A stretch of DNA of 64,000 nt from Aequorivita lipolytica (GTDB lineage: Bacteria > Bacteroidota > Bacteroidia > Flavobacteriales > Flavobacteriaceae): NCBI RefSeq assembly GCF_007997135.1, contig NZ_VORU01000002.1, positions 248,001 to 312,000 of the forward strand, written 5' to 3'. Position numbers and translations under genes: made by a program. Shown in pieces: positions 1 to 64,000 of the stretch; the first letter of the stretch is position 1, and each line of letters opens with the position of its first letter. Below the pieces are notes generated by a model. It was not told the DNA's origin. It did no database searches and saw nothing but the letters and a program-made list of their open reading frames with translations.

Positions 1-933
1 GTAAAATTTGTTGCTGATTGCATTGGCCCAGTTGTTGAAAAAGCCGTGGCTGATTTAAAAAATGGAGAAATTCTTTTACTCGAAAACCTGCGTTATTATG
101 AAGAAGAAACAAAAGGCGATCGCGCTTTCGCCGAAAAACTTTCAAAATTTGGTGGTGTATACGTAAATGACGCCTTTGGAACCGCTCACCGTGCGCACGC
201 TTCCACGGCAATCATCGCTGAATTTTTTCCAAAAAACAAATGCTTCGGTTTATTGTTGGCTTCGGAAATAGAAAACGTAAAAAAAGTATTGGAAAAAAAC
301 GAAAAGCCTGTAACTGCTATAATTGGTGGAGCTAAGGTTTCTTCAAAAATCACTATAATTGAAAACATTCTAGACAAGATTGATCATTTAATTATTGGCG
401 GTGGGATGGCTTTTACTTTTATAAAAGCTCAAGGAGGTAAAATAGGAGATTCTTTGGTTGAAGACGATAAGCAGAATTTGGCGCTGGAAATTTTGGAAAT
501 AGCAAAAAATAAGGGTGTGGCAGTTCATTTGCCGGTTGATGCGATTATTGCTGATAGTTTTGCAGAAACTGCTAACACACAAATCTCCCCGGTGAACAAT
601 ATTCCCGACGGCTGGATGGGACTCGATGTGGGCCCAAGAACAAATGAAATTTTCGCGGATGTACTTGCCGAATCAAAAACTATTTTGTGGAATGGTCCGG
701 TGGGCGTGTTTGAAATGGAAAAATTTGCAGAAGGAACCAAAATCTTAGGAAAAAACATCGCTAAAGCAACTGAAAACGGTGCTTTCTCGTTAGTTGGAGG
801 TGGAGACTCTGTGGCGGCTGTCCAGAAATTTAAACTTGCAGATAAGGTTAGTTATGTATCCACCGGAGGTGGGGCAATGTTAGAAATGCTCGAAGGCAAG
901 ACACTGCCCGGCATTAAAGCTTTATTAGAATAA
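1..933 (+). CDS. pgk: Phosphoglycerate kinase, 3' part
   Basis: Glycolytic and gluconeogenic enzyme that transfers phosphate between 1,3-bisphosphoglycerate and ADP in the cytoplasm. The window opens inside the gene: the frame is open from base 1 and the first codons ([10 protein letters not shown]) already match the family, so about 90-100 N-terminal residues are missing. Visible landmarks are the ENLRYY segment, GGAKVSSKI, the GLDVGP stretch, WNGPVGVFE and the C-terminal nucleotide-binding loop GGGDSVAAV followed by STGGGAMLE. The gene ends at a TAA and is followed by a 186-base gap with a hairpin. No sign of damage; only the window edge truncates it. Confidence 0.97.
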
Positions 934-972
934 AAGTTAAATATCACAATATTAGACTTTTGAGTATAAAAT

Positions 973-1002
973 TTGCTTAATTTCGCAAAATAATTATTTT
1001 TG
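973..1002 (+). promoter_or_regulatory. Bacteroidota-type promoter upstream of the transglycosylase gene
   Basis: TTG at 973-975 is followed after 19 bases by TATTTTTG (995-1002). This fits the known -33 TTG / -7 TAnnTTTG pattern of Flavobacterium and Bacteroides sigma factors. It would start RNA near 1008, before the hairpin at 1027-1056, so that hairpin would lie in the leader of the next gene. Confidence 0.6.
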
Positions 1003-1026
1003 ATAAAATTTTTTATTGAAAAAAAC

Positions 1027-1063
1027 GTTTCATTTTTTAGGAACCTAAAATGAAGCCTTTTTT
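1027..1063 (+). terminator. Hairpin with T-run after pgk
   Basis: TTTCATTTT(TT)AGG pairs with CCTAAAATGAAG across a two-base loop, with two unpaired T in the left arm, and the hairpin is followed by CCTTTTTTT. It is a likely rho-independent terminator for pgk. A good promoter lies just before it (973-1002), so it could also act as a leader attenuator for the gene starting at 1120. Confidence 0.6.
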
Positions 1064-1119
1064 TAATAGTGTAACAATCAGGCGAATTTGCCAAAATCCC
1101 CAAACGCAATCAATAGCTG

Positions 1120-2685
1120 ATGAAACTAAACAAAATCCTTCCCCTTATGCTGCTGCTAGCCTGCAGTATGAGTTTTGCCCAACAAGGCAAAAAGCAGAGC
1201 AAGAAGCTGAACACAAAAAAAATTCAGATTGTTGATTCCATTAAAGTTTCAAAAATTGCTGAGGAATTACCCTCAACAGTGGTGGCTACCTCCTTTAAGG
1301 ATAGCACAGTTTTTAACTTGAAAGATATGGCCCTAGCCCGTAAAAAGGATAGTCTCTGGCTAAAAGAACTCTACAAATCTGATCTTTTTGAAGATATATA
1401 CAACAGCGTAGCAAACCAAGATTTTGATCCCGTAGATTACGATGAACTCCCCACAGAATTATTAAAGCAACGTCTAAAGGAACTAGATGCCCGAACACCA
1501 TTTAAAGTAGAATACAATCCTTCCTTAGAAAGTGTAATTAAGCAATATCTTAAGAATCGTCGTAGAGGGTTGGAGCGTTTAATGGGACTAAGTGAATATT
1601 ATTTCCCTTTGTTTGAACAAGAACTAGACAAGCACAACTTGCCTTTAGAATTAAAATATCTAGCTGTTATTGAATCTGCCTTAAATCCTCGAGCCCAGTC
1701 AAGGGTTGGTGCCACAGGACTATGGCAGTTTATGTTTCCTACTGGCAAAATGTTCGGATTGGATGTTAGCTCTTATGTTGATGAGCGTTCAGATCCATAT
1801 CTTGCAACAGAAGCCGCCTGTAAATACTTAAAGAGTTTAAACACTAGCTTCAACGATTGGGATTTGGCACTTGCTGCTTATAATTCTGGCCCTGGAAATG
1901 TTTCAAAAGCAATTCGTCGTTCCGGTGGAAAAACCGATTATTGGAAGCTTCGAGATTATCTTCCGCGTGAAACTGCAGGCTATGTGCCAGCATTTTTGGC
2001 TACAATGTATATTTTTGAATATGCACAGGAGCACGGCTTTAAAAAGCAAGCCGCAAGAATTCCTTTTGTAGCCACAGACACCATCCGTGTTAAACAACAA
2101 ATTACTTTAGATCAAGTTGCAAAACTTACCAATCTTGACAGAGAAGAGCTTGAGTTCCTTAATCCATCGTACAAACTGGGTATTATACCTGTAGTAAAGA
2201 ATGAAAACTACGTGCTTAGGCTTCCTCTAACGGCTGTTGGAGCCTTTGTAAATAACGAAGATGCTATATATACATTTGCACAAGAAGAGCAGGACGAAAC
2301 CGAGAAAGCATTGCCTGAATTGTTTGAGCAACCTGAAAAAATACGCTACCGTGTAAAAAGAGGCGATTACCTCGGCAGAATTGCGGAACGATACGGTGTG
2401 GGCGTAAGCGAAGTAAGAAGTTGGAATGGGATGCGTAGCAACACTGTTAAAGTAGGTCAGAACTTAATCATTTACCCGAAAAAAAGCACTCAGGATATAG
2501 CTAGTAACGCTCCTGTGCAGACCAGTAATTCTTCCGAAAAGACTTACACCGTCCGCAACGGTGATTCATTGTGGAGCATTTCACAAAAATTTCCTGGAGT
2601 TTCAGTCCAAAATATCAAAAAATGGAACGATATTAGTGGTACTAACTTAAAGCCTGGAACTAAACTGAAAATTCTAAAAGGATAG
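1120..2685 (+). CDS. Lytic murein transglycosylase with two LysM domains (MltD-like)
   Basis: Periplasmic enzyme expected to cleave the MurNAc-GlcNAc bond of peptidoglycan. Residues 1-20 form a signal peptide ending ACSMSFAQ; a cysteine at 15 could be a lipobox, but the fit is loose. The SLT domain has the catalytic Glu at 185 (AVIESALNP), then GATGLWQFM (198-206) and AAYNSGPGNV (252-261). Two LysM peptidoglycan-binding repeats lie at about 408-453 and 474-520. Length, 521 aa, and domain order match MltD-type proteins. The start at 1120 gives a proper signal peptide; an overlapping frame at 1050 does not encode this protein. Confidence 0.92.
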   Translation: MKLNKILPLMLLLACSMSFAQQGKKQSKKLNTKKIQIVDSIKVSKIAEELPSTVVATSFKDSTVFNLKDMALARKKDSLWLKELYKSDLFEDIYNSVANQDFDPVDYDELPTELLKQRLKELDARTPFKVEYNPSLESVIKQYLKNRRRGLERLMGLSEYYFPLFEQELDKHNLPLELKYLAVIESALNPRAQSRVGATGLWQFMFPTGKMFGLDVSSYVDERSDPYLATEAACKYLKSLNTSFNDWDLALAAYNSGPGNVSKAIRRSGGKTDYWKLRDYLPRETAGYVPAFLATMYIFEYAQEHGFKKQAARIPFVATDTIRVKQQITLDQVAKLTNLDREELEFLNPSYKLGIIPVVKNENYVLRLPLTAVGAFVNNEDAIYTFAQEEQDETEKALPELFEQPEKIRYRVKRGDYLGRIAERYGVGVSEVRSWNGMRSNTVKVGQNLIIYPKKSTQDIASNAPVQTSNSSEKTYTVRNGDSLWSISQKFPGVSVQNIKKWNDISGTNLKPGTKLKILKG

Positions 2686-2795
2686 TTCCAAAAAATATCC
2701 TTTAAATGAAACATCCACTAATAAATTCTTCTTATATATTCCAAACATTATATAAAGATGTTCCATCTGTCAATAAAAACAGGTATAATCGTCGG

Positions 2796-3773
2796 ATGGA
2801 ACTAATCAATATTGTATTGCTGTTGCTTCTTGTTGCATTATCTTCTTGCAATGAAAACGGTAAAAGGGACAAATCGCTTGTTCCCAATTCTGTAGGAAAC
2901 ATTAATGCCCTTCAAATAATTACACCCAACGATCTTTGGAACGGTGTGGTGGGTGAAGCCATCCGAAATAACTTCGCAGCGCCCACAGATGGTCTTCCGC
3001 AAGACGAACCACTTTTTTCAATGAGCCAAATGCCACCGGACGCTTTTACGGGTTTTGCCCGTAGTAACAGGCTTTTTTTATATGTGGTTTTAAGTGAAGA
3101 AGACAAGGTTACCGTGGCTACTGATGAATATGCCAAACCTCAAGCTGGGGCAATAATAAAAGCTTCTTCCGAAGAAAAATTGGTAGAACTTATAAATAAA
3201 AATGCTGCACAAATCATAGATTCTTTTCACGCTTCCGAAATAAAGGAACGCCAACGAAGAACTGCTATTTCCCTCATGAAAACCGATTCGCTTAAAAAAG
3301 TAATGGGCGTTAGTATGCAAATTCCGAGTGCTTATAGAATAGCAAAGGCCACCGACAGTTTTTTCTGGATGCGGAAGGATTTAAAGGATGGTACAACAAA
3401 TATTCTGGTATATGAAGTGCCATTATCGATGATTACAAGCGACAGTACAGCGGTTGGAGATATTATTAAAATTCGCGATTCAATTGGGAGCAGACTATTA
3501 CCGGTGGAAGATGACGGCCAGTTTATTACTGAAGATGCATACGCCCCGTATCTTTTCAAAACAAAAATTGATGGAAAATTTGCTTATGAAACTAAGGGAA
3601 CTTGGGAAGTAAAAGACGACTGGATGGGAGGCCCCTTCGTAAACTATGCCGTGCGGGACGAAAAAAACAATCGCTATTTGATAATAGAAGGTTTTACGTA
3701 TGCTCCTGCAGTAGCCAAAAGAGATCTTCAATTTGAGTTGGAATCAATATTGAATTCCGCCAAAATAGAATAG
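2796..3773 (+). CDS. DUF4837 family lipoprotein
   Basis: Conserved Bacteroidota lipoprotein of unknown function. The frame is open from 2706, but the ATG at 2796 gives a short lipoprotein signal peptide (MELINIVLLLLLVALSSC, Cys at 18), so I chose it; the 30 residues upstream are charged and would spoil the signal. The mature part has no transmembrane segment and few clear motifs (TKGTWEVKDDWMGGPFVNY near the C-terminus resembles the DUF4837 family as I remember it). It lies 110 bases after the transglycosylase gene on the same strand and ends before a strong bidirectional terminator. Confidence 0.75.
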   Translation: MELINIVLLLLLVALSSCNENGKRDKSLVPNSVGNINALQIITPNDLWNGVVGEAIRNNFAAPTDGLPQDEPLFSMSQMPPDAFTGFARSNRLFLYVVLSEEDKVTVATDEYAKPQAGAIIKASSEEKLVELINKNAAQIIDSFHASEIKERQRRTAISLMKTDSLKKVMGVSMQIPSAYRIAKATDSFFWMRKDLKDGTTNILVYEVPLSMITSDSTAVGDIIKIRDSIGSRLLPVEDDGQFITEDAYAPYLFKTKIDGKFAYETKGTWEVKDDWMGGPFVNYAVRDEKNNRYLIIEGFTYAPAVAKRDLQFELESILNSAKIE

Positions 3774-3785
3774 ATTTCAGGAAAG

Positions 3786-3840
3786 TATTTCAAAAAAAGA
3801 GCCTTTCAGTTTAATGCTGAAAGGCTCTTTTTTTGAAATA
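3786..3840. terminator. Bidirectional terminator between DUF4837 and tatA
   Basis: A perfect 24-base-pair stem (3786-3809 with 3817-3840) around a 7-base loop. The core AGAGCCTTTCAG is flanked by A7 on the left and T7 on the right, so it can terminate both the rightward DUF4837 transcript and the leftward tatA transcript. Confidence 0.9.
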
Positions 3841-3852
3841 AAAACAAGTTTT

Positions 3853-4044
3853 TTATTTGTTATCGTCAATCTTTTTATCCGCTGGTTCTTCTTTAGACGC
3901 ATCCTTAAATTCTTTAAGTCCGCTACCCAAACCGCGCATAAGCTCCGGGATTTTCTTTCCGCCGAAAAGCAATAAAACGATCACTACAATCAATATAATT
4001 TGCCAAGGGCCAATAACACCTAAAGGAATAAATAATGCAATCAT
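3853..4044 (-). CDS. tatA: Sec-independent protein translocase subunit TatA
   Basis: Small single-pass membrane protein, 63 aa, that oligomerises to move folded twin-arginine substrates across the inner membrane. An N-terminal hydrophobic helix (about residues 2-27, [19 protein letters not shown]) is followed by the [20 protein letters not shown] hinge and amphipathic helix typical of TatA, then a short charged tail. It is convergent with DUF4837 and divergent from the M23 peptidase gene. No tatC is in the window, so the rest of the translocase is elsewhere. Confidence 0.93.
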
Positions 4045-4065
4045 AATTTTGAATATTTAATTAAG

Positions 4066-4094
4066 CAAAGGTAACAAGAAATGTTTAGATACAA
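4066..4094 (-). promoter_or_regulatory. tatA promoter
   Basis: Read on the minus strand, TTG (4094-4092) is followed after 18 bases by TACCTTTG (4073-4066). This is a good match to the -33/-7 pattern and lies 21 bases before the tatA start. Confidence 0.65.
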
Positions 4095-4136
4095 CGTTTT
4101 GAGGTTAACTTTAGCATATAGCGCTTTAGTTTATTT

Positions 4137-4144
4137 TATATTTG
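4137..4144 (+). promoter_or_regulatory. -7 box for the M23 peptidase operon
   Basis: TATATTTG matches TAnnTTTG and lies 19 bases before the ATG at 4164. I see no good TTG at the right distance, so the -33 half is weak. It argues that translation begins at 4164 rather than the in-frame TTG at 4155. Confidence 0.45.
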
Positions 4145-4163
4145 CAAAAAGCAATTGCAGATT

Positions 4164-5027
4164 ATGACCCAAAAAGAAAAAAGAGCCAAAAAGTTCAAAA
4201 AGAAGCTTCTGCACAAATACCGATTGGTAATTTTAAACGAAGAAACCTTTGAAGAGCGTTTTTCGTTTAAGCTAAATAGGTTAAATGTTTTTGTTTTCAG
4301 TATTCTTTTTGCTTTGTTTCTCATTTTAACAACTACGTTTATCATCGCATTTACGCCTCTTCGGGAGTATATTCCTGGCTATTCCTCAACCGCCTTAAAA
4401 AAGAAAGCCACACAATTGGCGTACAAAACAGATTCACTTCAAAAGATTCTCTATGTAAATGAGCAATACCTCACCTCAATCAAAAAAGTACTTACAGGCG
4501 ATGTTAAAACCGTGAATTTCAACAAAGATTCTCTTATTGAGATTGCTAAAACAGATCCTTCCGTTTTAATACGAACTTCAAGAAAAGATTCCCTTTTGCG
4601 TCAAGCTGTTGCAAAGGAAGATAAATATAACCCACTTATTGCGCCCAAAGTTCAGCAATACGCACTTTTTGCACCGGTAAAAGGCACCATCACTGAAAAC
4701 TATGATTCACAAGCAAAGCACTATGCGGTGGACGTGGTAACCATAAAAGATTCGCCAGTAAAGGCAGTAGCAGACGGCACAGTTATTTTTGCGGAATGGA
4801 CGGTCGCCACTGGTTACGTTATTATTTTGAAACATGATAACAACTTAATTTCAGTTTATAAACACAACGCAATGCTCACCAAAGAACAGGGCGAAACTGT
4901 AAAAGCCGGAGAAGTAATTGGTACCGTAGGTAATACGGGCGAACTCACCACAGGCCCACACCTTCATTTTGAATTGTGGCGAGATGGCTTTCCCGTAAAC
5001 CCAACAAGTTTTATTGATTTTGATTAA
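4164..5027 (+). CDS. M23 family (LytM/NlpD-type) metallopeptidase
   Basis: Membrane-anchored zinc peptidase expected to cut peptide cross-links in peptidoglycan or to activate amidases. The start at 4164 gives MTQKEKRAKKF, a basic cytoplasmic tail, then one transmembrane helix (about residues 42-63). A linker leads to the M23 domain, whose zinc-binding residues are visible: H186 and D190 (HYAVD) and the HLHFE motif near residues 266-270. Both metal-binding motifs are intact, so it should be active. It ends six bases before the ATG of the GH3 gene, which suggests one operon. Confidence 0.9.
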   Translation: MTQKEKRAKKFKKKLLHKYRLVILNEETFEERFSFKLNRLNVFVFSILFALFLILTTTFIIAFTPLREYIPGYSSTALKKKATQLAYKTDSLQKILYVNEQYLTSIKKVLTGDVKTVNFNKDSLIEIAKTDPSVLIRTSRKDSLLRQAVAKEDKYNPLIAPKVQQYALFAPVKGTITENYDSQAKHYAVDVVTIKDSPVKAVADGTVIFAEWTVATGYVIILKHDNNLISVYKHNAMLTKEQGETVKAGEVIGTVGNTGELTTGPHLHFELWRDGFPVNPTSFIDFD

Positions 5028-5033
5028 TTGCTT

Positions 5034-6536
5034 ATGTCACTAAAGTCCGTTTCCGCTAAAATTTTCTCTAAAATTGTCGTACTCCGAATTAAAAAATGGG
5101 CCACAAATCCTGTTGAAACACAACAAAAAGTTTTTGAAAAACTAATTTCCAACGCAAAGAATACTGCTTTTGGAAAGGACCATAATTTTGAAAAGATTAA
5201 TTCCTTCGAAGAATTTACAAAACACGTTCCAGTTCGCGATTACGAAGATTTGAAACCTTACGTTGACCGTGTGGTTTCTGGAGAAGAAAACGTGCTGTGG
5301 CACGGAAAACCGCTCTATTTTGCTAAGACTTCAGGTACCACCTCAGGTGCTAAATACATTCCGCTAACCAAGGAATCTATGCCCCATCATATTGAAGCCG
5401 CCCGAAATGCAATTCTGTGCTATATCAATGAAACCGGAAAAGCAGATTTTGTAGATGGCAAAATGATTTTTCTACAGGGAAGCCCAGAAATGCAGGAAAA
5501 GAACGGTATAAAAGTGGGCAGACTTTCGGGAATTGTAGCACATTTCGTGCCTGCCTATCTTCAAAAAAACCGTTTGCCAAGTTTAGAAACCAATTGCATC
5601 GACGATTGGGAAACCAAAGTAGATGCCATTGTTGAAGAAACCAAAAACGAAGATATGACCGTAATCAGTGGCATTCCCTCGTGGGTTCAGATGTATTTTG
5701 AAAAACTTCAAAAAAATACCGGAAAGAAGGTTGGTGATCTTTTCAAAAATTTCAACCTTTTTATTTACGGCGGAGTCAACTATGAACCCTATCGCGCCAA
5801 ATTTGAAAATTTAATAGGAAGAAAAGTTGACAGCATCGAGCTGTTTCCCGCTAGTGAAGGGTTTTTCGCCTTCCAGGACAGTCAAAAGGAAAAGGGAATG
5901 TTATTGCTTTTGAATTCGGGAATTTTTTATGAATTCATTGAAGCTTCAACTTTTTTTGATGAAAACCCAAAACGGCTAACTATTGGCGAAGTAAAAACTG
6001 ATATAAACTATGTAATGATAATTTCAACAAATGCGGGGCTTTGGGCTTACAATTTGGGCGATACCGTGCAGTTTACTTCAACCAAACCATACCGCGTCAT
6101 GGTTTCGGGAAGAATAAAGCATTTTATTTCTGCTTTTGGCGAACACGTAATTGGTAAAGAGGTAGAGGAAGCGATGAACAAAGCGATGGCAAAATTCAAT
6201 TTTTCCATTACTGAATTCACGGTTGCGCCGCATATTATTCCTTCCGAAGAAAATCTGCCATATCACGAATGGCTTGTAGAATTCGATAATATTCCAGATA
6301 GCCTTCAGCAAGTAGCTATTTTACTCGATGCTGAAATGCAGCAACAAAACTCGTATTACTTCGATTTAATTAAAGGAAAAGTATTGCAGCCACTAAAAAT
6401 CACTACCCTTAAAAGAGATAGTTTTCAGCATTATATGAAATCTCAAGGCAAGTTGGGTGGGCAAAACAAAGTGCCACGTCTTGCTAATGACCGCAAAATC
6501 GCTGACGCTTTAATACAAATGCAGCCTCAAAATTAG
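5034..6536 (+). CDS. GH3-domain protein (GH3 auxin-responsive promoter family)
   Basis: Member of the GH3 superfamily of adenylate-forming acyl-acid amido synthetases, best known from plants where they join auxin or jasmonate to amino acids. The bacterial substrates are unknown. The start at 5034 (MSLKSVSAKIF) is preferred over the TTG at 5028. Family signatures are the phosphate-binding TSGTTSGAKYIPLT near residue 100, the YGGVNYEPYR region, ELFPASEGFFAFQ and the C-terminal FISAFGEHVIGKEVEEAM, which together form the ATP site. About 500 aa, normal for bacterial GH3. It follows the M23 gene by six bases. A candidate -7 box for the next gene (TATCTTTG, 6540-6547) begins just past its stop. Confidence 0.88.
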   Translation: MSLKSVSAKIFSKIVVLRIKKWATNPVETQQKVFEKLISNAKNTAFGKDHNFEKINSFEEFTKHVPVRDYEDLKPYVDRVVSGEENVLWHGKPLYFAKTSGTTSGAKYIPLTKESMPHHIEAARNAILCYINETGKADFVDGKMIFLQGSPEMQEKNGIKVGRLSGIVAHFVPAYLQKNRLPSLETNCIDDWETKVDAIVEETKNEDMTVISGIPSWVQMYFEKLQKNTGKKVGDLFKNFNLFIYGGVNYEPYRAKFENLIGRKVDSIELFPASEGFFAFQDSQKEKGMLLLLNSGIFYEFIEASTFFDENPKRLTIGEVKTDINYVMIISTNAGLWAYNLGDTVQFTSTKPYRVMVSGRIKHFISAFGEHVIGKEVEEAMNKAMAKFNFSITEFTVAPHIIPSEENLPYHEWLVEFDNIPDSLQQVAILLDAEMQQQNSYYFDLIKGKVLQPLKITTLKRDSFQHYMKSQGKLGGQNKVPRLANDRKIADALIQMQPQN

Positions 6537-6553
6537 TGTTATCTTTGCACCCA

Positions 6554-8254
6554 ATGAATAAATTGAATTCACATACCCGTACTCGCGCGCAGGAAAGTAC
6601 ACAAGCTATTGAGCGATTGTATATAACCATGCGCCATCTTTTTAATCGTGGGTTTTACAAGCCTATGGGAGTTTCTGGAGAAACACTGCGCGAATCGTTA
6701 CTAATGCTTCGTCCTGAAATTTATGGCTCCATAAAAGAAGACAAAATTGAATTGCAAGGCTTGCTTTACGTAATGGACCGTTTGCCGTATGGAATAGAGG
6801 AATGCAGGTTTATCAACTTAACCAGCGATGAAGGCTACAAAAACTCACATTTCGAACCAATAATTCCATTGAAACGCCGCAGAAACTGTTACCGCATAGA
6901 TTCGGAACAGATGAATATTGAAATCACCCGCGGACGTTCAGAAATCTATGATATACTTACACACTTAACCTTCCTCTTCATCGAATCGCATAAGATTATG
7001 AAGCAGGTGCTCATCAACGAGAATGGCGAAGTGATCCGCGATTGGAAAAAACTGGAACAAGCAGTACTTAAAAAAGGCAAGCTTACGCAGGAAGAAAAAG
7101 AAGTAGCCTTAACGCACACTGCGAATTTCCTTGGAAGAACTTTTCAGGAAGTAAAAAATGTGTATCCATTTTTCGCAAGTGAAAAGAACGAGAACCGCTT
7201 CTTCAATATTATCTACTTTTTGGGAAAACTGGCTATCGATGAAATTATTGAAGACAATCAGCGTATAATTACCTTCAGTCCAGTGCTGCGCGAACGTTTA
7301 GGCCATCACATCCACGGAGAACTTTGGGCTTTTAACATAAAACAAACTTTACAGGAAAAAGGTTTATTGGAACGTCCAGTACATATTATAAGTGCAAATA
7401 TGCACAGTGTAATGAATAGCCTTTATGGCCCAAAAGCATTACCTACTGAGTTTTCCAAGAAAAAACCGATGGAGGTTTTTGAAGCCCTAAGCAGTCCTAT
7501 GAACTTAAAACTGCGTGAAAAAGTAACAAAAACCGCTTTGGCGGAAGGAATGATTTTCATTGAGGACCAGAGCGGAACTAATATTGATGTGCAAATAATC
7601 GATACCGCCAAAATTAAGCAGAGTGAATACACCGAAGGACTAAAAGAGCTTGAAGACTCAAAAAAACCTGTAATTGTTGTAATGGATTACGCCTTTGGCG
7701 AACAGGCATACGAAACTATGGACGAGCTTTTGAAACCTTTTGTAGATAATGATAAAAACCGCTATTTATTGAATGTAGTTTCTGTTTCTATAATGGGAAA
7801 AGCTGGAATTTTAGAAGGTGGAAAGGGCGATATTATGATTCCGTCAGCCCACGTTTTTGAAGGCACAGCAGATAATTACCCATTTAAAAATAAGTTGGAT
7901 AAGTCACATTTTAAAGATGATGATGTAAATGTCTACACCGGAACAATGATTTCAGTTTTGGGAACCTCACTCCAAAATCGCGATGTGCTTAAGTTTTTCC
8001 ACAATTCCACCTGGAACGTTATTGGGCTTGAGATGGAAGGTGCTCACTACCAAAAGGCAATTCAGGCAGCATCAAAAATACGCCGAAGTATTAGTCCGAA
8101 AGTTAAGGTTCGTTATGCTTATTACGCATCAGATAATCCATTGGAAACAGGAAGCACTTTGGCCTCGGGTGGATTGGGCACAACAGGTGTAAAACCTACC
8201 TATTTAATTACCGAAAAGATGTTAAAACAGATTTTAGACACTTCTAAAAATTAA
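6554..8254 (+). CDS. Nucleoside phosphorylase-fold protein, probably DUF6909 family
   Basis: A 567-aa protein with two parts. The N-terminal 250 or so residues are helical and match nothing I can name. The C-terminal part has the nucleosidase/phosphorylase hallmark GLEMEGAHY and a downstream YYASDNPLETG stretch. AMP nucleosidase is the usual transferred name, but the length and N-terminus differ from that enzyme, so the substrate is open. I recall this architecture as a Bacteroidota family called DUF6909 (moderately sure). The ATG at 6554 is chosen over the GTG at 6536, because TATCTTTG at 6540-6547 looks like its -7 box. Confidence 0.7.
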   Translation: MNKLNSHTRTRAQESTQAIERLYITMRHLFNRGFYKPMGVSGETLRESLLMLRPEIYGSIKEDKIELQGLLYVMDRLPYGIEECRFINLTSDEGYKNSHFEPIIPLKRRRNCYRIDSEQMNIEITRGRSEIYDILTHLTFLFIESHKIMKQVLINENGEVIRDWKKLEQAVLKKGKLTQEEKEVALTHTANFLGRTFQEVKNVYPFFASEKNENRFFNIIYFLGKLAIDEIIEDNQRIITFSPVLRERLGHHIHGELWAFNIKQTLQEKGLLERPVHIISANMHSVMNSLYGPKALPTEFSKKKPMEVFEALSSPMNLKLREKVTKTALAEGMIFIEDQSGTNIDVQIIDTAKIKQSEYTEGLKELEDSKKPVIVVMDYAFGEQAYETMDELLKPFVDNDKNRYLLNVVSVSIMGKAGILEGGKGDIMIPSAHVFEGTADNYPFKNKLDKSHFKDDDVNVYTGTMISVLGTSLQNRDVLKFFHNSTWNVIGLEMEGAHYQKAIQAASKIRRSISPKVKVRYAYYASDNPLETGSTLASGGLGTTGVKPTYLITEKMLKQILDTSKN

Positions 8255-8259
8255 TTTTA

Positions 8260-9267
8260 ATGAGTGATAAAGTACTGATTACCGGAGGCGCAGGATTCAT
8301 TGGCTCCAATTATGTGGAATACGTCCTTGAAAATTGGGAAGACGAAATTTTCGTGCTGGACAAGCTTACCTATGCCGGAAATCTAAAGAATTTGGAAGCT
8401 GTTTCAGACAAAATCACCTTTATAAAAGGAGATATTTGTGATGTGGAATTCATTCAAAATTTATTTAAAAAATATCAATTTCAAAAAGTAGTTCACTTTG
8501 CCGCCGAAAGCCATGTGGATAATTCTATTTCTGGCCCATCAGAATTTATACACACAAATATCGTTGGCACCTTCAATTTGCTTCAAAGTGCCTATAAAAC
8601 TTGGATGAGTGGCCCGAATGATATAAAAACTGAATTCAAAAACGCGCGTTTTCTGCATATTTCTACTGATGAAGTTTATGGCACCTTGGGCGAAACGGGT
8701 CTTTTTACGGAAGAAACGCCTTATGCACCCAACAGTCCGTACAGTGCTTCAAAAGCGTCTTCAGATTTTATTGTGCGCAGTTATTTTCATACATACGGTA
8801 TGCCGGTTGTAACAACAAACTGTTCCAATAATTACGGACCCAATCAGCATAAAGAAAAATTGATCCCAACCATTATTCGGAAAGCAATTTCGGGGGAAGC
8901 TATCCCAATTTATGGCGATGGAAAAAACGTTCGGGATTGGCTCTATGTAATGGACCATTGTAGCGGTATTTATTTGGCTTTGGAAGATGGAAAACTAGGC
9001 GAGACCTATAATATAGGAGGTCGCAATGAGCGTGAAAATCTTTATATTGCAAATGTTATCTGTGAATTTCTGGACGAAATGCTTCCGAAGAAAACTTCTT
9101 ATAAAGAGCAAATAACTTTTGTGAAAGACCGTCCTGGACACGATTTTAGATACGCCATTGACGCTTCAAAAATAGAAGAAGAATTGAGCTGGAAAGCGAA
9201 GGAGAATTTCGAAACTGGCATTCAGAAAACCATTGCTTGGTATTTGGAAAATAGAGATAGATTATAA
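8260..9267 (+). CDS. rfbB: dTDP-glucose 4,6-dehydratase
   Basis: Second step of dTDP-L-rhamnose synthesis: dehydrates dTDP-glucose to the 4-keto-6-deoxy sugar using bound NAD. Rossmann motif GGAGFIGSNYVEY near residue 8, HFAAESHVDNS, the STDEVYGTL strand with catalytic Asp-Glu, and the YSASKASSD motif with the SDR Tyr and Lys are all present. 335 aa, normal length. It starts five bases after the nucleosidase-like gene and opens the rfbB-A-C-D set; a palindromic repeat lies between it and rfbA. Confidence 0.96.
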   Translation: MSDKVLITGGAGFIGSNYVEYVLENWEDEIFVLDKLTYAGNLKNLEAVSDKITFIKGDICDVEFIQNLFKKYQFQKVVHFAAESHVDNSISGPSEFIHTNIVGTFNLLQSAYKTWMSGPNDIKTEFKNARFLHISTDEVYGTLGETGLFTEETPYAPNSPYSASKASSDFIVRSYFHTYGMPVVTTNCSNNYGPNQHKEKLIPTIIRKAISGEAIPIYGDGKNVRDWLYVMDHCSGIYLALEDGKLGETYNIGGRNERENLYIANVICEFLDEMLPKKTSYKEQITFVKDRPGHDFRYAIDASKIEEELSWKAKENFETGIQKTIAWYLENRDRL

Positions 9268-9273
9268 TTTAAG

Positions 9274-9319
9274 CCACGAATTCACGAATATTTATGCATA
9301 AGTATTCGTGAATTCATGG
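9274..9319. repeat. Palindromic intergenic repeat (CACGAAT family, copy 1)
   Basis: The 17-base arm CCACGAATTCACGAATA (9274-9290) pairs with 9303-9319 with one mismatch. The loop itself contains the palindrome TTATGCATAA. A related copy is at 58158-58205. The ATG at 9316 lies inside the right arm, which argues against it as the rfbA start. Confidence 0.85.
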
Positions 9320-9333
9320 TAAAACAACAACGC

Positions 9334-10191
9334 ATGAAAGGAATAATTTTAGCAGGAGGCTCAGGCACACGATTGCACCCTATCACTTTAGCAGTAAGCA
9401 AGCAATTAATGCCCGTTTATGACAAACCGATGATTTATTATCCGCTGTCAACACTTATGTATGCTGGCATTAAGGATATTTTAATTATTTCCACACCACA
9501 GGATCTCCCACTTTTTAAACAACTTTTAGGTGATGGTAAAAAGCTTGGCTGCAACTTCGAATATGCAGAGCAAGCACACCCCAACGGACTAGCAGAAGCT
9601 TTTATTATTGGAAAGGAATTCATTGGAAATGAAAAGGTTGCATTAATACTAGGCGACAATATTTTTTATGGCTCTGGCTTGAAAGAGTTATTACAATCAA
9701 ACAACAATCCCGATGGTGGCGTAATATACGCATATCACGTCTTGGATCCTGAACGCTATGGCGTTGTGGACTTTGATAAGAATGGGAAAGCTCTCTCCAT
9801 AGAGGAAAAACCAAAAAATCCAAAATCAAATTATGCCGTTCCTGGAATTTATTTTTACGACAACAGTGTCGTGGAAATAGCCACAAATATAAAACCCAGT
9901 GAACGCGGTGAGCTGGAAATAACCGATATAAACAATGTGTATTTAAAAAAAGGAAAGCTCAACGTGAGCATACTCGATAAAGGCACGGCTTGGCTAGATA
10001 CCGGCACCTTTGCTTCCTTGATGCAAGCAGCACAATTTGTTGAGGTTATTGAAGAAAGACAAGGCTTAAAAATTGGCGCCATTGAAGAAGCGGCTTATGA
10101 AATGGGCTATATTTCAAAAGAACAATTAGTAGCTTTGGCCGAACCTTTGCTGAAAAGCGGCTATGGAAAACATTTACTTCAACTAGACTAA
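9334..10191 (+). CDS. rfbA: Glucose-1-phosphate thymidylyltransferase
   Basis: First step of dTDP-rhamnose synthesis: joins glucose-1-phosphate and dTTP. The start at 9334 gives [16 protein letters not shown], the usual N-terminus with the nucleotide-binding GGSGTRL loop. The alternative at 9316 would add six residues encoded by a repeat element. Other marks are [24 protein letters not shown] (metal-binding Asp) and [15 protein letters not shown]. About 285 aa, full length. It is followed after two bases by rfbC. Confidence 0.96.
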
Positions 10192-10193
10192 AC

Positions 10194-10739
10194 TTGGAAC
10201 TACAAAAAACTATTTTAAAAGATTGCTTTATACTAAAACCGAACGTTTTTAAGGACGAACGTGGGCTTTTTTATGAAACCTACAATCAAAATGTATTTGA
10301 GAAAACTACAGGATTGAAAGTTGATTTTGTACAGGACAACCAATCTGTATCATCAAAAGGTACGTTGCGCGGACTTCATTTTCAAAATGGTGAAATGGCG
10401 CAGGCCAAGTTGGTTCGCGTTGTTAGAGGAAGTGTTATGGACGTCGTGATTGATATTCGGAAAAATTCCGAAACTTTTGGAAAATCTTTCTCAATTGTTT
10501 TAGATGATGTTGAGCATCTTCAACTTTTTGTGCCACGAGGTTTTGCGCATGGATTTATTACACTTTCGCAACAATCGATTTTTTCGTACAAATGCGATAA
10601 TTATTATGATAAAGCTTCCGAAAGCGGAATCATTTATAATGACGCAACCTTAGGGTTGGATTGGCATCTTCCAGAGGAAGAATTTATTATTTCAGAAAAA
10701 GATTTGGAACTTCCCACTTTTGAGGAAGCTGTTTCATGA
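10194..10739 (+). CDS. rfbC: dTDP-4-dehydrorhamnose 3,5-epimerase
   Basis: Epimerises the 4-keto sugar at C3 and C5. Cupin-fold enzyme, 181 aa, normal length. The catalytic His lies in LRGLHFQNG, and FVPRGFAHGFITLS is the second hallmark. The only reasonable start is a TTG at 10194, two bases after the rfbA stop; the next in-frame ATG would delete the active site. Translation is therefore probably coupled to rfbA. Its end overlaps the rfbD start by four bases (ATGA). Confidence 0.95.
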   Translation: MELQKTILKDCFILKPNVFKDERGLFYETYNQNVFEKTTGLKVDFVQDNQSVSSKGTLRGLHFQNGEMAQAKLVRVVRGSVMDVVIDIRKNSETFGKSFSIVLDDVEHLQLFVPRGFAHGFITLSQQSIFSYKCDNYYDKASESGIIYNDATLGLDWHLPEEEFIISEKDLELPTFEEAVS

Positions 10740-11599
10740 AGAAAATACTGGTAACAGGCGCAAACGGACAATTGGGAAGATGCATAAATGATGCAGCAGC
10801 CGAATTTCCCGACCTTGAATTTGTCTTTGTTCCAAAAGAAAAACTTGACATTCAAGAGGCGAACTCTTTAAAGGATTTCTTTAGAAAAAACCATTTTTCA
10901 CATTGTATTAATACTGCTGCATATACCAACGTTGAAAAAGCGGAAAGCGAAAGTGATAAAGCATTTGCTATCAATTCAGAAGCAGTGAAGAATTTGGCTG
11001 AAACCTGCAAGGAAAACGACGTTGTTCTGTTTCATATTTCCACTGACTACGTTTTTGACGGAACAAAAAAATCTCCTTATTTGGAAACCGATTTAACAAA
11101 CCCAATTAATGTTTATGGGGCTTCAAAGCTTAAAGGAGAAAACTATATTCAAAAAATCAGTAATAAATTCTTCATATTTCGCACTTCTTGGCTCTATTCC
11201 CAATACGGGCATAATTTTTTAAAAACTATCTTGAAATACGCCGAAGAGGGAAAACCGTTAACCATTACCACTGAGCAAACGGGAACTCCTACAAATGCAA
11301 ATGATTTGGCCAGAGCACTATTACAGGTAATTGCACAAGATTCAAAAGATTACGGCGTTTATCATTACAGCAACAGCGGTGAAACCACTTGGTTTGGCTT
11401 TGCCGAAGAGATACTCCGGCAAACCAAAAAATTAAAAGATACAAATCTTGCAAAAACCAACCATTACCGTACTTTTGCCGCAAGGCCAGAATATAGTGTG
11501 TTGGATAACACAAAGGCACAGAATAAGTTAAAATTAAAATATATAGATTGGCGAGAAAGCTTACAATCTGTATTAGAAAAGACAGTCATTAATTTATAA
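10736..11599 (+). CDS. rfbD: dTDP-4-dehydrorhamnose reductase
   Basis: Last step to dTDP-L-rhamnose, an NAD(P)H-dependent ketone reduction. SDR fold with GANGQLGR at residues 8-15, AAYTNVEKAE, STDYVFDG and the catalytic pair in NVYGASKLKGE. 287 aa, full length. It overlaps rfbC by four bases. Eleven bases separate it from the Wzz-like gene, so the rhamnose genes probably run on into the polysaccharide operon. Confidence 0.96.
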   Translation: MKKILVTGANGQLGRCINDAAAEFPDLEFVFVPKEKLDIQEANSLKDFFRKNHFSHCINTAAYTNVEKAESESDKAFAINSEAVKNLAETCKENDVVLFHISTDYVFDGTKKSPYLETDLTNPINVYGASKLKGENYIQKISNKFFIFRTSWLYSQYGHNFLKTILKYAEEGKPLTITTEQTGTPTNANDLARALLQVIAQDSKDYGVYHYSNSGETTWFGFAEEILRQTKKLKDTNLAKTNHYRTFAARPEYSVLDNTKAQNKLKLKYIDWRESLQSVLEKTVINL

Positions 11600-11609
11600 A
11601 ACAGTTATT

Positions 11610-12569
11610 ATGGCACAGCAGAGTTCAGAAGAAATTGATTTAGGGTATCTTTTTAAGAAATCTAACGATTTTTTTAAAAGTATTATTAGAGGACTTTTTC
11701 TTATCCTGGCATTTTTCAGAAAGTTCTACATTATTATTCTTGTTCTCGTATTAGTTGGCTTTGCCTATGGTTATTATAAGGATTCCAACTCTGTGACGAC
11801 TTACAATAATGAAATTATTGTTATTCCAAATTTTGAAAGTGTTGATTATTTATATGATAAAGTGGAGGTCATCAACAACAAGATTGCTAGTGGGGATACA
11901 CTTTATCTTCAAAATGTATTGGATACCAATTTCCGTAAATTAAACAGTATTAAATTAGAGCCTATTGTTGATATATATAATTTTGTATCAAAATCTTATA
12001 GAAATTATGATGTCTTGCGGTTAATAGCCGAAAAGCAGGATTTTTCAGAGTATACAGAGGATCTTTCTACGAGTAAATATTATAAATATCACAGAATGGA
12101 TGTTTCAACCACTGGTAAAGAATCATCTGAAAAAATAATTGAGGATTTACTTATCTTTTTAAATAATAATGAACATTTTAGAAAATATCAGGATGTATAT
12201 GTAGAAAATAACAAATTCGAGATACAAGAGCATTATAATATGATATCTCAAATAGATTCTTTGTTGAGAGCAAATTCAAGGATAAATAATATTGCTTCGA
12301 ATGTCTTCATAAACAATACCACAGATTTATTTAATTTAATAGATAGAAAAAGACAATTGGTAGAAAATCTTGTTCAGCTTAAAACAGAAGAAATCGATTT
12401 TAAATTACCCATAAAGAAAGTTAGCGGTGATTACAATTTGGAATCAAAAAAATTCTTCTCAATTTCGAATAAAATCAAATATCCTTTAATTTTTGTTTTT
12501 CTTTTTTCACTTGTATTTTTTATTATATATATATTCAAAAAGCTCAATAGATATGGACATTCTCATTAA
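11610..12569 (+). CDS. Wzz-like membrane protein (chain-length/co-polymerase type)
   Basis: A 319-aa protein with the topology of a polysaccharide co-polymerase. A cytoplasmic N-terminus is followed by a transmembrane helix (about 42-58, FYIIILVLVLVGFAYGYY), a long polar, helical periplasmic part with many Asn and Glu, and a second helix near the C-terminus (about 288-308, IKYPLIFVFLFSLVFFIIYIF). There is no tyrosine kinase domain and I see no proline-rich motif before the second helix, so the Wzz assignment rests on topology and position. It sits between rfbD and wecB. Probably sets glycan chain length, but not proven by sequence. Confidence 0.6.
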   Translation: MAQQSSEEIDLGYLFKKSNDFFKSIIRGLFLILAFFRKFYIIILVLVLVGFAYGYYKDSNSVTTYNNEIIVIPNFESVDYLYDKVEVINNKIASGDTLYLQNVLDTNFRKLNSIKLEPIVDIYNFVSKSYRNYDVLRLIAEKQDFSEYTEDLSTSKYYKYHRMDVSTTGKESSEKIIEDLLIFLNNNEHFRKYQDVYVENNKFEIQEHYNMISQIDSLLRANSRINNIASNVFINNTTDLFNLIDRKRQLVENLVQLKTEEIDFKLPIKKVSGDYNLESKKFFSISNKIKYPLIFVFLFSLVFFIIYIFKKLNRYGHSH

Positions 12570-12621
12570 TAGCCTTTTTTGGAATTGTATGGAATAAAAT
12601 ATTTGTTGCAAAGAAAACTTA

Positions 12622-13746
12622 ATGAAAATAAAAATTTTAATCGTTTTTGGAACGAGACCCGAGGCTATAAAAATGGCTCCTTTGGTTCTCAAGTTTTTGG
12701 GGAATCATAATTTTGAAACCAAGGTTTGTGTGACCGCCCAGCATCGTGAAATGCTAGATCAAGTATTGGATTTCTTTGAAATAATTCCCGATTTCGATTT
12801 GGACTTAATGAAACCAAATCAAAATCTTTACTCATTAACTGCAACAATAATTGAGAGCATGAAACCGGTTTTAGATGAGCTAAAGCCTGATTATGTATAT
12901 GTTCATGGGGACACAACAACTTCAATGGCAGTGGGCATTGCAGCTTTTTACAGTGGCGCAAAAATATGTCATGTTGAAGCTGGACTGCGTACATTTAACA
13001 GGCAATATCCTTTTCCAGAAGAATTCAATAGACAGCTTACTGGAAAAATTGCTGATTATCATTTTGCACCTACCATTCTTTCCAAAGAAAATCTTTTGGC
13101 TGAAAATATCCATGAGGAAAATATCCTTGTAACTGGAAATACAGTGATTGATGCCCTTCTTTATGGAATTGAAAAAGTAAATTCTGAAAACTTTAAGGAT
13201 GGGGAAATTGAGAATTTAAAAACTTTCCTAGACTTTCAAAAAAGGATCATTCTTGTAACTGGACATAGAAGGGAAAACCATGGCGAGGGACTTATAAATA
13301 TTTGCGACGCTCTGAAGACAATAGCACAAAATCACCTAGACGTGCAGATAATTTACCCTGTCCATTTAAATCCAAATGTAGTTGGACCAGTAAACGAATT
13401 ACTTGGCGGAATTGAAAATATACATTTAGTGTCCCCGTTAGCGTATCCTGCGTTTATTTGGTTAATGGAAAAATCATATTTAATCATTACGGATAGTGGC
13501 GGAATTCAAGAAGAGGCTCCGAGTTTAGGCAAGCCTGTTTTGGTTACTAGAACCACTACGGAGCGTCCTGAGGCTGTTAATGAAGGTACGGTAATTTTAG
13601 TGGGAACCGATTCAAATAAAATTAGTGAAGAAACTGAAAAATTACTGAACAATTCAGAATACTATAACGGTATGAGTATGTTGCATAATCCTTATGGTGA
13701 TGGAAAAGCAACAGAAAGAATCGTAAATTTTATCGAAAAATTATAA
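12622..13746 (+). CDS. wecB: UDP-N-acetylglucosamine 2-epimerase (non-hydrolysing)
   Basis: Converts UDP-GlcNAc to UDP-ManNAc in the cytoplasm. Hallmarks: VFGTRPEAIKMAPL at the N-terminus, VHGDTTTSMA, HVEAGLRTFNRQYPFPEE, VTGHRRENHGEG and TDSGGIQEEAPSLGKPVL near the C-terminus. 374 aa, typical. It is followed one base later by wecC, the next enzyme of the same pathway, so the two are certainly co-transcribed. Confidence 0.96.
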   Translation: MKIKILIVFGTRPEAIKMAPLVLKFLGNHNFETKVCVTAQHREMLDQVLDFFEIIPDFDLDLMKPNQNLYSLTATIIESMKPVLDELKPDYVYVHGDTTTSMAVGIAAFYSGAKICHVEAGLRTFNRQYPFPEEFNRQLTGKIADYHFAPTILSKENLLAENIHEENILVTGNTVIDALLYGIEKVNSENFKDGEIENLKTFLDFQKRIILVTGHRRENHGEGLINICDALKTIAQNHLDVQIIYPVHLNPNVVGPVNELLGGIENIHLVSPLAYPAFIWLMEKSYLIITDSGGIQEEAPSLGKPVLVTRTTTERPEAVNEGTVILVGTDSNKISEETEKLLNNSEYYNGMSMLHNPYGDGKATERIVNFIEKL

Positions 13747-13747
13747 A

Positions 13748-14968
13748 ATGGAAAACAAACCCACAGTGGTTATGATGGGGCTTGGTTATATTGGCCTTCC
13801 CACCGCAGCACTGATAGCGAGTAAAAAATTAAATGTTACAGGTGTAGATATTTCGCATCGTGTAGTAAATACAATAAACGAAGGCAAAATCCACATAGTA
13901 GAACCAGATCTTGATGGCTTAGTTCATCATGTGGTGAAGCAAGGCTATCTCCAGGCTTCAACAAAGCCGATAGCGGCAGATGTTTATTTGATCGCTGTTC
14001 CAACACCCTTTAAGGAAAACCATATGCCAGACCTCTCTTTTGTTGAAAGCGCGGTTAAAAGTATTATTACTACCCTTCAAAAAGGAGCATTGGTTATTTT
14101 GGAATCTACTAGCCCAGTTGGAACAACCCATAAAATTCAAGAAATAATTTTTAAGGAACGCCCCGACCTAAAAGGTGAAATCTATATTGCATATTGCCCA
14201 GAACGTGTGTTACCTGGTAACGTAATCTACGAATTGGAACAAAACGATCGTGTAATAGGTGGAATTGACGAGGCTTCTACGGAAAAGGCAGTTTGGTTTT
14301 ATAAACATTTCGTTAAAGGTGAACTTCACAAAACAAATTCACAAACCGCTGAAATGTGCAAATTGGTGGAAAACTCATCACGCGATGTGCAGATAGCTTT
14401 TGCCAATGAACTCTCAATGATTTGTGATAAAGCAAACATAGATGTGTGGAAATTGATTCGTTTGGCAAACAAGCACCCACGCGTAAACATTCTTCAGCCA
14501 GGAACAGGTGTTGGCGGCCACTGTATAGCCGTGGATCCTTGGTTTATAGTTTCGGAATTTCCAGAAGAATCTAAAATAATCCGTTCTGCGCGCGAAATCA
14601 ATAATTATAAAACAGAATGGGTTATTGAAAAAGTGAAAAATGCCGCCCTCCAATTTAAGATTGATAATGGAAGAGGTGCCGTCATTTCTTGCATGGGCCT
14701 TGCCTTTAAACCTAATATTGATGATTTACGCGAGTCACCTGCCCTTCATGTTGCTGAACAATTGCAAAAAGATGGATTCAATGTTTTATTCATTGAGCCA
14801 AATTTAAACAAATACCCAAAATACAATTTAACGTCACTAAATGATGTGAGAGAAAAGACCGATATTATTGTTTTTCTCGTTGCCCACAAAGAATTTATGG
14901 CAATGGAGATAGATGGAAATATAAAAATTTTGGATTTTTGTGGGGTAAGAAATCAATCCCAAAATTAA
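13748..14968 (+). CDS. wecC: UDP-N-acetyl-D-mannosamine dehydrogenase
   Basis: Oxidises UDP-ManNAc twice to UDP-ManNAcA with NAD. The Rossmann loop GLGYIGLPTA is at residues 11-20, and the catalytic Cys is C259 in GVGGHCIAVDPWF. SPVGTTHKI and the C-terminal GLAFKPNIDDLRESPA complete the UDP-sugar dehydrogenase pattern. The GVGGHCIAVDP form separates it from the UDP-glucose dehydrogenase at 27267, which has [10 protein letters not shown]. With wecB it feeds an aminouronic acid donor to the locus; the WecG/TagA enzyme at 24880 is the likely user. Confidence 0.95.
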   Translation: MENKPTVVMMGLGYIGLPTAALIASKKLNVTGVDISHRVVNTINEGKIHIVEPDLDGLVHHVVKQGYLQASTKPIAADVYLIAVPTPFKENHMPDLSFVESAVKSIITTLQKGALVILESTSPVGTTHKIQEIIFKERPDLKGEIYIAYCPERVLPGNVIYELEQNDRVIGGIDEASTEKAVWFYKHFVKGELHKTNSQTAEMCKLVENSSRDVQIAFANELSMICDKANIDVWKLIRLANKHPRVNILQPGTGVGGHCIAVDPWFIVSEFPEESKIIRSAREINNYKTEWVIEKVKNAALQFKIDNGRGAVISCMGLAFKPNIDDLRESPALHVAEQLQKDGFNVLFIEPNLNKYPKYNLTSLNDVREKTDIIVFLVAHKEFMAMEIDGNIKILDFCGVRNQSQN

Positions 14969-14986
14969 TGAAAAACTAAAAGTGCT

Positions 14987-15463
14987 ATGAAAACCGTTTT
15001 TTCTAGGATGGCCATATTTGTCACTATATTGTTTTTTGCTACTTCTTGTGAGAACCGTACATTACAGGAAAATCTTAATACGGGCTTACTACATTACAAA
15101 AAGGTAAGATTTATAAACAGAGGTTTTATAGATGGTTATGGAATAGAAAAAATTGCTTTTTTCAAAGAGCAAGACTCCAATTATACTTTTGTCTTAAAAA
15201 TGTATGACAATGCAGTAAATGACACAGTGGAAAAGTATAGGCTTGGCATTGTTTTTTTTCCTGAAGGCGACACGCTTGCGCCATTCTCAAAGTGGTGGTT
15301 TATGGAACCTACAATGAAGAAGGTAGGGAAATATAAATATGTAATTGAAAAAGTTTTTCTGCCTTATCAAAAGTTAGACAGCATAAGGCTGTTTTTAACA
15401 GATAGGAAGGGTTATAATGGGGTTAAAGGAAATGTACTTAATTTGAAAAACCTCAGGTTATAA
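14987..15463 (+). CDS. Small lipoprotein, unknown function
   Basis: A 158-aa protein with a lipoprotein signal peptide: MKTVFSRMAIFVTILFFATSC, Cys at 21. The mature part is rich in aromatic and charged residues with no motif I recognise. It lies 18 bases after wecC on the same strand and tail to tail with the methyltransferase gene, so it is the last gene of this transcription unit. Its position suggests a link to surface polysaccharide, but nothing in the sequence proves that. Confidence 0.6.
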   Translation: MKTVFSRMAIFVTILFFATSCENRTLQENLNTGLLHYKKVRFINRGFIDGYGIEKIAFFKEQDSNYTFVLKMYDNAVNDTVEKYRLGIVFFPEGDTLAPFSKWWFMEPTMKKVGKYKYVIEKVFLPYQKLDSIRLFLTDRKGYNGVKGNVLNLKNLRL

Positions 15464-15489
15464 GGAAAGATATTTTAAGAATGTTTTTT

Positions 15490-16188
15490 CTAATCCTTTA
15501 CTAATATTAAAGACTTGGTCATCAACGCAATTTTTTCATCATAAATTTTAGCCTCAGGAAAGAGTTTTTTCAACTCTTTTCTTGAAAGCAGATCACAACC
15601 TTCCACAGCTGTTTTGGCATCTTCATAATCCGTTTTTTTCTCATACCAGCCCAATTTGAAGTTCTGCACCAGTTTTATACGTATAGATTTTGGAAACCAT
15701 TGAAAAAATGGTGTCAAAAAATGTGGTTCAACTGGAAACCAATAATTGGGCGTCTGTAAATAATATTTTTCCGCTACCCGTTTAGTTTCTTCAGCAAACT
15801 GTACTTTTCGCTCCCAAGTATCCCCCACGTGTTCTATAACAGAATTTGAGTGTGAAATATGAAATGATTTGTCGTGTATTCCAACTAGATTACATCCATC
15901 GCCATCTATAAAGGTAAAAAGCTCATCATCCTCAAACATTGCTGTGGTATCCGGAAGATTTACAGCAGTAATATGCACATTTTTTGAAATTAAAAAATCT
16001 GTTGGAATTATTTTCCAATAAGTTTTGGTTCCACCTATATCGATGATATTTACTTTTCCATATTCAGCATAACAGTCATTTATCATTTTAATTATACGCG
16101 CTGAACGTTTTTTTCTCATTTTGAATGCAAAGGATTTTTCAGACTTGTAATTTATAAGTTTTTTAGCTATAAAATTTGTTATGGACAT
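15490..16188 (-). CDS. Class I SAM-dependent methyltransferase
   Basis: A 232-aa protein with a Rossmann-type SAM site. NIIDIGGTKTYWK (about residues 48-60) is motif I with GG replacing the usual GxG, DGDGCNL is near motif III and SHSNSVIEHVGD is the post-motif strand typical of Methyltransf_11 enzymes. The methyl acceptor is unknown; in a polysaccharide locus a sugar is likely. It is the only minus-strand gene inside 8-30 kb, convergent with the lipoprotein gene and divergent from the flippase gene, so it has its own promoter. Confidence 0.75.
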   Translation of the reverse strand: MSITNFIAKKLINYKSEKSFAFKMRKKRSARIIKMINDCYAEYGKVNIIDIGGTKTYWKIIPTDFLISKNVHITAVNLPDTTAMFEDDELFTFIDGDGCNLVGIHDKSFHISHSNSVIEHVGDTWERKVQFAEETKRVAEKYYLQTPNYWFPVEPHFLTPFFQWFPKSIRIKLVQNFKLGWYEKKTDYEDAKTAVEGCDLLSRKELKKLFPEAKIYDEKIALMTKSLILVKD

Positions 16189-16311
16189 AGAGTGATATTA
16201 AATATTTGGCTAAAATACTCAAAAATATATATTATAGTTTCAGAACATCTGAATAAGTAAAATGATTTTTTAAATCATATTTAAGATATATGCTTTAAAA
16301 ATTTAAAAGAC

Positions 16312-16319
16312 TATTTTTG
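16312..16319 (+). promoter_or_regulatory. -7 box upstream of the flippase gene
   Basis: TATTTTTG matches TAnnTTTG, 21 bases before the ATG at 16341; no clear TTG at the right distance. It overlaps the alternative TTG start at 16317, which therefore is unlikely to be used. Confidence 0.5.
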
Positions 16320-16340
16320 CATCTCTGCAAACCTTCTTGG

Positions 16341-17579
16341 ATGTCAAGCGTTTTTTTAAAGAATTTATTTTTCAATAATATTTCACAAGGGCTGCAATTT
16401 GGCTCTCGCTGGTTTTTCAATTTAATATTGATAACCGTACTTTCAGATGTCAATTTTGGTATTTTTGCCTATGCAATAGCACTATCAAATATTCTAATCC
16501 CAATTTTACCATTTGGAAGCCCAGTATATTTAATAGGATTTGTCTCCCCAAAAAATAAAAATCTAATACTTGCAGATTCTTTAGCCATACTAATTTCATT
16601 TTCGCTTGTGGCTTTGTTCTTATATGTATGTTTGCTTCCCTTTAAAATTGAATATTACCACGTTCTTTTCTACGGTTTAATTTTAGGATTTCTTTATGCA
16701 CTCAATACCATATTGTATTTTTATTTTAAAAGCTTGGGTAAATTTCTGGAGGAAATCAAGGCATCCTTCCTATCATTCATATTGATTTTAATTTTTATTG
16801 GTTACAATTTCTTTTTTCAGAATAAAATAACTGATGTTACTCTCATTTTAGTTTTACTGATATTTATTAATCTTTGTGTTACACTTTATCTTTTTCTTTT
16901 TAGCAAGTATATAAATGTTAGAAAAATATTTCAAAACCTAAAGCAATCATTTCAAAATCTTCCAAACTTGATAAAAGCCAGAATGTATTTCGGTCTTCAA
17001 GAAATTATGGGTGCATCTTATTCTCAACTTGGTATGTTTGTTCTCTTCTATTTTTTAATAGAAGAACGTTACGCAGCTTATAGAAAAATGTTTATTATAA
17101 TTGCACCAATATATTTACTGTCAGTAACATTTTCACAAGTATTGTTACACCATCTTAAAAATTATTACGGTAAATCTGTTATTATAGAATTTAGAAAATA
17201 TCAGAAATATACTATTGTAGGAGCCATTATTGTAACAGCTCTTCTATATTTTTTCAGAGAATTTTTATTAGAGACTCTTGGAAAGTTAAATTTTACGGAA
17301 AACATTAATAATGCATTTATTATTGTTATAATCGTATGTTTCGTTCGCTTCCTCTATGGAAATTACGAAATGCTATTGGTTAAAATAGATAAACAAAAAT
17401 CGAGATTTTGGATTATGTTAATTGCCGGTATTGCAAACGTTCTTAGTATAGTTATATTAGTGCCGAAATTCGATTTAATGGGTGCTGTATTTACGGACAT
17501 TATTTCAAATTTAGTAGTTCTATTTGGTGTAATGATTATTTCAGAAAGAACAATAAGAAAGTCAACACAAATTGATTAA
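16341..17579 (+). CDS. Polysaccharide flippase (Wzx-like, MATE/MOP superfamily)
   Basis: A polytopic inner-membrane protein of 412 aa with about twelve hydrophobic segments, weak in charged motifs, as usual for O-antigen flippases. It should move the lipid-linked repeat unit from the cytoplasmic to the periplasmic face. The N-terminus (FFNNISQGLQFGSRWFFNLI) resembles the first helix of Wzx proteins. The start at 16341 is preferred because the TTG at 16317 sits in the promoter. asnB follows after 14 bases. The local base composition is very AT-rich, normal for wzx/wzy genes. Confidence 0.8.
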   Translation: MSSVFLKNLFFNNISQGLQFGSRWFFNLILITVLSDVNFGIFAYAIALSNILIPILPFGSPVYLIGFVSPKNKNLILADSLAILISFSLVALFLYVCLLPFKIEYYHVLFYGLILGFLYALNTILYFYFKSLGKFLEEIKASFLSFILILIFIGYNFFFQNKITDVTLILVLLIFINLCVTLYLFLFSKYINVRKIFQNLKQSFQNLPNLIKARMYFGLQEIMGASYSQLGMFVLFYFLIEERYAAYRKMFIIIAPIYLLSVTFSQVLLHHLKNYYGKSVIIEFRKYQKYTIVGAIIVTALLYFFREFLLETLGKLNFTENINNAFIIVIIVCFVRFLYGNYEMLLVKIDKQKSRFWIMLIAGIANVLSIVILVPKFDLMGAVFTDIISNLVVLFGVMIISERTIRKSTQID

Positions 17580-17593
17580 AAAAGAAAAATTCT

Positions 17594-19426
17594 ATGTGCG
17601 GAATTCTTGGTGCAGTAAACAAACATTTTGATGAAAGTACACTTACTCTAATAAATCATCGAGGTCCAGATTCCCTTGGTGTTAAGAAATTTGAAGTTGG
17701 CACTCACAAAGTTCTGTTAGGGATGACTCGCTTGGCCATTGTTGATCTTTCAGAAGCTGGAAAGCAACCTATGATGTCTTCTTGCGGTAATTATGCCATT
17801 ATTTTTAATGGTGAAATATACAACCATATGCAATTGAGAGAAAAATTGCTGGAAACTGAATTTAAAGGTCATTCAGACACTGAAACAGTGTTGTATTATT
17901 TAAAAAAATTCGGAATAGACGCTGTTAAGGATTTCAATGGTATATTCGGTTTCTCTTTTCTGGATATTTCTGCGAGAAAAATTTTTTTGGCCCGTGATAT
18001 TTTTGGCGTAAAGCCTTTATACTATTTGGTTCGAGGTGAAAGTTTAGTTTTCTCTTCTGAAATAAGAACGATTAAAAATATTGAAAATCAAACATTATCT
18101 ATAGACGAGGATAATCTAGCCACACTTCTTAAACTTCGTTACTTACCTTCTCCATTAACGTTATATGCTCAAATAAATAAAATTAAACCTGGGCATTATA
18201 TTTCAGTAGATTTGGAAAATCCACATTTCGATATTATTGAGAAATACTTTGTTAAACCCCAGAAGAAACAAAATATTCCAATAGGATATCCCATAGTTGA
18301 AATGTATGGCAAATATTTGGATGAAGCTGTAAAAAGACAATTAATGGCTGATGTTGAAGTAGGTATATTGTTAAGTGGAGGAATTGATAGCGCCGTTATT
18401 GCCGCATTGGCGCAAAAAAATTCTAAAAAAAAACTTAAGGCATTTACAATTGGATTTGAAGGCGATTATGAAGAAGATGAAATAGAACAGGCCGAAAAAA
18501 CAGCCGAGATATTAGGTCTTGAACATTATTCTAAAAAGATAAACTTTACTGATTTTTTATCTATCATTAAAGAAACTACACGCATAATTGAAGAACCTTT
18601 GGCTACAACTTCATCCATCCCCATGTATTTTCTGGCACAGATGGCTTCAAGCCATGTAAAAGTGGTTCTTACAGGGCAAGGTGCCGACGAACCTTTGGGA
18701 GGTTATCAAAAATATCAAGGAGAACTTATTTCTCAAAGAATTCCTCGTGGATTAATTAATCTTTCAAAGAAGATAATTCCGTATACAGGTATTAAAAGCG
18801 AGAAAATATTAAGAGCATCAAAATCACTTGGGGAGCCAGAGGATATTAAACGTTTCTTGAACGTTTCGTCACTTTTCTCGAATGATGAAATAGGAAGGCT
18901 TCTTAAAGTTGGTAATAGCAAAGCAAGTGGATTAATTGAGTATTTTTACAATCTGCTAGACCTTAAACAAAAAAAATATTCTGTAGAGCGAATGATGGCG
19001 CTGGACACCCGAATGAATCTTGCAGATGATCTTTTGCTTTATACAGATAAAATTTCGATGAATTTTTCTTTGGAATGTAGAGTCCCAATGCTGGATTTAG
19101 AATTGGTTAATTTTATAGAATCCTTACCTATCGATCAACGTATAAAAATTGGCAAATCCAAAATCATTCATAAAAAGTTTGCAAAAGAGATTTTACCTCT
19201 AGAAATAATAAATAGAAAAAAGATGGCATTTCAATCCCCTACAAATTTTTGGTTTAAAAAACATCATAAAGTTATAACGGAGCTACTTTTGGGGTCGAGC
19301 GCTTTTACCAATATTCTTGATGAAAAGGAAGTTAAAGCTATTATCAATCAACATATAGAAGGATATAATCGAGAAAAACAAATATTCTTGATGTTGAGCG
19401 TTTATTATTGGCTAGAATATTTTTAA
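17594..19426 (+). CDS. asnB: Asparagine synthase-type glutamine amidotransferase
   Basis: Two-domain enzyme, 610 aa. Cys2 of MCGILGAV is the glutaminase nucleophile, with NHRGPDS and FNGEIYN completing the N-terminal domain. The synthetase part has the ATP pyrophosphatase loop SGGIDS at 261-266 and TGQGADEPLGGY. Such proteins in polysaccharide loci usually amidate a uronic acid rather than make asparagine (WbpS-like cases are known). With wecB/wecC present, ManNAcA amidation is a fair inference, not something the sequence shows. It is 14 bases after the flippase gene, so co-transcribed. Confidence 0.88.
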   Translation: MCGILGAVNKHFDESTLTLINHRGPDSLGVKKFEVGTHKVLLGMTRLAIVDLSEAGKQPMMSSCGNYAIIFNGEIYNHMQLREKLLETEFKGHSDTETVLYYLKKFGIDAVKDFNGIFGFSFLDISARKIFLARDIFGVKPLYYLVRGESLVFSSEIRTIKNIENQTLSIDEDNLATLLKLRYLPSPLTLYAQINKIKPGHYISVDLENPHFDIIEKYFVKPQKKQNIPIGYPIVEMYGKYLDEAVKRQLMADVEVGILLSGGIDSAVIAALAQKNSKKKLKAFTIGFEGDYEEDEIEQAEKTAEILGLEHYSKKINFTDFLSIIKETTRIIEEPLATTSSIPMYFLAQMASSHVKVVLTGQGADEPLGGYQKYQGELISQRIPRGLINLSKKIIPYTGIKSEKILRASKSLGEPEDIKRFLNVSSLFSNDEIGRLLKVGNSKASGLIEYFYNLLDLKQKKYSVERMMALDTRMNLADDLLLYTDKISMNFSLECRVPMLDLELVNFIESLPIDQRIKIGKSKIIHKKFAKEILPLEIINRKKMAFQSPTNFWFKKHHKVITELLLGSSAFTNILDEKEVKAIINQHIEGYNREKQIFLMLSVYYWLEYF

Positions 19427-19525
19427 ATGTTTACAATTATTCAGAATATGGCAGATTCTATTTTCATATGTCGAAAATCGTTTAGAAACAGCAATTTAAT
19501 ACGTCAATTCCTTTCTCTAAATTAG

Positions 19526-19533
19526 TAATTTTG
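19526..19533 (+). promoter_or_regulatory. -7 box before the polymerase/GT operon
   Basis: TAATTTTG fits TAnnTTTG in the 165-base gap after asnB; no matching TTG upstream. It would begin a separate transcript for the tightly packed genes 19592-25617. The rest of the gap shows nothing I can name. Confidence 0.4.
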
Positions 19534-19591
19534 AAATCTCAATAAGCAACATTTAATTTTTTATTGAATTGTTGTTTGCATAAGATGAATT

Positions 19592-20845
19592 ATGTTCAAA
19601 ATAAAATATCTTGACAAGCTTATAATTTTTCTAATGTTTTGGCTCTTACCGGTCGATACATTGCACGGCTTCGTAATGCAGAAAGGAATTAATTTGCCAA
19701 TAAGTATTGGCCAATTCTATAAATTTATTATTATTGTACTTCTACTGTTTCGGTTTTTATTTCGTCCTAAATCACTTTTTATTTCGGTTTTCTTCGTTTT
19801 AATTCTTATACTTCCTACTGTCTATCAAATTATTAAGCAAGGGGATGTTACTTTTCTTTTTTCCGATATAATTAAAATCTCTAAATACTTAGCCCCACTT
19901 TTTGCATTTCTCTTTTTTGTTGATTATATAAAGAGGGAGGGAGAACACGGTATAAAAATTCTTTTAAAACTTATTCAGTTTTCTTACATTATATTAATAG
20001 GAAACGTGTTTCTTAAGTATGTGGGGTTGGGGTATCCCATGTATGAATACGGGAATATTGGAAGTAAGGGATTTATATATGCGGGAAATGAAATTTCTGC
20101 ACTCCTGGTTATATTAAGTGCCATAATTGCTTATGATTTATGGAGAAGAGGAGAAAATCTGAAATATTTTTTATTTTGGGGTCTAACGTTTTTCGCGGGG
20201 TTAACAGTAGGTTCAAAAACAGGGTCAATTGGAGTATTGGTAATTTTTTTGTTGATACCGTTAAAGCGCCCATCATTTAGAATCAGTTTAAAAAAAATAT
20301 TATTTTTCTTTATATCTTTTTTTGCAATAATCCCCGCAGCACTATATTTTGCCTGGTTTTATATTCAAGATACACAGCTTTATATTAGACTGGACTATTT
20401 TTATAAAAAATCTGATTTTTTGACGTTTATATTATCAAACAGGAATGTTTTTTTCGAAAACGCACATAAAAATTATATTGAAGAGTACAGCTTATTAGAA
20501 AAAATTATTGGAATTGGACAAACAAATTATGAATCTTTAAATAATGGCCAAATAGTTGAAATCGATATGGCTGATATATTATTTTCACTGGGTATTTTTG
20601 GCTTAATTTATCTATTTGCTATTACGCTTTTTCTTTTAATTCAAGCTTTTCGTTTTTCGACAAACCGTAATTATACTTATTCAAAATTTGTTCTGTTAAT
20701 GATTTTCGTATTATTTGGTATATCAGCCACAGCTGGGCATATATATAGTTCAGCTATGATAGCGGTTTTTATGGGATTACTTTTCGCTTTAATGTATTTT
20801 AAAAAAGATGTAAGTAATGAAGAATTAAATACTATCGACAGATGA
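19592..20845 (+). CDS. O-antigen polymerase/ligase-like membrane protein 1 (Wzy candidate)
   Basis: 417 aa with about ten hydrophobic helices and a large periplasmic loop near the C-terminal third, the layout of Wzy polymerases. The loop region reads EKIIGIGQTNYESLNNGQ and is followed by two or three more helices. No AHN-type ligase motif is visible here. It begins a run of overlapping genes: its stop overlaps the next start by four bases. It is the best Wzy candidate by position next to the flippase, but assignment among the four similar proteins in this locus is uncertain. Confidence 0.65.
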   Translation: MFKIKYLDKLIIFLMFWLLPVDTLHGFVMQKGINLPISIGQFYKFIIIVLLLFRFLFRPKSLFISVFFVLILILPTVYQIIKQGDVTFLFSDIIKISKYLAPLFAFLFFVDYIKREGEHGIKILLKLIQFSYIILIGNVFLKYVGLGYPMYEYGNIGSKGFIYAGNEISALLVILSAIIAYDLWRRGENLKYFLFWGLTFFAGLTVGSKTGSIGVLVIFLLIPLKRPSFRISLKKILFFFISFFAIIPAALYFAWFYIQDTQLYIRLDYFYKKSDFLTFILSNRNVFFENAHKNYIEEYSLLEKIIGIGQTNYESLNNGQIVEIDMADILFSLGIFGLIYLFAITLFLLIQAFRFSTNRNYTYSKFVLLMIFVLFGISATAGHIYSSAMIAVFMGLLFALMYFKKDVSNEELNTIDR

Positions 20846-21921
20846 AAATATTCCTAATATCAAATATGTATCCTTCCAAAACAGATCCACTGTTTGGCGT
20901 TTTTGTGAAAAATTTCAGAGAAGAACTTGAGAATAGAGGTGTAGATTTTGCCGCCGTTTCCGTGATTGAGGGGAAACGTTTTCACAGAATTCAAAAATTA
21001 TTTACCTATTTAAAATATTATCTCTCTATTGCCTACAACTATATTTTCAAAAATTATAATTGTGTTTATGTTCATGTAATTACTCATAATTCTCCGATCA
21101 TGGCCTTCCTTCTTTTAATTTTTGGCAAAAAGAAACCGCTCGTAATAAATGTACACGGGGATGATGTAATAAGCTCCAAGGGAAAAAAAATAGATAGGCT
21201 CAATAGGTTCGTTCTAAAAAAGGCTGACTTGATTGTTGTACCATCTTCATATTTTAAACAATTGGTAGTAGCCAATTATCCTTTCCTAAGAGCAAAGCGA
21301 ATATTAGTGTCTCCATCAGCCGGCGTAGATATTGAAAAATTTTATCCTGTTCCCAGGGCAGAAAATACGATACCAATTATTGGGATGATTTCTAGAATAG
21401 ATGCCGGAAAAGGGTGGGATATTTTTCTAGATGCGCTGGCAGTTTTAAAGAACGCAAATGTGGGTTTTATTTCTAAAATTGCTGGTCAAGGATTGGAGCA
21501 GCAGGCTATGCAAAAAAAAATCATCGATTTAAATCTAACAGATAATGTGTCCTTTTTAGGTCTCATTAAACAAGATAAATTGGTACACTTGTACAATGAA
21601 TTGGACATAATGGTTTTTCCTACGCAGAAGTCTGAAAGCTTGGGTCTAGTTGGTTTAGAGGCAATGGCTTGCAAGGTTCCCGTAATTGGCAGTAACATTG
21701 CAGGATTAAAAACATATATAAGCCACACGGTAAATGGTTTCTTATTTTCACCGGGAGATGCGGGCGCGTTGGCGGAAAACATAATGAATTTTCTGGATCT
21801 TTCAGGTGTTGACAAGGATCAAATGCGCAATGCTGCATACCGCACAGCAAAAGATTATGAAAGTAAGATAGTTATGGACAACTTACATAAAAACCTGGAA
21901 AAATTATGTACAAAAAATTGA
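20842..21921 (+). CDS. GT4 family glycosyltransferase
   Basis: Retaining GT-B glycosyltransferase of 359 aa. N-terminal DPLFGVFVKNFREEL is the acceptor-side loop, NVHGDDVISS follows, and the C-terminal half has GMISRIDAGKGWDIFLDAL and the EX7E-like donor site in KSESLGLVGLEAM. No signal peptide; it works at the cytoplasmic face on a lipid-linked acceptor. It overlaps the preceding gene by four bases and the next by 16. Sugar specificity cannot be read from the sequence. Confidence 0.88.
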   Translation: MKIFLISNMYPSKTDPLFGVFVKNFREELENRGVDFAAVSVIEGKRFHRIQKLFTYLKYYLSIAYNYIFKNYNCVYVHVITHNSPIMAFLLLIFGKKKPLVINVHGDDVISSKGKKIDRLNRFVLKKADLIVVPSSYFKQLVVANYPFLRAKRILVSPSAGVDIEKFYPVPRAENTIPIIGMISRIDAGKGWDIFLDALAVLKNANVGFISKIAGQGLEQQAMQKKIIDLNLTDNVSFLGLIKQDKLVHLYNELDIMVFPTQKSESLGLVGLEAMACKVPVIGSNIAGLKTYISHTVNGFLFSPGDAGALAENIMNFLDLSGVDKDQMRNAAYRTAKDYESKIVMDNLHKNLEKLCTKN

Positions 21922-22421
21922 CACTTGGTATTTATTATTTATTGATTTGTCATTTACCGCATTCGCGGTTTCTTTCTTTTACAAGTGCTATTCGTGTGTG
22001 GTACGTTTCTAGGATATTGAAACTGATGCCCTATGACAAAAACAGTAAAATTGAACATAATGTATATCTTTCAAATGGCATTGGTATTTCTATAGGCTAT
22101 AATTGCCGTATAAATGAAAATGTTTTTATTCAGAAGGCTACTATAGGTAATAATGTTCTAATAGCTCCAAATGTTTCAATATTAAGCACATCACACCTTC
22201 ATGAAAACACAGAAATTCCAATTGTGTTACAAGGTGATACCCTGCCAAACCCACCGTTTATTGCGGACAATGTTTGGATAGGCAGAAATGTTGTAATTAT
22301 GCCTGGAATTAAAATTGGCGAAGGTTCAATTATTGGTGCTGGTGCAATTGTAACTAAAAACGTGGAGCCCTTCTCTATAATGGGAGGAGTGCCTGCCAAG
22401 TTGATAAAATCAAGGATATAA
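21906..22421 (+). CDS. Hexapeptide-repeat acyltransferase (WbbJ-like)
   Basis: 171-aa left-handed beta-helix acyltransferase, probably an O- or N-acetyltransferase for a sugar of the repeat unit. The isoleucine-rich hexapeptide pattern runs from about residue 58 to the end, with NVWIGRNVVIMPGIKIGEGSIIG-type repeats, and a catalytic-type His is in STSHLHENTE. It overlaps the GT4 gene by 16 bases, so translation is likely coupled. Confidence 0.85.
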   Translation: MYKKLTLGIYYLLICHLPHSRFLSFTSAIRVWYVSRILKLMPYDKNSKIEHNVYLSNGIGISIGYNCRINENVFIQKATIGNNVLIAPNVSILSTSHLHENTEIPIVLQGDTLPNPPFIADNVWIGRNVVIMPGIKIGEGSIIGAGAIVTKNVEPFSIMGGVPAKLIKSRI

Positions 22422-22440
22422 ATTATCGATATTGTAAAAA

Positions 22441-23739
22441 ATGAAAAACAAACTTAGTCTTATTAAAAACATCGTTTGTTTTTCAATGGCTTTTTTCCTA
22501 CCCATCCATATTGGTATAAGTAACGTTTTCTTGGTGCTATTCTTTGTGGTGTCAACTTATCTTGTAATTACCGAAAAACGTTTTCATTCAATAAAAATTA
22601 GAGCACTCTACTTCTCACTTATTCCAATCGTTCTATTATACATTTTCGGACTATTTTTTTCTTTCCCTATTTTTAAAGGAATTGATATTATAGGAAGAAA
22701 TATATCGTTTTTACTCTGTCCATTAATTTTCTCCTGGTTTAACAATCAAGAACTAACAAAAATTAGAAAAAGTTTGTATGGAGGACTTATTTTGGGCTCA
22801 ATCCTATCTATCATTATTTTACTTATTAACAACTTTCTAAATTATTTTGCCACAAGGCCATTTTTAAAATTTGATGACGAAATATTTAATTACTATTATA
22901 CCTATAATTATTTTACATCTTCCCTTGAAATACATCCCACCTATCTTGGTGTTTATTTTGTTATAGCATTAGTAATATTGATAAGAGATTTTTTTGGAAG
23001 AGGACAAATAAATTATTATTTAAAGATTATTGGAATTGTTATTCTTTCCGCAGGCATTCTATTTTTGAATTCAAGAATGGTTTATTTTCTTTTTTCCGTG
23101 GCTGTAATTGGTGCAATATTATATAGTGCAATATTGTTTTTTCGGAAAAGATACTATAAACAATTGTTGATACTGACAATAGTAAGTGTTTGTGGTATTT
23201 TCTTGAGTTTTAACTTAATTTCAAAAACTTTTATAGTATCACGCTTTACAGACGAACTTGCTTGGGAGCTTAGTGATCAAGTGGACACAAGTTATAACAA
23301 TAAAAATGTTGTTGCAGATTCGCGAATTGCACGTTGGGCGACTGTGCTGAAAACTATTTCTGAAAAACCAATTTTTGGACACGGCACCCATTCTGAGAAA
23401 GATATTTTGGCAGCTGGTTATAAAAAAGATGGTTTGCTCATATCCTATAAAAATAGGTACGATGCCCATAATATTTATATGTCATTTGCAGTAGAATTTG
23501 GAATAGTTGGGCTTTTCATCCTTCTTTTTTATCTACTTTCAAATTTGTGGATAGCAATAAAAGCCAAGGATTTAGAATATGCATTTTTGATCTTTGCCAT
23601 TATTTCAGTTGGCTGTTTTGAAAGTTACTTGAAAAATAACGCTGCAATTACATTTGTTGCTATGTTTGGGAGTATGCTTCTTTTTTACAATTTGGACAAA
23701 AATTCAAAAAATAAGGTCCGATGCAAATTAAAAAAATAA
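22441..23739 (+). CDS. O-antigen ligase family protein 2 (Wzy_C domain)
   Basis: 432-aa polytopic membrane protein with the Wzy_C/O-antigen ligase signature in its periplasmic loop: DSRIARWATVLKTI, IFGHGTHSEKD and then the DAHNIYMSFAVEFGIVGL motif, whose His-Asn is usual for ligases and polymerases of this fold. It could polymerise the repeat unit or attach the glycan to lipid A core or another carrier. It overlaps the next gene by 19 bases. Confidence 0.75.
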   Translation: MKNKLSLIKNIVCFSMAFFLPIHIGISNVFLVLFFVVSTYLVITEKRFHSIKIRALYFSLIPIVLLYIFGLFFSFPIFKGIDIIGRNISFLLCPLIFSWFNNQELTKIRKSLYGGLILGSILSIIILLINNFLNYFATRPFLKFDDEIFNYYYTYNYFTSSLEIHPTYLGVYFVIALVILIRDFFGRGQINYYLKIIGIVILSAGILFLNSRMVYFLFSVAVIGAILYSAILFFRKRYYKQLLILTIVSVCGIFLSFNLISKTFIVSRFTDELAWELSDQVDTSYNNKNVVADSRIARWATVLKTISEKPIFGHGTHSEKDILAAGYKKDGLLISYKNRYDAHNIYMSFAVEFGIVGLFILLFYLLSNLWIAIKAKDLEYAFLIFAIISVGCFESYLKNNAAITFVAMFGSMLLFYNLDKNSKNKVRCKLKK

Positions 23740-24887
23740 ATGTTTTTTTTGAGTCACACCTGGCAGGCATCCTTTTTCTGCTTTTCTTTTTTTCCGAAGC
23801 TTACAGTAAATATTGTATTGTATACTCAGATGGAAAATCTCTAATTCCAGCAGCTATCAAATTTTTGGCAATTACCTTTTTTATTATTATGTGTATAAGG
23901 CCCTATCAAAACTTATTGCGTATAGTATCGTTGGGAGTTGTTTTTTGCGTTGGTCAATTATTTATTGATCAGGGGTTTACGACAAACATTTTATTGAGTT
24001 TTACAAAATTCATTTTCCCCATACTCCTATTTACTTATTTTCATATATATAAACAATCTGGTAGAAGTAGACAGCTATTTTTTTCAATTTTTGAATTAAT
24101 TTTAATAATAAATTCAGTTTTAATAATAATGGGATTTCTGTTCGATATTCATTTATTCGACTCTTACAGAGGTGGGAGATTTGGATATAATGGTTTGATT
24201 ATAAGCTCCTCAACGGCTTCTTATGTTTATACACTTACTCTTTTTTATCTCCTATTAAAATACAAATCTTTATTTTTTAAAAATTGGAGGAGCTTCCTAA
24301 TATTGTTTTCATGTATTCTAATTGGAACAAAACTTCTTTATATCTCAATATTAGGAACTTTGTTTGTTTTCATTTTTTATTATGCCAATCTAAAAAGAAT
24401 TCAAAAGCAAATATTCTTCCTTACTTTGGCGCTATTGGGTTTCATTTTTATTTATTTATTTTTCTTCCAGTATGGCACTTTCAACAAAATAAGAGAGCAG
24501 CAAGGTCTAATCTCTTCGGTTCTCTCCTTCCGTGACGATCTTTTATTTAATACAACAATACCTTTTATACAGAATAATTGGAAGTGGCCGAATTATCTTT
24601 TTGGTGGAATACCAGATCTTTCATTACGTTCGCAAATGGGATTTATAGATGTATTTTTATTTTGGGGTATTCTTGGAGGAATTTTGTACTTATATTATTT
24701 TTGTAGAATTTACGTAACTTTTGCTCTGACCAAAAGCGTTTTATATTTTCTATTTATCTTAGTAATTGTAGTATTTTTGGCTGGAAATTTTTTCGAAAAT
24801 GCTTCTGTGGCCATTTATTTATTAATATTAAAAGAGAGGCTGATTGATGATAGTACTTTTGCTCAAAAGAAAACTATAAATGAATAG
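23721..24887 (+). CDS. O-antigen polymerase-like membrane protein 3
   Basis: 388 aa, with about ten hydrophobic helices and a late periplasmic loop reading NNWKWPNYLFGGIPDLSLRS before FIDVFLFWGILGGILYLYYF. This resembles polymerase-type proteins, but there is no clear His-Asn ligase motif. It overlaps its neighbours by 19 and 8 bases. Function by topology and context only. Confidence 0.6.
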   Translation: MQIKKINVFFESHLAGILFLLFFFSEAYSKYCIVYSDGKSLIPAAIKFLAITFFIIMCIRPYQNLLRIVSLGVVFCVGQLFIDQGFTTNILLSFTKFIFPILLFTYFHIYKQSGRSRQLFFSIFELILIINSVLIIMGFLFDIHLFDSYRGGRFGYNGLIISSSTASYVYTLTLFYLLLKYKSLFFKNWRSFLILFSCILIGTKLLYISILGTLFVFIFYYANLKRIQKQIFFLTLALLGFIFIYLFFFQYGTFNKIREQQGLISSVLSFRDDLLFNTTIPFIQNNWKWPNYLFGGIPDLSLRSQMGFIDVFLFWGILGGILYLYYFCRIYVTFALTKSVLYFLFILVIVVFLAGNFFENASVAIYLLILKERLIDDSTFAQKKTINE

Positions 24888-25617
24888 AATCCAAATCCTA
24901 AACACCACCATAGACAACCTCTCCATGCAAGAAACCCTTGCTTTGGTACAGGAAAAAATAAAGACTGGTGAGCAGCTCCATCACGTAGTGGTGAATGCAG
25001 GAAAAGTTGTGGCTATGCAAAAGGATATTGAGCTGCGCCATGTTGTAAACCAATGCCATATTATCAATGCTGACGGCCAATCAGTTGTTTGGGCTTCACG
25101 CTTTTTAGGAAAACCACTTAAGGAACGCGTTGCCGGAATAGACTTAATGGCCAGCCTTGTGGAAATGGCACATAAAAACCACAATAAAATCTTTCTTTTC
25201 GGAGCAAAAGAAGAAGTGGTTAAAAACGTTGTCGAGAAATACTCTGAAATCTACAGTCCCGATATTATAGCTGGTTATCGCAATGGTTATTTTAACCCTT
25301 CCGAAGAGAAAGAAATTGCCCAACAGATTGCAGACAGCGGAACGCAAATGCTTTTCGTGGCAATCTCTTCCCCCATTAAAGAAAATTTTCTTTACAAATA
25401 CCGCGACCTCCTTAAAAACGTAAACCTAATTATGGGCGTAGGCGGCAGTTTTGATGTGGTAGCCGGAAAAACAAAACGAGCGCCTTCTTGGATGCAAAAC
25501 GCCGGGCTGGAATGGTTCTATCGCTTTGCCCAAGAGCCAAAACGCATGTGGAAACGCTATTTGGTGGGAAATTCAAAATTTATCTTTTTAGTTCTTAAAG
25601 AAAGATTTTCTAAATAA
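24880..25617 (+). CDS. WecG/TagA/CpsF family glycosyltransferase
   Basis: GT26 family, 245 aa. Characterised members transfer N-acetylmannosamine or N-acetylmannosaminuronic acid to a polyprenyl-linked sugar. Signatures: NAGKVVAMQKD, INADGQSVVWASRFLGKPLKERVAG in two pieces (conserved Asp in NADG), the FLFGAKEEVV strand, GYRNGYF and the C-terminal AGLEWFYRFAQEPKRMWKRY. It fits with wecB/wecC upstream, so ManNAcA is the likely donor sugar. It is the last gene of the overlapping run; a 308-base gap follows. Confidence 0.9.
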   Translation: MNRIQILNTTIDNLSMQETLALVQEKIKTGEQLHHVVVNAGKVVAMQKDIELRHVVNQCHIINADGQSVVWASRFLGKPLKERVAGIDLMASLVEMAHKNHNKIFLFGAKEEVVKNVVEKYSEIYSPDIIAGYRNGYFNPSEEKEIAQQIADSGTQMLFVAISSPIKENFLYKYRDLLKNVNLIMGVGGSFDVVAGKTKRAPSWMQNAGLEWFYRFAQEPKRMWKRYLVGNSKFIFLVLKERFSK

Positions 25618-25925
25618 ACTACTTTAGTTTTTAACCGAAACTTAGCTGCCCGATTGCAAACAATACAATAATTGTCTTGTACTTGTCTTGTCATAAAAAG
25701 GCCAGTCGCAGATACTCCATAGATAAGCCACGGATAAGCCATAGATGGTTCATTAAAACGTAAGAAAAACCCCCTTTTTTCCTACAAATATAAAACAGTC
25801 CAATTAGGACAATCAATTTAGTTTAACCAGACAGATCACATGGGTAATATCTACTTGATCAAAAGAGGGTTTTTTAACAATAGTTTTTTATCTTCCCCTA
25901 AAATTTATCAGACTTCCATTTTATC
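25618..25925. other. Intergenic region with short direct repeats
   Basis: No gene is supported here. It holds a direct repeat of GATAAGCCA (25722-25730 and 25733-25741) framed by CCATAGAT-like flanks, a TTGTCTTGT-type repeat near 25674-25692, and two complementary runs (ACCCCCTTTTTT near 25770 and AAAAGAGGGTTTTTT near 25860). The last pair could form a long-range stem ending in T6, which would terminate the preceding operon. I see no good -7 box for the next gene. Confidence 0.5.
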
Positions 25926-27143
25926 ATGAGGATACTGCTCTCCGCCATATACCCCTATGCTTTTTTGCTGCTCTACCTCATTATTCCTTTTGACAATTAC
26001 ATAAGGGCGTTGCCAAACATACTAATGGCAATTTTAGTAGTCGCCTTTCCTTTTATTGTAAAAAAAGAAGATTTCAAAAAACTGAAATCACTACCCATCG
26101 CCATATTTTTGATCCTTTTTGCATATCTATTGATTGATTCGTTCAGTAGCGGAAGACTCTTAGAGGATTTCAATATCATTAAAAAAATAATGATTGCCGC
26201 TGGTCTCGCCATACTTTACATACCAGTGGCAGATGCAAAGAAAATTAACGGTGCCATTATATTTTCATCCCTAGCAGCTATCCTTTTTTCGGTCTATAAT
26301 TTTGTACTTATAACCGATGCCACGGGAGGTTTTGCTCTTGGCGACTCTCCACAGGTTATAGAATCACTGTTGATAGATAGACTGTACTTGGGGCTGCTCT
26401 GCACCTTCAGTATTTTGATTTCCTTTCAAGGAATTCAGAAAAAATACCATCCAAATAACAATTATTATTTAGCAAACATTCTAATTAATGCGCTCTTTAT
26501 AATTTTAATCGCTTCAAAAATTGCCGTCGTTTCGTTGTTCATTTTATTGTTGATTAAACAGTTTTATGGTCAACGGAAAATTTGGAAAATTTTAATTGCC
26601 GCATTCGCAATAACTGCGGTCGTGGGACTGTTTTTTGTTATTAGAAACGAACAAAGCATTCAATCCAGTCAAAAAGAAAATCTCAAAAACCCTCCGGCCT
26701 TTATTGAAAACTCAATGACTTATGAATTAAGGGCAGTGGTATGGAATTGCGCACAAACCATAATTAATGAAGATGGCTTTACTCTAACAGGAATTGGGTT
26801 TGACGCTACTAAAGATGAATTGGTTGCTTGTTATAAAACTCAAATTTCCGATATAGAGAAAAGTGAAAAATTTGTTTCCAAACGTTATAATACCCACAAC
26901 CAGTTTTTAGATTTCTATTTAAGTGCGGGCTTTATTGCACTTTTTATTTTTTTGGCTTTTGTAGTTGTCAGCTTTATTACAAACCGAAAACAATTTTTCC
27001 CCACCGCTATGTTAGCAATATTGCTGATGTATTGTATGGTTGAAAATTTATTTCACAGACAGATTGGAGCTTATTATGTAGGGTTCATTTTGATTGTACT
27101 AATAACAAGTGCCAAACCAGCGGAAAACAACAGTTTAAAATAG
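25926..27143 (+). CDS. O-antigen ligase-like membrane protein 4
   Basis: 405 aa, about ten helices, with a ligase-type loop: YELRAVVWNCAQTII, GIGFDATKDELVACY and then NTHNQFLDFYLSAGFIAL, the His-Asn signature of the Wzy_C family. It stands alone between two gaps (308 and 123 bases) and is separate from the overlapping run upstream. A true O-antigen ligase (WaaL) role is plausible because ligase genes often lie outside the core assembly operon. Confidence 0.7.
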   Translation: MRILLSAIYPYAFLLLYLIIPFDNYIRALPNILMAILVVAFPFIVKKEDFKKLKSLPIAIFLILFAYLLIDSFSSGRLLEDFNIIKKIMIAAGLAILYIPVADAKKINGAIIFSSLAAILFSVYNFVLITDATGGFALGDSPQVIESLLIDRLYLGLLCTFSILISFQGIQKKYHPNNNYYLANILINALFIILIASKIAVVSLFILLLIKQFYGQRKIWKILIAAFAITAVVGLFFVIRNEQSIQSSQKENLKNPPAFIENSMTYELRAVVWNCAQTIINEDGFTLTGIGFDATKDELVACYKTQISDIEKSEKFVSKRYNTHNQFLDFYLSAGFIALFIFLAFVVVSFITNRKQFFPTAMLAILLMYCMVENLFHRQIGAYYVGFILIVLITSAKPAENNSLK

Positions 27144-27154
27144 ATATAAAAAGA

Positions 27155-27177
27155 ATTGCAAATTGTACTTTTGCAAT
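27155..27177 (+). promoter_or_regulatory. -7 box inside an inverted repeat upstream of ugd
   Basis: TACTTTTG (27166-27173) matches TAnnTTTG. It is overlapped by an inverted repeat, ATTGCAAA (27155-27162) and TTTGCAAT (27170-27177) around seven bases. An operator covering the -7 box would explain this. The leader downstream (27178-27266) has two CGGGAGA copies near 27229 and 27255 and no ORF. Confidence 0.45.
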
Positions 27178-27266
27178 CGTTAATTTAAAAAAAATACCGC
27201 CGCAGTTATCCTGAATAAAGTTCCCAGAACGGGAGATGAAGGGACAACGAAAAGCGGGAGACGAAT

Positions 27267-28580
27267 ATGAAAATTTCAGTAATAGGAACAGGCTACGTAG
27301 GCTTAGTAACAGGAACCTGTTTGGCAGAAACAGGAAATGAAGTAGTTTGTGTAGACATTGATAAGGCTAAGGTAGAAAAAATGCGAAACGGTGTGGTGCC
27401 AATCTATGAGCCACATTTGGACGTTCTTTTTGAAAGAAACATTAAAGCAAATCGTTTAAGATTTACAACTTCATTGGAAGAAGGTTTAGAGCACGGCGAA
27501 ATTATTTTTTTAGCGCTCCCCACCCCAGAGGATGAAGATGGATCTGCAGACCTTTCCTATGTATTGAATGTTTCCGAAGAGATTGGGATTAAAATAAAAA
27601 ATTATAAAGTAATAGTAGATAAAAGTACCGTACCAGTGGGTACTTCAGAAAAAGTACACAGCGTAATCGCCAAAAATGCTTCCTGTGATTTTGATGTGGT
27701 CTCAAACCCAGAGTTTCTTCGCGAAGGTTTTGCTGTGGACGATTTTTTGAAACCTGAGCGTATAATTATTGGCTCGAGCAGTGAAAAAGCAACCGAGCTA
27801 ATGAAAAGACTATACAGCCCTTTTGTGCGCTCCGGCAATCCAATTATAGTAATGGACGAAAAATCTGCCGAGCTTACTAAATACGCGGCAAATGCGTTCT
27901 TAGCAACCAAAATTACTTTTATGAACGAGATAGCAAACTATTGCGAAAAAGTTGGCGCAGATGTAGATATGGTTCGCGCAGGAATTGGTACAGACAGTCG
28001 TATAGGTAAGCGTTTCCTTTTCCCAGGAATTGGTTATGGAGGCTCTTGCTTCCCTAAAGACGTGAAAGCACTTCAGAAAGCTGGCAAGAATGTAAACTAC
28101 GATTTCAAGATTTTGAATTCTGTAATTGAAATCAATTCGGCCCAAAAAACAGTTTTACTTCCGAAAATTGACAATTATTTCAAAAATGATTTAAAGGGAA
28201 AAACAATCGCTATTTGGGGATTGGCCTTTAAGCCTGAAACAGACGATATTCGTGAAGCCCCATCTATCGATATTATGGAAGCCTTACTTCAAAAAGGCAC
28301 AAAACTTCAAGTTTTTGATCCCGAGGCAATGCCAAATATCAAAAAAAGATTTGGAGATAAATTAAATTATTCCCAATCAATGTACGCCGCACTTGAAGGT
28401 GCTGATGCGCTTGTAATCTGCACGGAATGGAGCATTTTCCGGACTCCAGATTACGGCAAATTAAAAGAACTCTTGAAAAATCCAGTTGTTTTTGACGGAA
28501 GAAATCTATACAATGTGAATGATATGGAAACAGAAGGATTTACTTATGTTTCTGTTGGAAGAAAGCCAGTGAACTTATGA
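27267..28580 (+). CDS. ugd: UDP-glucose 6-dehydrogenase
   Basis: Oxidises UDP-glucose to UDP-glucuronate. [15 protein letters not shown] at the N-terminus binds [17 protein letters not shown] and [14 protein letters not shown] are hallmark blocks; the catalytic Cys is C261 in [11 protein letters not shown]. 437 aa, normal. Its end overlaps the next gene by four bases. That gene decarboxylates UDP-glucuronate, so the two enzymes act in sequence. Confidence 0.96.
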
Positions 28581-29563
28581 AGAAACGCGTTTTAATTACC
28601 GGTGCGGCTGGATTTTTAGGCTCGCACCTTTGCGATAAATTTATTGCCGAAGATTTCCACGTTATTGCGATGGACAATCTGATTACAGGCGATCTTAAGA
28701 ATATTCAACATCTTTTTAAACTGCCCGAATTTGAGTTCTACCATCACGACGTCACCAAATTTGTGCACGTTCCCGGAAAAGTAGACTACATACTTCATTT
28801 CGCTTCACCAGCAAGCCCAATAGATTATTTAAAAATACCAATCCAAACCCTAAAAGTTGGTTCTTTGGGAACGCACAATCTTCTTGGTTTGGCACGAGAA
28901 AAAAATGCAAGAATCCTGATTGCCTCTACTTCTGAAGTTTATGGAGATCCACAGGTTCATCCACAAACCGAAGAATATTACGGAAACGTAAACACAATAG
29001 GTCCCCGGGGGGTTTATGATGAGGCAAAGCGCTTTCAGGAATCCATCACGATGGCCTATCACAGATTCCACGGGCTCGAAACCCGCATTGCCCGTATCTT
29101 TAATACTTACGGCCCACGTATGCGTCTTAACGATGGTCGTGTTATTCCTGCTTTTATCGGTCAGTCACTTCGGGGTGAAGATCTAACAGTCTTTGGCGAT
29201 GGTTCGCAAACACGGTCCTTTTGTTATGTTGATGATGAGATTGAGGGCTTGTACCGTTTATTGATGAGCGATTATGCTCTGCCCGTAAATATTGGCAATC
29301 CAGAGGAAATAACTATTCTTGATTTTGCGGAGGAAATTATTAAATTAACAGGCACAGAGCAGAAAATAATATTTAAGCCATTGCCGCAGGACGACCCAAT
29401 GCAACGTGAACCAGATATTACCAAAGCAAGGGAAATATTGGGATGGGAACCTAAAGTATCTAGGGAAGAAGGTATGAAAAAGACATTTGAATACTTTAAG
29501 AACCTATCAAAAGAAGAGCTTTTTAAAAGTGAACATAAAGATTTCTCAAAACACAACAGATAA
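28577..29563 (+). CDS. UDP-glucuronate decarboxylase (UDP-xylose synthase)
   Basis: SDR enzyme of 328 aa, close in pattern to bacterial and plant [15 protein letters not shown] at the N-terminus, [32 protein letters not shown] and the catalytic Tyr and Lys in [22 protein letters not shown] follows. It would make UDP-xylose from the product of ugd, with which it overlaps by four bases. Xylose in the surface glycan, or UDP-xylose as a feedback regulator, is inferred. Confidence 0.92.
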
Positions 29564-29569
29564 GTAAGA

Positions 29570-30922
29570 ATGTTTAAAAGCGGAAGATATTCAGGATTGT
29601 TGCGGCCTATTTCCTATGGAATAGATCTCTTCTTTGTCTATTATTTTGCTTTTGAATTTTTTGCCAAACCTTTTCCGTTTTTCAATTACATTATTTATTT
29701 AACCGTTGCTTGGTTACTGCTCTCGCTACGTTCGGGGTTTTATGAAATTTATCGTTTCACCCACATTTCCAAAATTATGTCGTTGATTGGCAAACAAGGT
29801 GTAGTTTTTGTTTTGATTGTTTTCTCCTTTTTTGGCTTTTATAATAATTTAGAAACCTCCGCATCTACTATATTCAATTACATTCTTTTGGTGTTGCTGT
29901 GCATTGCCATTGTAAAATTCGGCATTTATTACCTATTGAAAAAATACAGATTACACTTAGGTGGAAATGTTCGGAAAGTGGTTATTATCGGCCTGAACCA
30001 AAAGACGGATCTGTTGCGCAAGTTTTTTACGACTAATCCGGTGTATGGGTACAAATTGTACAAAACCTTCGACTTAAAAGGGCCAAATAGTGTAACCATA
30101 CAGGAATGCATGGACTATATCTTACAAGAAGAAATAGATGAAGTATATTCTTCTGTAGCCGAAATTGGCAATAAGGATTTGATCAAGCTCATGGATTTCG
30201 CGGATAACAACCTAAAAATCCTGAAATTCCTACCCGACAACAAAGAGATTTATAGTAAGAAACTGGACTTTACCTATTACGGTGTACTGCCAATACTTTC
30301 CATGCGCAAAATACCAATGGATGAACCTTTCAACAAGTTTTTAAAGCGAAGTTTTGACATTGTACTGTCGTTGATGATTATTATAGGCATTTTGTCTTGG
30401 CTCACGCCACTTCTTGGTATCTTGATAAAATTGGAGTCCAAGGGTCCTGTTTTCTTTAAACAAAAACGCAATGGTTTGGACTACCAAGAATTTTATTGCT
30501 ATAAGTTTAGATCAATGAAGCCAAACCCCATGGCGCATCTTCATCAAATTTCAAAAGGAGATATTCGCGTTACCAGGGTAGGAAGAATAATCCGAAAAAC
30601 CAGTATTGATGAATTGCCACAGTTTATAAATGTTTTAAAGGGAGATATGTCCGTTGTGGGGCCACGTCCGCATATGGTAAGCCACACACATATGTATGCG
30701 GAACGAATAGATAAATTTATGGTGCGCCATTTCATCAAACCAGGGATTACTGGATTGGCTCAGGTAAGTGGTTTTCGTGGCGAGGTAGAAGATGATAACC
30801 ATATTATAAGCAGAGTTAAATACGACATTTTTTATCTGGAAAACTGGAGTCTCTTCCTCGATATTAAAATTGTGTTCCAAACTGTATTTAACGCGCTTCG
30901 CGGCGAGGAGAAAGCATACTAA
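29570..30922 (+). CDS. Polyprenyl glycosylphosphotransferase (WcaJ-like)
   Basis: Initiates repeat-unit synthesis by moving a sugar-1-phosphate onto undecaprenyl phosphate. 450 aa: four or five N-terminal helices (residues 10-130), a soluble Rossmann-like part around 140-230, one reentrant helix (about 265-285) and the C-terminal catalytic domain. That domain has KRSFDIVLSLMIII, GPVFFKQKRNG, CYKFRSMKPN, DELPQFINVLKGDMSVVGP and GITGLAQVSGFRG, all hallmark blocks. The donor is probably UDP-glucose or galactose but is not certain. Its stop overlaps the stop of the opposing GT4 gene (CTAA). Confidence 0.92.
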   Translation: MFKSGRYSGLLRPISYGIDLFFVYYFAFEFFAKPFPFFNYIIYLTVAWLLLSLRSGFYEIYRFTHISKIMSLIGKQGVVFVLIVFSFFGFYNNLETSASTIFNYILLVLLCIAIVKFGIYYLLKKYRLHLGGNVRKVVIIGLNQKTDLLRKFFTTNPVYGYKLYKTFDLKGPNSVTIQECMDYILQEEIDEVYSSVAEIGNKDLIKLMDFADNNLKILKFLPDNKEIYSKKLDFTYYGVLPILSMRKIPMDEPFNKFLKRSFDIVLSLMIIIGILSWLTPLLGILIKLESKGPVFFKQKRNGLDYQEFYCYKFRSMKPNPMAHLHQISKGDIRVTRVGRIIRKTSIDELPQFINVLKGDMSVVGPRPHMVSHTHMYAERIDKFMVRHFIKPGITGLAQVSGFRGEVEDDNHIISRVKYDIFYLENWSLFLDIKIVFQTVFNALRGEEKAY

Positions 30923-32082
30923 ACACTTTCAATTGAATTGATGAATGCTTCAAACTGCTCACTGAAATTAAAAGCAGAAATGGAGTTCTCTTGAACCGTT
31001 TTTTTTGGAAATCGCTTTAATTCCTCTTCAGAAACTGTGTCTATAAATCCTTGTAGTGCTTTAAAATTATTTACGGGCAAAACCCATCCTAGCGATTCTT
31101 TCTTAACAATATGGCCACCTTCTCCACCTGCAAAATAAAGTACAGGCAGCCCCAAACGTGTATATTCAAAGATTTTTGATGGAACCGAACCATAAATTCG
31201 TTTTATCAATGGAATGAAGGCAATGTTATAATTTTGCAACGCTGTATGTAATTTCTCCCGGTCCAACTCACCATAAAAAAACACGTTCTGCTTTTGTAAA
31301 TTTTGAAGTTTTTCAGCTTCGGGTCCGGCGCCATAGATGTGAAGACTTACGTTCCTTGGAAATATAACTTGTTGGCAGATTTCAAAAATACCCTGCGCCA
31401 CCCCCAATAAACCTGCGTAAACTATTTTAATTTCTTCAGAAGTAGATAGTTCTGTGATTACAGGTGTTGCGATATTTGGAACGTTTCGATATAAAAAACT
31501 TGGTTTGTGTTTCTCATAATTCGAAATATGTTGAAGAATCTCATTAGACTGGCCCACAACCAAATCTGCGCTCCGATAACAATAGCGTTCCATTTTCAAC
31601 AAGAGGGAATAATAGACACCTCTATTTAAAATCCCCATCTCTAATCCTGCCGAAGGCCAAAGATCTGAAACATTTAGAATGATTTTTTTTGAAAATAAAC
31701 GCCCCAAACAAACGGCTGTAAAACCTATGAATACAGGTGAATATTGAATAAAAATCTTTTTTGGAGTTTTGTTAAATATAAAGAACAAAGCTAAGCTAAT
31801 TGAAAATGACAACATGGACAGTAGCCGCACAAATTTGTTTGTAGAATTGCTGGGCCAAACCCACAATCGCTCTATTCTCCCGAATGAAACATTCTCCGAA
31901 AAAGAGAATATTCCTTTATAGCCTTCAAAGATTTTTCCGTTGGGGTAATTGGGCAAAGGGCACACTACCGTTACTGAATAGCCAGCTTTTCCCAGACCAA
32001 TGGCAATACTTTGCAGACGGTTTGCTGCAGCGCCTTTTTCAGGTGGAAAATAATTTGTTATAAGAAGAATTTTTTTTTGCAC
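30919..32082 (-). CDS. GT4 family glycosyltransferase (WbuB-like)
   Basis: 387-aa GT-B glycosyltransferase. N-terminus LLITNYFPPEKGAAANRLQS is the usual WbuB-like loop, then VVCPLPNYPNGKIF, VSDLWPSAGLEMG, VYAGLLGVAQGIFE and a C-terminal donor region with RIYGSVPSKIFEYTRLGLPV. It lies 11 bases after the CapK-like gene, so the two form a minus-strand unit, and it meets the WcaJ-like gene tail to tail with overlapping stop codons. Confidence 0.87.
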   Translation of the reverse strand: MQKKILLITNYFPPEKGAAANRLQSIAIGLGKAGYSVTVVCPLPNYPNGKIFEGYKGIFSFSENVSFGRIERLWVWPSNSTNKFVRLLSMLSFSISLALFFIFNKTPKKIFIQYSPVFIGFTAVCLGRLFSKKIILNVSDLWPSAGLEMGILNRGVYYSLLLKMERYCYRSADLVVGQSNEILQHISNYEKHKPSFLYRNVPNIATPVITELSTSEEIKIVYAGLLGVAQGIFEICQQVIFPRNVSLHIYGAGPEAEKLQNLQKQNVFFYGELDREKLHTALQNYNIAFIPLIKRIYGSVPSKIFEYTRLGLPVLYFAGGEGGHIVKKESLGWVLPVNNFKALQGFIDTVSEEELKRFPKKTVQENSISAFNFSEQFEAFINSIESV

Positions 32083-32093
32083 CTATCCAGAAA

Positions 32094-33404
32094 TTACGAT
32101 TTTACCAAAGAAACAAACTGCTTCAGTTTACCACTTTCGCTTCTATCCAATTGCTCTTTCCTATGAAATATAAAAGTTAATCCGGACTCCAAAAATTGCT
32201 CAAGTGTTTTTGCAATAAAGCTCTTCTTTTCCTGAGTTAATGGCTCTTCACTTACATAATTAATTTTAAAAGTATCAATCTTTGTTTGAACCACTTTAAA
32301 CTCTTTTATGTTTCCACTCTCTTCCATTATTTTTTTTGTGATAACATAAAAGGTCATTCCGGCTGCTTTCTTTCCGCTGGGAAGTATTGCAAAATCATTG
32401 GTTCTGCCGGTCAGTTTTTTTAGAATCGGTTTTTTGAAAGTGCTTTTTTCGCTAAAAGCTCCGTAATCGCCAATTTCATAACGTATAAATGGATGTGCTT
32501 TGTTGTGAAGGGATGTAACAATAATCCGTCCTTCTTCACCCAATGGGAGCGGTTTACCGTCTTCGTCCAAAATTTCCACAAAAAGTGTTTTGGAATCAAC
32601 TTCCCATTCCCCATCAGGATTTGAAAATGCAATAACACCAGCTTCAGAGCAGCCGTATTCATTAACCACTGGGACGCCCAGCTGTTTTTCAAGCAGAACT
32701 TTATCATCTTCAAAAAGCATTTCGGAAGTTATAATACAAACTTTTAAAGTGGGACAAACAGTTTTTAAAATGATACTTTTTTCTTTCAAATATTTTGCGA
32801 AAAGCACAATACTGCTAGTGTAGCCGTTTATATAATCAAAGGGTTTTTGTTTGTAAACCTCCAACATTTCACCCAATGCTTTTTCAGAAAGATCGTTTAT
32901 TGAAAATCGGTACCGTTTGGCCAAAAAATCTTTTAGCTGCACCGTTTTATTTTCAATGGTATCTAACGGAATTCCGTAATAACGCGCCTGCAGGGAGCTA
33001 TTAAAATCTATTCCGTACCAGCCAAATCGTTCTATATGATACGCCCACGTTATAGCGTGGCTATATTTATCTTTTGCAAAACGGATGGGGTTACCACTGG
33101 AACCCGATGTTTTGTTTATGTAAACATCCTTTTCCGAAAAATCTATTGAAAGCCGCTCTTTTAGCGGAATTTGATAATCTGTTTTTTTCAAAATAGGAAG
33201 TGATTCCCAATTTGTAGAACCCTCACTTACTTTACTTTGATAAAAATTATTGTACTTTAAGTGATAATTTACAATCTCCGCCTTTTTCGCATTTAAAAAT
33301 GCTTCGTAATCTGCTTCATTAATTGCAGAAATGTGAAGCAATTCGTCTTTGGCCCTTTTAATAGGAAACCGTTTCAGAAAAAGGGAAATATCGAAAAGTC
33401 TCAA
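32094..33404 (-). CDS. CapK-like phenylacetate-CoA ligase family protein
   Basis: 436-aa adenylate-forming enzyme of the PaaK/CapK group often found in capsule and O-antigen loci. The ATP-binding loop is NKTSGSSGNPIRFAKDK (residues near 100), VNEYGCSEAGVIAF is the second core motif, and ILDEDGKPLPLGEEGRIIVTSL with RYEIGDYG the third. It may activate an acyl or amino acid group to decorate the glycan; the substrate is unknown. It begins the two-gene minus-strand unit; its start faces purD across 236 bases. Confidence 0.82.
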   Translation of the reverse strand: MRLFDISLFLKRFPIKRAKDELLHISAINEADYEAFLNAKKAEIVNYHLKYNNFYQSKVSEGSTNWESLPILKKTDYQIPLKERLSIDFSEKDVYINKTSGSSGNPIRFAKDKYSHAITWAYHIERFGWYGIDFNSSLQARYYGIPLDTIENKTVQLKDFLAKRYRFSINDLSEKALGEMLEVYKQKPFDYINGYTSSIVLFAKYLKEKSIILKTVCPTLKVCIITSEMLFEDDKVLLEKQLGVPVVNEYGCSEAGVIAFSNPDGEWEVDSKTLFVEILDEDGKPLPLGEEGRIIVTSLHNKAHPFIRYEIGDYGAFSEKSTFKKPILKKLTGRTNDFAILPSGKKAAGMTFYVITKKIMEESGNIKEFKVVQTKIDTFKINYVSEEPLTQEKKSFIAKTLEQFLESGLTFIFHRKEQLDRSESGKLKQFVSLVKS

Positions 33405-33497
33405 AAGCCTATTATTTTAATATCGAAAACAAATTTTTCTGAAAGATTAATTCGCTTCAAATTAATTAGCGGTTCAAGGTACAAATTTACTGAAACT

Positions 33498-33536
33498 CAA
33501 TTTCCGAAAGTTTTCATTTTAAACTTTCGGAAATTG
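33498..33536. repeat. Perfect 16-bp inverted repeat between CapK-like gene and purD
   Basis: CAATTTCCGAAAGTTT (33498-33513) pairs perfectly with 33521-33536 around a 7-base loop. No T-run follows on either strand, so it is not a usual terminator. It sits between two divergent genes and could be an operator or a mobile palindrome. Confidence 0.8.
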
Positions 33537-33586
33537 CCAGTTGGAGAAATCCCGTTGAGGAGCACGACCTTTTATTTTTTATTACC

Positions 33587-33616
33587 TTGTTTTGGCATTA
33601 AAATGAATTATTTTTG
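33587..33616 (+). promoter_or_regulatory. purD promoter
   Basis: TTG (33587-33589), 19 bases, TATTTTTG (33609-33616): a good match to the -33/-7 pattern, 24 bases before the ATG at 33641. It overlaps the in-frame TTG at 33614, which supports the later start. Confidence 0.65.
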
Positions 33617-33640
33617 ACACCGAAACAAAACATTTCAAAT

Positions 33641-34912
33641 ATGAATATTCTCATCCTTGGCTCTGGCGGTCGCGAACATACTTTTGCCTATAAAATTTTA
33701 CAGAGCAAACGCTGTAATAAACTTTTTGTAGCACCCGGAAATGCCGGTACTGCAACCATCGCAACAAATGTTGAATTAAAGGTAACAGATTTTGAAGCAG
33801 TGAAAAAATGTGTTGTTGAAAATACTATTGAAATGGTGATTGTTGGTCCCGAAGATCCATTGGTACAGGGAATAGCAGATTATTTTGCCGAAACTCCGGA
33901 ATTGAAAAATGTGATGCTCATAGGGCCGTCAAAACGCGGTGCATTGCTGGAAGGCAGCAAACAGCGCGCAAAGGAGTTTATGATGCAGCACAACATCCCT
34001 ACCGCCGCATATGAAACTTTTACTGTGGAATCTTTAGATGCTGGAAAAGTATTTTTAGATAGGCTGAATCCTCCATACGTTTTAAAAGCTGACGGATTGG
34101 CTGCCGGAAAGGGGGTTTTAATTTTAAACGATTTAAATGAAGCCAAAGAGGAACTTGAAAATATGCTTACCCACAGTAAGTTTGGTGAAGCAAGCTCTAA
34201 AGTAGTAATTGAAGAATTTCTGGACGGAATAGAGCTCAGCGTTTTTGTTTTGACTGATGGTAAAAACTACAAAATACTTCCCACAGCAAAAGACTATAAG
34301 CGCATCGGCGAAGGCGATAAAGGATTGAATACGGGCGGAATGGGTGCCGTATCGCCAGTACCTTTTGCAGATGAAGTTCTGATGAAAAAAATCGAGGAAC
34401 GAATTGTTAAACCCACGGTGAACGGTCTTTCCGAAGAAAAAATTGATTACAAAGGGTTTGTTTTTATTGGCTTGATAAAAGTGAAAGGCGAACCTTATGT
34501 TATAGAGTACAATGTGCGTATGGGCGATCCTGAAACCGAGGTTGTCCTTCCACGTATCACAACAGATTTGGTAGATTTATTTGAAGCTACCTATCATCAA
34601 AAACTCGACGATTTCACTATTGAAATTGATGAAAGAGCCGCTACAACAATAATGCTCGTTTCTGGCGGCTATCCCGAAAGTTATGAGAAAGGAAAAGAGA
34701 TTTCAGGTTTGGACAATGTGGAAGGGTCCATTGTTTTTCATGCAGGAACAAAAGCTGAAAACGGTAAAATTCTTACTAACGGTGGGCGTGTCTTGGCGGT
34801 GACTTCTTTGGATTATGATTTCAAAAAGGCACTAAAAAAATCCTATCAAAATATAGAAAAACTATCTTTTGACAGGATGCAGTATCGTAATGATATAGGT
34901 TTCGACCTTTAG
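33641..34912 (+). CDS. purD: Phosphoribosylamine-glycine ligase
   Basis: Second step of de novo purine synthesis: ATP-dependent joining of phosphoribosylamine and glycine. MNILILGSGGREHTFAYKI is the standard N-terminus, which fixes the start at 33641. VGPEDPLVQGIADYF, SKQRAKEFM, the ATP-grasp loop LKADGLAAGKGVLI, and EYNVRMGDPETEVVLPR in the metal site are all present. 423 aa, full length. A monocistronic gene with its own promoter, convergent with the small DUF6341-like gene four bases away. Confidence 0.96.
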   Translation: MNILILGSGGREHTFAYKILQSKRCNKLFVAPGNAGTATIATNVELKVTDFEAVKKCVVENTIEMVIVGPEDPLVQGIADYFAETPELKNVMLIGPSKRGALLEGSKQRAKEFMMQHNIPTAAYETFTVESLDAGKVFLDRLNPPYVLKADGLAAGKGVLILNDLNEAKEELENMLTHSKFGEASSKVVIEEFLDGIELSVFVLTDGKNYKILPTAKDYKRIGEGDKGLNTGGMGAVSPVPFADEVLMKKIEERIVKPTVNGLSEEKIDYKGFVFIGLIKVKGEPYVIEYNVRMGDPETEVVLPRITTDLVDLFEATYHQKLDDFTIEIDERAATTIMLVSGGYPESYEKGKEISGLDNVEGSIVFHAGTKAENGKILTNGGRVLAVTSLDYDFKKALKKSYQNIEKLSFDRMQYRNDIGFDL

Positions 34913-34916
34913 AAAA

Positions 34917-35138
34917 TCAAGGATTTTCGTCGAAAGTATAAGTGCTTTCCGTGCTTTCGTTGAAATTTTTCAGCTTGCTCAGCCAATAAATAAAAGCAGC
35001 AGCCCCAATAAGCAAAAATACCCAAGAGAAAATGTTTGCAAGCCACCAACTATCAATCTCCCTCAAAGCATCATAAGGGATAAAAAGAACATTTTCAAAA
35101 AGAGAAGCGATTCCTTCCCAAAAACCTTTCCAAGTCAT
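34917..35138 (-). CDS. Small membrane protein, DUF6341-like
   Basis: 73 aa from the ATG at 35138 (MTWKGFWEGIASLFENVLF). An amphipathic N-terminal part ending in DALREIDSWW is followed by one transmembrane helix (about residues 30-50) and an acidic tail. I recall this as the flavobacterial family DUF6341, usually next to the DUF6427 gene as here. The longer frame from 35189 would run past a plausible -7 box (TATTTTTG on the minus strand, 35165-35158), so the shorter form is preferred. Function unknown. Confidence 0.65.
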   Translation of the reverse strand: MTWKGFWEGIASLFENVLFIPYDALREIDSWWLANIFSWVFLLIGAAAFIYWLSKLKNFNESTESTYTFDENP

Positions 35139-35179
35139 ATCTTTAATATTTAGAAAGCAAAAATATAAAATTACACCGT

Positions 35180-36133
35180 ATGCTGACAAGCTTTTTTGGA
35201 AAATCTAACCCCATAAATTATTTGCTTCTTGGTGTTTTTATAATTGCGGGGTATTTATTGGGTGCAATTTCACACAGTGAAATTTTTATAACTCCGTCCC
35301 TTCTAGTGCTCCATTTGGCTTTTATAATTATTAGCGTCTTGAGTATGTTGCTTTTAGATTTTATAATCCGAAAAAACCATTTGACCAAAAACAATACTTA
35401 CGCAATTCTTTTTTTTACTTGCTTTTTGGTAATGTTGCCTGTAGCTTTTCTTCAGCATACAATGCTTTTGGCGAATATTTTTCTTCTTCTGGCACTTCGG
35501 AGAATAATGAGTTTGCAAAGCGATAAAAATTCCGAAAGGAAAATCTTTGATGCTAGTCTTTGGATTAGCGTAGCCTCCTTATTTCATTTTTGGAGTCTTC
35601 TATTTTTTATCCCGCTTTGGATTGCAATCGTGCAAAAACCCAACTCAAATTACAAACAAATGTTGGTTCCCTTTACGGGTTTTTTTGCAGTTATAATTAT
35701 TAATACCGCCTATCAATTAGTTACTAGCGATGGTTTTTCTTGGTTCTTGAATTGGAAAGATGATGTAAGTTTTGATTTTTCTGCTTATAACTCGGCTTCT
35801 ATTTTAGTGCCGGTAACAATTATTCTGGCATTGTATATTTGGACTTCAGTTCACAGAATCCTGAAAATATCTGCACTGCCCTTAAAGGAAAAATCAAGCC
35901 ACCTTCTGTTGCTTTATGTAAGTATTACTGCTTTGTTTATCACCCTGGGAGCTTCCGAAAAAACGGGTGCTGAGGTACTTTTTATTTTGGCTCCCGTTGC
36001 AATTATTAGTGCCAATTATATTGAAAGTTCGAACACGGAAATCTATCGCGAAAAAGATCCTACAGAGTTTTGGTTTAAAGAAACTATGCTTTGGATAGTC
36101 GTGCTGCTGCCTTTTGTATTTTTGTTAGTATGA
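35180..36133 (+). CDS. Polytopic membrane protein, DUF6427-like
   Basis: 317 aa with about nine hydrophobic helices and the N-terminus MLTSFFGKSNPINYLLLGVF, which I recall from the flavobacterial DUF6427 family. No catalytic motif is apparent. It is divergent from the DUF6341-like gene with a 41-base gap, and its stop overlaps the start of the next gene by four bases (ATGA). Function unknown. Confidence 0.7.
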   Translation: MLTSFFGKSNPINYLLLGVFIIAGYLLGAISHSEIFITPSLLVLHLAFIIISVLSMLLLDFIIRKNHLTKNNTYAILFFTCFLVMLPVAFLQHTMLLANIFLLLALRRIMSLQSDKNSERKIFDASLWISVASLFHFWSLLFFIPLWIAIVQKPNSNYKQMLVPFTGFFAVIIINTAYQLVTSDGFSWFLNWKDDVSFDFSAYNSASILVPVTIILALYIWTSVHRILKISALPLKEKSSHLLLLYVSITALFITLGASEKTGAEVLFILAPVAIISANYIESSNTEIYREKDPTEFWFKETMLWIVVLLPFVFLLV

Positions 36134-36771
36134 CTTTGAATTTGCAAAATATTGAAAACGAACTGAAGCAAAGACACCAATATTCCTATAAATGGTTTCG
36201 GAAACAGAACGACGCTTGGGACAACCACACAAACTTTATTTACCAAACGCCCAATTGGGAAAGCCTCATTCAGAAAATTGCCCTTCTAGCGGAAACGCAT
36301 GCTTTTGAAAAGCATGAAATCTTTCAGTACGCCGCAAACCGATGGTACAATTTCTGGAGCGCGCAAGCCGTGGAACAGATTTTCACAGAAATAGAAGGCA
36401 TTGAACCTGTATCTGAAACTAAAGATTCTGAAAAAGATTTCTATCTCCATGGAATACCTTTTGACCATAAAACATCGGTCTTTCCGAAGCAATTTCAAAA
36501 GACTTTTGAGTACGCCCAAAACCACAAAGCTGAATTAATTGAATGGCTTTACAGAAACCAAAGCACGCAGAAACGGCATCATTTCAAAAACCGTCTTTTC
36601 ATTGTTGTTTATGATAAAAACGAGGAACACTGGAAACTGAAGGCCGAAATTTCAATGCTTAAAATAGCTATTGAAAAATATGTTGCGGGTTTTAAGAGCG
36701 AGCAGCTTCATTCCTTTACTTTTGTTGAGGGACAAACAACGTTAAGTGATGTTATTTGGGTTTTACGTTGA
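36130..36771 (+). CDS. Uncharacterised protein with a PD-(D/E)XK-like signature
   Basis: 213 aa from the ATG at 36130, which overlaps the preceding stop (ATGA). No family I can name. Residues match a PD-(D/E)XK nuclease core: a helix with Glu (RWYNFWSAQAVEQIF, E82), then Asp in KDFYLHGIPFDHKTS (D103) followed by D112-x-K114, and a later strand RLFIVVYD. The size suits a type II restriction enzyme. A toxin-antitoxin pair and a DNA methyltransferase follow within 800 bases. The nuclease reading is inference from motif spacing; the four-base overlap with a membrane protein gene could mean an unrelated, older role. Confidence 0.6.
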   Translation: MTLNLQNIENELKQRHQYSYKWFRKQNDAWDNHTNFIYQTPNWESLIQKIALLAETHAFEKHEIFQYAANRWYNFWSAQAVEQIFTEIEGIEPVSETKDSEKDFYLHGIPFDHKTSVFPKQFQKTFEYAQNHKAELIEWLYRNQSTQKRHHFKNRLFIVVYDKNEEHWKLKAEISMLKIAIEKYVAGFKSEQLHSFTFVEGQTTLSDVIWVLR

Positions 36772-36810
36772 ATATAATTCAGAACAAAAACACGTATTAA
36801 TAAATATTTA

Positions 36811-36841
36811 TTGCACGTGTGTTTGAATTTTATTATTTTTG
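36811..36841 (+). promoter_or_regulatory. Toxin-antitoxin promoter
   Basis: TTG (36811-36813), 20 bases, TATTTTTG (36834-36841): a strong match to the Bacteroidota -33/-7 pattern, 24 bases before the antitoxin ATG. The antitoxin has a ribbon-helix-helix domain, so autorepression here is likely. Confidence 0.65.
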
Positions 36842-36865
36842 AAATAATTTATAAATCAAGCACCA

Positions 36866-37123
36866 ATGAACACCAAACTAACCCTTACTATAGAGCAAGA
36901 AGTCATTGAAAAAGCAAAGGCTTATGCAAAAGGAAAAGGCAGAAGTCTATCAGATCTTGTGGAGAATTATTTTAAAACAATCACCGCAAGCAATCAGCCA
37001 GATTATAAAGTTCACGGTTCAATTGCAGCGTCTTTATTGGGTAGTTTTCAAGAACCTGAAAATTTTGACTATAAAAAAGAATTGGAGAACGCCATCGCAG
37101 AAAAACACTTGAAAAATGGATAG
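36866..37123 (+). CDS. Antitoxin with ribbon-helix-helix domain (DUF6364-like)
   Basis: 85 aa. The first 40 residues (MNTKLTLTIEQEVIEKAKAY then GRSLSDLVENYF) form a typical ribbon-helix-helix DNA-binding domain; the C-terminal part (ENFDYKKELENAIAEKHL) should wrap the toxin. This is the usual partner of PIN toxins in Bacteroidota. The stop overlaps the toxin start by eight bases, the normal antitoxin-first arrangement. Confidence 0.85.
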   Translation: MNTKLTLTIEQEVIEKAKAYAKGKGRSLSDLVENYFKTITASNQPDYKVHGSIAASLLGSFQEPENFDYKKELENAIAEKHLKNG

Positions 37124-37538
37124 TGTTTTATTGGATAGTGATGTGCTTTTAGACTTTTTGTTTGATAGAAAACCCTTTTCTTCGGAAGCTTTTCAAGTAT
37201 TATCACTTTGTGAAAACCAAAAATTGAAAGCATATATAACCCCAGTAATTATAAGTAATCTATACTATATTTTAAGAAAACAAGCCACACACAAAATGGT
37301 AATTGAAAAGTTGAAACAATTGCTAACTATAATTGATGTGCTTTCCATGGATAAACAAACTGTACTTTCGGCAATCCATTCAGAATTTAAGGATTTTGAA
37401 GATGCACTTCAAAACTTTGCTGCTCAAAGCTCAGAAGAGATAAAAATTATTTTAACCCGAAATGGCAAAGATTTTAAAAAAAGCAAGCTCGCAATCCTTA
37501 CTCCAGAAATGTTTTTAAATACACTTCCGAAGACTTAA
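37116..37538 (+). CDS. PIN-domain toxin (VapC-like)
   Basis: 140-aa ribonuclease of the PIN family, expected to cut RNA when the antitoxin is lost. Acidic metal-binding residues are visible: D7 and D9 (LLDSDVLLDFL), D93, E95 and D96 (FKDFEDALQ), and the TRNGKDF block near 115-120. The motifs are intact, so it should be active. It overlaps the antitoxin gene by eight bases; the methyltransferase gene starts 13 bases after it, so all three may be co-transcribed. Confidence 0.85.
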   Translation: MDSVLLDSDVLLDFLFDRKPFSSEAFQVLSLCENQKLKAYITPVIISNLYYILRKQATHKMVIEKLKQLLTIIDVLSMDKQTVLSAIHSEFKDFEDALQNFAAQSSEEIKIILTRNGKDFKKSKLAILTPEMFLNTLPKT

Positions 37539-37551
37539 AAGCAGACAAAAA

Positions 37552-38547
37552 TTGAACTATATAGGCTCTAAACATAAACTCTCCAGCTTCATTTTTGAAA
37601 CAGTTACCGAAATCTGCGGAAATGATCTTTCACAAAAAATATTCTGCGATCTTTTTGCAGGAACTGGAATTGTGGGCAGAAACTTCAAAACTCACGTAAA
37701 ACAAGTAATTGCCAACGACGTAGAATATTACAGTTTCGTGCTGAACCGAAATTACATCGGCAATAATACTGCCTTAGAATTCGAAGATTTCTTAAATGAA
37801 TTGAATTCTATCAACGGAAAAAAAGGTTTCATATTTCAGAATTATTCCGAAGCCGGAAAGGCGGGAAGAAACTATTTCACTTCAGAAAACGGACAGAAGA
37901 TTGATGCCGTTCGTACCCAAATTGAAGCATGGAAAAAAACTTCAAAAATTACGGAAGACCAATATTATTTTCTATTAGCTTCCTTGCTGGAAAGCGCGGA
38001 TAAAGTGGCGAATACCGCTTCCGTTTATGGCGCGTACTTAAAACATATAAAAACTTCGGCAGCAAAAAAATTGGTTATCAAACCTGCCGTTTTTCAGCAA
38101 ACAGGAAACACCCATGAAGTTTTTCAGCAGGACAGCAATGCACTTATAAAGAAGATTGAAGGCGATATTCTGTATTTAGACCCACCATACAACGCCCGTC
38201 AATACGGCGCAAATTATCATTTGCTGAATACTATTGCAAAATATGATACCTTTGTACCTAAGGGAAAAACCGGCCTTCGCGATTACTATAAAAGCGATTG
38301 GTGCAAAACCGGCGAAGTACTTAAAAGTTTTGAGGAATTGATTGAAAATGCACACTTCAAATACATTTTTCTAAGTTATAATAACGAAGGATTAATGAGC
38401 CAAAAAGAAGTGCAAACGGTAATGGAACGCTTCGGAAAATACACGTTGAAAACAAAAAAATACCAACGTTTTAAAGCAGACAAAACCGAAAACAGAAACC
38501 ACAAAGCTTCAGAAACTTTTGAATATTTGCACATTTTAGAAAAATAA
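37552..38547 (+). CDS. Adenine-specific DNA methyltransferase (D12 class)
   Basis: 331 aa, N6-adenine methyltransferase. MNYIGSKHKL at the N-terminus and FAGTGIVGRNF (35-45) make the SAM site; the catalytic motif is D210-P-P-Y213 (YLDPPYNARQYG). The start is a TTG at 37552, needed to keep the conserved NYIGSK block. It is 13 bases downstream of the toxin. No standard restriction enzyme is annotated nearby, but the PD-(D/E)XK-like protein at 36130 is a candidate. Recognition site unknown. Confidence 0.88.
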   Translation: MNYIGSKHKLSSFIFETVTEICGNDLSQKIFCDLFAGTGIVGRNFKTHVKQVIANDVEYYSFVLNRNYIGNNTALEFEDFLNELNSINGKKGFIFQNYSEAGKAGRNYFTSENGQKIDAVRTQIEAWKKTSKITEDQYYFLLASLLESADKVANTASVYGAYLKHIKTSAAKKLVIKPAVFQQTGNTHEVFQQDSNALIKKIEGDILYLDPPYNARQYGANYHLLNTIAKYDTFVPKGKTGLRDYYKSDWCKTGEVLKSFEELIENAHFKYIFLSYNNEGLMSQKEVQTVMERFGKYTLKTKKYQRFKADKTENRNHKASETFEYLHILEK

Positions 38548-38551
38548 TCAT

Positions 38552-38605
38552 TTCGGCTCCGCTCAATGACCCGATAATAACTGTCGGTGTCTGAGCGGAG
38601 CCGAA
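38552..38605. repeat. Palindromic repeat (TTCGGCTYCGCTCA family, intergenic copy)
   Basis: TTCGGCTCCGCTCA (38552-38565) pairs perfectly with 38592-38605; part of the spacer (GACCCGA / TCGGTGTC) can pair as well. It fills the gap before the DUF4254 gene; the in-frame ATG at 38587 would encode repeat-derived residues (SERSRRHK), so it is not the start. Related sequences lie inside genes at 58518-58538 and 61573-61593. Confidence 0.85.
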
Positions 38606-38622
38606 GACACAAAATAAAAAAT

Positions 38623-39237
38623 ATGTTCTCAGACAAAGCAAACAAAATCTTCGCAGAAGTAATAAACAAATACCACGAGGTAAATACCGTGGATCAGCCG
38701 TTTAGAAATCCATACAATAAGGACAGCGATTTAATAGAACACTTGTTGTACCGTAAATGCTGGATAGACACTGTGCAATGGCATTATGAAGATATTATCC
38801 GCGATCCGAATATAGATCCTGTTGGTGCTCTAAAATTAAAGCGGCAAATAGATGCTTCAAACCAAGACCGCACAGATATGGTTGAGTACATTGATAGTTA
38901 TTTCCTCGAAAAATTTGAGGGAGCAAATGTAAAAGACGATGCTACAATTAATACGGAAAGCCCAGCTTGGGGAATTGATAGACTGTCAATTTTAGCGTTG
39001 AAGGTGTACCATATGAATGAAGAAGCAAACCGCATTGAAGCAAGTCAAGAACACCAAATAGCCTGTAAAGCAAAACTGAATATTTTGCTGGAACAACGTG
39101 TAGATTTGAGCACTGCAATCAATCAATTGCTGGACGATATTGCCCATGGCAGAAAATATATGAAAGTCTACAAGCAGATGAAAATGTATAATGACGATGA
39201 GTTGAATCCTGTGCTTCGCGGTAATAAAGCCCCATAA
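38623..39237 (+). CDS. DUF4254 domain protein
   Basis: 204 aa from the ATG at 38623 (MFSDKANKIFAEVINKYHEV). A mostly helical soluble protein; the YRKCWIDTVQWHYEDIIRDP block and the RIEASQEHQIACKAKLNIL helix fit DUF4254 as I know it. Found next to heptosyltransferase-like genes in flavobacteria, as here (22 bases). Function unknown, perhaps linked to cell-surface glycan. Its last codons and stop (AAAGCCCCATAA) come from a C-rich repeat element. Confidence 0.8.
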   Translation: MFSDKANKIFAEVINKYHEVNTVDQPFRNPYNKDSDLIEHLLYRKCWIDTVQWHYEDIIRDPNIDPVGALKLKRQIDASNQDRTDMVEYIDSYFLEKFEGANVKDDATINTESPAWGIDRLSILALKVYHMNEEANRIEASQEHQIACKAKLNILLEQRVDLSTAINQLLDDIAHGRKYMKVYKQMKMYNDDELNPVLRGNKAP

Positions 39238-39253
39238 CCCCAAATGGGGGAAT
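39229..39253. repeat. CCCCCTAACCCC element, copy 1
   Basis: GCCCCATAACCCCAAATGGGGGAAT: short hairpin CCCC-AAAT-GGGG with the DUF4254 stop codon TAA inside. Other copies at 40363, 59867, 59951 and 61634. Confidence 0.75.
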
Positions 39254-39259
39254 ATCAAG

Positions 39260-40294
39260 ATGCCCAAAGCCACCCACATATTGGTAATCCGCCTTTCTGC
39301 AATGGGCGACGTGGCTATGACCGTTCCGGTAATTCGTGTTTTGGCGCAAACCTATCCCGATTTGAAAATTACCGTAATTTCCCGTTCTTTTTTCAAACCT
39401 TTTTTTGAAGGAATTGCCAACCTCAATTTTTTGGAAGCAGATGTTTACGGAAAGCACAAACGCCTCGGATTAATAAAACTTGCAAAGGAAGCTCAGGAAC
39501 ATGGCATTGATGCTGTGGCAGATCTTCACAACGTGCTACGTTCTAAAATTATTACGAAATATTTAAAATTTAAGGGATTTAAAACCGCAAGAATAAATAA
39601 AGGCAGAACAGAAAAAAGAGTATTGATTTCCTCCAAAGGAAAAAATATTTCACAATTAAAAACAACACATCAGCGCTATGCCGATGTTTTTGAAAAGCTC
39701 GGTTTTCCAATAGATTTAGAAAAATACGCTGCGCCACCAAAAAAAAGATTGACTCCAAAACTAAACGGACTTTTAGGAATTGAACAAAAAAAACTGATTG
39801 GCATCGCCCCATTCGCGGCGTATGAAAGTAAAATGTACCCGTTGGATTTAATGGCTGAACTAATCCGCAAATTAGACGAAACCGACAAATACAGAATTTT
39901 CCTTTTCGGTGGCGGAAAGAAAGAAATGGCGCAACTTCAGAAACTAGAAAATCCTTTTGCAAACGTTACTAACGTTGCTGCTAAACTCACTTTTGAAGAG
40001 GAACTCGCATTAATTTCAAACTTAGATTTAATGCTTTCTATGGATAGTGGTAATGGCCATTTGGCGGCAATGTACGGCGTACCAGTAGTTACACTTTGGG
40101 GCGTAACACATCCGTATGCGGGTTTTGTGCCCTTCAACCAGCCTGACACTAATCAACTTCTTGCCGATCATAAAAAATATCCACTAATTCCTACTTCTAT
40201 TTATGGAAATAACTTTCCGAAAGGATATGAAGATGCTATGAAAACCATTTCTGTAGAAATTGTAATTTTGAAAATCAAGGAAGTTTTATCGTAA
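39260..40294 (+). CDS. Glycosyltransferase family 9 (heptosyltransferase-like)
   Basis: 344-aa GT-B enzyme of the WaaC/WaaF type. The N-terminus THILVIRLSAMGDVAMTVPV is diagnostic; IGIAPFAAYESKMYPL, FLFGGGKKE and SMDSGNGHLAAMYGVPVVTLWG form the donor site. It would add a heptose or similar sugar to the lipopolysaccharide core at the inner membrane. It starts seven bases after a C-rich repeat and is followed by a strong hairpin. Confidence 0.88.
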   Translation: MPKATHILVIRLSAMGDVAMTVPVIRVLAQTYPDLKITVISRSFFKPFFEGIANLNFLEADVYGKHKRLGLIKLAKEAQEHGIDAVADLHNVLRSKIITKYLKFKGFKTARINKGRTEKRVLISSKGKNISQLKTTHQRYADVFEKLGFPIDLEKYAAPPKKRLTPKLNGLLGIEQKKLIGIAPFAAYESKMYPLDLMAELIRKLDETDKYRIFLFGGGKKEMAQLQKLENPFANVTNVAAKLTFEEELALISNLDLMLSMDSGNGHLAAMYGVPVVTLWGVTHPYAGFVPFNQPDTNQLLADHKKYPLIPTSIYGNNFPKGYEDAMKTISVEIVILKIKEVLS

Positions 40295-40313
40295 AAGCTT
40301 AATTTAATATCAA

Positions 40314-40344
40314 AGGCCCCAAGGTTTTTAAAACCTTGGGGCCT
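40314..40344. terminator. Hairpin after the GT9 gene
   Basis: AGGCCCCAAGGTTTT pairs with AAAACCTTGGGGCCT, 15 bp with a one-base loop, followed by ATTTAT. Likely a terminator or bidirectional block between the convergent GT9 and reductase genes; the T-run is poor. Confidence 0.65.
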
Positions 40345-40362
40345 ATTTATAAACGGTTGAGA

Positions 40363-40388
40363 ATACCCCCTTCGGGGGTTAGGGGGAT
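40363..40388. repeat. CCCCCTAACCCC element, copy 2 (reverse)
   Basis: On the minus strand it reads ATCCCCCTAACCCCCGAAGG and continues GGG. It begins directly after the stop of the reductase gene. Hairpin CCCCC-GAA-GGGGG. Confidence 0.75.
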
Positions 40389-41429
40389 TTAAACATCATC
40401 ATAATCCACAACCACTTTAGCAGTTGTTGGATGCGCTTGGCAAGTAAGTATCAAACCGTCTGCAATTTCAGCTTCGGTGAGAATTTGGTTTTTGCGCATT
40501 TCTGCTTTTCCTTCTTTCAAACGCGCGATGCAAGTACTACAAATACCACCTTGACAGGAATAGGGCGGATCTAAACCTTCATCCAGCGCCGCTTCAAGTA
40601 TAGATTTGGTCTGCGGCATTTGGAAAGTTTCCTCTTCGTCATCTAGTGTTACAGTAACGCTTGTAAAACCATCGTGCATTTCAACCAAAAGCCCTTTTTC
40701 GGCAGTTGAAAAAAGTTCGTGGTGAATTTGCTTTGAATTGATTCCGTTGGATTTCAGGGTTGCGGAAACTTCATCAATCATTTCCTCGGGGCCGCATAAA
40801 TAGAATGCTTCGTAAGTAGTCTCTTTATATTTATTTTTCAGAAAAAAGTTAACGATGGAGCGGTCAATTCTTCCAAATTTTGAATTTTCTTCTTCCTTTC
40901 TACTGAAAATAAATTCCGCAGCAAAACGATCGGGAAACTGTTTTTGAAGCTCCAAAATTTCACTGTAAAACATGGTTTCTTCAACGTTTTGATTGCCATA
41001 AATTAATAAGAAACTGCTTTGGGGCATTTCTTCCAAAGTGCTTTTTATCAATGACAGTACCGGAGTTATTCCGCTTCCGGCGGCAAAGGCTACATAGCTT
41101 TTTAAATTTGGTTCTAGAATAAATTTCCCCGTTGGTGGCATCACTTGTAGCAGGTCGCCAGCTTTCAGTCCATTATTCGCAAATACTGAAAATTCTCCTT
41201 TAGCCACTTTTTTTACAGCTATCTTCAGCATTCCGCTTTTGGGCGAAGAACAAATGGAATACGCTCTGCGTAGCTCTTTTCCATCCTTTTGATGTTTGAT
41301 GGTAATATATTGTCCCGCCTTGAAAGCGAACTCAGTTTTTAGTTTTTCGGGTACATCAAAAGTGATGGAAACGGAGTTTGGAGTTTCTTTATTTACTTCG
41401 GAAACGGCAAGCGTATGGAATTCGCTCAT
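40389..41429 (-). CDS. PaaE-like flavin reductase with C-terminal 2Fe-2S ferredoxin domain
   Basis: 346 aa, an NAD(P)H:ferredoxin-type electron-transfer protein. FAD site RAYS at 55-58, NAD site GSGITP at 118-123 and CGPEEMI near 212; the C-terminal plant-type ferredoxin domain has Cys292, 297, 300 (SCQGGICSTC) and 330 (ILTCQAHP). This is the PaaE order. No other phenylacetate epoxidase genes are in the window, so its partner oxygenase is unknown. A -7 box (TATTTTTG, minus strand 41457-41450) precedes the start. Confidence 0.9.
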   Translation of the reverse strand: MSEFHTLAVSEVNKETPNSVSITFDVPEKLKTEFAFKAGQYITIKHQKDGKELRRAYSICSSPKSGMLKIAVKKVAKGEFSVFANNGLKAGDLLQVMPPTGKFILEPNLKSYVAFAAGSGITPVLSLIKSTLEEMPQSSFLLIYGNQNVEETMFYSEILELQKQFPDRFAAEFIFSRKEEENSKFGRIDRSIVNFFLKNKYKETTYEAFYLCGPEEMIDEVSATLKSNGINSKQIHHELFSTAEKGLLVEMHDGFTSVTVTLDDEEETFQMPQTKSILEAALDEGLDPPYSCQGGICSTCIARLKEGKAEMRKNQILTEAEIADGLILTCQAHPTTAKVVVDYDDV

Positions 41430-41789
41430 AATCGTGAATTTTTTTTTTGCAAAAATAGTAAAACTCTATTTTTTAAAGTTGCTTTTTGCAACGAATAAAA
41501 AATAGACAGTCAACTATCCCGATGAATATCGGGATCTTTTTATTTGACTCCTGAGATTCCTTAAACAATTGACTCTAGTTCAATTTTTCAATGAATATTC
41601 CAGCAGATATTAAAAAGAAATGTATTTTTACCGCTCTTTAGTGATTCTACATACTAAACTAGAACCTTTTAAGTTACAATATCATATAAACTGAAAGCAT
41701 TTTGAAATGAGCCAGAACTTATCTTTTCATAAAATACAAAAATGTGGAACGGCGAATTCCATCTTTCAATAATAGAATATAAAATATAG
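41430..41789. other. Divergent intergenic region with hairpin
   Basis: 360 bases between the reductase and sprE genes. It holds the reductase -7 box (minus, 41457-41450), a GTTGC/GCAAC-type small inverted repeat near 41479-41493, and a perfect hairpin ATCCCGAT-GAAT-ATCGGGAT (41516-41535) followed by CTTTTTATTTG, which looks like a terminator but has no plus-strand gene before it. I see no ORF and no clear sprE promoter. Confidence 0.55.
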
Positions 41790-44336
41790 ATGAAAGGCAC
41801 ATATAAAATTACTTTATTTATTCTGGCTGTTGTTTTTATGGCAGCCTGTTCCCGTAAAAAAAACACCTTTTTAAACCGTAACGTTCACGCTCTTACCACG
41901 GAATATAACACGTTGTACAATGGCGATGTGGCTTTTACGGATGCCAAGGAACAACTGGCTTACGGATTTCGCGATAATTTTTGGGAAATACTTCCGGTAG
42001 AGCGCATTGATATTGAGGAAGCAGAAATAAAAGCTCCCGGAGCCAATAAAAGTGGCGGCGGAGGTTTTAATCGCGCCGAGGAAAAAGCCGCAAAGGCAAT
42101 CCAGAAACATTCCATGTATATAGACGGGAAAGAATACAACCCACAAACTGACGAAGCTTATATGTTATTGGGGAAAGCACGCTATTATGACGGTCGCTTT
42201 ATTCCTGCATTGGACGCGTTTAATTTTATTTTGGATCGATATCCAACCAGCAACAACATTAACGTTGCCAAGGTTTGGAAAGCAAAAACCAACATTCGTT
42301 TAAAAAATGAGGAATACGCAATAGAAACCCTCAAAAAAATGTTTGATCAAGCCGAACTTGAAGATGAAGAAATGGCTGAGGGAGCTGCTATGATGACACA
42401 GGCTTTTATCAATTTAGATTCTTTACAACCCGCACTTGAGTATATTAAAATTGCTACCGAAAACATAAAAGATAAAGAGCTGAAGGGTAGATACACATTT
42501 ATAAAAGGGCAGCTTTACAACCGTTTGAATGAAAAGGACAGCGCCAACATCGCTTTTGATGAGGTGATTGAAATGAACCGCAAAACCTCCAGAGCCTATT
42601 TAATCAATGCGTATTTGGAAAAGGGAAAAAACTTTGATTATGAAAAGGGAGATCGCACAGCATTTTTGGAACTGTTGCAAGACCTAGAAAAAAATCGTGA
42701 AAACCGTCCGTTCTTAGATAAAATCTACAATCAATTTGGAGATTATTACTACAACAGCGATAGCACGGAAACTGCGGTTAAATACTATAATAAGTCTATT
42801 AAAGCTTTCAAGCAGGACAGAATATTGCAGTCCGTTAATTACCAAACACTAGCATTAATCAATTTTGACGCCGCAGAGTATAAAAATGCGGGCGCCTATT
42901 ACGATAGCACGCTCACATTTCTTCAAGAAAACAGCCGCCAGTGGCGCCGGATGAAGAAAAAACGTGAAAATCTTGACGATGTTATAAAATACGAAGACAT
43001 TGCAACAACAAACGACAGTATTCTAAAACTGACGAATATGAGCGAATCTGAACAGCTTGCATTTTTCACAGATTATACTTCGCGTTTGAAAGAGCAGGCA
43101 ATAAAGGATTCCTTGGAAGCCATTAAAATTGAAGCTAAAATTGCAAACAAAGAATTTTATGAAAAAGGCAAAACTGCTTCAGGGCCAAATAAGGGAAGCA
43201 CCTTCTATTTCTACAATACTTCTACCGTAGCTTATGGTAAAGGAGAATTCAGAAAAATTTGGGGAGACAGAAAGTTGGAAGACTACTGGAGACTTTCAAG
43301 TAAAAGAACTTCTTTAATTCAAGAGGATGATGAGGTTGTTGCTATTGCACCCATCGCAGAAAATGAACTTTACAAGCCGCAAACATATATTGCAAAGATT
43401 CCAACGGAGCAAAAAGTAATTGACAGTTTGGCGAAGGACAGAAACTTTGCCTATTACCAATTAGGGTTAATTTATAAAGAAAAATTCAAAGAATACAATC
43501 TTGCCATAAACAGACTTGAAAAACTACTCACCTACAATCCCGAAGAGCGATTGGTAGTTCCTGCAAAATACAATTTGGTTAAGATTTATGAAATCTTGGA
43601 AGATCCCTCGGCTGCAGATAGATACAAAAATGATGTATTGACCAATCACGCTGAGACACGTTACGCCGAAATACTCCGTAATCCAAATTCTCAATTGCCC
43701 ACGGACGAATCCAGCCCAGAGTTTAAGTACAAACAACTATATAAAGAGTTTGAAGCTGCAAAATATGCGGATGTTATTGAAAAGTCTGACAATTTTATAA
43801 TGGTCTATAATGGGAATGATATTGTTCCAAAATTTGAATTACTTAAAGCCACCGCCATCGGTCGCCAGCAAGGCTTTGAAGCATATAAAAAAGCGTTGAA
43901 TTTCGTTTCCCTAAATTATCCCAGCAGCGAAGAAGGTAAGCAGGCGCAACTAATTTACAGCAATACATTACCGCTTCTTGCCGTAAAAGATTTTGTTCCA
44001 GAAGAAGAAACAAATAGTTGGAAACTTGTGTATAAATTCAGCAATGAAGAAGCAGAAGCAGCACAACAACTAAAAGAAAAACTTGATAAGGCTATTGAAG
44101 ATTACCGCTATACAAATATGGTGACCTCTATTGATTTCTACGACCCACAGACCAAACTTGTAATTGTTCATGGATTGAATACTAAAATGGGAGCCATTGA
44201 TTTTGGTGATATATTGAAAGAAAAGAAAGAATATAAAATAAAGCATCCTTTCTTCGAGATCGCAACACCAAATTATAAAATTGTTCAGATCCATAAAAAC
44301 TTGGATGATTATTTAATGAAAGATATAATTAAGTAA
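41790..44336 (+). CDS. sprE: Type IX secretion / gliding lipoprotein SprE (PorW)
   Basis: 848 aa. The lipoprotein signal peptide MKGTYKITLFILAVVFMAAC (Cys at 20) is followed by the conserved RKKNTFLNRNVHALTTEYN block of SprE/PorW. Tetratricopeptide-type repeats fill the middle (for example AYMLLGKARYYDGRFIPALD, residues near 123-142, and others to about 350). In Flavobacterium johnsoniae and Porphyromonas this lipoprotein is required for type IX secretion, linking the PorLM motor to the outer-membrane parts. Full length, no damage. The bactofilin and ATP synthase genes follow. Confidence 0.9.
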   Translation: MKGTYKITLFILAVVFMAACSRKKNTFLNRNVHALTTEYNTLYNGDVAFTDAKEQLAYGFRDNFWEILPVERIDIEEAEIKAPGANKSGGGGFNRAEEKAAKAIQKHSMYIDGKEYNPQTDEAYMLLGKARYYDGRFIPALDAFNFILDRYPTSNNINVAKVWKAKTNIRLKNEEYAIETLKKMFDQAELEDEEMAEGAAMMTQAFINLDSLQPALEYIKIATENIKDKELKGRYTFIKGQLYNRLNEKDSANIAFDEVIEMNRKTSRAYLINAYLEKGKNFDYEKGDRTAFLELLQDLEKNRENRPFLDKIYNQFGDYYYNSDSTETAVKYYNKSIKAFKQDRILQSVNYQTLALINFDAAEYKNAGAYYDSTLTFLQENSRQWRRMKKKRENLDDVIKYEDIATTNDSILKLTNMSESEQLAFFTDYTSRLKEQAIKDSLEAIKIEAKIANKEFYEKGKTASGPNKGSTFYFYNTSTVAYGKGEFRKIWGDRKLEDYWRLSSKRTSLIQEDDEVVAIAPIAENELYKPQTYIAKIPTEQKVIDSLAKDRNFAYYQLGLIYKEKFKEYNLAINRLEKLLTYNPEERLVVPAKYNLVKIYEILEDPSAADRYKNDVLTNHAETRYAEILRNPNSQLPTDESSPEFKYKQLYKEFEAAKYADVIEKSDNFIMVYNGNDIVPKFELLKATAIGRQQGFEAYKKALNFVSLNYPSSEEGKQAQLIYSNTLPLLAVKDFVPEEETNSWKLVYKFSNEEAEAAQQLKEKLDKAIEDYRYTNMVTSIDFYDPQTKLVIVHGLNTKMGAIDFGDILKEKKEYKIKHPFFEIATPNYKIVQIHKNLDDYLMKDIIK

Positions 44337-44385
44337 CAGCTCATAATAACCGAATAACAGAATAGTAACCTTTAAACCAACTGCT

Positions 44386-44862
44386 ATGTTTTCAGACAAA
44401 AAAGAAAAGCGAATTGCAGCCGAACCAGGCTCTGCCCAAAATAGAATCAACGAAGGCACCAAGCTAAAAGGTGATGTTTCCTCAACTGGTTTTTTTAGGA
44501 TTGATGGTACTGTTGAAGGCAATGTAAAAACACCATCCAAAGTAGTTTTGGGAAAAACAGGTGTTATAATAGGAACACTTACTTGTGAAAATGCAGATAT
44601 TGAAGGCAGATTTGAAGGCAATCTTCAAGTTTCTGGAACGTTGTCTTTAAGATCCACAGCGATAATAGAAGGAGACGTTACTGTAGGTAAGTTGGCTGTT
44701 GAGCCAGGAGCTACTATGAATGCCTCTTGCGTTATGCAGGATGGAAAACCAAAAACCACAACTGCCGAAACTCAATCTACTTCAGATAATTCCAAAGTGC
44801 ATCCTTTTGATCGACAGCAGCGGATTAAGAAAGCAGCCGTAGAACACCCAGAATCTGAATAA
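44386..44862 (+). CDS. Bactofilin family cytoskeletal protein
   Basis: 158 aa, DUF583 beta-helix. NRINEGTKLKGDVSSTGFFR then DGTVEGNVKTPSKVVLGKTG, LTCENADIEGRFEGNL and SLRSTAIIEGDVTVGKLAVE show the repeating GxV/IxG pattern. Bactofilins polymerise without nucleotide at the membrane to shape cells or place other proteins. It lies 49 bases after sprE and 16 before atpZ. Confidence 0.9.
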   Translation: MFSDKKEKRIAAEPGSAQNRINEGTKLKGDVSSTGFFRIDGTVEGNVKTPSKVVLGKTGVIIGTLTCENADIEGRFEGNLQVSGTLSLRSTAIIEGDVTVGKLAVEPGATMNASCVMQDGKPKTTTAETQSTSDNSKVHPFDRQQRIKKAAVEHPESE

Positions 44863-44878
44863 CACTTCTTCTTTAGTT

Positions 44879-45091
44879 ATGAATGACGAAAAAAAGAATG
44901 GAGGTAATAAGTGGGTTGCACTCTCGGGCATAGGCATACAAATGGGACTTATAATTTTTCTCGGAAACTTAATGGGAAAATGGTTAGATACCATCTTCAA
45001 TAAATCTTTTTTAGAACCTACAATTACCATTCTAGCTATCTTTATTTCTATTTATAGCGTTATAAAGGGCGTAAATAAAATTAATAAGTAG
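44879..45091 (+). CDS. AtpZ/AtpI-type ATP synthase accessory protein
   Basis: 70 aa with two transmembrane helices (about 15-35 and 45-63) and the GIQMGLIIFLGNLMGKWLD block typical of the AtpZ/AtpI group, which helps assembly or ion uptake of the c-ring. It heads the ATP synthase cluster; the next gene starts right after its stop. Confidence 0.82.
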   Translation: MNDEKKNGGNKWVALSGIGIQMGLIIFLGNLMGKWLDTIFNKSFLEPTITILAIFISIYSVIKGVNKINK

Positions 45092-45487
45092 ATGCTTCAA
45101 AAAAAAATATTCCGCTACGCAATACTTTGTTGTTTAGTTTTAGTAATAGGTTATACCCTTCACAGCACTATCTTAAATTATTTTGAAATTACACACCCCT
45201 TTAAACTTTGGAAAATTTACCTATTTCAAGGCATCACTACCTTAATTCTTTGTGCTTCATTTGAAATAATTTCTCAAAAATCTCAAAAATATCGTGACCA
45301 ATTGGGGTTTTTATATTTGGGCGCCATGGTTTTGAAAGTAATTTTATTTTCTGCGTTCTTTAGCAGTATACTTATTTCAAGCCTTGTGCTGTCTAAGTTA
45401 GACAGTCTTTCGTTGTTAATTCCAATCTTTATTTTTCTCTTTTTGGAAGTTGTAATTATCGTAAAAATTCTGAATAGAAATAACTAA
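45092..45487 (+). CDS. Four-helix membrane protein of the ATP synthase cluster (DUF6168-like)
   Basis: 131 aa with four hydrophobic segments, resembling the AtpI (ATP synthase I) layout. I recall this flavobacterial family as DUF6168, placed between atpZ and atpB. It begins at the base after the atpZ stop, so it is translationally linked. A role in ATP synthase assembly is inferred from position. Confidence 0.65.
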   Translation: MLQKKIFRYAILCCLVLVIGYTLHSTILNYFEITHPFKLWKIYLFQGITTLILCASFEIISQKSQKYRDQLGFLYLGAMVLKVILFSAFFSSILISSLVLSKLDSLSLLIPIFIFLFLEVVIIVKILNRNN

Positions 45488-45505
45488 AATATAAATATGC
45501 ATTTG

Positions 45506-45540
45506 TTGTGGGTATTTTAGTTAGAAATTCATTATTTTTG
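45506..45540 (+). promoter_or_regulatory. Candidate atpB promoter
   Basis: TATTTTTG at 45533-45540 fits the -7 box well; TTG at 45506-45508 is 24 bases upstream, slightly longer than usual. It would give a 35-40 base leader before atpB. Confidence 0.5.
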
Positions 45541-45579
45541 CGCCCAAATTAAACGGGTATTATTTTTTCAAAAGAAACA

Positions 45580-46767
45580 ATGAAAATATCATTTTATTCT
45601 ATTAAATTTTTCGGACTCCTATTTAGTTTCTTATTGACGCTCAATGGTTTTGCTAACGAGGGCAGTGACAATGCTTCTCAGGGCGATGAGAGAATAAATA
45701 CCGAAAACGAAATTAAAGAGTACATTCAACATCACATCAAAGACGCACATGATTTTCATTTGGTGTCTTATACAAATGACGCTGGCGAGCGTGTTCATGT
45801 TGGTTTTCCGCTTCCGGTTATTTTATATGGAAGAGATGGAATCACAACTTTTATGTCTTCTGAGTTTCATCACGATACGGAGGGAAAAGTTGTTGTAGAA
45901 AAGAATGGCAGTCGCTTTGTAAACTACCACAGTAAGATTTATGAACTGGAAAATGGCGCCTCTGAGGTGGCATTTGATGCAGATAAACACCCGGTAAATG
46001 CTTCAAGACCATTGGATCTTTCTATTTCAAAAAGTGTTTTTGGAATTTTAGTGATAGGACTTTTAATGCTATGGTGGTTCTCATCATTGGCAAGACAATA
46101 TAAAAAAAGAAGTATCCCAAAAGGTTTTGGTCGTGTTTTGGAGCCACTAGTTATATATGTTAGAGACGAAATTGCAAAACCGAATATAGGCGAAAAAAAA
46201 TATAGAAAATTTACAGGATATTTAATGACCGTGTTTTTCTTTATATGGTTCTTGAATATTTTGGGCTTAACTCCTCTTGGATTTAACGTAACTGGCCAGA
46301 TAGCAGTTACAGCTGCTCTTGCTATTTTCACCCTTATTATTTATACCGTTAGCGGAAATAGGGATTATTGGATCCACATGATATGGATGCCCGGTGTACC
46401 AATTTTAATTCGTCCAGTTTTGGCTTTAATAGAGTTGCTTGGTGCGTTTGTAATTAAACCTTTCTCTTTGTTGGTTCGACTATTCGCAAACATTTCTGCA
46501 GGTCACATTATAGTAATGAGCCTTGTAGCAATTATGATAACCTTAAAGTCTGAAATGACAGTTTTTGGTTCAACAACTTTATCTTTTGTTTTAGCATTAT
46601 TCATAACTGTAATAGAGCTTTTGGTAGCTTTCTTACAAGCATATATTTTCACAATGCTTTCAGCATTATTTATTGGAATGGCTGTAGCAGAGCACGATCA
46701 TGAACACGATTCTGATGGCACACACGAGTTATCCGATGCTGAAGACGTTCGTGCAGATTTTATTTAA
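45580..46767 (+). CDS. atpB: ATP synthase F0 subunit a
   Basis: 395 aa. Longer than the E. coli subunit because of a signal peptide (ends SFLLTLNGFANE) and a periplasmic N-terminal part of about 130 residues rich in His (IKEYIQHHIKDAHDFH), common in Bacteroidota. Five or six helices follow. The essential Arg is in SLLVRLFANISAGH, and the proton path helix is VIELLVAFLQAYIFTML. The His-rich tail VAEHDHEHDSDGTHE is typical for the group. Confidence 0.95.
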   Translation: MKISFYSIKFFGLLFSFLLTLNGFANEGSDNASQGDERINTENEIKEYIQHHIKDAHDFHLVSYTNDAGERVHVGFPLPVILYGRDGITTFMSSEFHHDTEGKVVVEKNGSRFVNYHSKIYELENGASEVAFDADKHPVNASRPLDLSISKSVFGILVIGLLMLWWFSSLARQYKKRSIPKGFGRVLEPLVIYVRDEIAKPNIGEKKYRKFTGYLMTVFFFIWFLNILGLTPLGFNVTGQIAVTAALAIFTLIIYTVSGNRDYWIHMIWMPGVPILIRPVLALIELLGAFVIKPFSLLVRLFANISAGHIIVMSLVAIMITLKSEMTVFGSTTLSFVLALFITVIELLVAFLQAYIFTMLSALFIGMAVAEHDHEHDSDGTHELSDAEDVRADFI

Positions 46768-46805
46768 GTAGAATTTTTGTTTAATTATTTATATACATTT
46801 TTATT

Positions 46806-47015
46806 ATGGAAGAAATGGTAACTTATGTTCCAAATTTAGTAGGTGCAGGTTTAATCGTAATCGGTGCAGGTATTGGTCTAGGTAAAATTGGTGGTGCTGC
46901 AATGGAAGGTATTGCTCGTCAACCAGAAGCTACTGGTAAGATCCAAACTGCGATGATTATCATTGCGGCGCTTTTAGAAGGTTTAGCTTTTGGTGCTCTT
47001 TTCTTAGGAAAGTAA
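46806..47015 (+). CDS. atpE: ATP synthase F0 subunit c
   Basis: 69 aa, two helices joined by the ARQPEA polar loop. The proton-binding carboxylate is E58 (IAALLEGLAFG). The Gln that marks sodium-binding c-rings is absent from helix 1 (GIGLGKIGGAAM), so protons are the likely coupling ion. It lies 38 bases after atpB. A strong terminator-type hairpin directly follows it. Confidence 0.96.
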   Translation: MEEMVTYVPNLVGAGLIVIGAGIGLGKIGGAAMEGIARQPEATGKIQTAMIIIAALLEGLAFGALFLGK

Positions 47016-47030
47016 TCCAAAAAAACAGCC

Positions 47031-47078
47031 AAAATTCACTTTCCTGTAACGGTTGGTTGCAGGAAGTGAATTTTTTTT
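47031..47078 (+). terminator. Partial terminator between atpE and atpF
   Basis: ATTCACTTTCCTG pairs with CAGGAAGTGAAT (one bulged T) around a 13-base loop, followed by T8. It has all the parts of a rho-independent terminator inside the operon. I see no promoter after it, so some readthrough must feed atpF onward. Confidence 0.8.
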
Positions 47079-47128
47079 AAGAAAACGAATAATAAAAAAA
47101 CTTTTCCCTCAGGGTAATATTCATAATT

Positions 47129-47629
47129 ATGGATCAATTAATAAATGATTTTTCTCCAGGACTGTTTATAATGCAAACAGTCATTTTAATAGTGCTTATT
47201 TTCTTAATGGTAAAATTTGCATGGAAACCTATCTTGAATTCTTTGAATGAAAGAGAAGAAGGTATCCAAGGGGCATTGGATGCTGCAGAAAAGGCGAAAC
47301 TTGAAATGCAAAACCTTCAGGCAGACAATGAAAAATTACTGCAGGAAGCCCGTGCAGAGCGCGAAGCAATGATGAAAGAAGCACGCGAGATAAAAACAAA
47401 AATGATTGCAGACGCCAAAGAAGAAGCAAAAGAGGAAGGAGACAAAATCGTCGCCAACGCGCAAGCTGCTATTGAAAGTGAAAAGAAGTCGGCAATTGCA
47501 GAATTGAAACAACAAGTAGCAAGCCTTTCTTTGGAAATTGCAGAGAAAGTAGTGAAACACGAACTTTCTGACAGCGATAAGCAAATGAAGCTCGTAAATG
47601 AAATGTTGGGAGACGCCAAACTAAACTAA
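47129..47629 (+). CDS. atpF: ATP synthase F0 subunit b
   Basis: 166 aa. One N-terminal helix (about residues 12-32, GLFIMQTVILIVLIFLMVKF) then FAWKPILNSLNEREEGIQ and a long charged coiled coil to the end, the normal peripheral stalk form. Seven bases before atpH. Large antisense ORFs here are by-products of the coiled-coil codon pattern. Confidence 0.95.
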   Translation: MDQLINDFSPGLFIMQTVILIVLIFLMVKFAWKPILNSLNEREEGIQGALDAAEKAKLEMQNLQADNEKLLQEARAEREAMMKEAREIKTKMIADAKEEAKEEGDKIVANAQAAIESEKKSAIAELKQQVASLSLEIAEKVVKHELSDSDKQMKLVNEMLGDAKLN

Positions 47630-47635
47630 TTTTCG

Positions 47636-48172
47636 ATGAGCAGAGCAGCGATACGATACGCAAAAGCAATTTTGCAGAAGGCAAACGAAGACAACACAGA
47701 AGCTGTTTTGTTTGGCGATATGCAATCTGTTTACAAAACTATTGAAGACAGCCGCGAATTGCAATCAGTGCTTCAAAGTCCGGTAATAAAAGCCAATGAT
47801 AAAAAAGAGGCTTTGTTAAAGATTTTTAGTGAACAATCAAATACTACGCATTCGCTAATCAGAATTTTGGTAGCTAATAAACGTACTTCGTTGTTGGGAA
47901 ATGTAGCAAAAAGCTATATCGATCTTTACAATGACGACCAAGGCGTAAAAGTAGCCACTGTAATTACGGCTGTACCACTTACTTCAGAATTAGAAGACAA
48001 AGTAATGGCCAAAGTAAAGGAATTGACAGGAAGCCAAAAAGTAACGCTTACCAACGAAGTTGACCCAGCAATAATTGGTGGTTTTATCCTTCGTTCTGGC
48101 GATATTCAATACAATGCGAGCATCGCGAACCAATTAGGAAATTTAAAAAGAGAATTCAGTAAATCAATATAG
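47636..48172 (+). CDS. atpH: ATP synthase F1 subunit delta
   Basis: 178 aa, the top of the peripheral stalk. MSRAAIRYAKAILQKA at the N-terminus, and the conserved C-terminal DPAIIGGFILRSGDIQYNAS block. The stop codon TAG is the first three bases of a small palindromic repeat (48170-48195). Confidence 0.94.
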   Translation: MSRAAIRYAKAILQKANEDNTEAVLFGDMQSVYKTIEDSRELQSVLQSPVIKANDKKEALLKIFSEQSNTTHSLIRILVANKRTSLLGNVAKSYIDLYNDDQGVKVATVITAVPLTSELEDKVMAKVKELTGSQKVTLTNEVDPAIIGGFILRSGDIQYNASIANQLGNLKREFSKSI

Positions 48173-48195
48173 TCCTTCGCGTAAGCTACGGACTA
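48170..48195. repeat. Small palindrome at the end of atpH
   Basis: TAGTCC (48170-48175) pairs with GGACTA (48190-48195) around a TTCGCGTAAGCTAC spacer. The atpH stop codon lies inside. The rest of the 102-base gap has AT-rich TCTAAAATC repeats (near 48247-48271) just before atpA. Confidence 0.6.
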
Positions 48196-48274
48196 CAAAT
48201 AATAAGTCAAGTTATAGTATGATGGGAAGTTTTGGATGAATTCTGAAATCTAACGTCTAAAATCTAAAATCAAA

Positions 48275-49855
48275 ATGGCAGAAGTAAAACCAGCTGAAGT
48301 ATCAGCAATATTAAAGCAACAACTTACAGGCTTTGAAGCAACTGCTTCCCTGGATGAAGTAGGAACTGTTTTAACCGTGGGTGACGGTATTGTTCGTGCA
48401 TACGGACTTTCAAACGCCCAGTACGGCGAATTGGTAGCCTTCGATAGCGGTCTTGAAGGTATTGTATTGAACCTTGAGGAGGATAACGTAGGTATCGTGC
48501 TTTTAGGACCTTCAAAAGGTATTAAAGAAGGTTCAACCGTAAAACGCACCCAACGTATCGCTTCGCTTGAAGTAGGTGAAGGTATTGTTGGCCGTGTGGT
48601 AAACACATTGGGCCAGCCTATAGATGGTAAAGGTCCTATTACAGGTGAAACTTATGAAATGCCTTTGGAGCGTAAAGCACCCGGAGTTATTTATCGTCAG
48701 CCAGTAACCGAGCCACTTCAAACAGGTATTAAATCTATCGATGCAATGATTCCCGTGGGCCGTGGCCAACGTGAACTTGTAATTGGTGACCGTCAAACAG
48801 GTAAATCTACCGTTTGTATCGATACCATTTTGAATCAAAAAGAATTTTACGATGCGGGTGAGCCTGTATATTGTATCTATGTGGCGATTGGGCAAAAAGC
48901 TTCAACTGTTGCGAACATTGCTAACGTTTTGGAAGAAAAAGGTGCAATGGCCTATACAACCATTGTTGCTGCAAACGCCTCAGATCCTGCGCCTATGCAG
49001 GTTTACGCTCCGTTTGCTGGGGCAGCTATTGGTGAATTTTTCCGTGACACAGGTCGTCCGGCGTTAATTGTTTTTGATGATCTTTCTAAACAGGCGGTAG
49101 CATATCGTGAAATTTCGCTTCTTTTGCGTCGTCCACCAGGGCGTGAGGCATATCCTGGAGATGTATTTTATCTTCACTCCCGTTTATTGGAGCGTGCGGC
49201 AAAGATTATTGATGATGATGATATTGCAAGAGAAATGAACAATATTCCTGAATCTTTAAAAGGAATGGTAAAAGGAGGAGGTTCGTTAACTGCACTTCCT
49301 ATTATTGAGACACAGGCGGGCGACGTTTCGGCTTATATTCCAACAAACGTAATTTCGATTACAGATGGTCAGATTTTCTTGGATGGAGATTTGTTCAACG
49401 CGGGTGTTCGTCCAGCAATTAACGTAGGTATTTCGGTATCGCGCGTGGGTGGAAACGCACAGATTAAATCGATGAAAAAAGTAGCAGGTACCTTGAAACT
49501 GGATCAAGCAGCTTTCCGTGAATTGGAAGCCTTTTCAAAATTCGGTTCAGATCTCGATGCTGCAACTTTGAATGTAATTGAAAAAGGAAGACGTAACGTA
49601 GAGATATTAAAACAATCTGAAAACGATCCGTACACGGTTGAAGATCAAATTGCAGTTATCTATGCAGGTTCTAAAAACCTAATGCGTAACGTTCCTGTAG
49701 ATAAGATTAAGGAATTTGAAAGAGATTACCTAGAAATGCTAAACGTAAAGCACAGAGATACACTTAACGATTTGAAGGCAGGTAAACTTACCGATGACGC
49801 AATTGATGTGATGACGGCTGTGGCAGCAGATCTTTCAGCGAAATATAAAAAGTAG
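48275..49855 (+). CDS. atpA: ATP synthase F1 subunit alpha
   Basis: 526 aa regulatory nucleotide-binding subunit. Walker A loop GDRQTGKST at 171-179, [20 protein letters not shown] in pieces, [20 protein letters not shown], and the [11 protein letters not shown] arginine-finger region. Full length. The start ATG follows an AT-rich repeat leader. Confidence 0.97.
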
Positions 49856-49864
49856 TTAGATTTT

Positions 49865-49903
49865 AGTATTGAGTATTGAGATGTATTCTCAATACTCAAT
49901 ACT
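49865..49903. repeat. Perfect 17-bp inverted repeat between atpA and atpG
   Basis: AGTATTGAGTATTGAGA (49865-49881) pairs with 49887-49903 around TGTAT. Each arm is itself a tandem AGTATTG repeat. No T-run follows. It may shift atpA versus atpG mRNA levels. Confidence 0.85.
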
Positions 49904-49925
49904 CATTTCTCAATTCTAAAGAAGT

Positions 49926-50801
49926 ATGGCCAATTTAAAGGAAATTAGAAACAGAATATCGTCCGTCAGTTCAACGATGCAGATTACCAGTGCCATGAAA
50001 ATGGTTTCTGCTGCTAAGTTGAAAAAGGCGCAGGATGCCATTACCGCAATGCGTCCCTATTCTGAAAAACTTACCGAACTTTTACAAAATCTAAGTGCTA
50101 CGCTGGATGAAGATGCTGGAAGTAAGTATTCTGAACAACGCGAAGCAAACAAAATTTTGGTGGTTGCCATTACCAGTAACCGTGGTTTGGCGGGAGCTTT
50201 CAATAGTAATATTATAAAACAAGCTCGCAATTTGGCTGCAAATACCTACGCAGGCAAACAGGTAGATTTTATGACCCTTGGGAAAAAGGGTAATGATATT
50301 CTGAAAAAGAGTGGAACTATTCTCGAAAATAACAATGCTATTTTTGATGATCTTTCTTTTGAAAATACTTCAGAAATCGCAGAAAAACTGATGCTTCTTT
50401 TTTCTGAAGGGAAATATGACAAAATTATTGTTGTTTATAACAATTTCAAAAACGCCGCTACGCAAGTAGTAATGACAGAGCAGTTTTTGCCAATTTTGCC
50501 TCCAAAATTAATTGATGGCCAAGAAGCAAAAACTACCGAGACATTCTACATTTTCGAACCTTCAAAAGAAGAAATTATTGAGGCGCTAATTCCGAAAAGC
50601 TTAAAGACACAATTATTTAAGGCACTCCGCGATAGTGTGGCAAGTGAACACGGCGCACGTATGACTGCGATGCATAAAGCAACAGATAATGCAACCGAGC
50701 TTCGCGATGATCTGAAATTAAAATACAACAAAGCGCGTCAAGCTTCAATTACCAATGAAATCCTTGAGATTGTTGGAGGTGCAGAAGCGTTGGCGGGATA
50801 A
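49926..50801 (+). CDS. atpG: ATP synthase F1 subunit gamma
   Basis: 291 aa central rotor shaft. MANLKEIRNRISSVSSTMQI at the N-terminus, TSNRGLAGAFNSNI, and the C-terminal SEHGARMTAMHKATDNA with ITNEILEIVGGAEAL. It is the last gene of the cluster; no beta (atpD) or epsilon (atpC) gene follows, as usual for flavobacteria where those two lie elsewhere. Confidence 0.96.
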   Translation: MANLKEIRNRISSVSSTMQITSAMKMVSAAKLKKAQDAITAMRPYSEKLTELLQNLSATLDEDAGSKYSEQREANKILVVAITSNRGLAGAFNSNIIKQARNLAANTYAGKQVDFMTLGKKGNDILKKSGTILENNNAIFDDLSFENTSEIAEKLMLLFSEGKYDKIIVVYNNFKNAATQVVMTEQFLPILPPKLIDGQEAKTTETFYIFEPSKEEIIEALIPKSLKTQLFKALRDSVASEHGARMTAMHKATDNATELRDDLKLKYNKARQASITNEILEIVGGAEALAG

Positions 50802-50820
50802 CATTTATAGATTTTATTTT

Positions 50821-50852
50821 AAAAGCCTTTCGTTTTGCGGAAGGCTTTTTTT
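50821..50852 (+). terminator. Terminator after atpG
   Basis: AAAAGCCTTTCG pairs with CGGAAGGCTTTT (one G-U pair) around TTTTG, followed by a T-run. Ends the ATP synthase transcript. Confidence 0.88.
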
Positions 50853-50893
50853 TTGGTTCAAAATTTATTTATCTTCATTGAAATTTTGAACAA

Positions 50894-51427
50894 ATGAGAA
50901 ACTTCTTCTTTATAATTGCTTTTATTCTTTCCTTTAGCGTTCTAGCCCAAAACCAGAAGGCGGAAATGATCCTTTCGGTGGTGCTCTCACCCTATCCAAC
51001 AACCACCTACAATGAAGACGATTTTGGGGCTTTGGGACTTGCTAGTTTTGAATTTTTCGTTTCAAATAAAGTTTCCCTGTCTGGAAGCTTTTTCACTTCA
51101 AACAATACTTTAATAAAGAATAACAGCGGTGTTACAATTCATTCCTATGGTTTTGTTCCCTCCATACATTATTACTTTATAAATAAAGAAAAATTGAACG
51201 TTTTTGCCCAAGCCGGCTATGGTTTTGGATTTGAGGACCAAACGCAGGGTTGTATTGAAAACAGTGCATTAACGATTTACAACATTGGTCCCGGAGCGCA
51301 TTACAGAATTGGCGATAAACTGTATTTAAAACTACTGTTGCCTTATTTCAATGCCAGAAATATTACCTTGAATGTTGATGCTGCAGATGGGATTGCGGTA
51401 TTTTTGGGTCTCGGTTTTAAATTGTAA
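50894..51427 (+). CDS. Probable outer-membrane beta-barrel protein
   Basis: 177 aa. Signal peptide MRNFFFIIAFILSFSVLAQ, then alternating hydrophobic and polar strands (ASFEFFVSNKVSLSGSFF, YGFVPSIHYYFINKEKLNVF, FAQAGYGFGF) and a C-terminus ending in an aromatic-rich strand (AVFLGLGFKL). This is the pattern of small porin-like or OmpA-barrel proteins. Function unknown; monocistronic. Confidence 0.65.
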   Translation: MRNFFFIIAFILSFSVLAQNQKAEMILSVVLSPYPTTTYNEDDFGALGLASFEFFVSNKVSLSGSFFTSNNTLIKNNSGVTIHSYGFVPSIHYYFINKEKLNVFAQAGYGFGFEDQTQGCIENSALTIYNIGPGAHYRIGDKLYLKLLLPYFNARNITLNVDAADGIAVFLGLGFKL

Positions 51428-51435
51428 TTATATTC

Positions 51436-51486
51436 AAACCTGACAGTGTCATTGCGAGGCACGAAGCAATCTAACCTGTCAGGTTT
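51436..51486. repeat. Nested palindrome with ATTGCGAG core, copy 1
   Basis: Outer arms AAACCTGACAG (51436-51446) and CTGTCAGGTTT (51476-51486); inner arms ATTGC (51451-51455) and GCAAT (51466-51470) in ATTGCGAGGCACGAAGCAAT. The inner part recurs at 60436-60457 and, diverged, at 60514-60537. Confidence 0.8.
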
Positions 51487-51528
51487 ATTGTTCCATATTA
51501 TTCGTAAATTTCGAGAATGATAAAAAAG

Positions 51529-52041
51529 ATGAAAACAATAGCTATTATTTTGACATTGCCTATTCTGATTCTGAGTTTTTCCAATTGTGGCGGGGCTACA
51601 ACGGTTGGCTCGAAAATGTCCTTTGAACAAAATCCACCATTTAAAATTGCCGAAGCATATTACCAAAACTGGGTTGCCGGTGTAAAGGAAGGTGGCTCTG
51701 GTACAAATGTGCACATTACATTCAGTGAAATTGACCCCAATGTTGTTATTCAGAATATTTATTTCAAAAAGCAAATTCTTGAAGCAAAAGGGAATGTAAA
51801 CGAGCCGAAACAATTTGTTGGTTATCTCAAAAATGAGCAGCAACGCGACATAATCATGGATTCCGATCCAATAAAAGAAGCTCAAAACACGCCATCTAAA
51901 ACATTCCCTTTTGAATTGGAAAATAATCAAGCAGTGGTGGAATATTGGTTCAGCGGGAAAAAGAATTATTATAAAATAATAAATCTTTCGCAAAAGGAAA
52001 TGATTCCATATCCGCAGGCAAATCCAAATTCGCACGAATAG
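51529..52041 (+). CDS. Lipoprotein, unknown function
   Basis: 170 aa from the ATG at 51529 (MKTIAIILTLPILILSFSNC, Cys at 20); an ATG four codons earlier is also possible. The mature part starts GGATTVGSKMSF and has a conserved-looking YYQNWVAGVKEGGSGTNVHI block, but I do not recognise the family. The cupin gene starts two bases after it, so the two are co-transcribed. Confidence 0.65.
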   Translation: MKTIAIILTLPILILSFSNCGGATTVGSKMSFEQNPPFKIAEAYYQNWVAGVKEGGSGTNVHITFSEIDPNVVIQNIYFKKQILEAKGNVNEPKQFVGYLKNEQQRDIIMDSDPIKEAQNTPSKTFPFELENNQAVVEYWFSGKKNYYKIINLSQKEMIPYPQANPNSHE

Positions 52042-52043
52042 TT

Positions 52044-52442
52044 ATGAAAACCATCAATCTCAAAAATAAGTTTTTAACTTTCAAAGAACAGTGGCATCCG
52101 CATCAAATTGCAGTTGTGGACAATATGCAAGTACTTTTGGCAAAGTTGAAAGATGAATTTGTTTGGCACAAACACGAGGAAGAAGACGAGCTGTTTTTTG
52201 TGCAAAAAGGTACTTTGGAAATGCATTTCCGCACTTCGCCCACCGAAGCCAATGGAGGAGGCGGGGATAAAGTTGAAATTGTAAAAGAAGGTGAAATAAT
52301 TGTAGTTCCCAAAGGTGTAGAGCATTGTCCAAAAACCCAAAATGGAGAAGAAGTTCACGTGCTTCTTTTTGAAAAACTTTCCACAAAACATACTGGAAAT
52401 GTAACATCGGAAAAGACCGTTGCCGAATATCTCAAAATCTAA
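52044..52442 (+). CDS. Cupin-domain protein
   Basis: 132-aa single-domain cupin. WHKHEEEDELFFVQKGTLEM is cupin motif 1 with metal-binding His residues and Glu; IIVVPKGVEHCPKTQNGEEV is motif 2. It probably binds a metal; the substrate is unknown. It lies between the lipoprotein and hydroxyacid dehydrogenase genes with gaps of two and three bases, so one operon. Confidence 0.88.
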   Translation: MKTINLKNKFLTFKEQWHPHQIAVVDNMQVLLAKLKDEFVWHKHEEEDELFFVQKGTLEMHFRTSPTEANGGGGDKVEIVKEGEIIVVPKGVEHCPKTQNGEEVHVLLFEKLSTKHTGNVTSEKTVAEYLKI

Positions 52443-52445
52443 AAA

Positions 52446-53402
52446 ATGAAAATCCTTCACCTCGATAGCAACCATCCTTTATTGTTGAAAATGTTAGAGG
52501 AAGCTGGGTTTTCAAATAAAGAAAACTATAAATCTTCTAAATCTGAAGTGGAAGAAATCATTTCAACTTACGATGGTATTGTTATCCGAAGCCGTTTCAA
52601 TATTGACAAACAATTTCTAGATGTTGCAAAAAACCTGAAATTCATAGCCCGTGTAGGCGCTGGTTTGGAAAGCATCGATACAGATTATGCTGAAAAACTT
52701 GAAATCAAATTAGTAGCTGCGCCCGAAGGCAATAGAAACGCCGTAGGTGAACATGCCTTGGGAATGCTTCTTTCGCTATTCAACAATTTAAATAAAGCCG
52801 ACAGAGAGGTTAAAAGCGGCCTTTGGAATCGTGAGCCCAACCGCGGGATAGAACTAGACGGAAAAACCGTTGGAATAATCGGTTATGGTAATATGGGTAA
52901 AGCGTTCGCCAAAAAACTAAAAGGTTTTGATTGTGAAGTTATTTGTTATGACATAAAAGAAAATGTGGGTGATGAAAATGCCAAACAAGTTACTTTAAAA
53001 GAACTTCAGCAAAAAGTAGATGTTTTGAGCCTTCACACACCTTGGACCCCAAATACCGATAAAATGGTAAACGCTGAATTTATAGCTGGATTTTCAAAGC
53101 CATTTTGGCTAATTAATACTGCCCGCGGTAAAAGTGTGGTCACAGATGATTTAGTTTCTGCCTTAAAATCAGGCAAAATTTTGGGAGCTGGATTGGACGT
53201 TATGGAGTTTGAAAAACTTTCCTTTGAAACACTTTTTGATTCTGATAATCTTCCAAAATCCTTGAAGGAATTGTTTGCGATGAACAATGTGATTTTAAGT
53301 CCGCACATTGCTGGATGGACTTTGGAAAGCAAAGAAAAACTTGCAAAAGTGATTGCTGAAAAAATAATTAAAAATTTCAAAAATCAATACAATGAAAAAT
53401 AG
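52446..53402 (+). CDS. D-2-hydroxyacid dehydrogenase (phosphoglycerate dehydrogenase-like)
   Basis: 318 aa NAD-dependent dehydrogenase. VGIIGYGNMGKAFAKKL is the NAD loop; ARVGAGLESIDTDYA, WLINTARGKSV (substrate Arg region) and SPHIAGWTLESKEKL (catalytic His) follow. Could be the serine-pathway SerA or another hydroxyacid enzyme; there is no ACT domain. Its end overlaps the VOC gene by 11 bases. Confidence 0.9.
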   Translation: MKILHLDSNHPLLLKMLEEAGFSNKENYKSSKSEVEEIISTYDGIVIRSRFNIDKQFLDVAKNLKFIARVGAGLESIDTDYAEKLEIKLVAAPEGNRNAVGEHALGMLLSLFNNLNKADREVKSGLWNREPNRGIELDGKTVGIIGYGNMGKAFAKKLKGFDCEVICYDIKENVGDENAKQVTLKELQQKVDVLSLHTPWTPNTDKMVNAEFIAGFSKPFWLINTARGKSVVTDDLVSALKSGKILGAGLDVMEFEKLSFETLFDSDNLPKSLKELFAMNNVILSPHIAGWTLESKEKLAKVIAEKIIKNFKNQYNEK

Positions 53403-53778
53403 AGTAACAGGTATTGGTGGCATTTTCTTCAAAACAAAAGATCCCGGTAAAACTAGGGAATGGTACAAAAACCATTTGGGATTTAATACGGATGATTACG
53501 GGTGTACTTTCAATTGGCAGGACGAAAATGGCAAAAATTGTGCTACGCAATGGAGCCCGTTTAAATCTGATACCGAATATTTTTCACCGAGCGAAAAGGA
53601 ATTCATGATTAACTATCGTGTTGAAAACCAAGAAGAATTAATGAAACTTTTAAAAGAAGAAGGTGTAACGATTGTAGGAGATATGGAGTCTTATGATTAC
53701 GGAAAATTTGGCTGGATCCTCGACCCCGAAGGAAATAAAATTGAACTTTGGCAAGCGGTGGACAATTCATTCGTCTAA
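53392..53778 (+). CDS. VOC family (glyoxalase-like) protein
   Basis: 128 aa. GIGGIFFKTKDPGKTREWYKN in pieces and the C-terminal GKFGWILDPEGNKIELWQ strand are typical of the vicinal oxygen chelate fold. Probable metal ligands are Glu in IELWQ and residues of the N-terminal strand. Substrate unknown. It overlaps the dehydrogenase gene by 11 bases. Confidence 0.88.
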   Translation: MKNRVTGIGGIFFKTKDPGKTREWYKNHLGFNTDDYGCTFNWQDENGKNCATQWSPFKSDTEYFSPSEKEFMINYRVENQEELMKLLKEEGVTIVGDMESYDYGKFGWILDPEGNKIELWQAVDNSFV

Positions 53779-53822
53779 ATTTTTATACATTTAATACAAC
53801 TTAAAAACCAACATATTATACA

Positions 53823-54176
53823 ATGGAAGAACAACAAAACTCAGGCTACGATAGCACAAAAAAAAATACGGATAATTCTTTTGAACAAGAGGCTAGAAAT
53901 AGTGCCAATGAATTTAGAGAAGGTTGGAATCAAACAACCCACGGACAAGAAAATAAAAAAATTCTTGCTGGAATTTTAGCTATTGTCATCGGTTCTTTGG
54001 GAATTCATAAATTTATTCTTGGATATACTCAAGAAGGAATCATACAAATAGTTATAACGATTGTCACCTGCGGTATCGGTGGTATTATTCCGCTTATAGA
54101 AGGAATAATTTACCTCACAAAAAGCGATGAGGAATTCTACCAAACCTATCAAGTAGGAAAAAAAGGATGGTTCTAA
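53823..54176 (+). CDS. TM2-domain membrane protein
   Basis: 117 aa. A polar, Asn/Glu-rich N-terminus (residues 1-40) precedes a TM2 module: KKILAGILAIVIGSLGIHKF then GYTQEGIIQIVITIVTCGIG, two helices with the conserved GxxGxHKF turn. Function unknown; found alone in many bacteria. Followed by a terminator. Confidence 0.85.
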   Translation: MEEQQNSGYDSTKKNTDNSFEQEARNSANEFREGWNQTTHGQENKKILAGILAIVIGSLGIHKFILGYTQEGIIQIVITIVTCGIGGIIPLIEGIIYLTKSDEEFYQTYQVGKKGWF

Positions 54177-54180
54177 AAAC

Positions 54181-54213
54181 AAAAAGGCCTTTGAATTTTT
54201 TCAAAGGCTTTTT
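54181..54213. terminator. Bidirectional terminator after the TM2 gene
   Basis: AAAAAGGCCTTTGAA pairs with TTCAAAGGCTTTTT (one bulged base), with A-run and T-run on the two sides. It serves the TM2 gene and the opposing DUF5995 gene. Confidence 0.85.
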
Positions 54214-54214
54214 T

Positions 54215-54964
54215 TTAACTTTTAAGCACGGCAACTATTTGCGGCACATCTTTCTTTTCAAAGATATAAATTGTTTTCACCAAATATTTCAGCAGCCAAC
54301 TTTTTTGGGTTATTAATTTTTCGGCAAGTATAGCTATAACAGCATCTCGGCTATTTAACTCGTTTACTTTATTGGGTGAAATATGATATTGATTTGCAAA
54401 GAGCCAAGCACCGTCCCTTGCAATATTTATACTGAAACTAACTAATTTGTCCTCGCGGCCCTTTCCAATTTTATCAAGTAATCCAAATAAGGGTGAAACT
54501 GAAATTATCTTAGCTTCCACATTTGCGATCATCGAACCCAAAATAGCATTGATTTTATTGAAATCGTTTTCAAAATCCATCAATTCGCCATCGTCTCCAA
54601 CGGTTTCTGCAACGGCAATTCCTAAGTCTAGATTTATATGTGCGTTTATGCCTAAAAGCAGATGTTGCATAATCAACAACTTCCCAGTTTTTGCTGCTTC
54701 AAAAGCATTCTTCCAGCTTTTAGTAAATGGTTTATTAAATGCGGAACGGTCATAAGCATCAATATATCTGTTCGCGAAAATCACATCCAGTTTCTCCATT
54801 CGCTGGTTATTTTCAAACTCTTGATTTACAATACCTTCTTTGATGCGAATGGTAACTTTTCGGTAAAGAATAGGGAAATACGCCATACACGAATTGTTTG
54901 CGCATTCTGTTTCAACAATACTGTCCAATCGCGCTATAACTTCATCAATATTTGTAGCGGCCAT
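54215..54964 (-). CDS. DUF5995 family protein
   Basis: 249-aa soluble, mostly helical protein. The blocks RYIDAYDRSAFNKPFTKSW and LLLGINAHINLDLGIAVAET are the conserved part of DUF5995 as I recall it; the His-Asn pairs suggest a metal-dependent or hydrolase-like site, but no activity is known to me. It starts 23 bases after the acyltransferase gene, so the two are probably co-transcribed. Confidence 0.72.
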   Translation of the reverse strand: MAATNIDEVIARLDSIVETECANNSCMAYFPILYRKVTIRIKEGIVNQEFENNQRMEKLDVIFANRYIDAYDRSAFNKPFTKSWKNAFEAAKTGKLLIMQHLLLGINAHINLDLGIAVAETVGDDGELMDFENDFNKINAILGSMIANVEAKIISVSPLFGLLDKIGKGREDKLVSFSINIARDGAWLFANQYHISPNKVNELNSRDAVIAILAEKLITQKSWLLKYLVKTIYIFEKKDVPQIVAVLKS

Positions 54965-54987
54965 AATGGAACAGTTTTTAAAATGAA

Positions 54988-56838
54988 TTAATCTGGGTTC
55001 ACTTTTTCATTTGGAGTGTCTAGATCGGCGTTTTCAACGTTCTTGTCTGAATACTTTTTCTCAAGCTCAGCCTGAAATTCTTCCATCACAGGTTTTACAG
55101 TGCTTTCGGGCAAATCTGCAATACGAATGTACATCAACCCATCCACGGCATTGTTGAAGAGCGGATCTACGTTGAAGGCTACAACCTTTGCGTTCTGTTT
55201 AATATATTTTTTGATGAGTACTGGCAAACGAAGACTGCCAGGCTCTACTTCGTCAATTATTTTGTCGAATTTGTTGAGGTCGGCCTCGCTTTCGTCAAAG
55301 ATGAAATCTTTGTCAGCGTCTTTCAGTTTTACCTTGTATTCTTTTTTCGGGTTTATGTATTGCGCAACATACGGATCGTAATAGTTGGATTTCATAAACT
55401 CTATCATCAAACCTTTAGAGAATTCCGAAAATTTATTGCTGATACTCACCCCACCAATTAAATACCGATGCTCCGGGTAGCGAAGTGTTGTGTGTACAAT
55501 TCCTTTCCAAAGCAAGAATAGAGGCATTGGTCGCAGTTGGTATTCTTTAATAATAAAAGCACGTCCCATCTCGATGGATTTGCTCATCATTTCGTAAAGT
55601 TCGGGCTCAAAACGGAAAAGGTCCTGCAAGTAAAAACCATCAATTCCAAAGCGCTGAAAAATTTCTGAACCAAGGCCCATTCTATAAGCGCCTGCCATTT
55701 TCTTTGCATCGTTGTCCCAAAGAAACATATGGTGATAATAGCTATCAAATTTATCGAGGTCGGTGCTGTTGTTGGTGCCTTCGCCCACTTCCCGGAAGGT
55801 AATTTCGCGAAGTCGCCCAATTTCCTGTAAAATGTATGGAATTGAATTTGCCTCGGCCAAAAACACCTCGTAATTTTTACTTATAAGAAGTCGCTTATCG
55901 TTTTCGCGAAGCTTTTCAATTTCCGCTTCCATTGCTTTCAACGGTATAGGCCCAGCAATTTTCTTTGGTGGCTTTGGAAATTTTAATGTTTTTGGAATGC
56001 TATCCAATAATTTTTTCTTCTGAAAAGCATTGGAAAGCATATACGTTTTCTTCCGAAGAAATTCCGTAAACATAGCTAATGACTCGTGCTCCTTTTGGTC
56101 TTCTACCGAAATAGGATTTCCTATTCTCACTTTTATAAGGCGTTCTTTTTGTGTAAGTAATTCTGAAGGCAGTTTTGCAGTTCGGAGCTTGTCACTCATC
56201 TTCGCCAAGCGGTAAAACAACTTGCTGTTTTTTGCGTGAAAATATATTGGAACTATGGGCACTTCAGCCTTTTTCACCAATTTCATCGCTGCTTCTTCCC
56301 AAGGTTTGTCAACCAAAAGTTTTCCGTCTCTGTAAGTGGAAACCTCTCCCGCGGGGAAAATACCCAAAGGATGATCTTCCTGCAAATGCTTTAGCGAAGA
56401 TTTAAAACCGCTTATGCTTGATTTTACGTCTTTCCTATCCTCGAAAGGATTTACGGGCATCACGTAAGGTTTCAGGGGTTCAATTCGGTGCAAAAGGAAA
56501 TTGGCAACAATTTTGAAATCTGGGCGATGCTCCAACAATAATTTCAGTAATAAAATACCGTCAATTCCACCAAGCGGATGGTTTGAAATAGTTATGAAAG
56601 CACCTGTTTTAGGGATACGACGTAAATCTTCTTCGGGAATTTCAAATTTTATTTCAAAATCTTCAATAAGGGCATTTATAAATTCTAAATCATGCAGATG
56701 CTTGTTTTTGTTGTAGATTTTGTTGAGAGTAGTAATGTTCAAAATTTTCATTAACGACCAGCCCATGAAAGTACCAAGAAAGCCGAATTTATCGACGTTT
56801 ATTGCTTTTGCAACTTCCTTTGCATTGACTAATCCCAT
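54988..56838 (-). CDS. Fused acyltransferase: PlsC domain + GNAT domain (OlsF-like)
   Basis: 616 aa with two enzyme domains. The N-terminal half is a lysophospholipid-type acyltransferase: SNHPLGGIDG (H87, D93; five residues between them rather than the usual four), FPAGEVSTYRDG and VPIYFHAKNS. The C-terminal half (about 320-580) is a hemolysin/OlsB-type GNAT: MAGAYRMGLGSEIF, LQDLFRFEPELYEMM and SIEMGRAFIIKEYQ. This order is that of bifunctional OlsF, which makes ornithine or related amino lipids in Serratia and Flavobacterium. The aminoacyl substrate is not settled by sequence. A -7 box (minus, 56872-56865, TATATTTG) precedes it. Confidence 0.85.
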   Translation of the reverse strand: MGLVNAKEVAKAINVDKFGFLGTFMGWSLMKILNITTLNKIYNKNKHLHDLEFINALIEDFEIKFEIPEEDLRRIPKTGAFITISNHPLGGIDGILLLKLLLEHRPDFKIVANFLLHRIEPLKPYVMPVNPFEDRKDVKSSISGFKSSLKHLQEDHPLGIFPAGEVSTYRDGKLLVDKPWEEAAMKLVKKAEVPIVPIYFHAKNSKLFYRLAKMSDKLRTAKLPSELLTQKERLIKVRIGNPISVEDQKEHESLAMFTEFLRKKTYMLSNAFQKKKLLDSIPKTLKFPKPPKKIAGPIPLKAMEAEIEKLRENDKRLLISKNYEVFLAEANSIPYILQEIGRLREITFREVGEGTNNSTDLDKFDSYYHHMFLWDNDAKKMAGAYRMGLGSEIFQRFGIDGFYLQDLFRFEPELYEMMSKSIEMGRAFIIKEYQLRPMPLFLLWKGIVHTTLRYPEHRYLIGGVSISNKFSEFSKGLMIEFMKSNYYDPYVAQYINPKKEYKVKLKDADKDFIFDESEADLNKFDKIIDEVEPGSLRLPVLIKKYIKQNAKVVAFNVDPLFNNAVDGLMYIRIADLPESTVKPVMEEFQAELEKKYSDKNVENADLDTPNEKVNPD

Positions 56839-56888
56839 GAAATATTTAGGTTGGTTGTATGCCGCAAATATAAGGAAAGCAAATGATA

Positions 56889-58145
56889 CTATTCCTTTAT
56901 TACCAACTGTACAGTCTCCTTGCTTTCCTGTTTTAAAAGCACGTTTTTGTTTTCAGCAAGTGCCTTTACCTCAGCGGTTTTAAAATGGCGAATAGTGTAT
57001 AATGAAACGTTTTCATTCCACTTAACACTAAAGTTTTCTCGAAGTTTTGCAAGCAAAGGCTCTAAATTTCCAAATCTATTATCTACACAAACTGAAAAAC
57101 TGATTGCAGAATTTTGAATAAGATTGACCTTCATTTTGTATTCGTGAAGCAGTTTAAATACGTCGCCTATATTGTTTTCCATCATAAATGAAAAATCAAG
57201 CGAAGAGAGCGAAATCAAAACTTGATCTTTTTTCAGAATAAAAGAAGATGTAAATGGGTCAAGCAACACGCCTTTGCCCACGCAGGTTCCAGGAGCCGTT
57301 GGATTCAAAAAAGATTTTACAAATAGCGGAATTTCTTTACGCTGCAAGGGTTGCAATGTTTTTGGGTGAATTACCGATGCGCCGTAAAACGCAAGTTCTA
57401 TCGCTTCTCTGTATGAAATATTGTTGTAAAGCTGCGTCTTAGTAAAATAACGCGGATCTGCATTTAAAACTCCAGGCACATCTTTCCAAATAGTAACATT
57501 TTCGGCATTTAAACAATAAGCGAAGATTGCGGCAGTATAATCACTCCCTTCCCGCCCCAAAGTGGTTGTAAAATTATTAGTGTTTTCAGCACCCAAAAAA
57601 CCTTGGGTTACGGTAATTCCTTGCGCACTTACTCTTTCTAAAATCCTCTGTTGCGTTTTTTCCCAATCTACATTTGCATCGCGGTAGTTGGCATCGGTCT
57701 TTATGCATTGGCGCACATCTAGCCAAGTATTTTTTATACCAATTTCTGAAAAATAGGCTGAAATGATTGTTGACGAAATAATTTCGCCATAAGAAACCAC
57801 CTGGTCGTAAACGAAAGCGTGATTTTTAGATTTATTGGTTTCCAAAAAATGCTTGAGCTCTTTAAAACTTTTGTCCAGTTCACCAAAAGAAGAATGTGAA
57901 CTAGACTGAAAGAGGCCCTTCAATATTTCAAAATGAAAATCGTAAACGATTCGTAAAGAATCTTTTATATTTCCATTATCATCGAAATAATCATTTACCA
58001 CTTCTTCCAGCGCATTTGTAATCTTTCCCATTGCAGAAACCACAACTACCAAATCTTTTTCGCCAGTTTGGTTAATTACTGAAACAACATTTTTTACGTT
58101 TTCGGCATCTTTTGTGGATGCCCCACCAAATTTGAAAATTTTCAT
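56889..58145 (-). CDS. lysC: Aspartate kinase (monofunctional)
   Basis: 418 aa, first step of the lysine, threonine and methionine pathway. MKIFKFGGASTKDAENV gives the start at 58145; TLGREGSDYTAAIFAYCL and VTIWKDVPGVLNADPR are kinase hallmarks; the last 140 residues form the ACT regulatory part. No homoserine dehydrogenase domain is fused. A palindromic repeat of the CACGAAT family occupies the gap upstream. Confidence 0.93.
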   Translation of the reverse strand: MKIFKFGGASTKDAENVKNVVSVINQTGEKDLVVVVSAMGKITNALEEVVNDYFDDNGNIKDSLRIVYDFHFEILKGLFQSSSHSSFGELDKSFKELKHFLETNKSKNHAFVYDQVVSYGEIISSTIISAYFSEIGIKNTWLDVRQCIKTDANYRDANVDWEKTQQRILERVSAQGITVTQGFLGAENTNNFTTTLGREGSDYTAAIFAYCLNAENVTIWKDVPGVLNADPRYFTKTQLYNNISYREAIELAFYGASVIHPKTLQPLQRKEIPLFVKSFLNPTAPGTCVGKGVLLDPFTSSFILKKDQVLISLSSLDFSFMMENNIGDVFKLLHEYKMKVNLIQNSAISFSVCVDNRFGNLEPLLAKLRENFSVKWNENVSLYTIRHFKTAEVKALAENKNVLLKQESKETVQLVIKE

Positions 58146-58157
58146 AATCAAGCATTG

Positions 58158-58205
58158 TGAGCCACGAATACACGAATAAATAATTATACGTGTATTCGTG
58201 GCTCA
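58158..58205. repeat. Palindromic intergenic repeat (CACGAAT family, copy 2)
   Basis: TGAGCCACGAATACACG (58158-58174) pairs perfectly with 58189-58205 around 14 AT-rich bases. It shares the core GCCACGAAT.CACGAATA with the copy at 9274-9319. It fills the gap between the GNAT and lysC genes. Confidence 0.88.
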
Positions 58206-58207
58206 AT

Positions 58208-58708
58208 TTATTTTTTGATATAATTTTTTAGTCCTTTTTCATCCATATGCACTACGCGCCAATCTTTCATAATATTTGCGCCACTGCGTTCGTAAAATTT
58301 TATTGCTCCTTTGTTCCAATCCAATACATCCCAAGCAACGCGTTTTAATCCACGGTCATAAGCAAACTGCATCACCTGTTTGTATAGCGCCTCGCCAATT
58401 CCTTTGCCGCGATGGGTTTCATTTACAATTAAATCTTCTAAATGAAGCGTGCGTCCCTTCCACGTTGAAAAACGATAATAAATCAACGCAGCACCAACAA
58501 TTTCATCCGAATTTTGGTCGCTGAGCGAAGCCGAAGCGTCCAGTTCTGCAACAAAACAAGTAAAGAGCGGATTTTCACCAAAACCTTCATTCTGCAAATC
58601 TGTTACGGTAACTTCAACCGCATTGGGTTCATTTTCAAAAATGGCAAGTTCTTTTATAAGTTCTAGAACTTGCGGCATGTCTTCCTTAGTTGCTTTGCGT
58701 ACTTTCAT
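58208..58708 (-). CDS. GNAT family N-acetyltransferase
   Basis: 166 aa from the ATG at 58708 ([18 protein letters not shown]). [29 protein letters not shown] contains the acetyl-CoA loop (RGKGIG); [19 protein letters not shown] is the last hallmark, as in diamine/thialysine acetyltransferases. Residues about 71-78 (ASASLSDQ) look inserted: the bases encoding them match a repeat also found at 61573 and 38552. The longer frame upstream reads a KLKLKL hexamer repeat and is rejected. Confidence 0.87.
58518..58538 (-). repeat. Intragenic repeat (TTCGGCTTCGCTCA family) in the GNAT gene
   Basis: On the minus strand CTTCGGCTTCGCTCAGCGAC lies in frame, encoding ASASLSDQ. It differs by one base from the copy at 61573-61593 and is related to the palindrome at 38552-38605. 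Confidence 0.75.
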
Positions 58709-58721
58709 AGTAATTTTTATT

Positions 58722-58762
58722 TTCAACTTCAACTTCAACTTCAACTTCAACTTCAACTTCGA
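58722..58762. repeat. TTCAAC hexanucleotide tandem repeat
   Basis: About six copies of CTTCAA followed by a degenerate TTTCGATTT/TTCG tract, between the divergent GNAT and fbp genes. Slippage could change promoter spacing for either gene. Neither adjacent start codon needs it. Confidence 0.9.
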
Positions 58763-58867
58763 TTTGATTTCGATTTCGTTTTCAGTTTCGTTTTCCCTTC
58801 ACAAATATCGGTTCAATTTCTTAAAAATCCCGATATTTGCTTCAAATTCAGGAACCACTTCAACCTC

Positions 58868-59875
58868 ATGGCAAAAATAAATCAATCCCTCGGCGAGTTT
58901 ATAATTGAAAACCAAAGTGAATTCAAGTACTCTTCGGGAGAACTTTCGCGGCTAATTAATTCTATCCGTTTGGCGGCAAAAGTAGTAAACCATAAAGTGA
59001 ACAAAGCGGGATTGGTTGATATTTTGGGCGCAGCCGGTGATACAAATATACAGGGTGAAGACCAGCAAAAGCTGGATGTTTTTGCAAATGAAGTTTTTAT
59101 TAATACACTTACCAATCGTGAAATTGTTTGCGGAATTGCCAGTGAAGAAGAAGACAATTTCATTACAATAAAAGGCAGAAACGAAAAGAACGATAACAAA
59201 TATGTGGTTTTGATAGATCCTTTAGACGGTTCTTCAAACATTGATGTAAATGTTTCCGTCGGGACCATCTTTTCAATTTATAGAAGAATTACACCTTCCG
59301 GAACTCCCGTCACCATTGAAGATTTTCTTCAGCCGGGCATCAATCAGGTTGCAGCTGGATATATTGTTTATGGTACTTCAACCATGATTGTTTACACAAC
59401 AGGCCACGGAGTAAATGGTTTTACCTTGAATCCTGCTATTGGAACATATTATCTTTCACACCCAAACATGCACTTTCCAGAGAACGGAAATATTTATTCT
59501 GTAAATGAAGGTAACTATGTTCACTTTCCGCAGGGCGTGAAAGATTATATAAAATACTGCCAAAAAGAGGAAGAAGACCGTCCGTACACTTCGCGATACA
59601 TAGGTTCTTTGGTTTCTGATTTTCATCGAAATATGATAAAAGGTGGAATTTACATCTACCCAAACACTTCTAAAGATCCGAATGGAAAACTTCGTCTTCT
59701 TTACGAATGCAACCCAATGGCGATGATTGCCGAACAGGCGGGCGGAAAAGCGAGTAATGGTTTTGAAAGTATTTTAAAAATTCAACCCACAAGTTTGCAC
59801 CAACGTGTGCCCTTTTTCTGCGGAAGCACTAAAATGGTTGAAAAGGCTGAAGAATTTATGAAACAAGCCCCCTAA
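58868..59875 (+). CDS. fbp: Fructose-1,6-bisphosphatase, class I
   Basis: 335 aa, gluconeogenic phosphatase. [19 protein letters not shown] fixes the start at 58868; the upstream frame is repeat sequence. [20 protein letters not shown] (in two pieces) is the metal/phosphate motif, [19 protein letters not shown] the sugar-phosphate part, and [19 protein letters not shown] the C-terminal motif. The last codons and stop (CAAGCCCCCTAA) are formed by a CCCCCTAACCCC repeat element. Confidence 0.95.
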
Positions 59876-59890
59876 CCCCCGAAGGGGTAA
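59867..59890. repeat. CCCCCTAACCCC element, copy 3
   Basis: CCCCCTAACCCCCGAAGGGG with the fbp stop codon inside. It is the left arm of a large imperfect inverted repeat with 59941-59976. Confidence 0.85.
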
Positions 59891-59912
59891 CTCTTACTCA
59901 AGCCCGATAAAA

Positions 59913-59938
59913 AAAGCTCCGAAAGGAGCTTTAGTTTT
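59913..59938. terminator. Terminator between fbp and the TerB-like gene
   Basis: AAAGCTCC-GAAA-GGAGCTTT followed by AGTTTTTT; A-run on the left. Works for both converging genes. It lies in the centre of the inverted pair of CCCCCTAACCCC elements. Confidence 0.85.
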
Positions 59939-59950
59939 TTATAAGAGTGG

Positions 59951-59976
59951 AATTCCCCCTTCGGGGGTTGGGGGGC
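59951..59976. repeat. CCCCCTAACCCC element, copy 4 (reverse)
   Basis: Reads AATTCCCCCTTCGGGGGTTG on the plus strand and then GGGGGC; the complement starts three bases after the TerB-like stop. With copy 3, and the flanking CTCTTA/TAAGAG bases, it forms a stem enclosing the terminator. Confidence 0.85.
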
Positions 59977-59978
59977 TT

Positions 59979-60404
59979 TTATTTTTTGTTTAAAAGATAT
60001 CTGTAATCTTCCAAATCAAGTCCGCCACTATAAATTTCAATAGATCTTTTAATTAAATGTTGCGCTGTTGCAAGGTCGTAGCCAAGACCAATCGCATATC
60101 TTTCAATCAAAAAACGTTCGTGGTCGTCAATTTCGTGATCGACAAAAATCATTTGAAAAAGATCGTGAATACGTTCTAATCGTCTTTCGGCATCATTAGG
60201 AGGGTTGATTGGATACTTGCCTGGATTTTTAAGCACTTCTAAATATACAGATTCGTCAATGTCAAGTTTGCGGGCAAAGCGTTTCAACATTTTTTCCTCT
60301 TCTGCCCCTATTTCACCATGAACTGAAGCAATATTTGCAATAGAAGCAAAATGCCCTAAATTTCGGGAATGCTCCCCACTTTCGAATAAATCTGTAAATG
60401 ACAT
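59979..60404 (-). CDS. TerB-like protein
   Basis: 141-aa all-helical protein of the TerB/DjlA N-terminal group. IANIASVHGEIGAEEEKMLK and FQMIFVDHEIDDHERFLIE are the paired acidic metal-binding helices. The rest of a tellurite system is absent, so it is a stand-alone stress or membrane-linked protein of unknown role. A -7 box (TATATTTG, minus 60429-60422) lies 18 bases before its start. Confidence 0.82.
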   Translation of the reverse strand: MSFTDLFESGEHSRNLGHFASIANIASVHGEIGAEEEKMLKRFARKLDIDESVYLEVLKNPGKYPINPPNDAERRLERIHDLFQMIFVDHEIDDHERFLIERYAIGLGYDLATAQHLIKRSIEIYSGGLDLEDYRYLLNKK

Positions 60405-60435
60405 AATTTGGTTTTATGCTACAAATATAAAACGA

Positions 60436-60457
60436 ATTGCGAGCAAAGCGAAGCAAT
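60436..60457. repeat. ATTGCGAG element, copy 2
   Basis: ATTGCGAGCAAAGCGAAGCAAT, arms ATTGC/GCAAT; matches the inner part of the palindrome at 51436-51486. It lies just upstream of the TerB-like -7 box. Confidence 0.75.
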
Positions 60458-60513
60458 CTGTTCATGTTTTTTCTGTACAGCCTTTTAAAAGTAATTCACC
60501 CTAAACTTTTCTT

Positions 60514-60537
60514 AATTACGAGCGTAGCGAAGTTACC
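60514..60537. repeat. ATTGCGAG element, copy 3 (diverged)
   Basis: ATTACGAGCGTAGCGAAGTTAC, the same layout as copies 1 and 2 with changed arms (GTAAC-type rather than GCAAT). In the gap before the exonuclease gene. Confidence 0.6.
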
Positions 60538-60572
60538 TTTTCTTATTTTTAAACTGCTTCTGAAAGAAATAC

Positions 60573-61616
60573 ATGAATCAACCATTGCTGGTCTTTAACG
60601 AAAAAGGAATTTACTGCGAAAAAGCGGGCGTTTACATCGATGCTTGGCGGCCGGTTGATAAATGTATCATAACACATGGCCATGCAGACCATAGTCGTTG
60701 GGGCCATAAACAATATATTACCCACGCCAATAATGTACCTATAATCAAACATCGTTTGGGCGAAATTTCGGTAACCGGAAAAGCTTGGAATGAAACATTC
60801 AAGATAAATGGAGTGAAATTTTCCTTGCATCCCGCTGGGCATATTATTGCCTCAGCACAGGTTCGGGTAGAGTATAAAGGAGAAGTTTGGGTTTTCACGG
60901 GTGATTTCAAAACCGAAGATGATGGTTTGGCTGAAGTTTACGAACCCGTAAAATGCCACACCTTTATCACGGAATGCACATTCGGTTTGCCCGCTTTTAA
61001 ATGGGAACCGCAAGCTGAAGTTTTTAAAGATATAAACGAATGGTGGGCCAGTAATATTGCCGATGGCAGAACCTCGATTCTCTTTGGCTACAGTTTGGGA
61101 AAAGCGCAGCGAATATTGAAACATTTAGATACTTCCATCGGAAAAATTTATACCCACGGCGCGGTTGAAAATATGACAGAAGTGGTTCGTCCGTTGTACA
61201 GTTTACCTGAAACTACTTTGATTACAAGAGATACTTCAAAAGAAGAAATAAAAGGAAACATAATAGTTGCCCCGCCCAGCGCCCACGGCAGCACTTGGAT
61301 CCGAAGGTTTGTGCCTTACGTAACAGCTTCCGCCAGCGGTTGGATGACGTTTCGTGGCGCGCGAAGAAGAAGAGCAATCGACCGCGGGTTTGTTTTGAGC
61401 GACCACGCCGATTGGGAAGGTTTGCTTTCGGCAATTGACGCTACGGGCTGCGAAAAAGTAATCGCCACCCACGGTTATACTGATATTTTTTCACGCTATT
61501 TAAGGGAAGAATTAGGCTACGATGCCCGAACCGAAAAAACCCAATACGAAGAAGAAAGTGCAGAAATTGATACTTCGGCTTCGCTCAGCAACCAGAAAAT
61601 TGAAAATGAGGATTGA
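60573..61616 (+). CDS. Ligase-associated DNA damage response exonuclease (metallo-beta-lactamase fold)
   Basis: 347-aa MBL/beta-CASP nuclease. Zinc motif THGHADHSRWG (H35-H40), HPAGHIIASAQV, FTGDFKTEDDG, SDHADWEGL and the C-terminal THGYTDIFSRYL are intact. This family accompanies a bacterial ATP-dependent ligase, an Lhr-type helicase and a phosphoesterase. Here the ligase gene follows after 45 bases. Near its C-terminus TSASLSNQ is encoded by a repeat (61573-61593) also present in the GNAT gene. Confidence 0.9.
   Translation: MNQPLLVFNEKGIYCEKAGVYIDAWRPVDKCIITHGHADHSRWGHKQYITHANNVPIIKHRLGEISVTGKAWNETFKINGVKFSLHPAGHIIASAQVRVEYKGEVWVFTGDFKTEDDGLAEVYEPVKCHTFITECTFGLPAFKWEPQAEVFKDINEWWASNIADGRTSILFGYSLGKAQRILKHLDTSIGKIYTHGAVENMTEVVRPLYSLPETTLITRDTSKEEIKGNIIVAPPSAHGSTWIRRFVPYVTASASGWMTFRGARRRRAIDRGFVLSDHADWEGLLSAIDATGCEKVIATHGYTDIFSRYLREELGYDARTEKTQYEEESAEIDTSASLSNQKIENED
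61573..61593 (+). repeat. Intragenic repeat (TTCGGCTTCGCTCA family) in the exonuclease gene
   Basis: CTTCGGCTTCGCTCAGCAAC in frame near the 3' end, encoding SASLSNQ. One base differs from the GNAT copy. It extends the protein tail without touching the active site. Confidence 0.75.
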
Positions 61617-61633
61617 AATTTCAACATACAATA

Positions 61634-61660
61634 AATTCCCCCTTTGGGGGCAAGGGGGCT
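61634..61660. repeat. CCCCCTAACCCC element, copy 5
   Basis: AATTCCCCCTTTGGGGGCAA then GGGGGCT, same orientation as copy 4; the ligase ATG starts two bases after it, so its AGGGGG run lies where a ribosome binding site would be. Confidence 0.8.
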
Positions 61661-61661
61661 T

Positions 61662-63254
61662 ATGAAAGATTTCGCCCAACTCATAAAAAAGCTCGACAGC
61701 ACCAACAAAACCAATGAAAAGGTAGCAGCGCTCACTGCGTATTTTCAAAATGCTAACGATGAAGATAAGTTGTGGACCATCGCCATTCTTTCTCATCGAA
61801 GACCGAAACGACCTGTAAACACAACACTTCTTCGACTTTGGGCAACAGAAATCAGTGGAATTCCGCTTTGGCTTTTTGAGGAAAGCTATCATATTGTCGG
61901 CGATTTGGCGGAAACAATTGCACTTATTTTACCAACCTCCGAAGAACATTCCGAGAAATCACTTTCAGAATTTGTTTCAGAAATTATTGAACTGCGAACG
62001 CTGCCTGAAGAAGAAAAAAAGAAATATCTGCACGACAATTGGTTGGCGCTAAATTATTTTGAGCGTTTCGTTTTCAATAAAATTCTCACGGGAAGTTTTA
62101 GAATTGGAGTAAGTCAAAAGTTGATGACGCGCGCCCTTTCCAAAGCCACGGGAATTGACGAGGACATTCTCGCCTATAAATTGATGGGCGATTGGACGCC
62201 CGAGAAAACCACTTATAAAAAACTGATTCTCGAACATAATGAGGAAGATTACCTCAGCAAACCCTATCCATTTTATTTGGCGTATGCCGTTGAGGATAAT
62301 TTTCAAGAAGATTTGGGACCCATTTCAGATTGGAGTTTTGAGCATAAATGGGACGGAATTCGCAGCCAAGTAATTATTCGAAACGATGAGGTTTTCGTGT
62401 GGTCGCGCGGCGAAGAATTGGTGACTGATAAATATCCCGAGTTCCAACGTTTTCTTTCTGAGATTCCTAATGGAACTGTAATCGATGGAGAGATTTTGCC
62501 TTTCGGCGAAGGAGAAATTGGCAACTTCAATGCGCTTCAAACGAGGATTGGAAGAAAGAACATTTCAAAAGCGCTTTTGAAAAAAACTCCGGTAATTCTG
62601 AATGCATACGATTTACTGGAATGGCAAGGCGAGGATATTCGGCAAAAACCTTTTTCAGAAAGAAGAGAGATTTTGGATTCATTAATTCAAAAAATTAATT
62701 CCGAAGAAACAGGAATCTATTTAAGCGAAACAATGAATTTTGAAACTTGGGAAGAAGCCGCCGCCGAACGCGACCTTTCCCGTGAAAAACGCAGCGAGGG
62801 CTTGATGTTGAAAAGAAAGGATTCTCCGTATTTGGTTGGTAGAAAAAAAGGAGATTGGTGGAAATGGAAAATCGATCCATTCACCATTGATGCGGTTTTA
62901 ACGTACGCAATGCGAGGCCATGGAAGACGCGCCAATCTTTACACAGATTACACTTTCGCACTTTGGGAACAGGGCGAATTGGTCACTTTTGCAAAAGCCT
63001 ATTCTGGTTTGACGGATGCTGAATTTAGACAAGTAGATGCGTGGATTAAACGAAATACTTTAGAACGATTCGGACCAGTGCGAAGCGTAACCCCGCAACA
63101 CGTTTTCGAAATCGCGTTCGAAGGAATCGCTGAAAGCAGTCGTCACAAAAGCGGAATTGCTACACGTTTTCCAAGAATTTTAAGTTGGCGAAAAGATAAA
63201 CCAATTGAAGAGGCGAATACTTTGGATGATTTAAAAGCGCTAATTCCGAAGTAA
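61662..63254 (+). CDS. ATP-dependent DNA ligase (ligase-associated DNA damage response)
   Basis: 530 aa from the ATG at 61662 (MKDFAQLIKKLDS); the TTG at 61644 would add residues encoded by a repeat. An N-terminal helical domain, then the adenylation domain with catalytic Lys229 in FEHKWDGIRSQV, GTVIDGEIL, EGLMLKRKDSPY and the motif V KKGDWWKWK, and an OB-fold with GHGRRANLYTDYTFAL. It should seal nicks using ATP. In other genomes the Lhr-like helicase gene usually follows directly; here a DUF559 cassette intervenes. Confidence 0.93.
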   Translation: MKDFAQLIKKLDSTNKTNEKVAALTAYFQNANDEDKLWTIAILSHRRPKRPVNTTLLRLWATEISGIPLWLFEESYHIVGDLAETIALILPTSEEHSEKSLSEFVSEIIELRTLPEEEKKKYLHDNWLALNYFERFVFNKILTGSFRIGVSQKLMTRALSKATGIDEDILAYKLMGDWTPEKTTYKKLILEHNEEDYLSKPYPFYLAYAVEDNFQEDLGPISDWSFEHKWDGIRSQVIIRNDEVFVWSRGEELVTDKYPEFQRFLSEIPNGTVIDGEILPFGEGEIGNFNALQTRIGRKNISKALLKKTPVILNAYDLLEWQGEDIRQKPFSERREILDSLIQKINSEETGIYLSETMNFETWEEAAAERDLSREKRSEGLMLKRKDSPYLVGRKKGDWWKWKIDPFTIDAVLTYAMRGHGRRANLYTDYTFALWEQGELVTFAKAYSGLTDAEFRQVDAWIKRNTLERFGPVRSVTPQHVFEIAFEGIAESSRHKSGIATRFPRILSWRKDKPIEEANTLDDLKALIPK

Positions 63255-63260
63255 CCTGTT

Positions 63261-63385
63261 CCCCTCCTTTTTTCAAGGAGGGGTGCCCGAAGGGCGGGGT
63301 GGTCCTTTTTTCAAGGAGGGGTGCCCGAAGGGCGGGGTGGTCCTTTTTTCAAGGAGGGGTGTCAGCTTTGCTGACGGGGTGGTTA
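63261..63385. repeat. Tandem double-hairpin repeat array, left
   Basis: Units at 63266-63303, 63304-63341 (38 bases each, identical) and a variant at 63342-63385. Each has a stem CCTT-TTTTC-AAGG (extended to CCCCTCCTT/AAGGAGGGG in unit 1), then a second stem: GCCC-GAA-GGGC in units 1-2, GTCAGC-TTT-GCTGAC in unit 3, then GGGGTGGT. No spacers, so not CRISPR. Confidence 0.9.
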
Positions 63386-63412
63386 TAGCAGAATTTTGAT
63401 TAAATTTAATTT

Positions 63413-63781
63413 ATGAAAAAACAAATACACAACCTAAAGGAAATGGAAGTGTACAGGAAATCACTCCGCAACAATTCAAATTCCGCGGAGGCGTTTCTTT
63501 GGAATTTTTTAAAAGGCTCAAAGTTGGAAGGTAGAAAATTTAGAAGGCAGCACAGTATTAAACATTATATCGTAGACTTTTACTGTCCTTCAGAAAAATT
63601 GATTGTGGAACTTGACGGGCAAGTACATTTAAACAATACCGCGGATGAATATGATAGAAAGCGAGAGAAAGATTTGGAAAATTTAGGATTTACAGTTATT
63701 CGTTTTGAAAATAAAATGGTTTTTGATTTATTGCCTTCGGTGTTGAAGGATATAAAGGACCATTTTAAAAATAACACGTAA
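63413..63781 (+). CDS. DUF559 (Vsr-like) endonuclease-domain protein
   Basis: 122 aa. Pattern of the very-short-patch-repair-like PD-(D/E)XK nucleases: E26 in the first helix (SAEAFLWNFL), D55 in HYIVDFYCPS, E66-L-D68-G-Q70 and H72 in LIVELDGQVH, then DRKREKDLENLGFTVIRF. All the core acidic residues are present, so activity is plausible. Its DNA target is unknown. Flanked on both sides by double-hairpin repeats; a 35-base stretch at 63351-63385 recurs exactly at 63886-63920. Confidence 0.85.
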   Translation: MKKQIHNLKEMEVYRKSLRNNSNSAEAFLWNFLKGSKLEGRKFRRQHSIKHYIVDFYCPSEKLIVELDGQVHLNNTADEYDRKREKDLENLGFTVIRFENKMVFDLLPSVLKDIKDHFKNNT

Positions 63782-63784
63782 CCC

Positions 63785-63827
63785 TTCCGTCCAGCAAAGC
63801 TGTCCACCTTCCCTTTAAAAGGGAAGG
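63785..63827. repeat. Double-hairpin repeat unit, inverted, right of DUF559
   Basis: CCTTCCCTTT-A-AAAGGGAAGG (63807-63827) preceded by CCAGC-AAA-GCTG; on the minus strand it has the same order (big stem, then CAGCTTTGCTG stem) as the left array. Confidence 0.85.
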
Positions 63828-63873
63828 AGCTCTAAAAAAACCTTCGCTTTTTTAATTTGGTGAAGGTAAGGTT

Positions 63874-63920
63874 CCCCTCCTTTTAAAGGAGGGGTGTCAG
63901 CTTTGCTGACGGGGTGGTTA
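63874..63920. repeat. Double-hairpin repeat unit, direct, right of DUF559
   Basis: CCCCTCCTTT-T-AAAGGAGGGG, then GTCAGC-TTT-GCTGAC, then GGGGTGGTTA. 63886-63920 is identical to 63351-63385 on the left of the gene. Confidence 0.9.
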
Positions 63921-63953
63921 AGGCCTAATTTTCAATAAACTCAAAAAAATAAA

Positions 63954-64000
63954 TTGAATAATACTCACATTACAGATATAGCTGCCTCTTGGTTCGAATC
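63954..64000 (+). CDS. Start of probable ligase-associated DEXH helicase (Lhr-like), partial
   Basis: The last 47 bases read, from a TTG at 63954, NNTHITDIAASWFES; an in-frame stop at 63936-63938 leaves TTG as the only start. A short acidic helix ending in WF is how I recall the N-terminus of the helicase of this operon, and the ligase gene upstream predicts that gene here. Only 15 residues are visible, so this is a context-based call. Confidence 0.45.
   Translation, partial: MNNTHITDIAASWFE

Follow-up and report, generated by a model that had tools for sequence, protein, structure and literature searches.

DUF559 nuclease genes framed by triplex-motif repeats: a candidate class of bacterial mobile elements

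The described repeats closest to those reported here are the TM repeats, formerly BoxC or PIT, which are present in 23 copies in E. coli MG1655 and occur in more than 260 bacterial genomes (Holder et al. 2015, PMC4666352). In the sections of that paper considered here, triplex formation by an E. coli unit is demonstrated in vitro, the units are linked with genome instability in E. coli, and the authors report finding no mobility gene beside the repeats; by term search, its main text contains none of the words DUF559, endonuclease and ycjD. In the present loci the same motif is linked with DUF559 genes and also appears as gene-less pairs and as insertions that keep the reading frame. RAYT, the protein that accompanies REP sequences and REPINs, is a Y1/HUH transposase. 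REPs carry GTAG or CGTC tags, and the Rickettsia palindromic elements (RPE) are palindromic repeats found in frame in protein genes, as stated in the sections used of PMC3733652. A joint description of the units and DUF559 was not found in the literature searched, and among papers mentioning DUF559 no title or abstract start points to these repeats; preprints and most subscription journals lay outside the search, which is hence no proof of absence. Both the repeat and the protein family have been described before, and what is new is their pairing as a proposed mobile-element class.

The locus studied lies at the end of a 64,000-nt stretch of DNA ("the window", G000:C24:248001-312000) from a 3.31-Mb genome in 47 contigs. 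Like REP and REPIN with RAYT, systems of this kind show a nuclease gene flanked by inverted palindromic units, gene-less pairs dispersed in the genome (Variovorax) and, in flavobacteria, some correlation between unit type and protein. In contrast to RAYT systems, the window cassette encodes no Y1/HUH tyrosine transposase, as judged from profiles and from fold matches to endonucleases, and by eye neither GTAG nor CGTC marks the foot of the hairpin in the window and the sampled units, which carry a mirror third arm instead. The REP/RAYT analogy drawn in the earlier note holds for the behaviour of the system and fails for its protein, DUF559 being of the PD-(D/E)XK type. RPE share the in-frame palindromic repeats, although they have no stated link to DUF559 in the part of the source considered.

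The reading of the cassette as a nuclease gene set between repeat units, made in the earlier note, agrees with the sequence, the ORF list and Pfam (Table 1), and the 35-base identity reported there between the two sides (63351-63385 and 63886-63920) is exact by direct reading. The full CCCCTCC arm is found in one of the three units of the left array, at 63261-63303, and the inverted unit overlaps the DUF559 stop codon. The helicase ORF starts with a TTG codon, has its full length of 823 aa in L005, and displays DEAD, Lhr winged-helix and DEAD_assoc domains (Pfam). A metallo-beta-lactamase-like gene near the window end, with Pfam matches below cut-off, is what had been called the exonuclease. 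The pattern AGGGGTGN{6,24}GGGGTGGT has four matches in the 3.31-Mb genome, all within the cassette, against none for a reversed control pattern, so that the window repeats are not due to chance. A looser, different pattern of the unit type gives 13 genome matches, some of them overlapping, two of which are in the cassette.

Table 1. Features of the cassette and its neighbours, in window positions
Feature	Position	Strand	Details
ATP-dependent DNA ligase, upstream neighbour	61683..63254	+	DNA_ligase_A_N/M/C, E down to 6e-32
Unit 1 (triplex motif)	63261..63303	+	Y arm CCCCTCCT, loop, R arm, hairpin linker TGCCCGAAGGGC, third arm GGGGTGGT
Unit 2, tandem copy	63303..63340	+	5' arm shortened; third arm GGGGTGG intact
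Unit 3, tandem copy	63341..63382	+	5' arm shortened; linker TGTCAGCTTTGCTGAC
DUF559 Vsr-like PD-(D/E)XK nuclease, 122 aa	63413..63781	+	PF04480 E=1.1e-31
Inverted triplex-motif unit	63780..63827	-	CCTTCCCTT / linker TGGACAGCTTTGCTGGAC / GGAAGGGTT
Second downstream unit, direct	63874..63919	+	CCCCTCCTT / TGTCAGCTTTGCTGAC / GGGGTGGTT
Ligase-associated DEXH (Lhr-like) helicase, start	63954..64000	+	runs past window end

Units are composed, in this order, of a Y arm, a loop, an R arm, a linker (hairpin-forming in the window) and a third, R-like arm. On one strand, the antiparallel purine-motif triplex code reads G.GC, A.AT and T.AT. In the window the arms are Y=CCCCTCC, R=GGAGGGG and third=GGGGTGG, the third mirroring R with a T opposite the A-T pair, and it is proposed from these letters that the window units can fold on one strand as a purine-motif triplex. 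The units thus have the BoxC/PIT/TM grammar, that is, a Y arm, a loop, a complementary R arm and an antiparallel mirror third arm. The "double-hairpin" repeats of the earlier note are real, but each unit is an intrastrand-triplex motif and not two independent hairpins; the second hairpin is the linker, which in flavobacteria often forms a hairpin itself. Near DUF559, perfect third arms beside asymmetric arms obey the mirror code alone in 91 entries and the direct repeat alone in 8 in flavobacteria, and in 88 and 7 entries in a multi-phylum set; hairpins were scanned on both strands and each was entered twice, once per side, so that the counts are of entries, not of hairpins. On these figures, readings in which the third arm repeats directly, or serves the 5' arm as a second pairing partner, were rejected. 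When the downstream sequences are swapped between units, perfect mirror matches fall from 99 to a mean of 15 in flavobacteria and from 121 to a mean of 28 in the multi-phylum set. Opposite A-T pairs, where the mirror code by construction permits A or T, both are used (110/140 and 130/98). Mirror-coded third arms are also seen on hairpins far from DUF559 (13 mirror-only entries against 3 direct-only, and 12 against 0), and units are therefore not confined to DUF559. A simple terminator or attenuator was rejected as the main reading of the hairpins, because the third arm is mirror-coded and because the units are two-sided, occur in frame in coding genes and are mostly absent at other ORFs.

Association with DUF559 was assessed in two sets of loci. 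The flavobacterial set comprises 82 loci with DUF559 matches at profile E<1e-30 (own HMM) from 149 genomes of the family, leaving out weaker, broken or degenerate matches (L030, L072, L089-L097), a Vsr gene (L004/L008) and own-genome duplicates (L001-L003). The multi-phylum set was drawn by protein similarity to an alignment of six DUF559 sequences, from which the 80 best-scoring among 578 relatives were kept, with loci from Proteobacteria, Chloroflexi, Planctomycetota, Elusimicrobia, Omnitrophota, Gastranaerophilales and others. PF04480 has a match in 72/149 family genomes; each of 20 weak, partial PF04480 matches examined proved to be a true Vsr protein (PF03852). GC-rich hairpins amount to 4.86/kb within 200 nt of the DUF559 domain, against 0.34/kb beyond 600 nt. 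A triplex-grammar scanner found units on both sides of DUF559 at 50/82 flavobacterial and 60/80 best-scoring multi-phylum loci (38/82 and 51/80 when arms of 6 or more are required), on one side or both at 68/82 and 73/80, on a single side at 18/82 and 13/80, and no unit near 14/82 and 7/80 of the genes. Random placements in the same loci were two-sided in 0/2585 cases (flavobacterial) and in 0.2% of 3312 (multi-phylum), and other ORFs in the same loci, which are mechanical ORFs of at least 100 aa and not curated genes, in 1/162 and 2/215. DUF559 genes hence bear units far more often than other ORFs and have flanks unlike theirs, the opposite of the outcome that would have refuted the earlier note. 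At the genome level, units of two arm types are present in 30/53 genomes with DUF559 vs 6/96 without (Fisher p=1.3e-11), presence being defined as a best E <= 2e-14 (53/149 genomes).

Both third arms face the gene in 56/60 two-sided multi-phylum loci, while among the 50 flavobacterial ones the third arms point toward the gene in 26, the hairpins in 15, and orientations are mixed in 9. The in-frame copies in leuS, recG and metH have, by eye, hairpins that point inward and third arms that point outward, the reverse of most multi-phylum cassettes. Within a locus, left and right arms resemble each other beyond shuffled expectation, in the multi-phylum set (0.909 vs 0.759, 0/1000 shuffles) as in flavobacteria (0.751 vs 0.676, 5/1000). 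In flavobacteria, moreover, arm type tracks DUF559 sequence (r=0.152, 0/1000 permutations), as does linker class at intergenic loci (r=0.49, 0/1000). Across phyla, arm type does not track DUF559 divergence (r=0.03, 232/1000; second test 88/1000). A RAYT-like coevolution of arm type with DUF559 is thus retained for flavobacteria and dropped across phyla; the flavobacterial correlation is itself weak evidence for recognition, since cassettes travel whole.

DUF559 of the window gives a full-domain match to PF04480 (109.3 bits, cut-off 20.6), and its only other profile match, to the REase model MTES_1575, is below cut-off. It has no match to Vsr (PF03852) at E<=0.001, a search in which 20/20 control genes match. 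Its AlphaFold2 model (mean pLDDT 90) is matched in the PDB first by 3hrl, a Neisseria endonuclease-like protein (E 2.7e-8), then by the catalytic domain of the homing endonuclease I-Bth0305I (3r3p, E 1.4e-4, prob 1.00), and more weakly by Vsr (0.11). The predicted fold belongs to the same nuclease fold family as those of I-Bth0305I and Vsr. Unlike I-Bth0305I, DUF559 is flanked by triplex units, with no intron or intein seen at the window locus, and unlike Vsr it is regularly accompanied by units, any unit being found within 2.15 kb at just 1/20 true Vsr loci of the same family, vs 68/82 DUF559 loci. Invariant columns include E26, D55, E66, D68 and H72 in alignments of 18 and 28 sequences, the 18 including in-frame copies. 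For copies inserted in leuS, dN/dS is 0.04, 0.07 and 0.12 in three pairs that share a version and 0.24 when the two versions are compared; in two other near leuS pairs dS is saturated and pN is below 0.1. These ratios show purifying selection on DUF559, even inside LeuRS.

The ligase-helicase junction was surveyed in 18 genus members, 11 of which gave a strong helicase match. The two genes overlap directly (ATGA) in 6/11 (L213, L214, L216-L219) and are separated by 14 nt in L220; a 113-nt gap in L212 holds what looks by eye like a decayed unit; and in L215, from congener G157, a GIY-YIG nuclease ORF (2277-2585, minus strand, Pfam E 1.7e-12) replaces DUF559. Two unrelated nuclease genes are thus observed at one insertion site. 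The DUF559 cassette is present in the remaining 2/11, namely the window genome and L211, whose DUF559 is 86.6% identical to that of the window (tblastn match) and whose linker hairpins, by eye, differ in sequence with their pairing kept. As most junctions are without a cassette and 6/11 show direct overlap, the cassette is an insertion relative to the common state. The earlier note had weighed a fixed, repeat-free ligase-DUF559-helicase order in relatives, which the empty junctions of close relatives reject. In L042 and L058, from two other genera, DUF559 adjoins what seems by eye to be the same helicase.

A second insertion site is located within leuS. In 5/18 genus members (L181, L182, L188, L191, L195), leuS holds DUF559 and its units in frame, at a place that we take to be near the editing domain of LeuRS; 13/18 are without DUF559, seven of them having a minimal 34-residue stretch between the anchors. 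Since a LeuRS query gives one match in each of 29 matching genomes, no LeuRS other than the interrupted one was found. In the window organism, leuS (L006:2545-6192) contains a full DUF559 domain in frame, together with two further in-frame solo units. One of the latter replaces about nine codons for a net gain of one, as judged against four congeners and a genome from a different family, a single case that would fit cut-and-repair better than classical transposition. DUF559-leuS exists in the genus in two clearly different versions (56% aa identity), and in L202, from another family, a solo unit lies in frame at the same leuS site. Among the 82 flavobacterial loci, DUF559 is in frame in leuS (11), recG (4) and metH (3), and is terminally fused to hemD-like (6), hisD (1) and dehydratase-like (1) reading frames, these host genes being identified by profile for one or two examples each and by matching flanks for the rest. 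By eye, the insertions occupy one place each in leuS, recG and metH across different genera. In L187, L189, L196 and L197, the same leuS stretch has a different in-frame extension, in some of them with GAGTTATGAGTT-like repeats that are not of the triplex type.

Gene-less forms were examined in Variovorax and Enterobacter. Variovorax G180 harbors 32 units, 22 of which form 11 opposed pairs at 74-85 nt from start to start, and one further pair, 352 nt apart, encloses DUF559. Enterobacter G178 harbors 107 units, and in the six pairs examined the hairpins point inward. In Variovorax, two opposed units are present in 12/13 gene-less stretches examined, 11 of which had been chosen as pairs, and the third arms are inward in 11/12 of these opposed pairs, as in the DUF559 cassette L251. 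Gene-bearing and short gene-less forms with common inverted ends thus coexist in Variovorax as in a MITE with its IS, and terminal inverted repeats are present, given the inward third arms of 56/60 multi-phylum and 26/50 flavobacterial loci; unlike IS and MITE, the window cassette has no DDE, HUH or serine transposase, and the ORF between its units is DUF559. One gene-less-pair site in Variovorax, read in 25 of the 31 matching genomes from the genus of G180, is filled in 10 loci, has no insert in 14 (overlapping or near-overlapping genes) and carries another insert in one. The filled site is of the CCCTCTCCC type in six loci and of the CCCTCCCCC/CCTTCCCCC type in four, and the latter arms differ on all three strands yet obey the mirror code. 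The other insert (L265) is a different one of ~85 nt and shows no detectable triplex unit. The mobility that the earlier note suggested for the cassette is thereby supported, orthologous sites being empty in some genomes and filled in others, and the same holds for the gene-less derivatives of Variovorax; such empty and filled sites establish insertion polymorphism of the elements at the sequence level. At the leuS and Variovorax sites the flanks changed along with the gain and, by eye, no clean target-site duplication was found, the relatives being too diverged. Plasmid or phage carriage as a route of spread received little support, with 45/72,556 plasmid records and 4/50,697 phage records matched by one query protein. 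Tandem arrays of TCCCCTYGAGGGGA units, with ~141-nt and ~104-nt spacing, were observed at G134:C1:218819-219266 and G134:C12:175611-176154.

In E. coli K-12, ycjD is a DUF559 gene, and the gap between ycjD and fabI holds CCCCTCGCCCCTCTGGGGAGAGGGTTAGGGTGAGGGG with a degenerate neighbour. From the shared grammar, we read this unit as probably one of the 23 published TM copies. A 61-nt query from the gap has matches in 5357/5426 E. coli genomes, with a median of 14 per genome, whereas a query of the ycjD region is covered over at least 80% in 3362/5426 and not in the other 2064. A clean empty site for ycjD was not found in E. coli, the two strains without ycjD that were viewed (L179 and L180) having other genes beside fabI.

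Selection maintains the nuclease, the ends share a conserved folding code, and insertions occur both with and without the gene, all of which points to a selfish element. We consider it probable that DUF559 and its triplex-forming ends constitute a mobile element in which the nuclease mobilises the ends, and of which the repeats are gene-less derivatives. Such an element would consist of a small PD-(D/E)XK nuclease gene (DUF559) and inverted end units foldable into a purine-motif triplex. DUF559 would recognise the end unit, single-stranded or extruded, or else the target, and would then cut; repair of the break would copy or paste the unit pair, alone or together with the gene, at a new site, which would often be a gene junction or a surface loop, sometimes with replacement of a few target bases. 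To our knowledge no PD-(D/E)XK enzyme rejoins strands, so that host repair must be assumed. Gene-less pairs and solo units, such as BoxC/PIT/TM in E. coli, would be non-autonomous derivatives or remnants, on which DUF559 may act in trans. Against this model stand the lack of arm-protein correlation across phyla, the units in genomes without DUF559 and the mixed orientations, as well as the fact that nearly all E. coli genomes hold units though the ycjD region is under-covered in 2064/5426.

Some of these observations also speak for an account in which the units spread otherwise, by replication template switching or by an unlinked enzyme, and DUF559 is just often caught between them, whether because a pair of inverted units is a favourable place to land or through unit-unit recombination that carries the gene along. 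Units persist in 6/96 genomes without DUF559 and in nearly all E. coli genomes, many of which do not cover the ycjD region, the tandem arrays of G134 resemble slippage, and arm type does not follow DUF559 divergence across phyla. We nevertheless hold this account to be unlikely, though worth serious attention, given that other ORFs in the same loci are rarely two-sided (1/162 and 2/215), that any unit occurs at just 1/20 true Vsr loci, and that purifying selection acts on DUF559 even within LeuRS. In another account DUF559 would be a free-standing homing endonuclease cutting alleles that lack units, with the units serving as homology or assembly tracts without being recognised; this would agree with I-Bth0305I being the nearest characterised fold, with the single insertion place, by eye, in each of leuS, recG and metH of different genera, and with the GIY-YIG ORF that takes the place of DUF559 in congener G157. 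Fixed-target homing does not explain gene-less pairs with the same ends at many unrelated places, the match between left and right arms within a locus also counts against it, and it appears rather improbable.

Least credible, with a very small probability, is a housekeeping role in which DUF559, as a Vsr-like repair nuclease, resolves triplexes or hairpins at replication forks and is kept near the units by selection for local processing. Its patchy distribution (53/149 family genomes at best E <= 2e-14), the insertion polymorphism, the in-frame leuS copies and the gene-less inverted pairs all count against such a role, for which a Caulobacter Vsr-like DUF559-domain protein needed for the DNA damage response without a cytosine methyltransferase (PMC12907096, in the part considered) and the association of units with E. 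coli genome instability (PMC4666352, likewise) can be invoked. 

The mobile-element reading can be extended to a bacteria-wide class of transposable or homing elements with intrastrand-triplex ends in place of plain hairpins or duplex inverted repeats, in which orphan BoxC/PIT/TM repeats, in E. coli as in other bacteria, would be non-autonomous derivatives mobilised in trans by DUF559 (YcjD among others) and which would have invaded LeuRS in frame; for this broader claim we see the chances as evenly balanced. If true, an essential enzyme, LeuRS, would carry a selfish nuclease as an internal domain, and a class of mobile elements would combine triple-stranded DNA ends with a PD-(D/E)XK enzyme. 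DUF559, so far a domain of unknown function, would thereby gain one, and the in-frame inserts that recur in flavobacterial leuS, recG and metH would be accounted for. The origin of BoxC/PIT/TM repeats is directly testable in E. coli K-12, where ycjD and the repeats are both present.

The ends themselves show a further variation in Variovorax. Several gene-less pairs among L240-L253 extend, by eye, past the outer hairpin with approximately CTTGCT...AGCAAG, an outer extension that may possibly represent an extra recognition tag.
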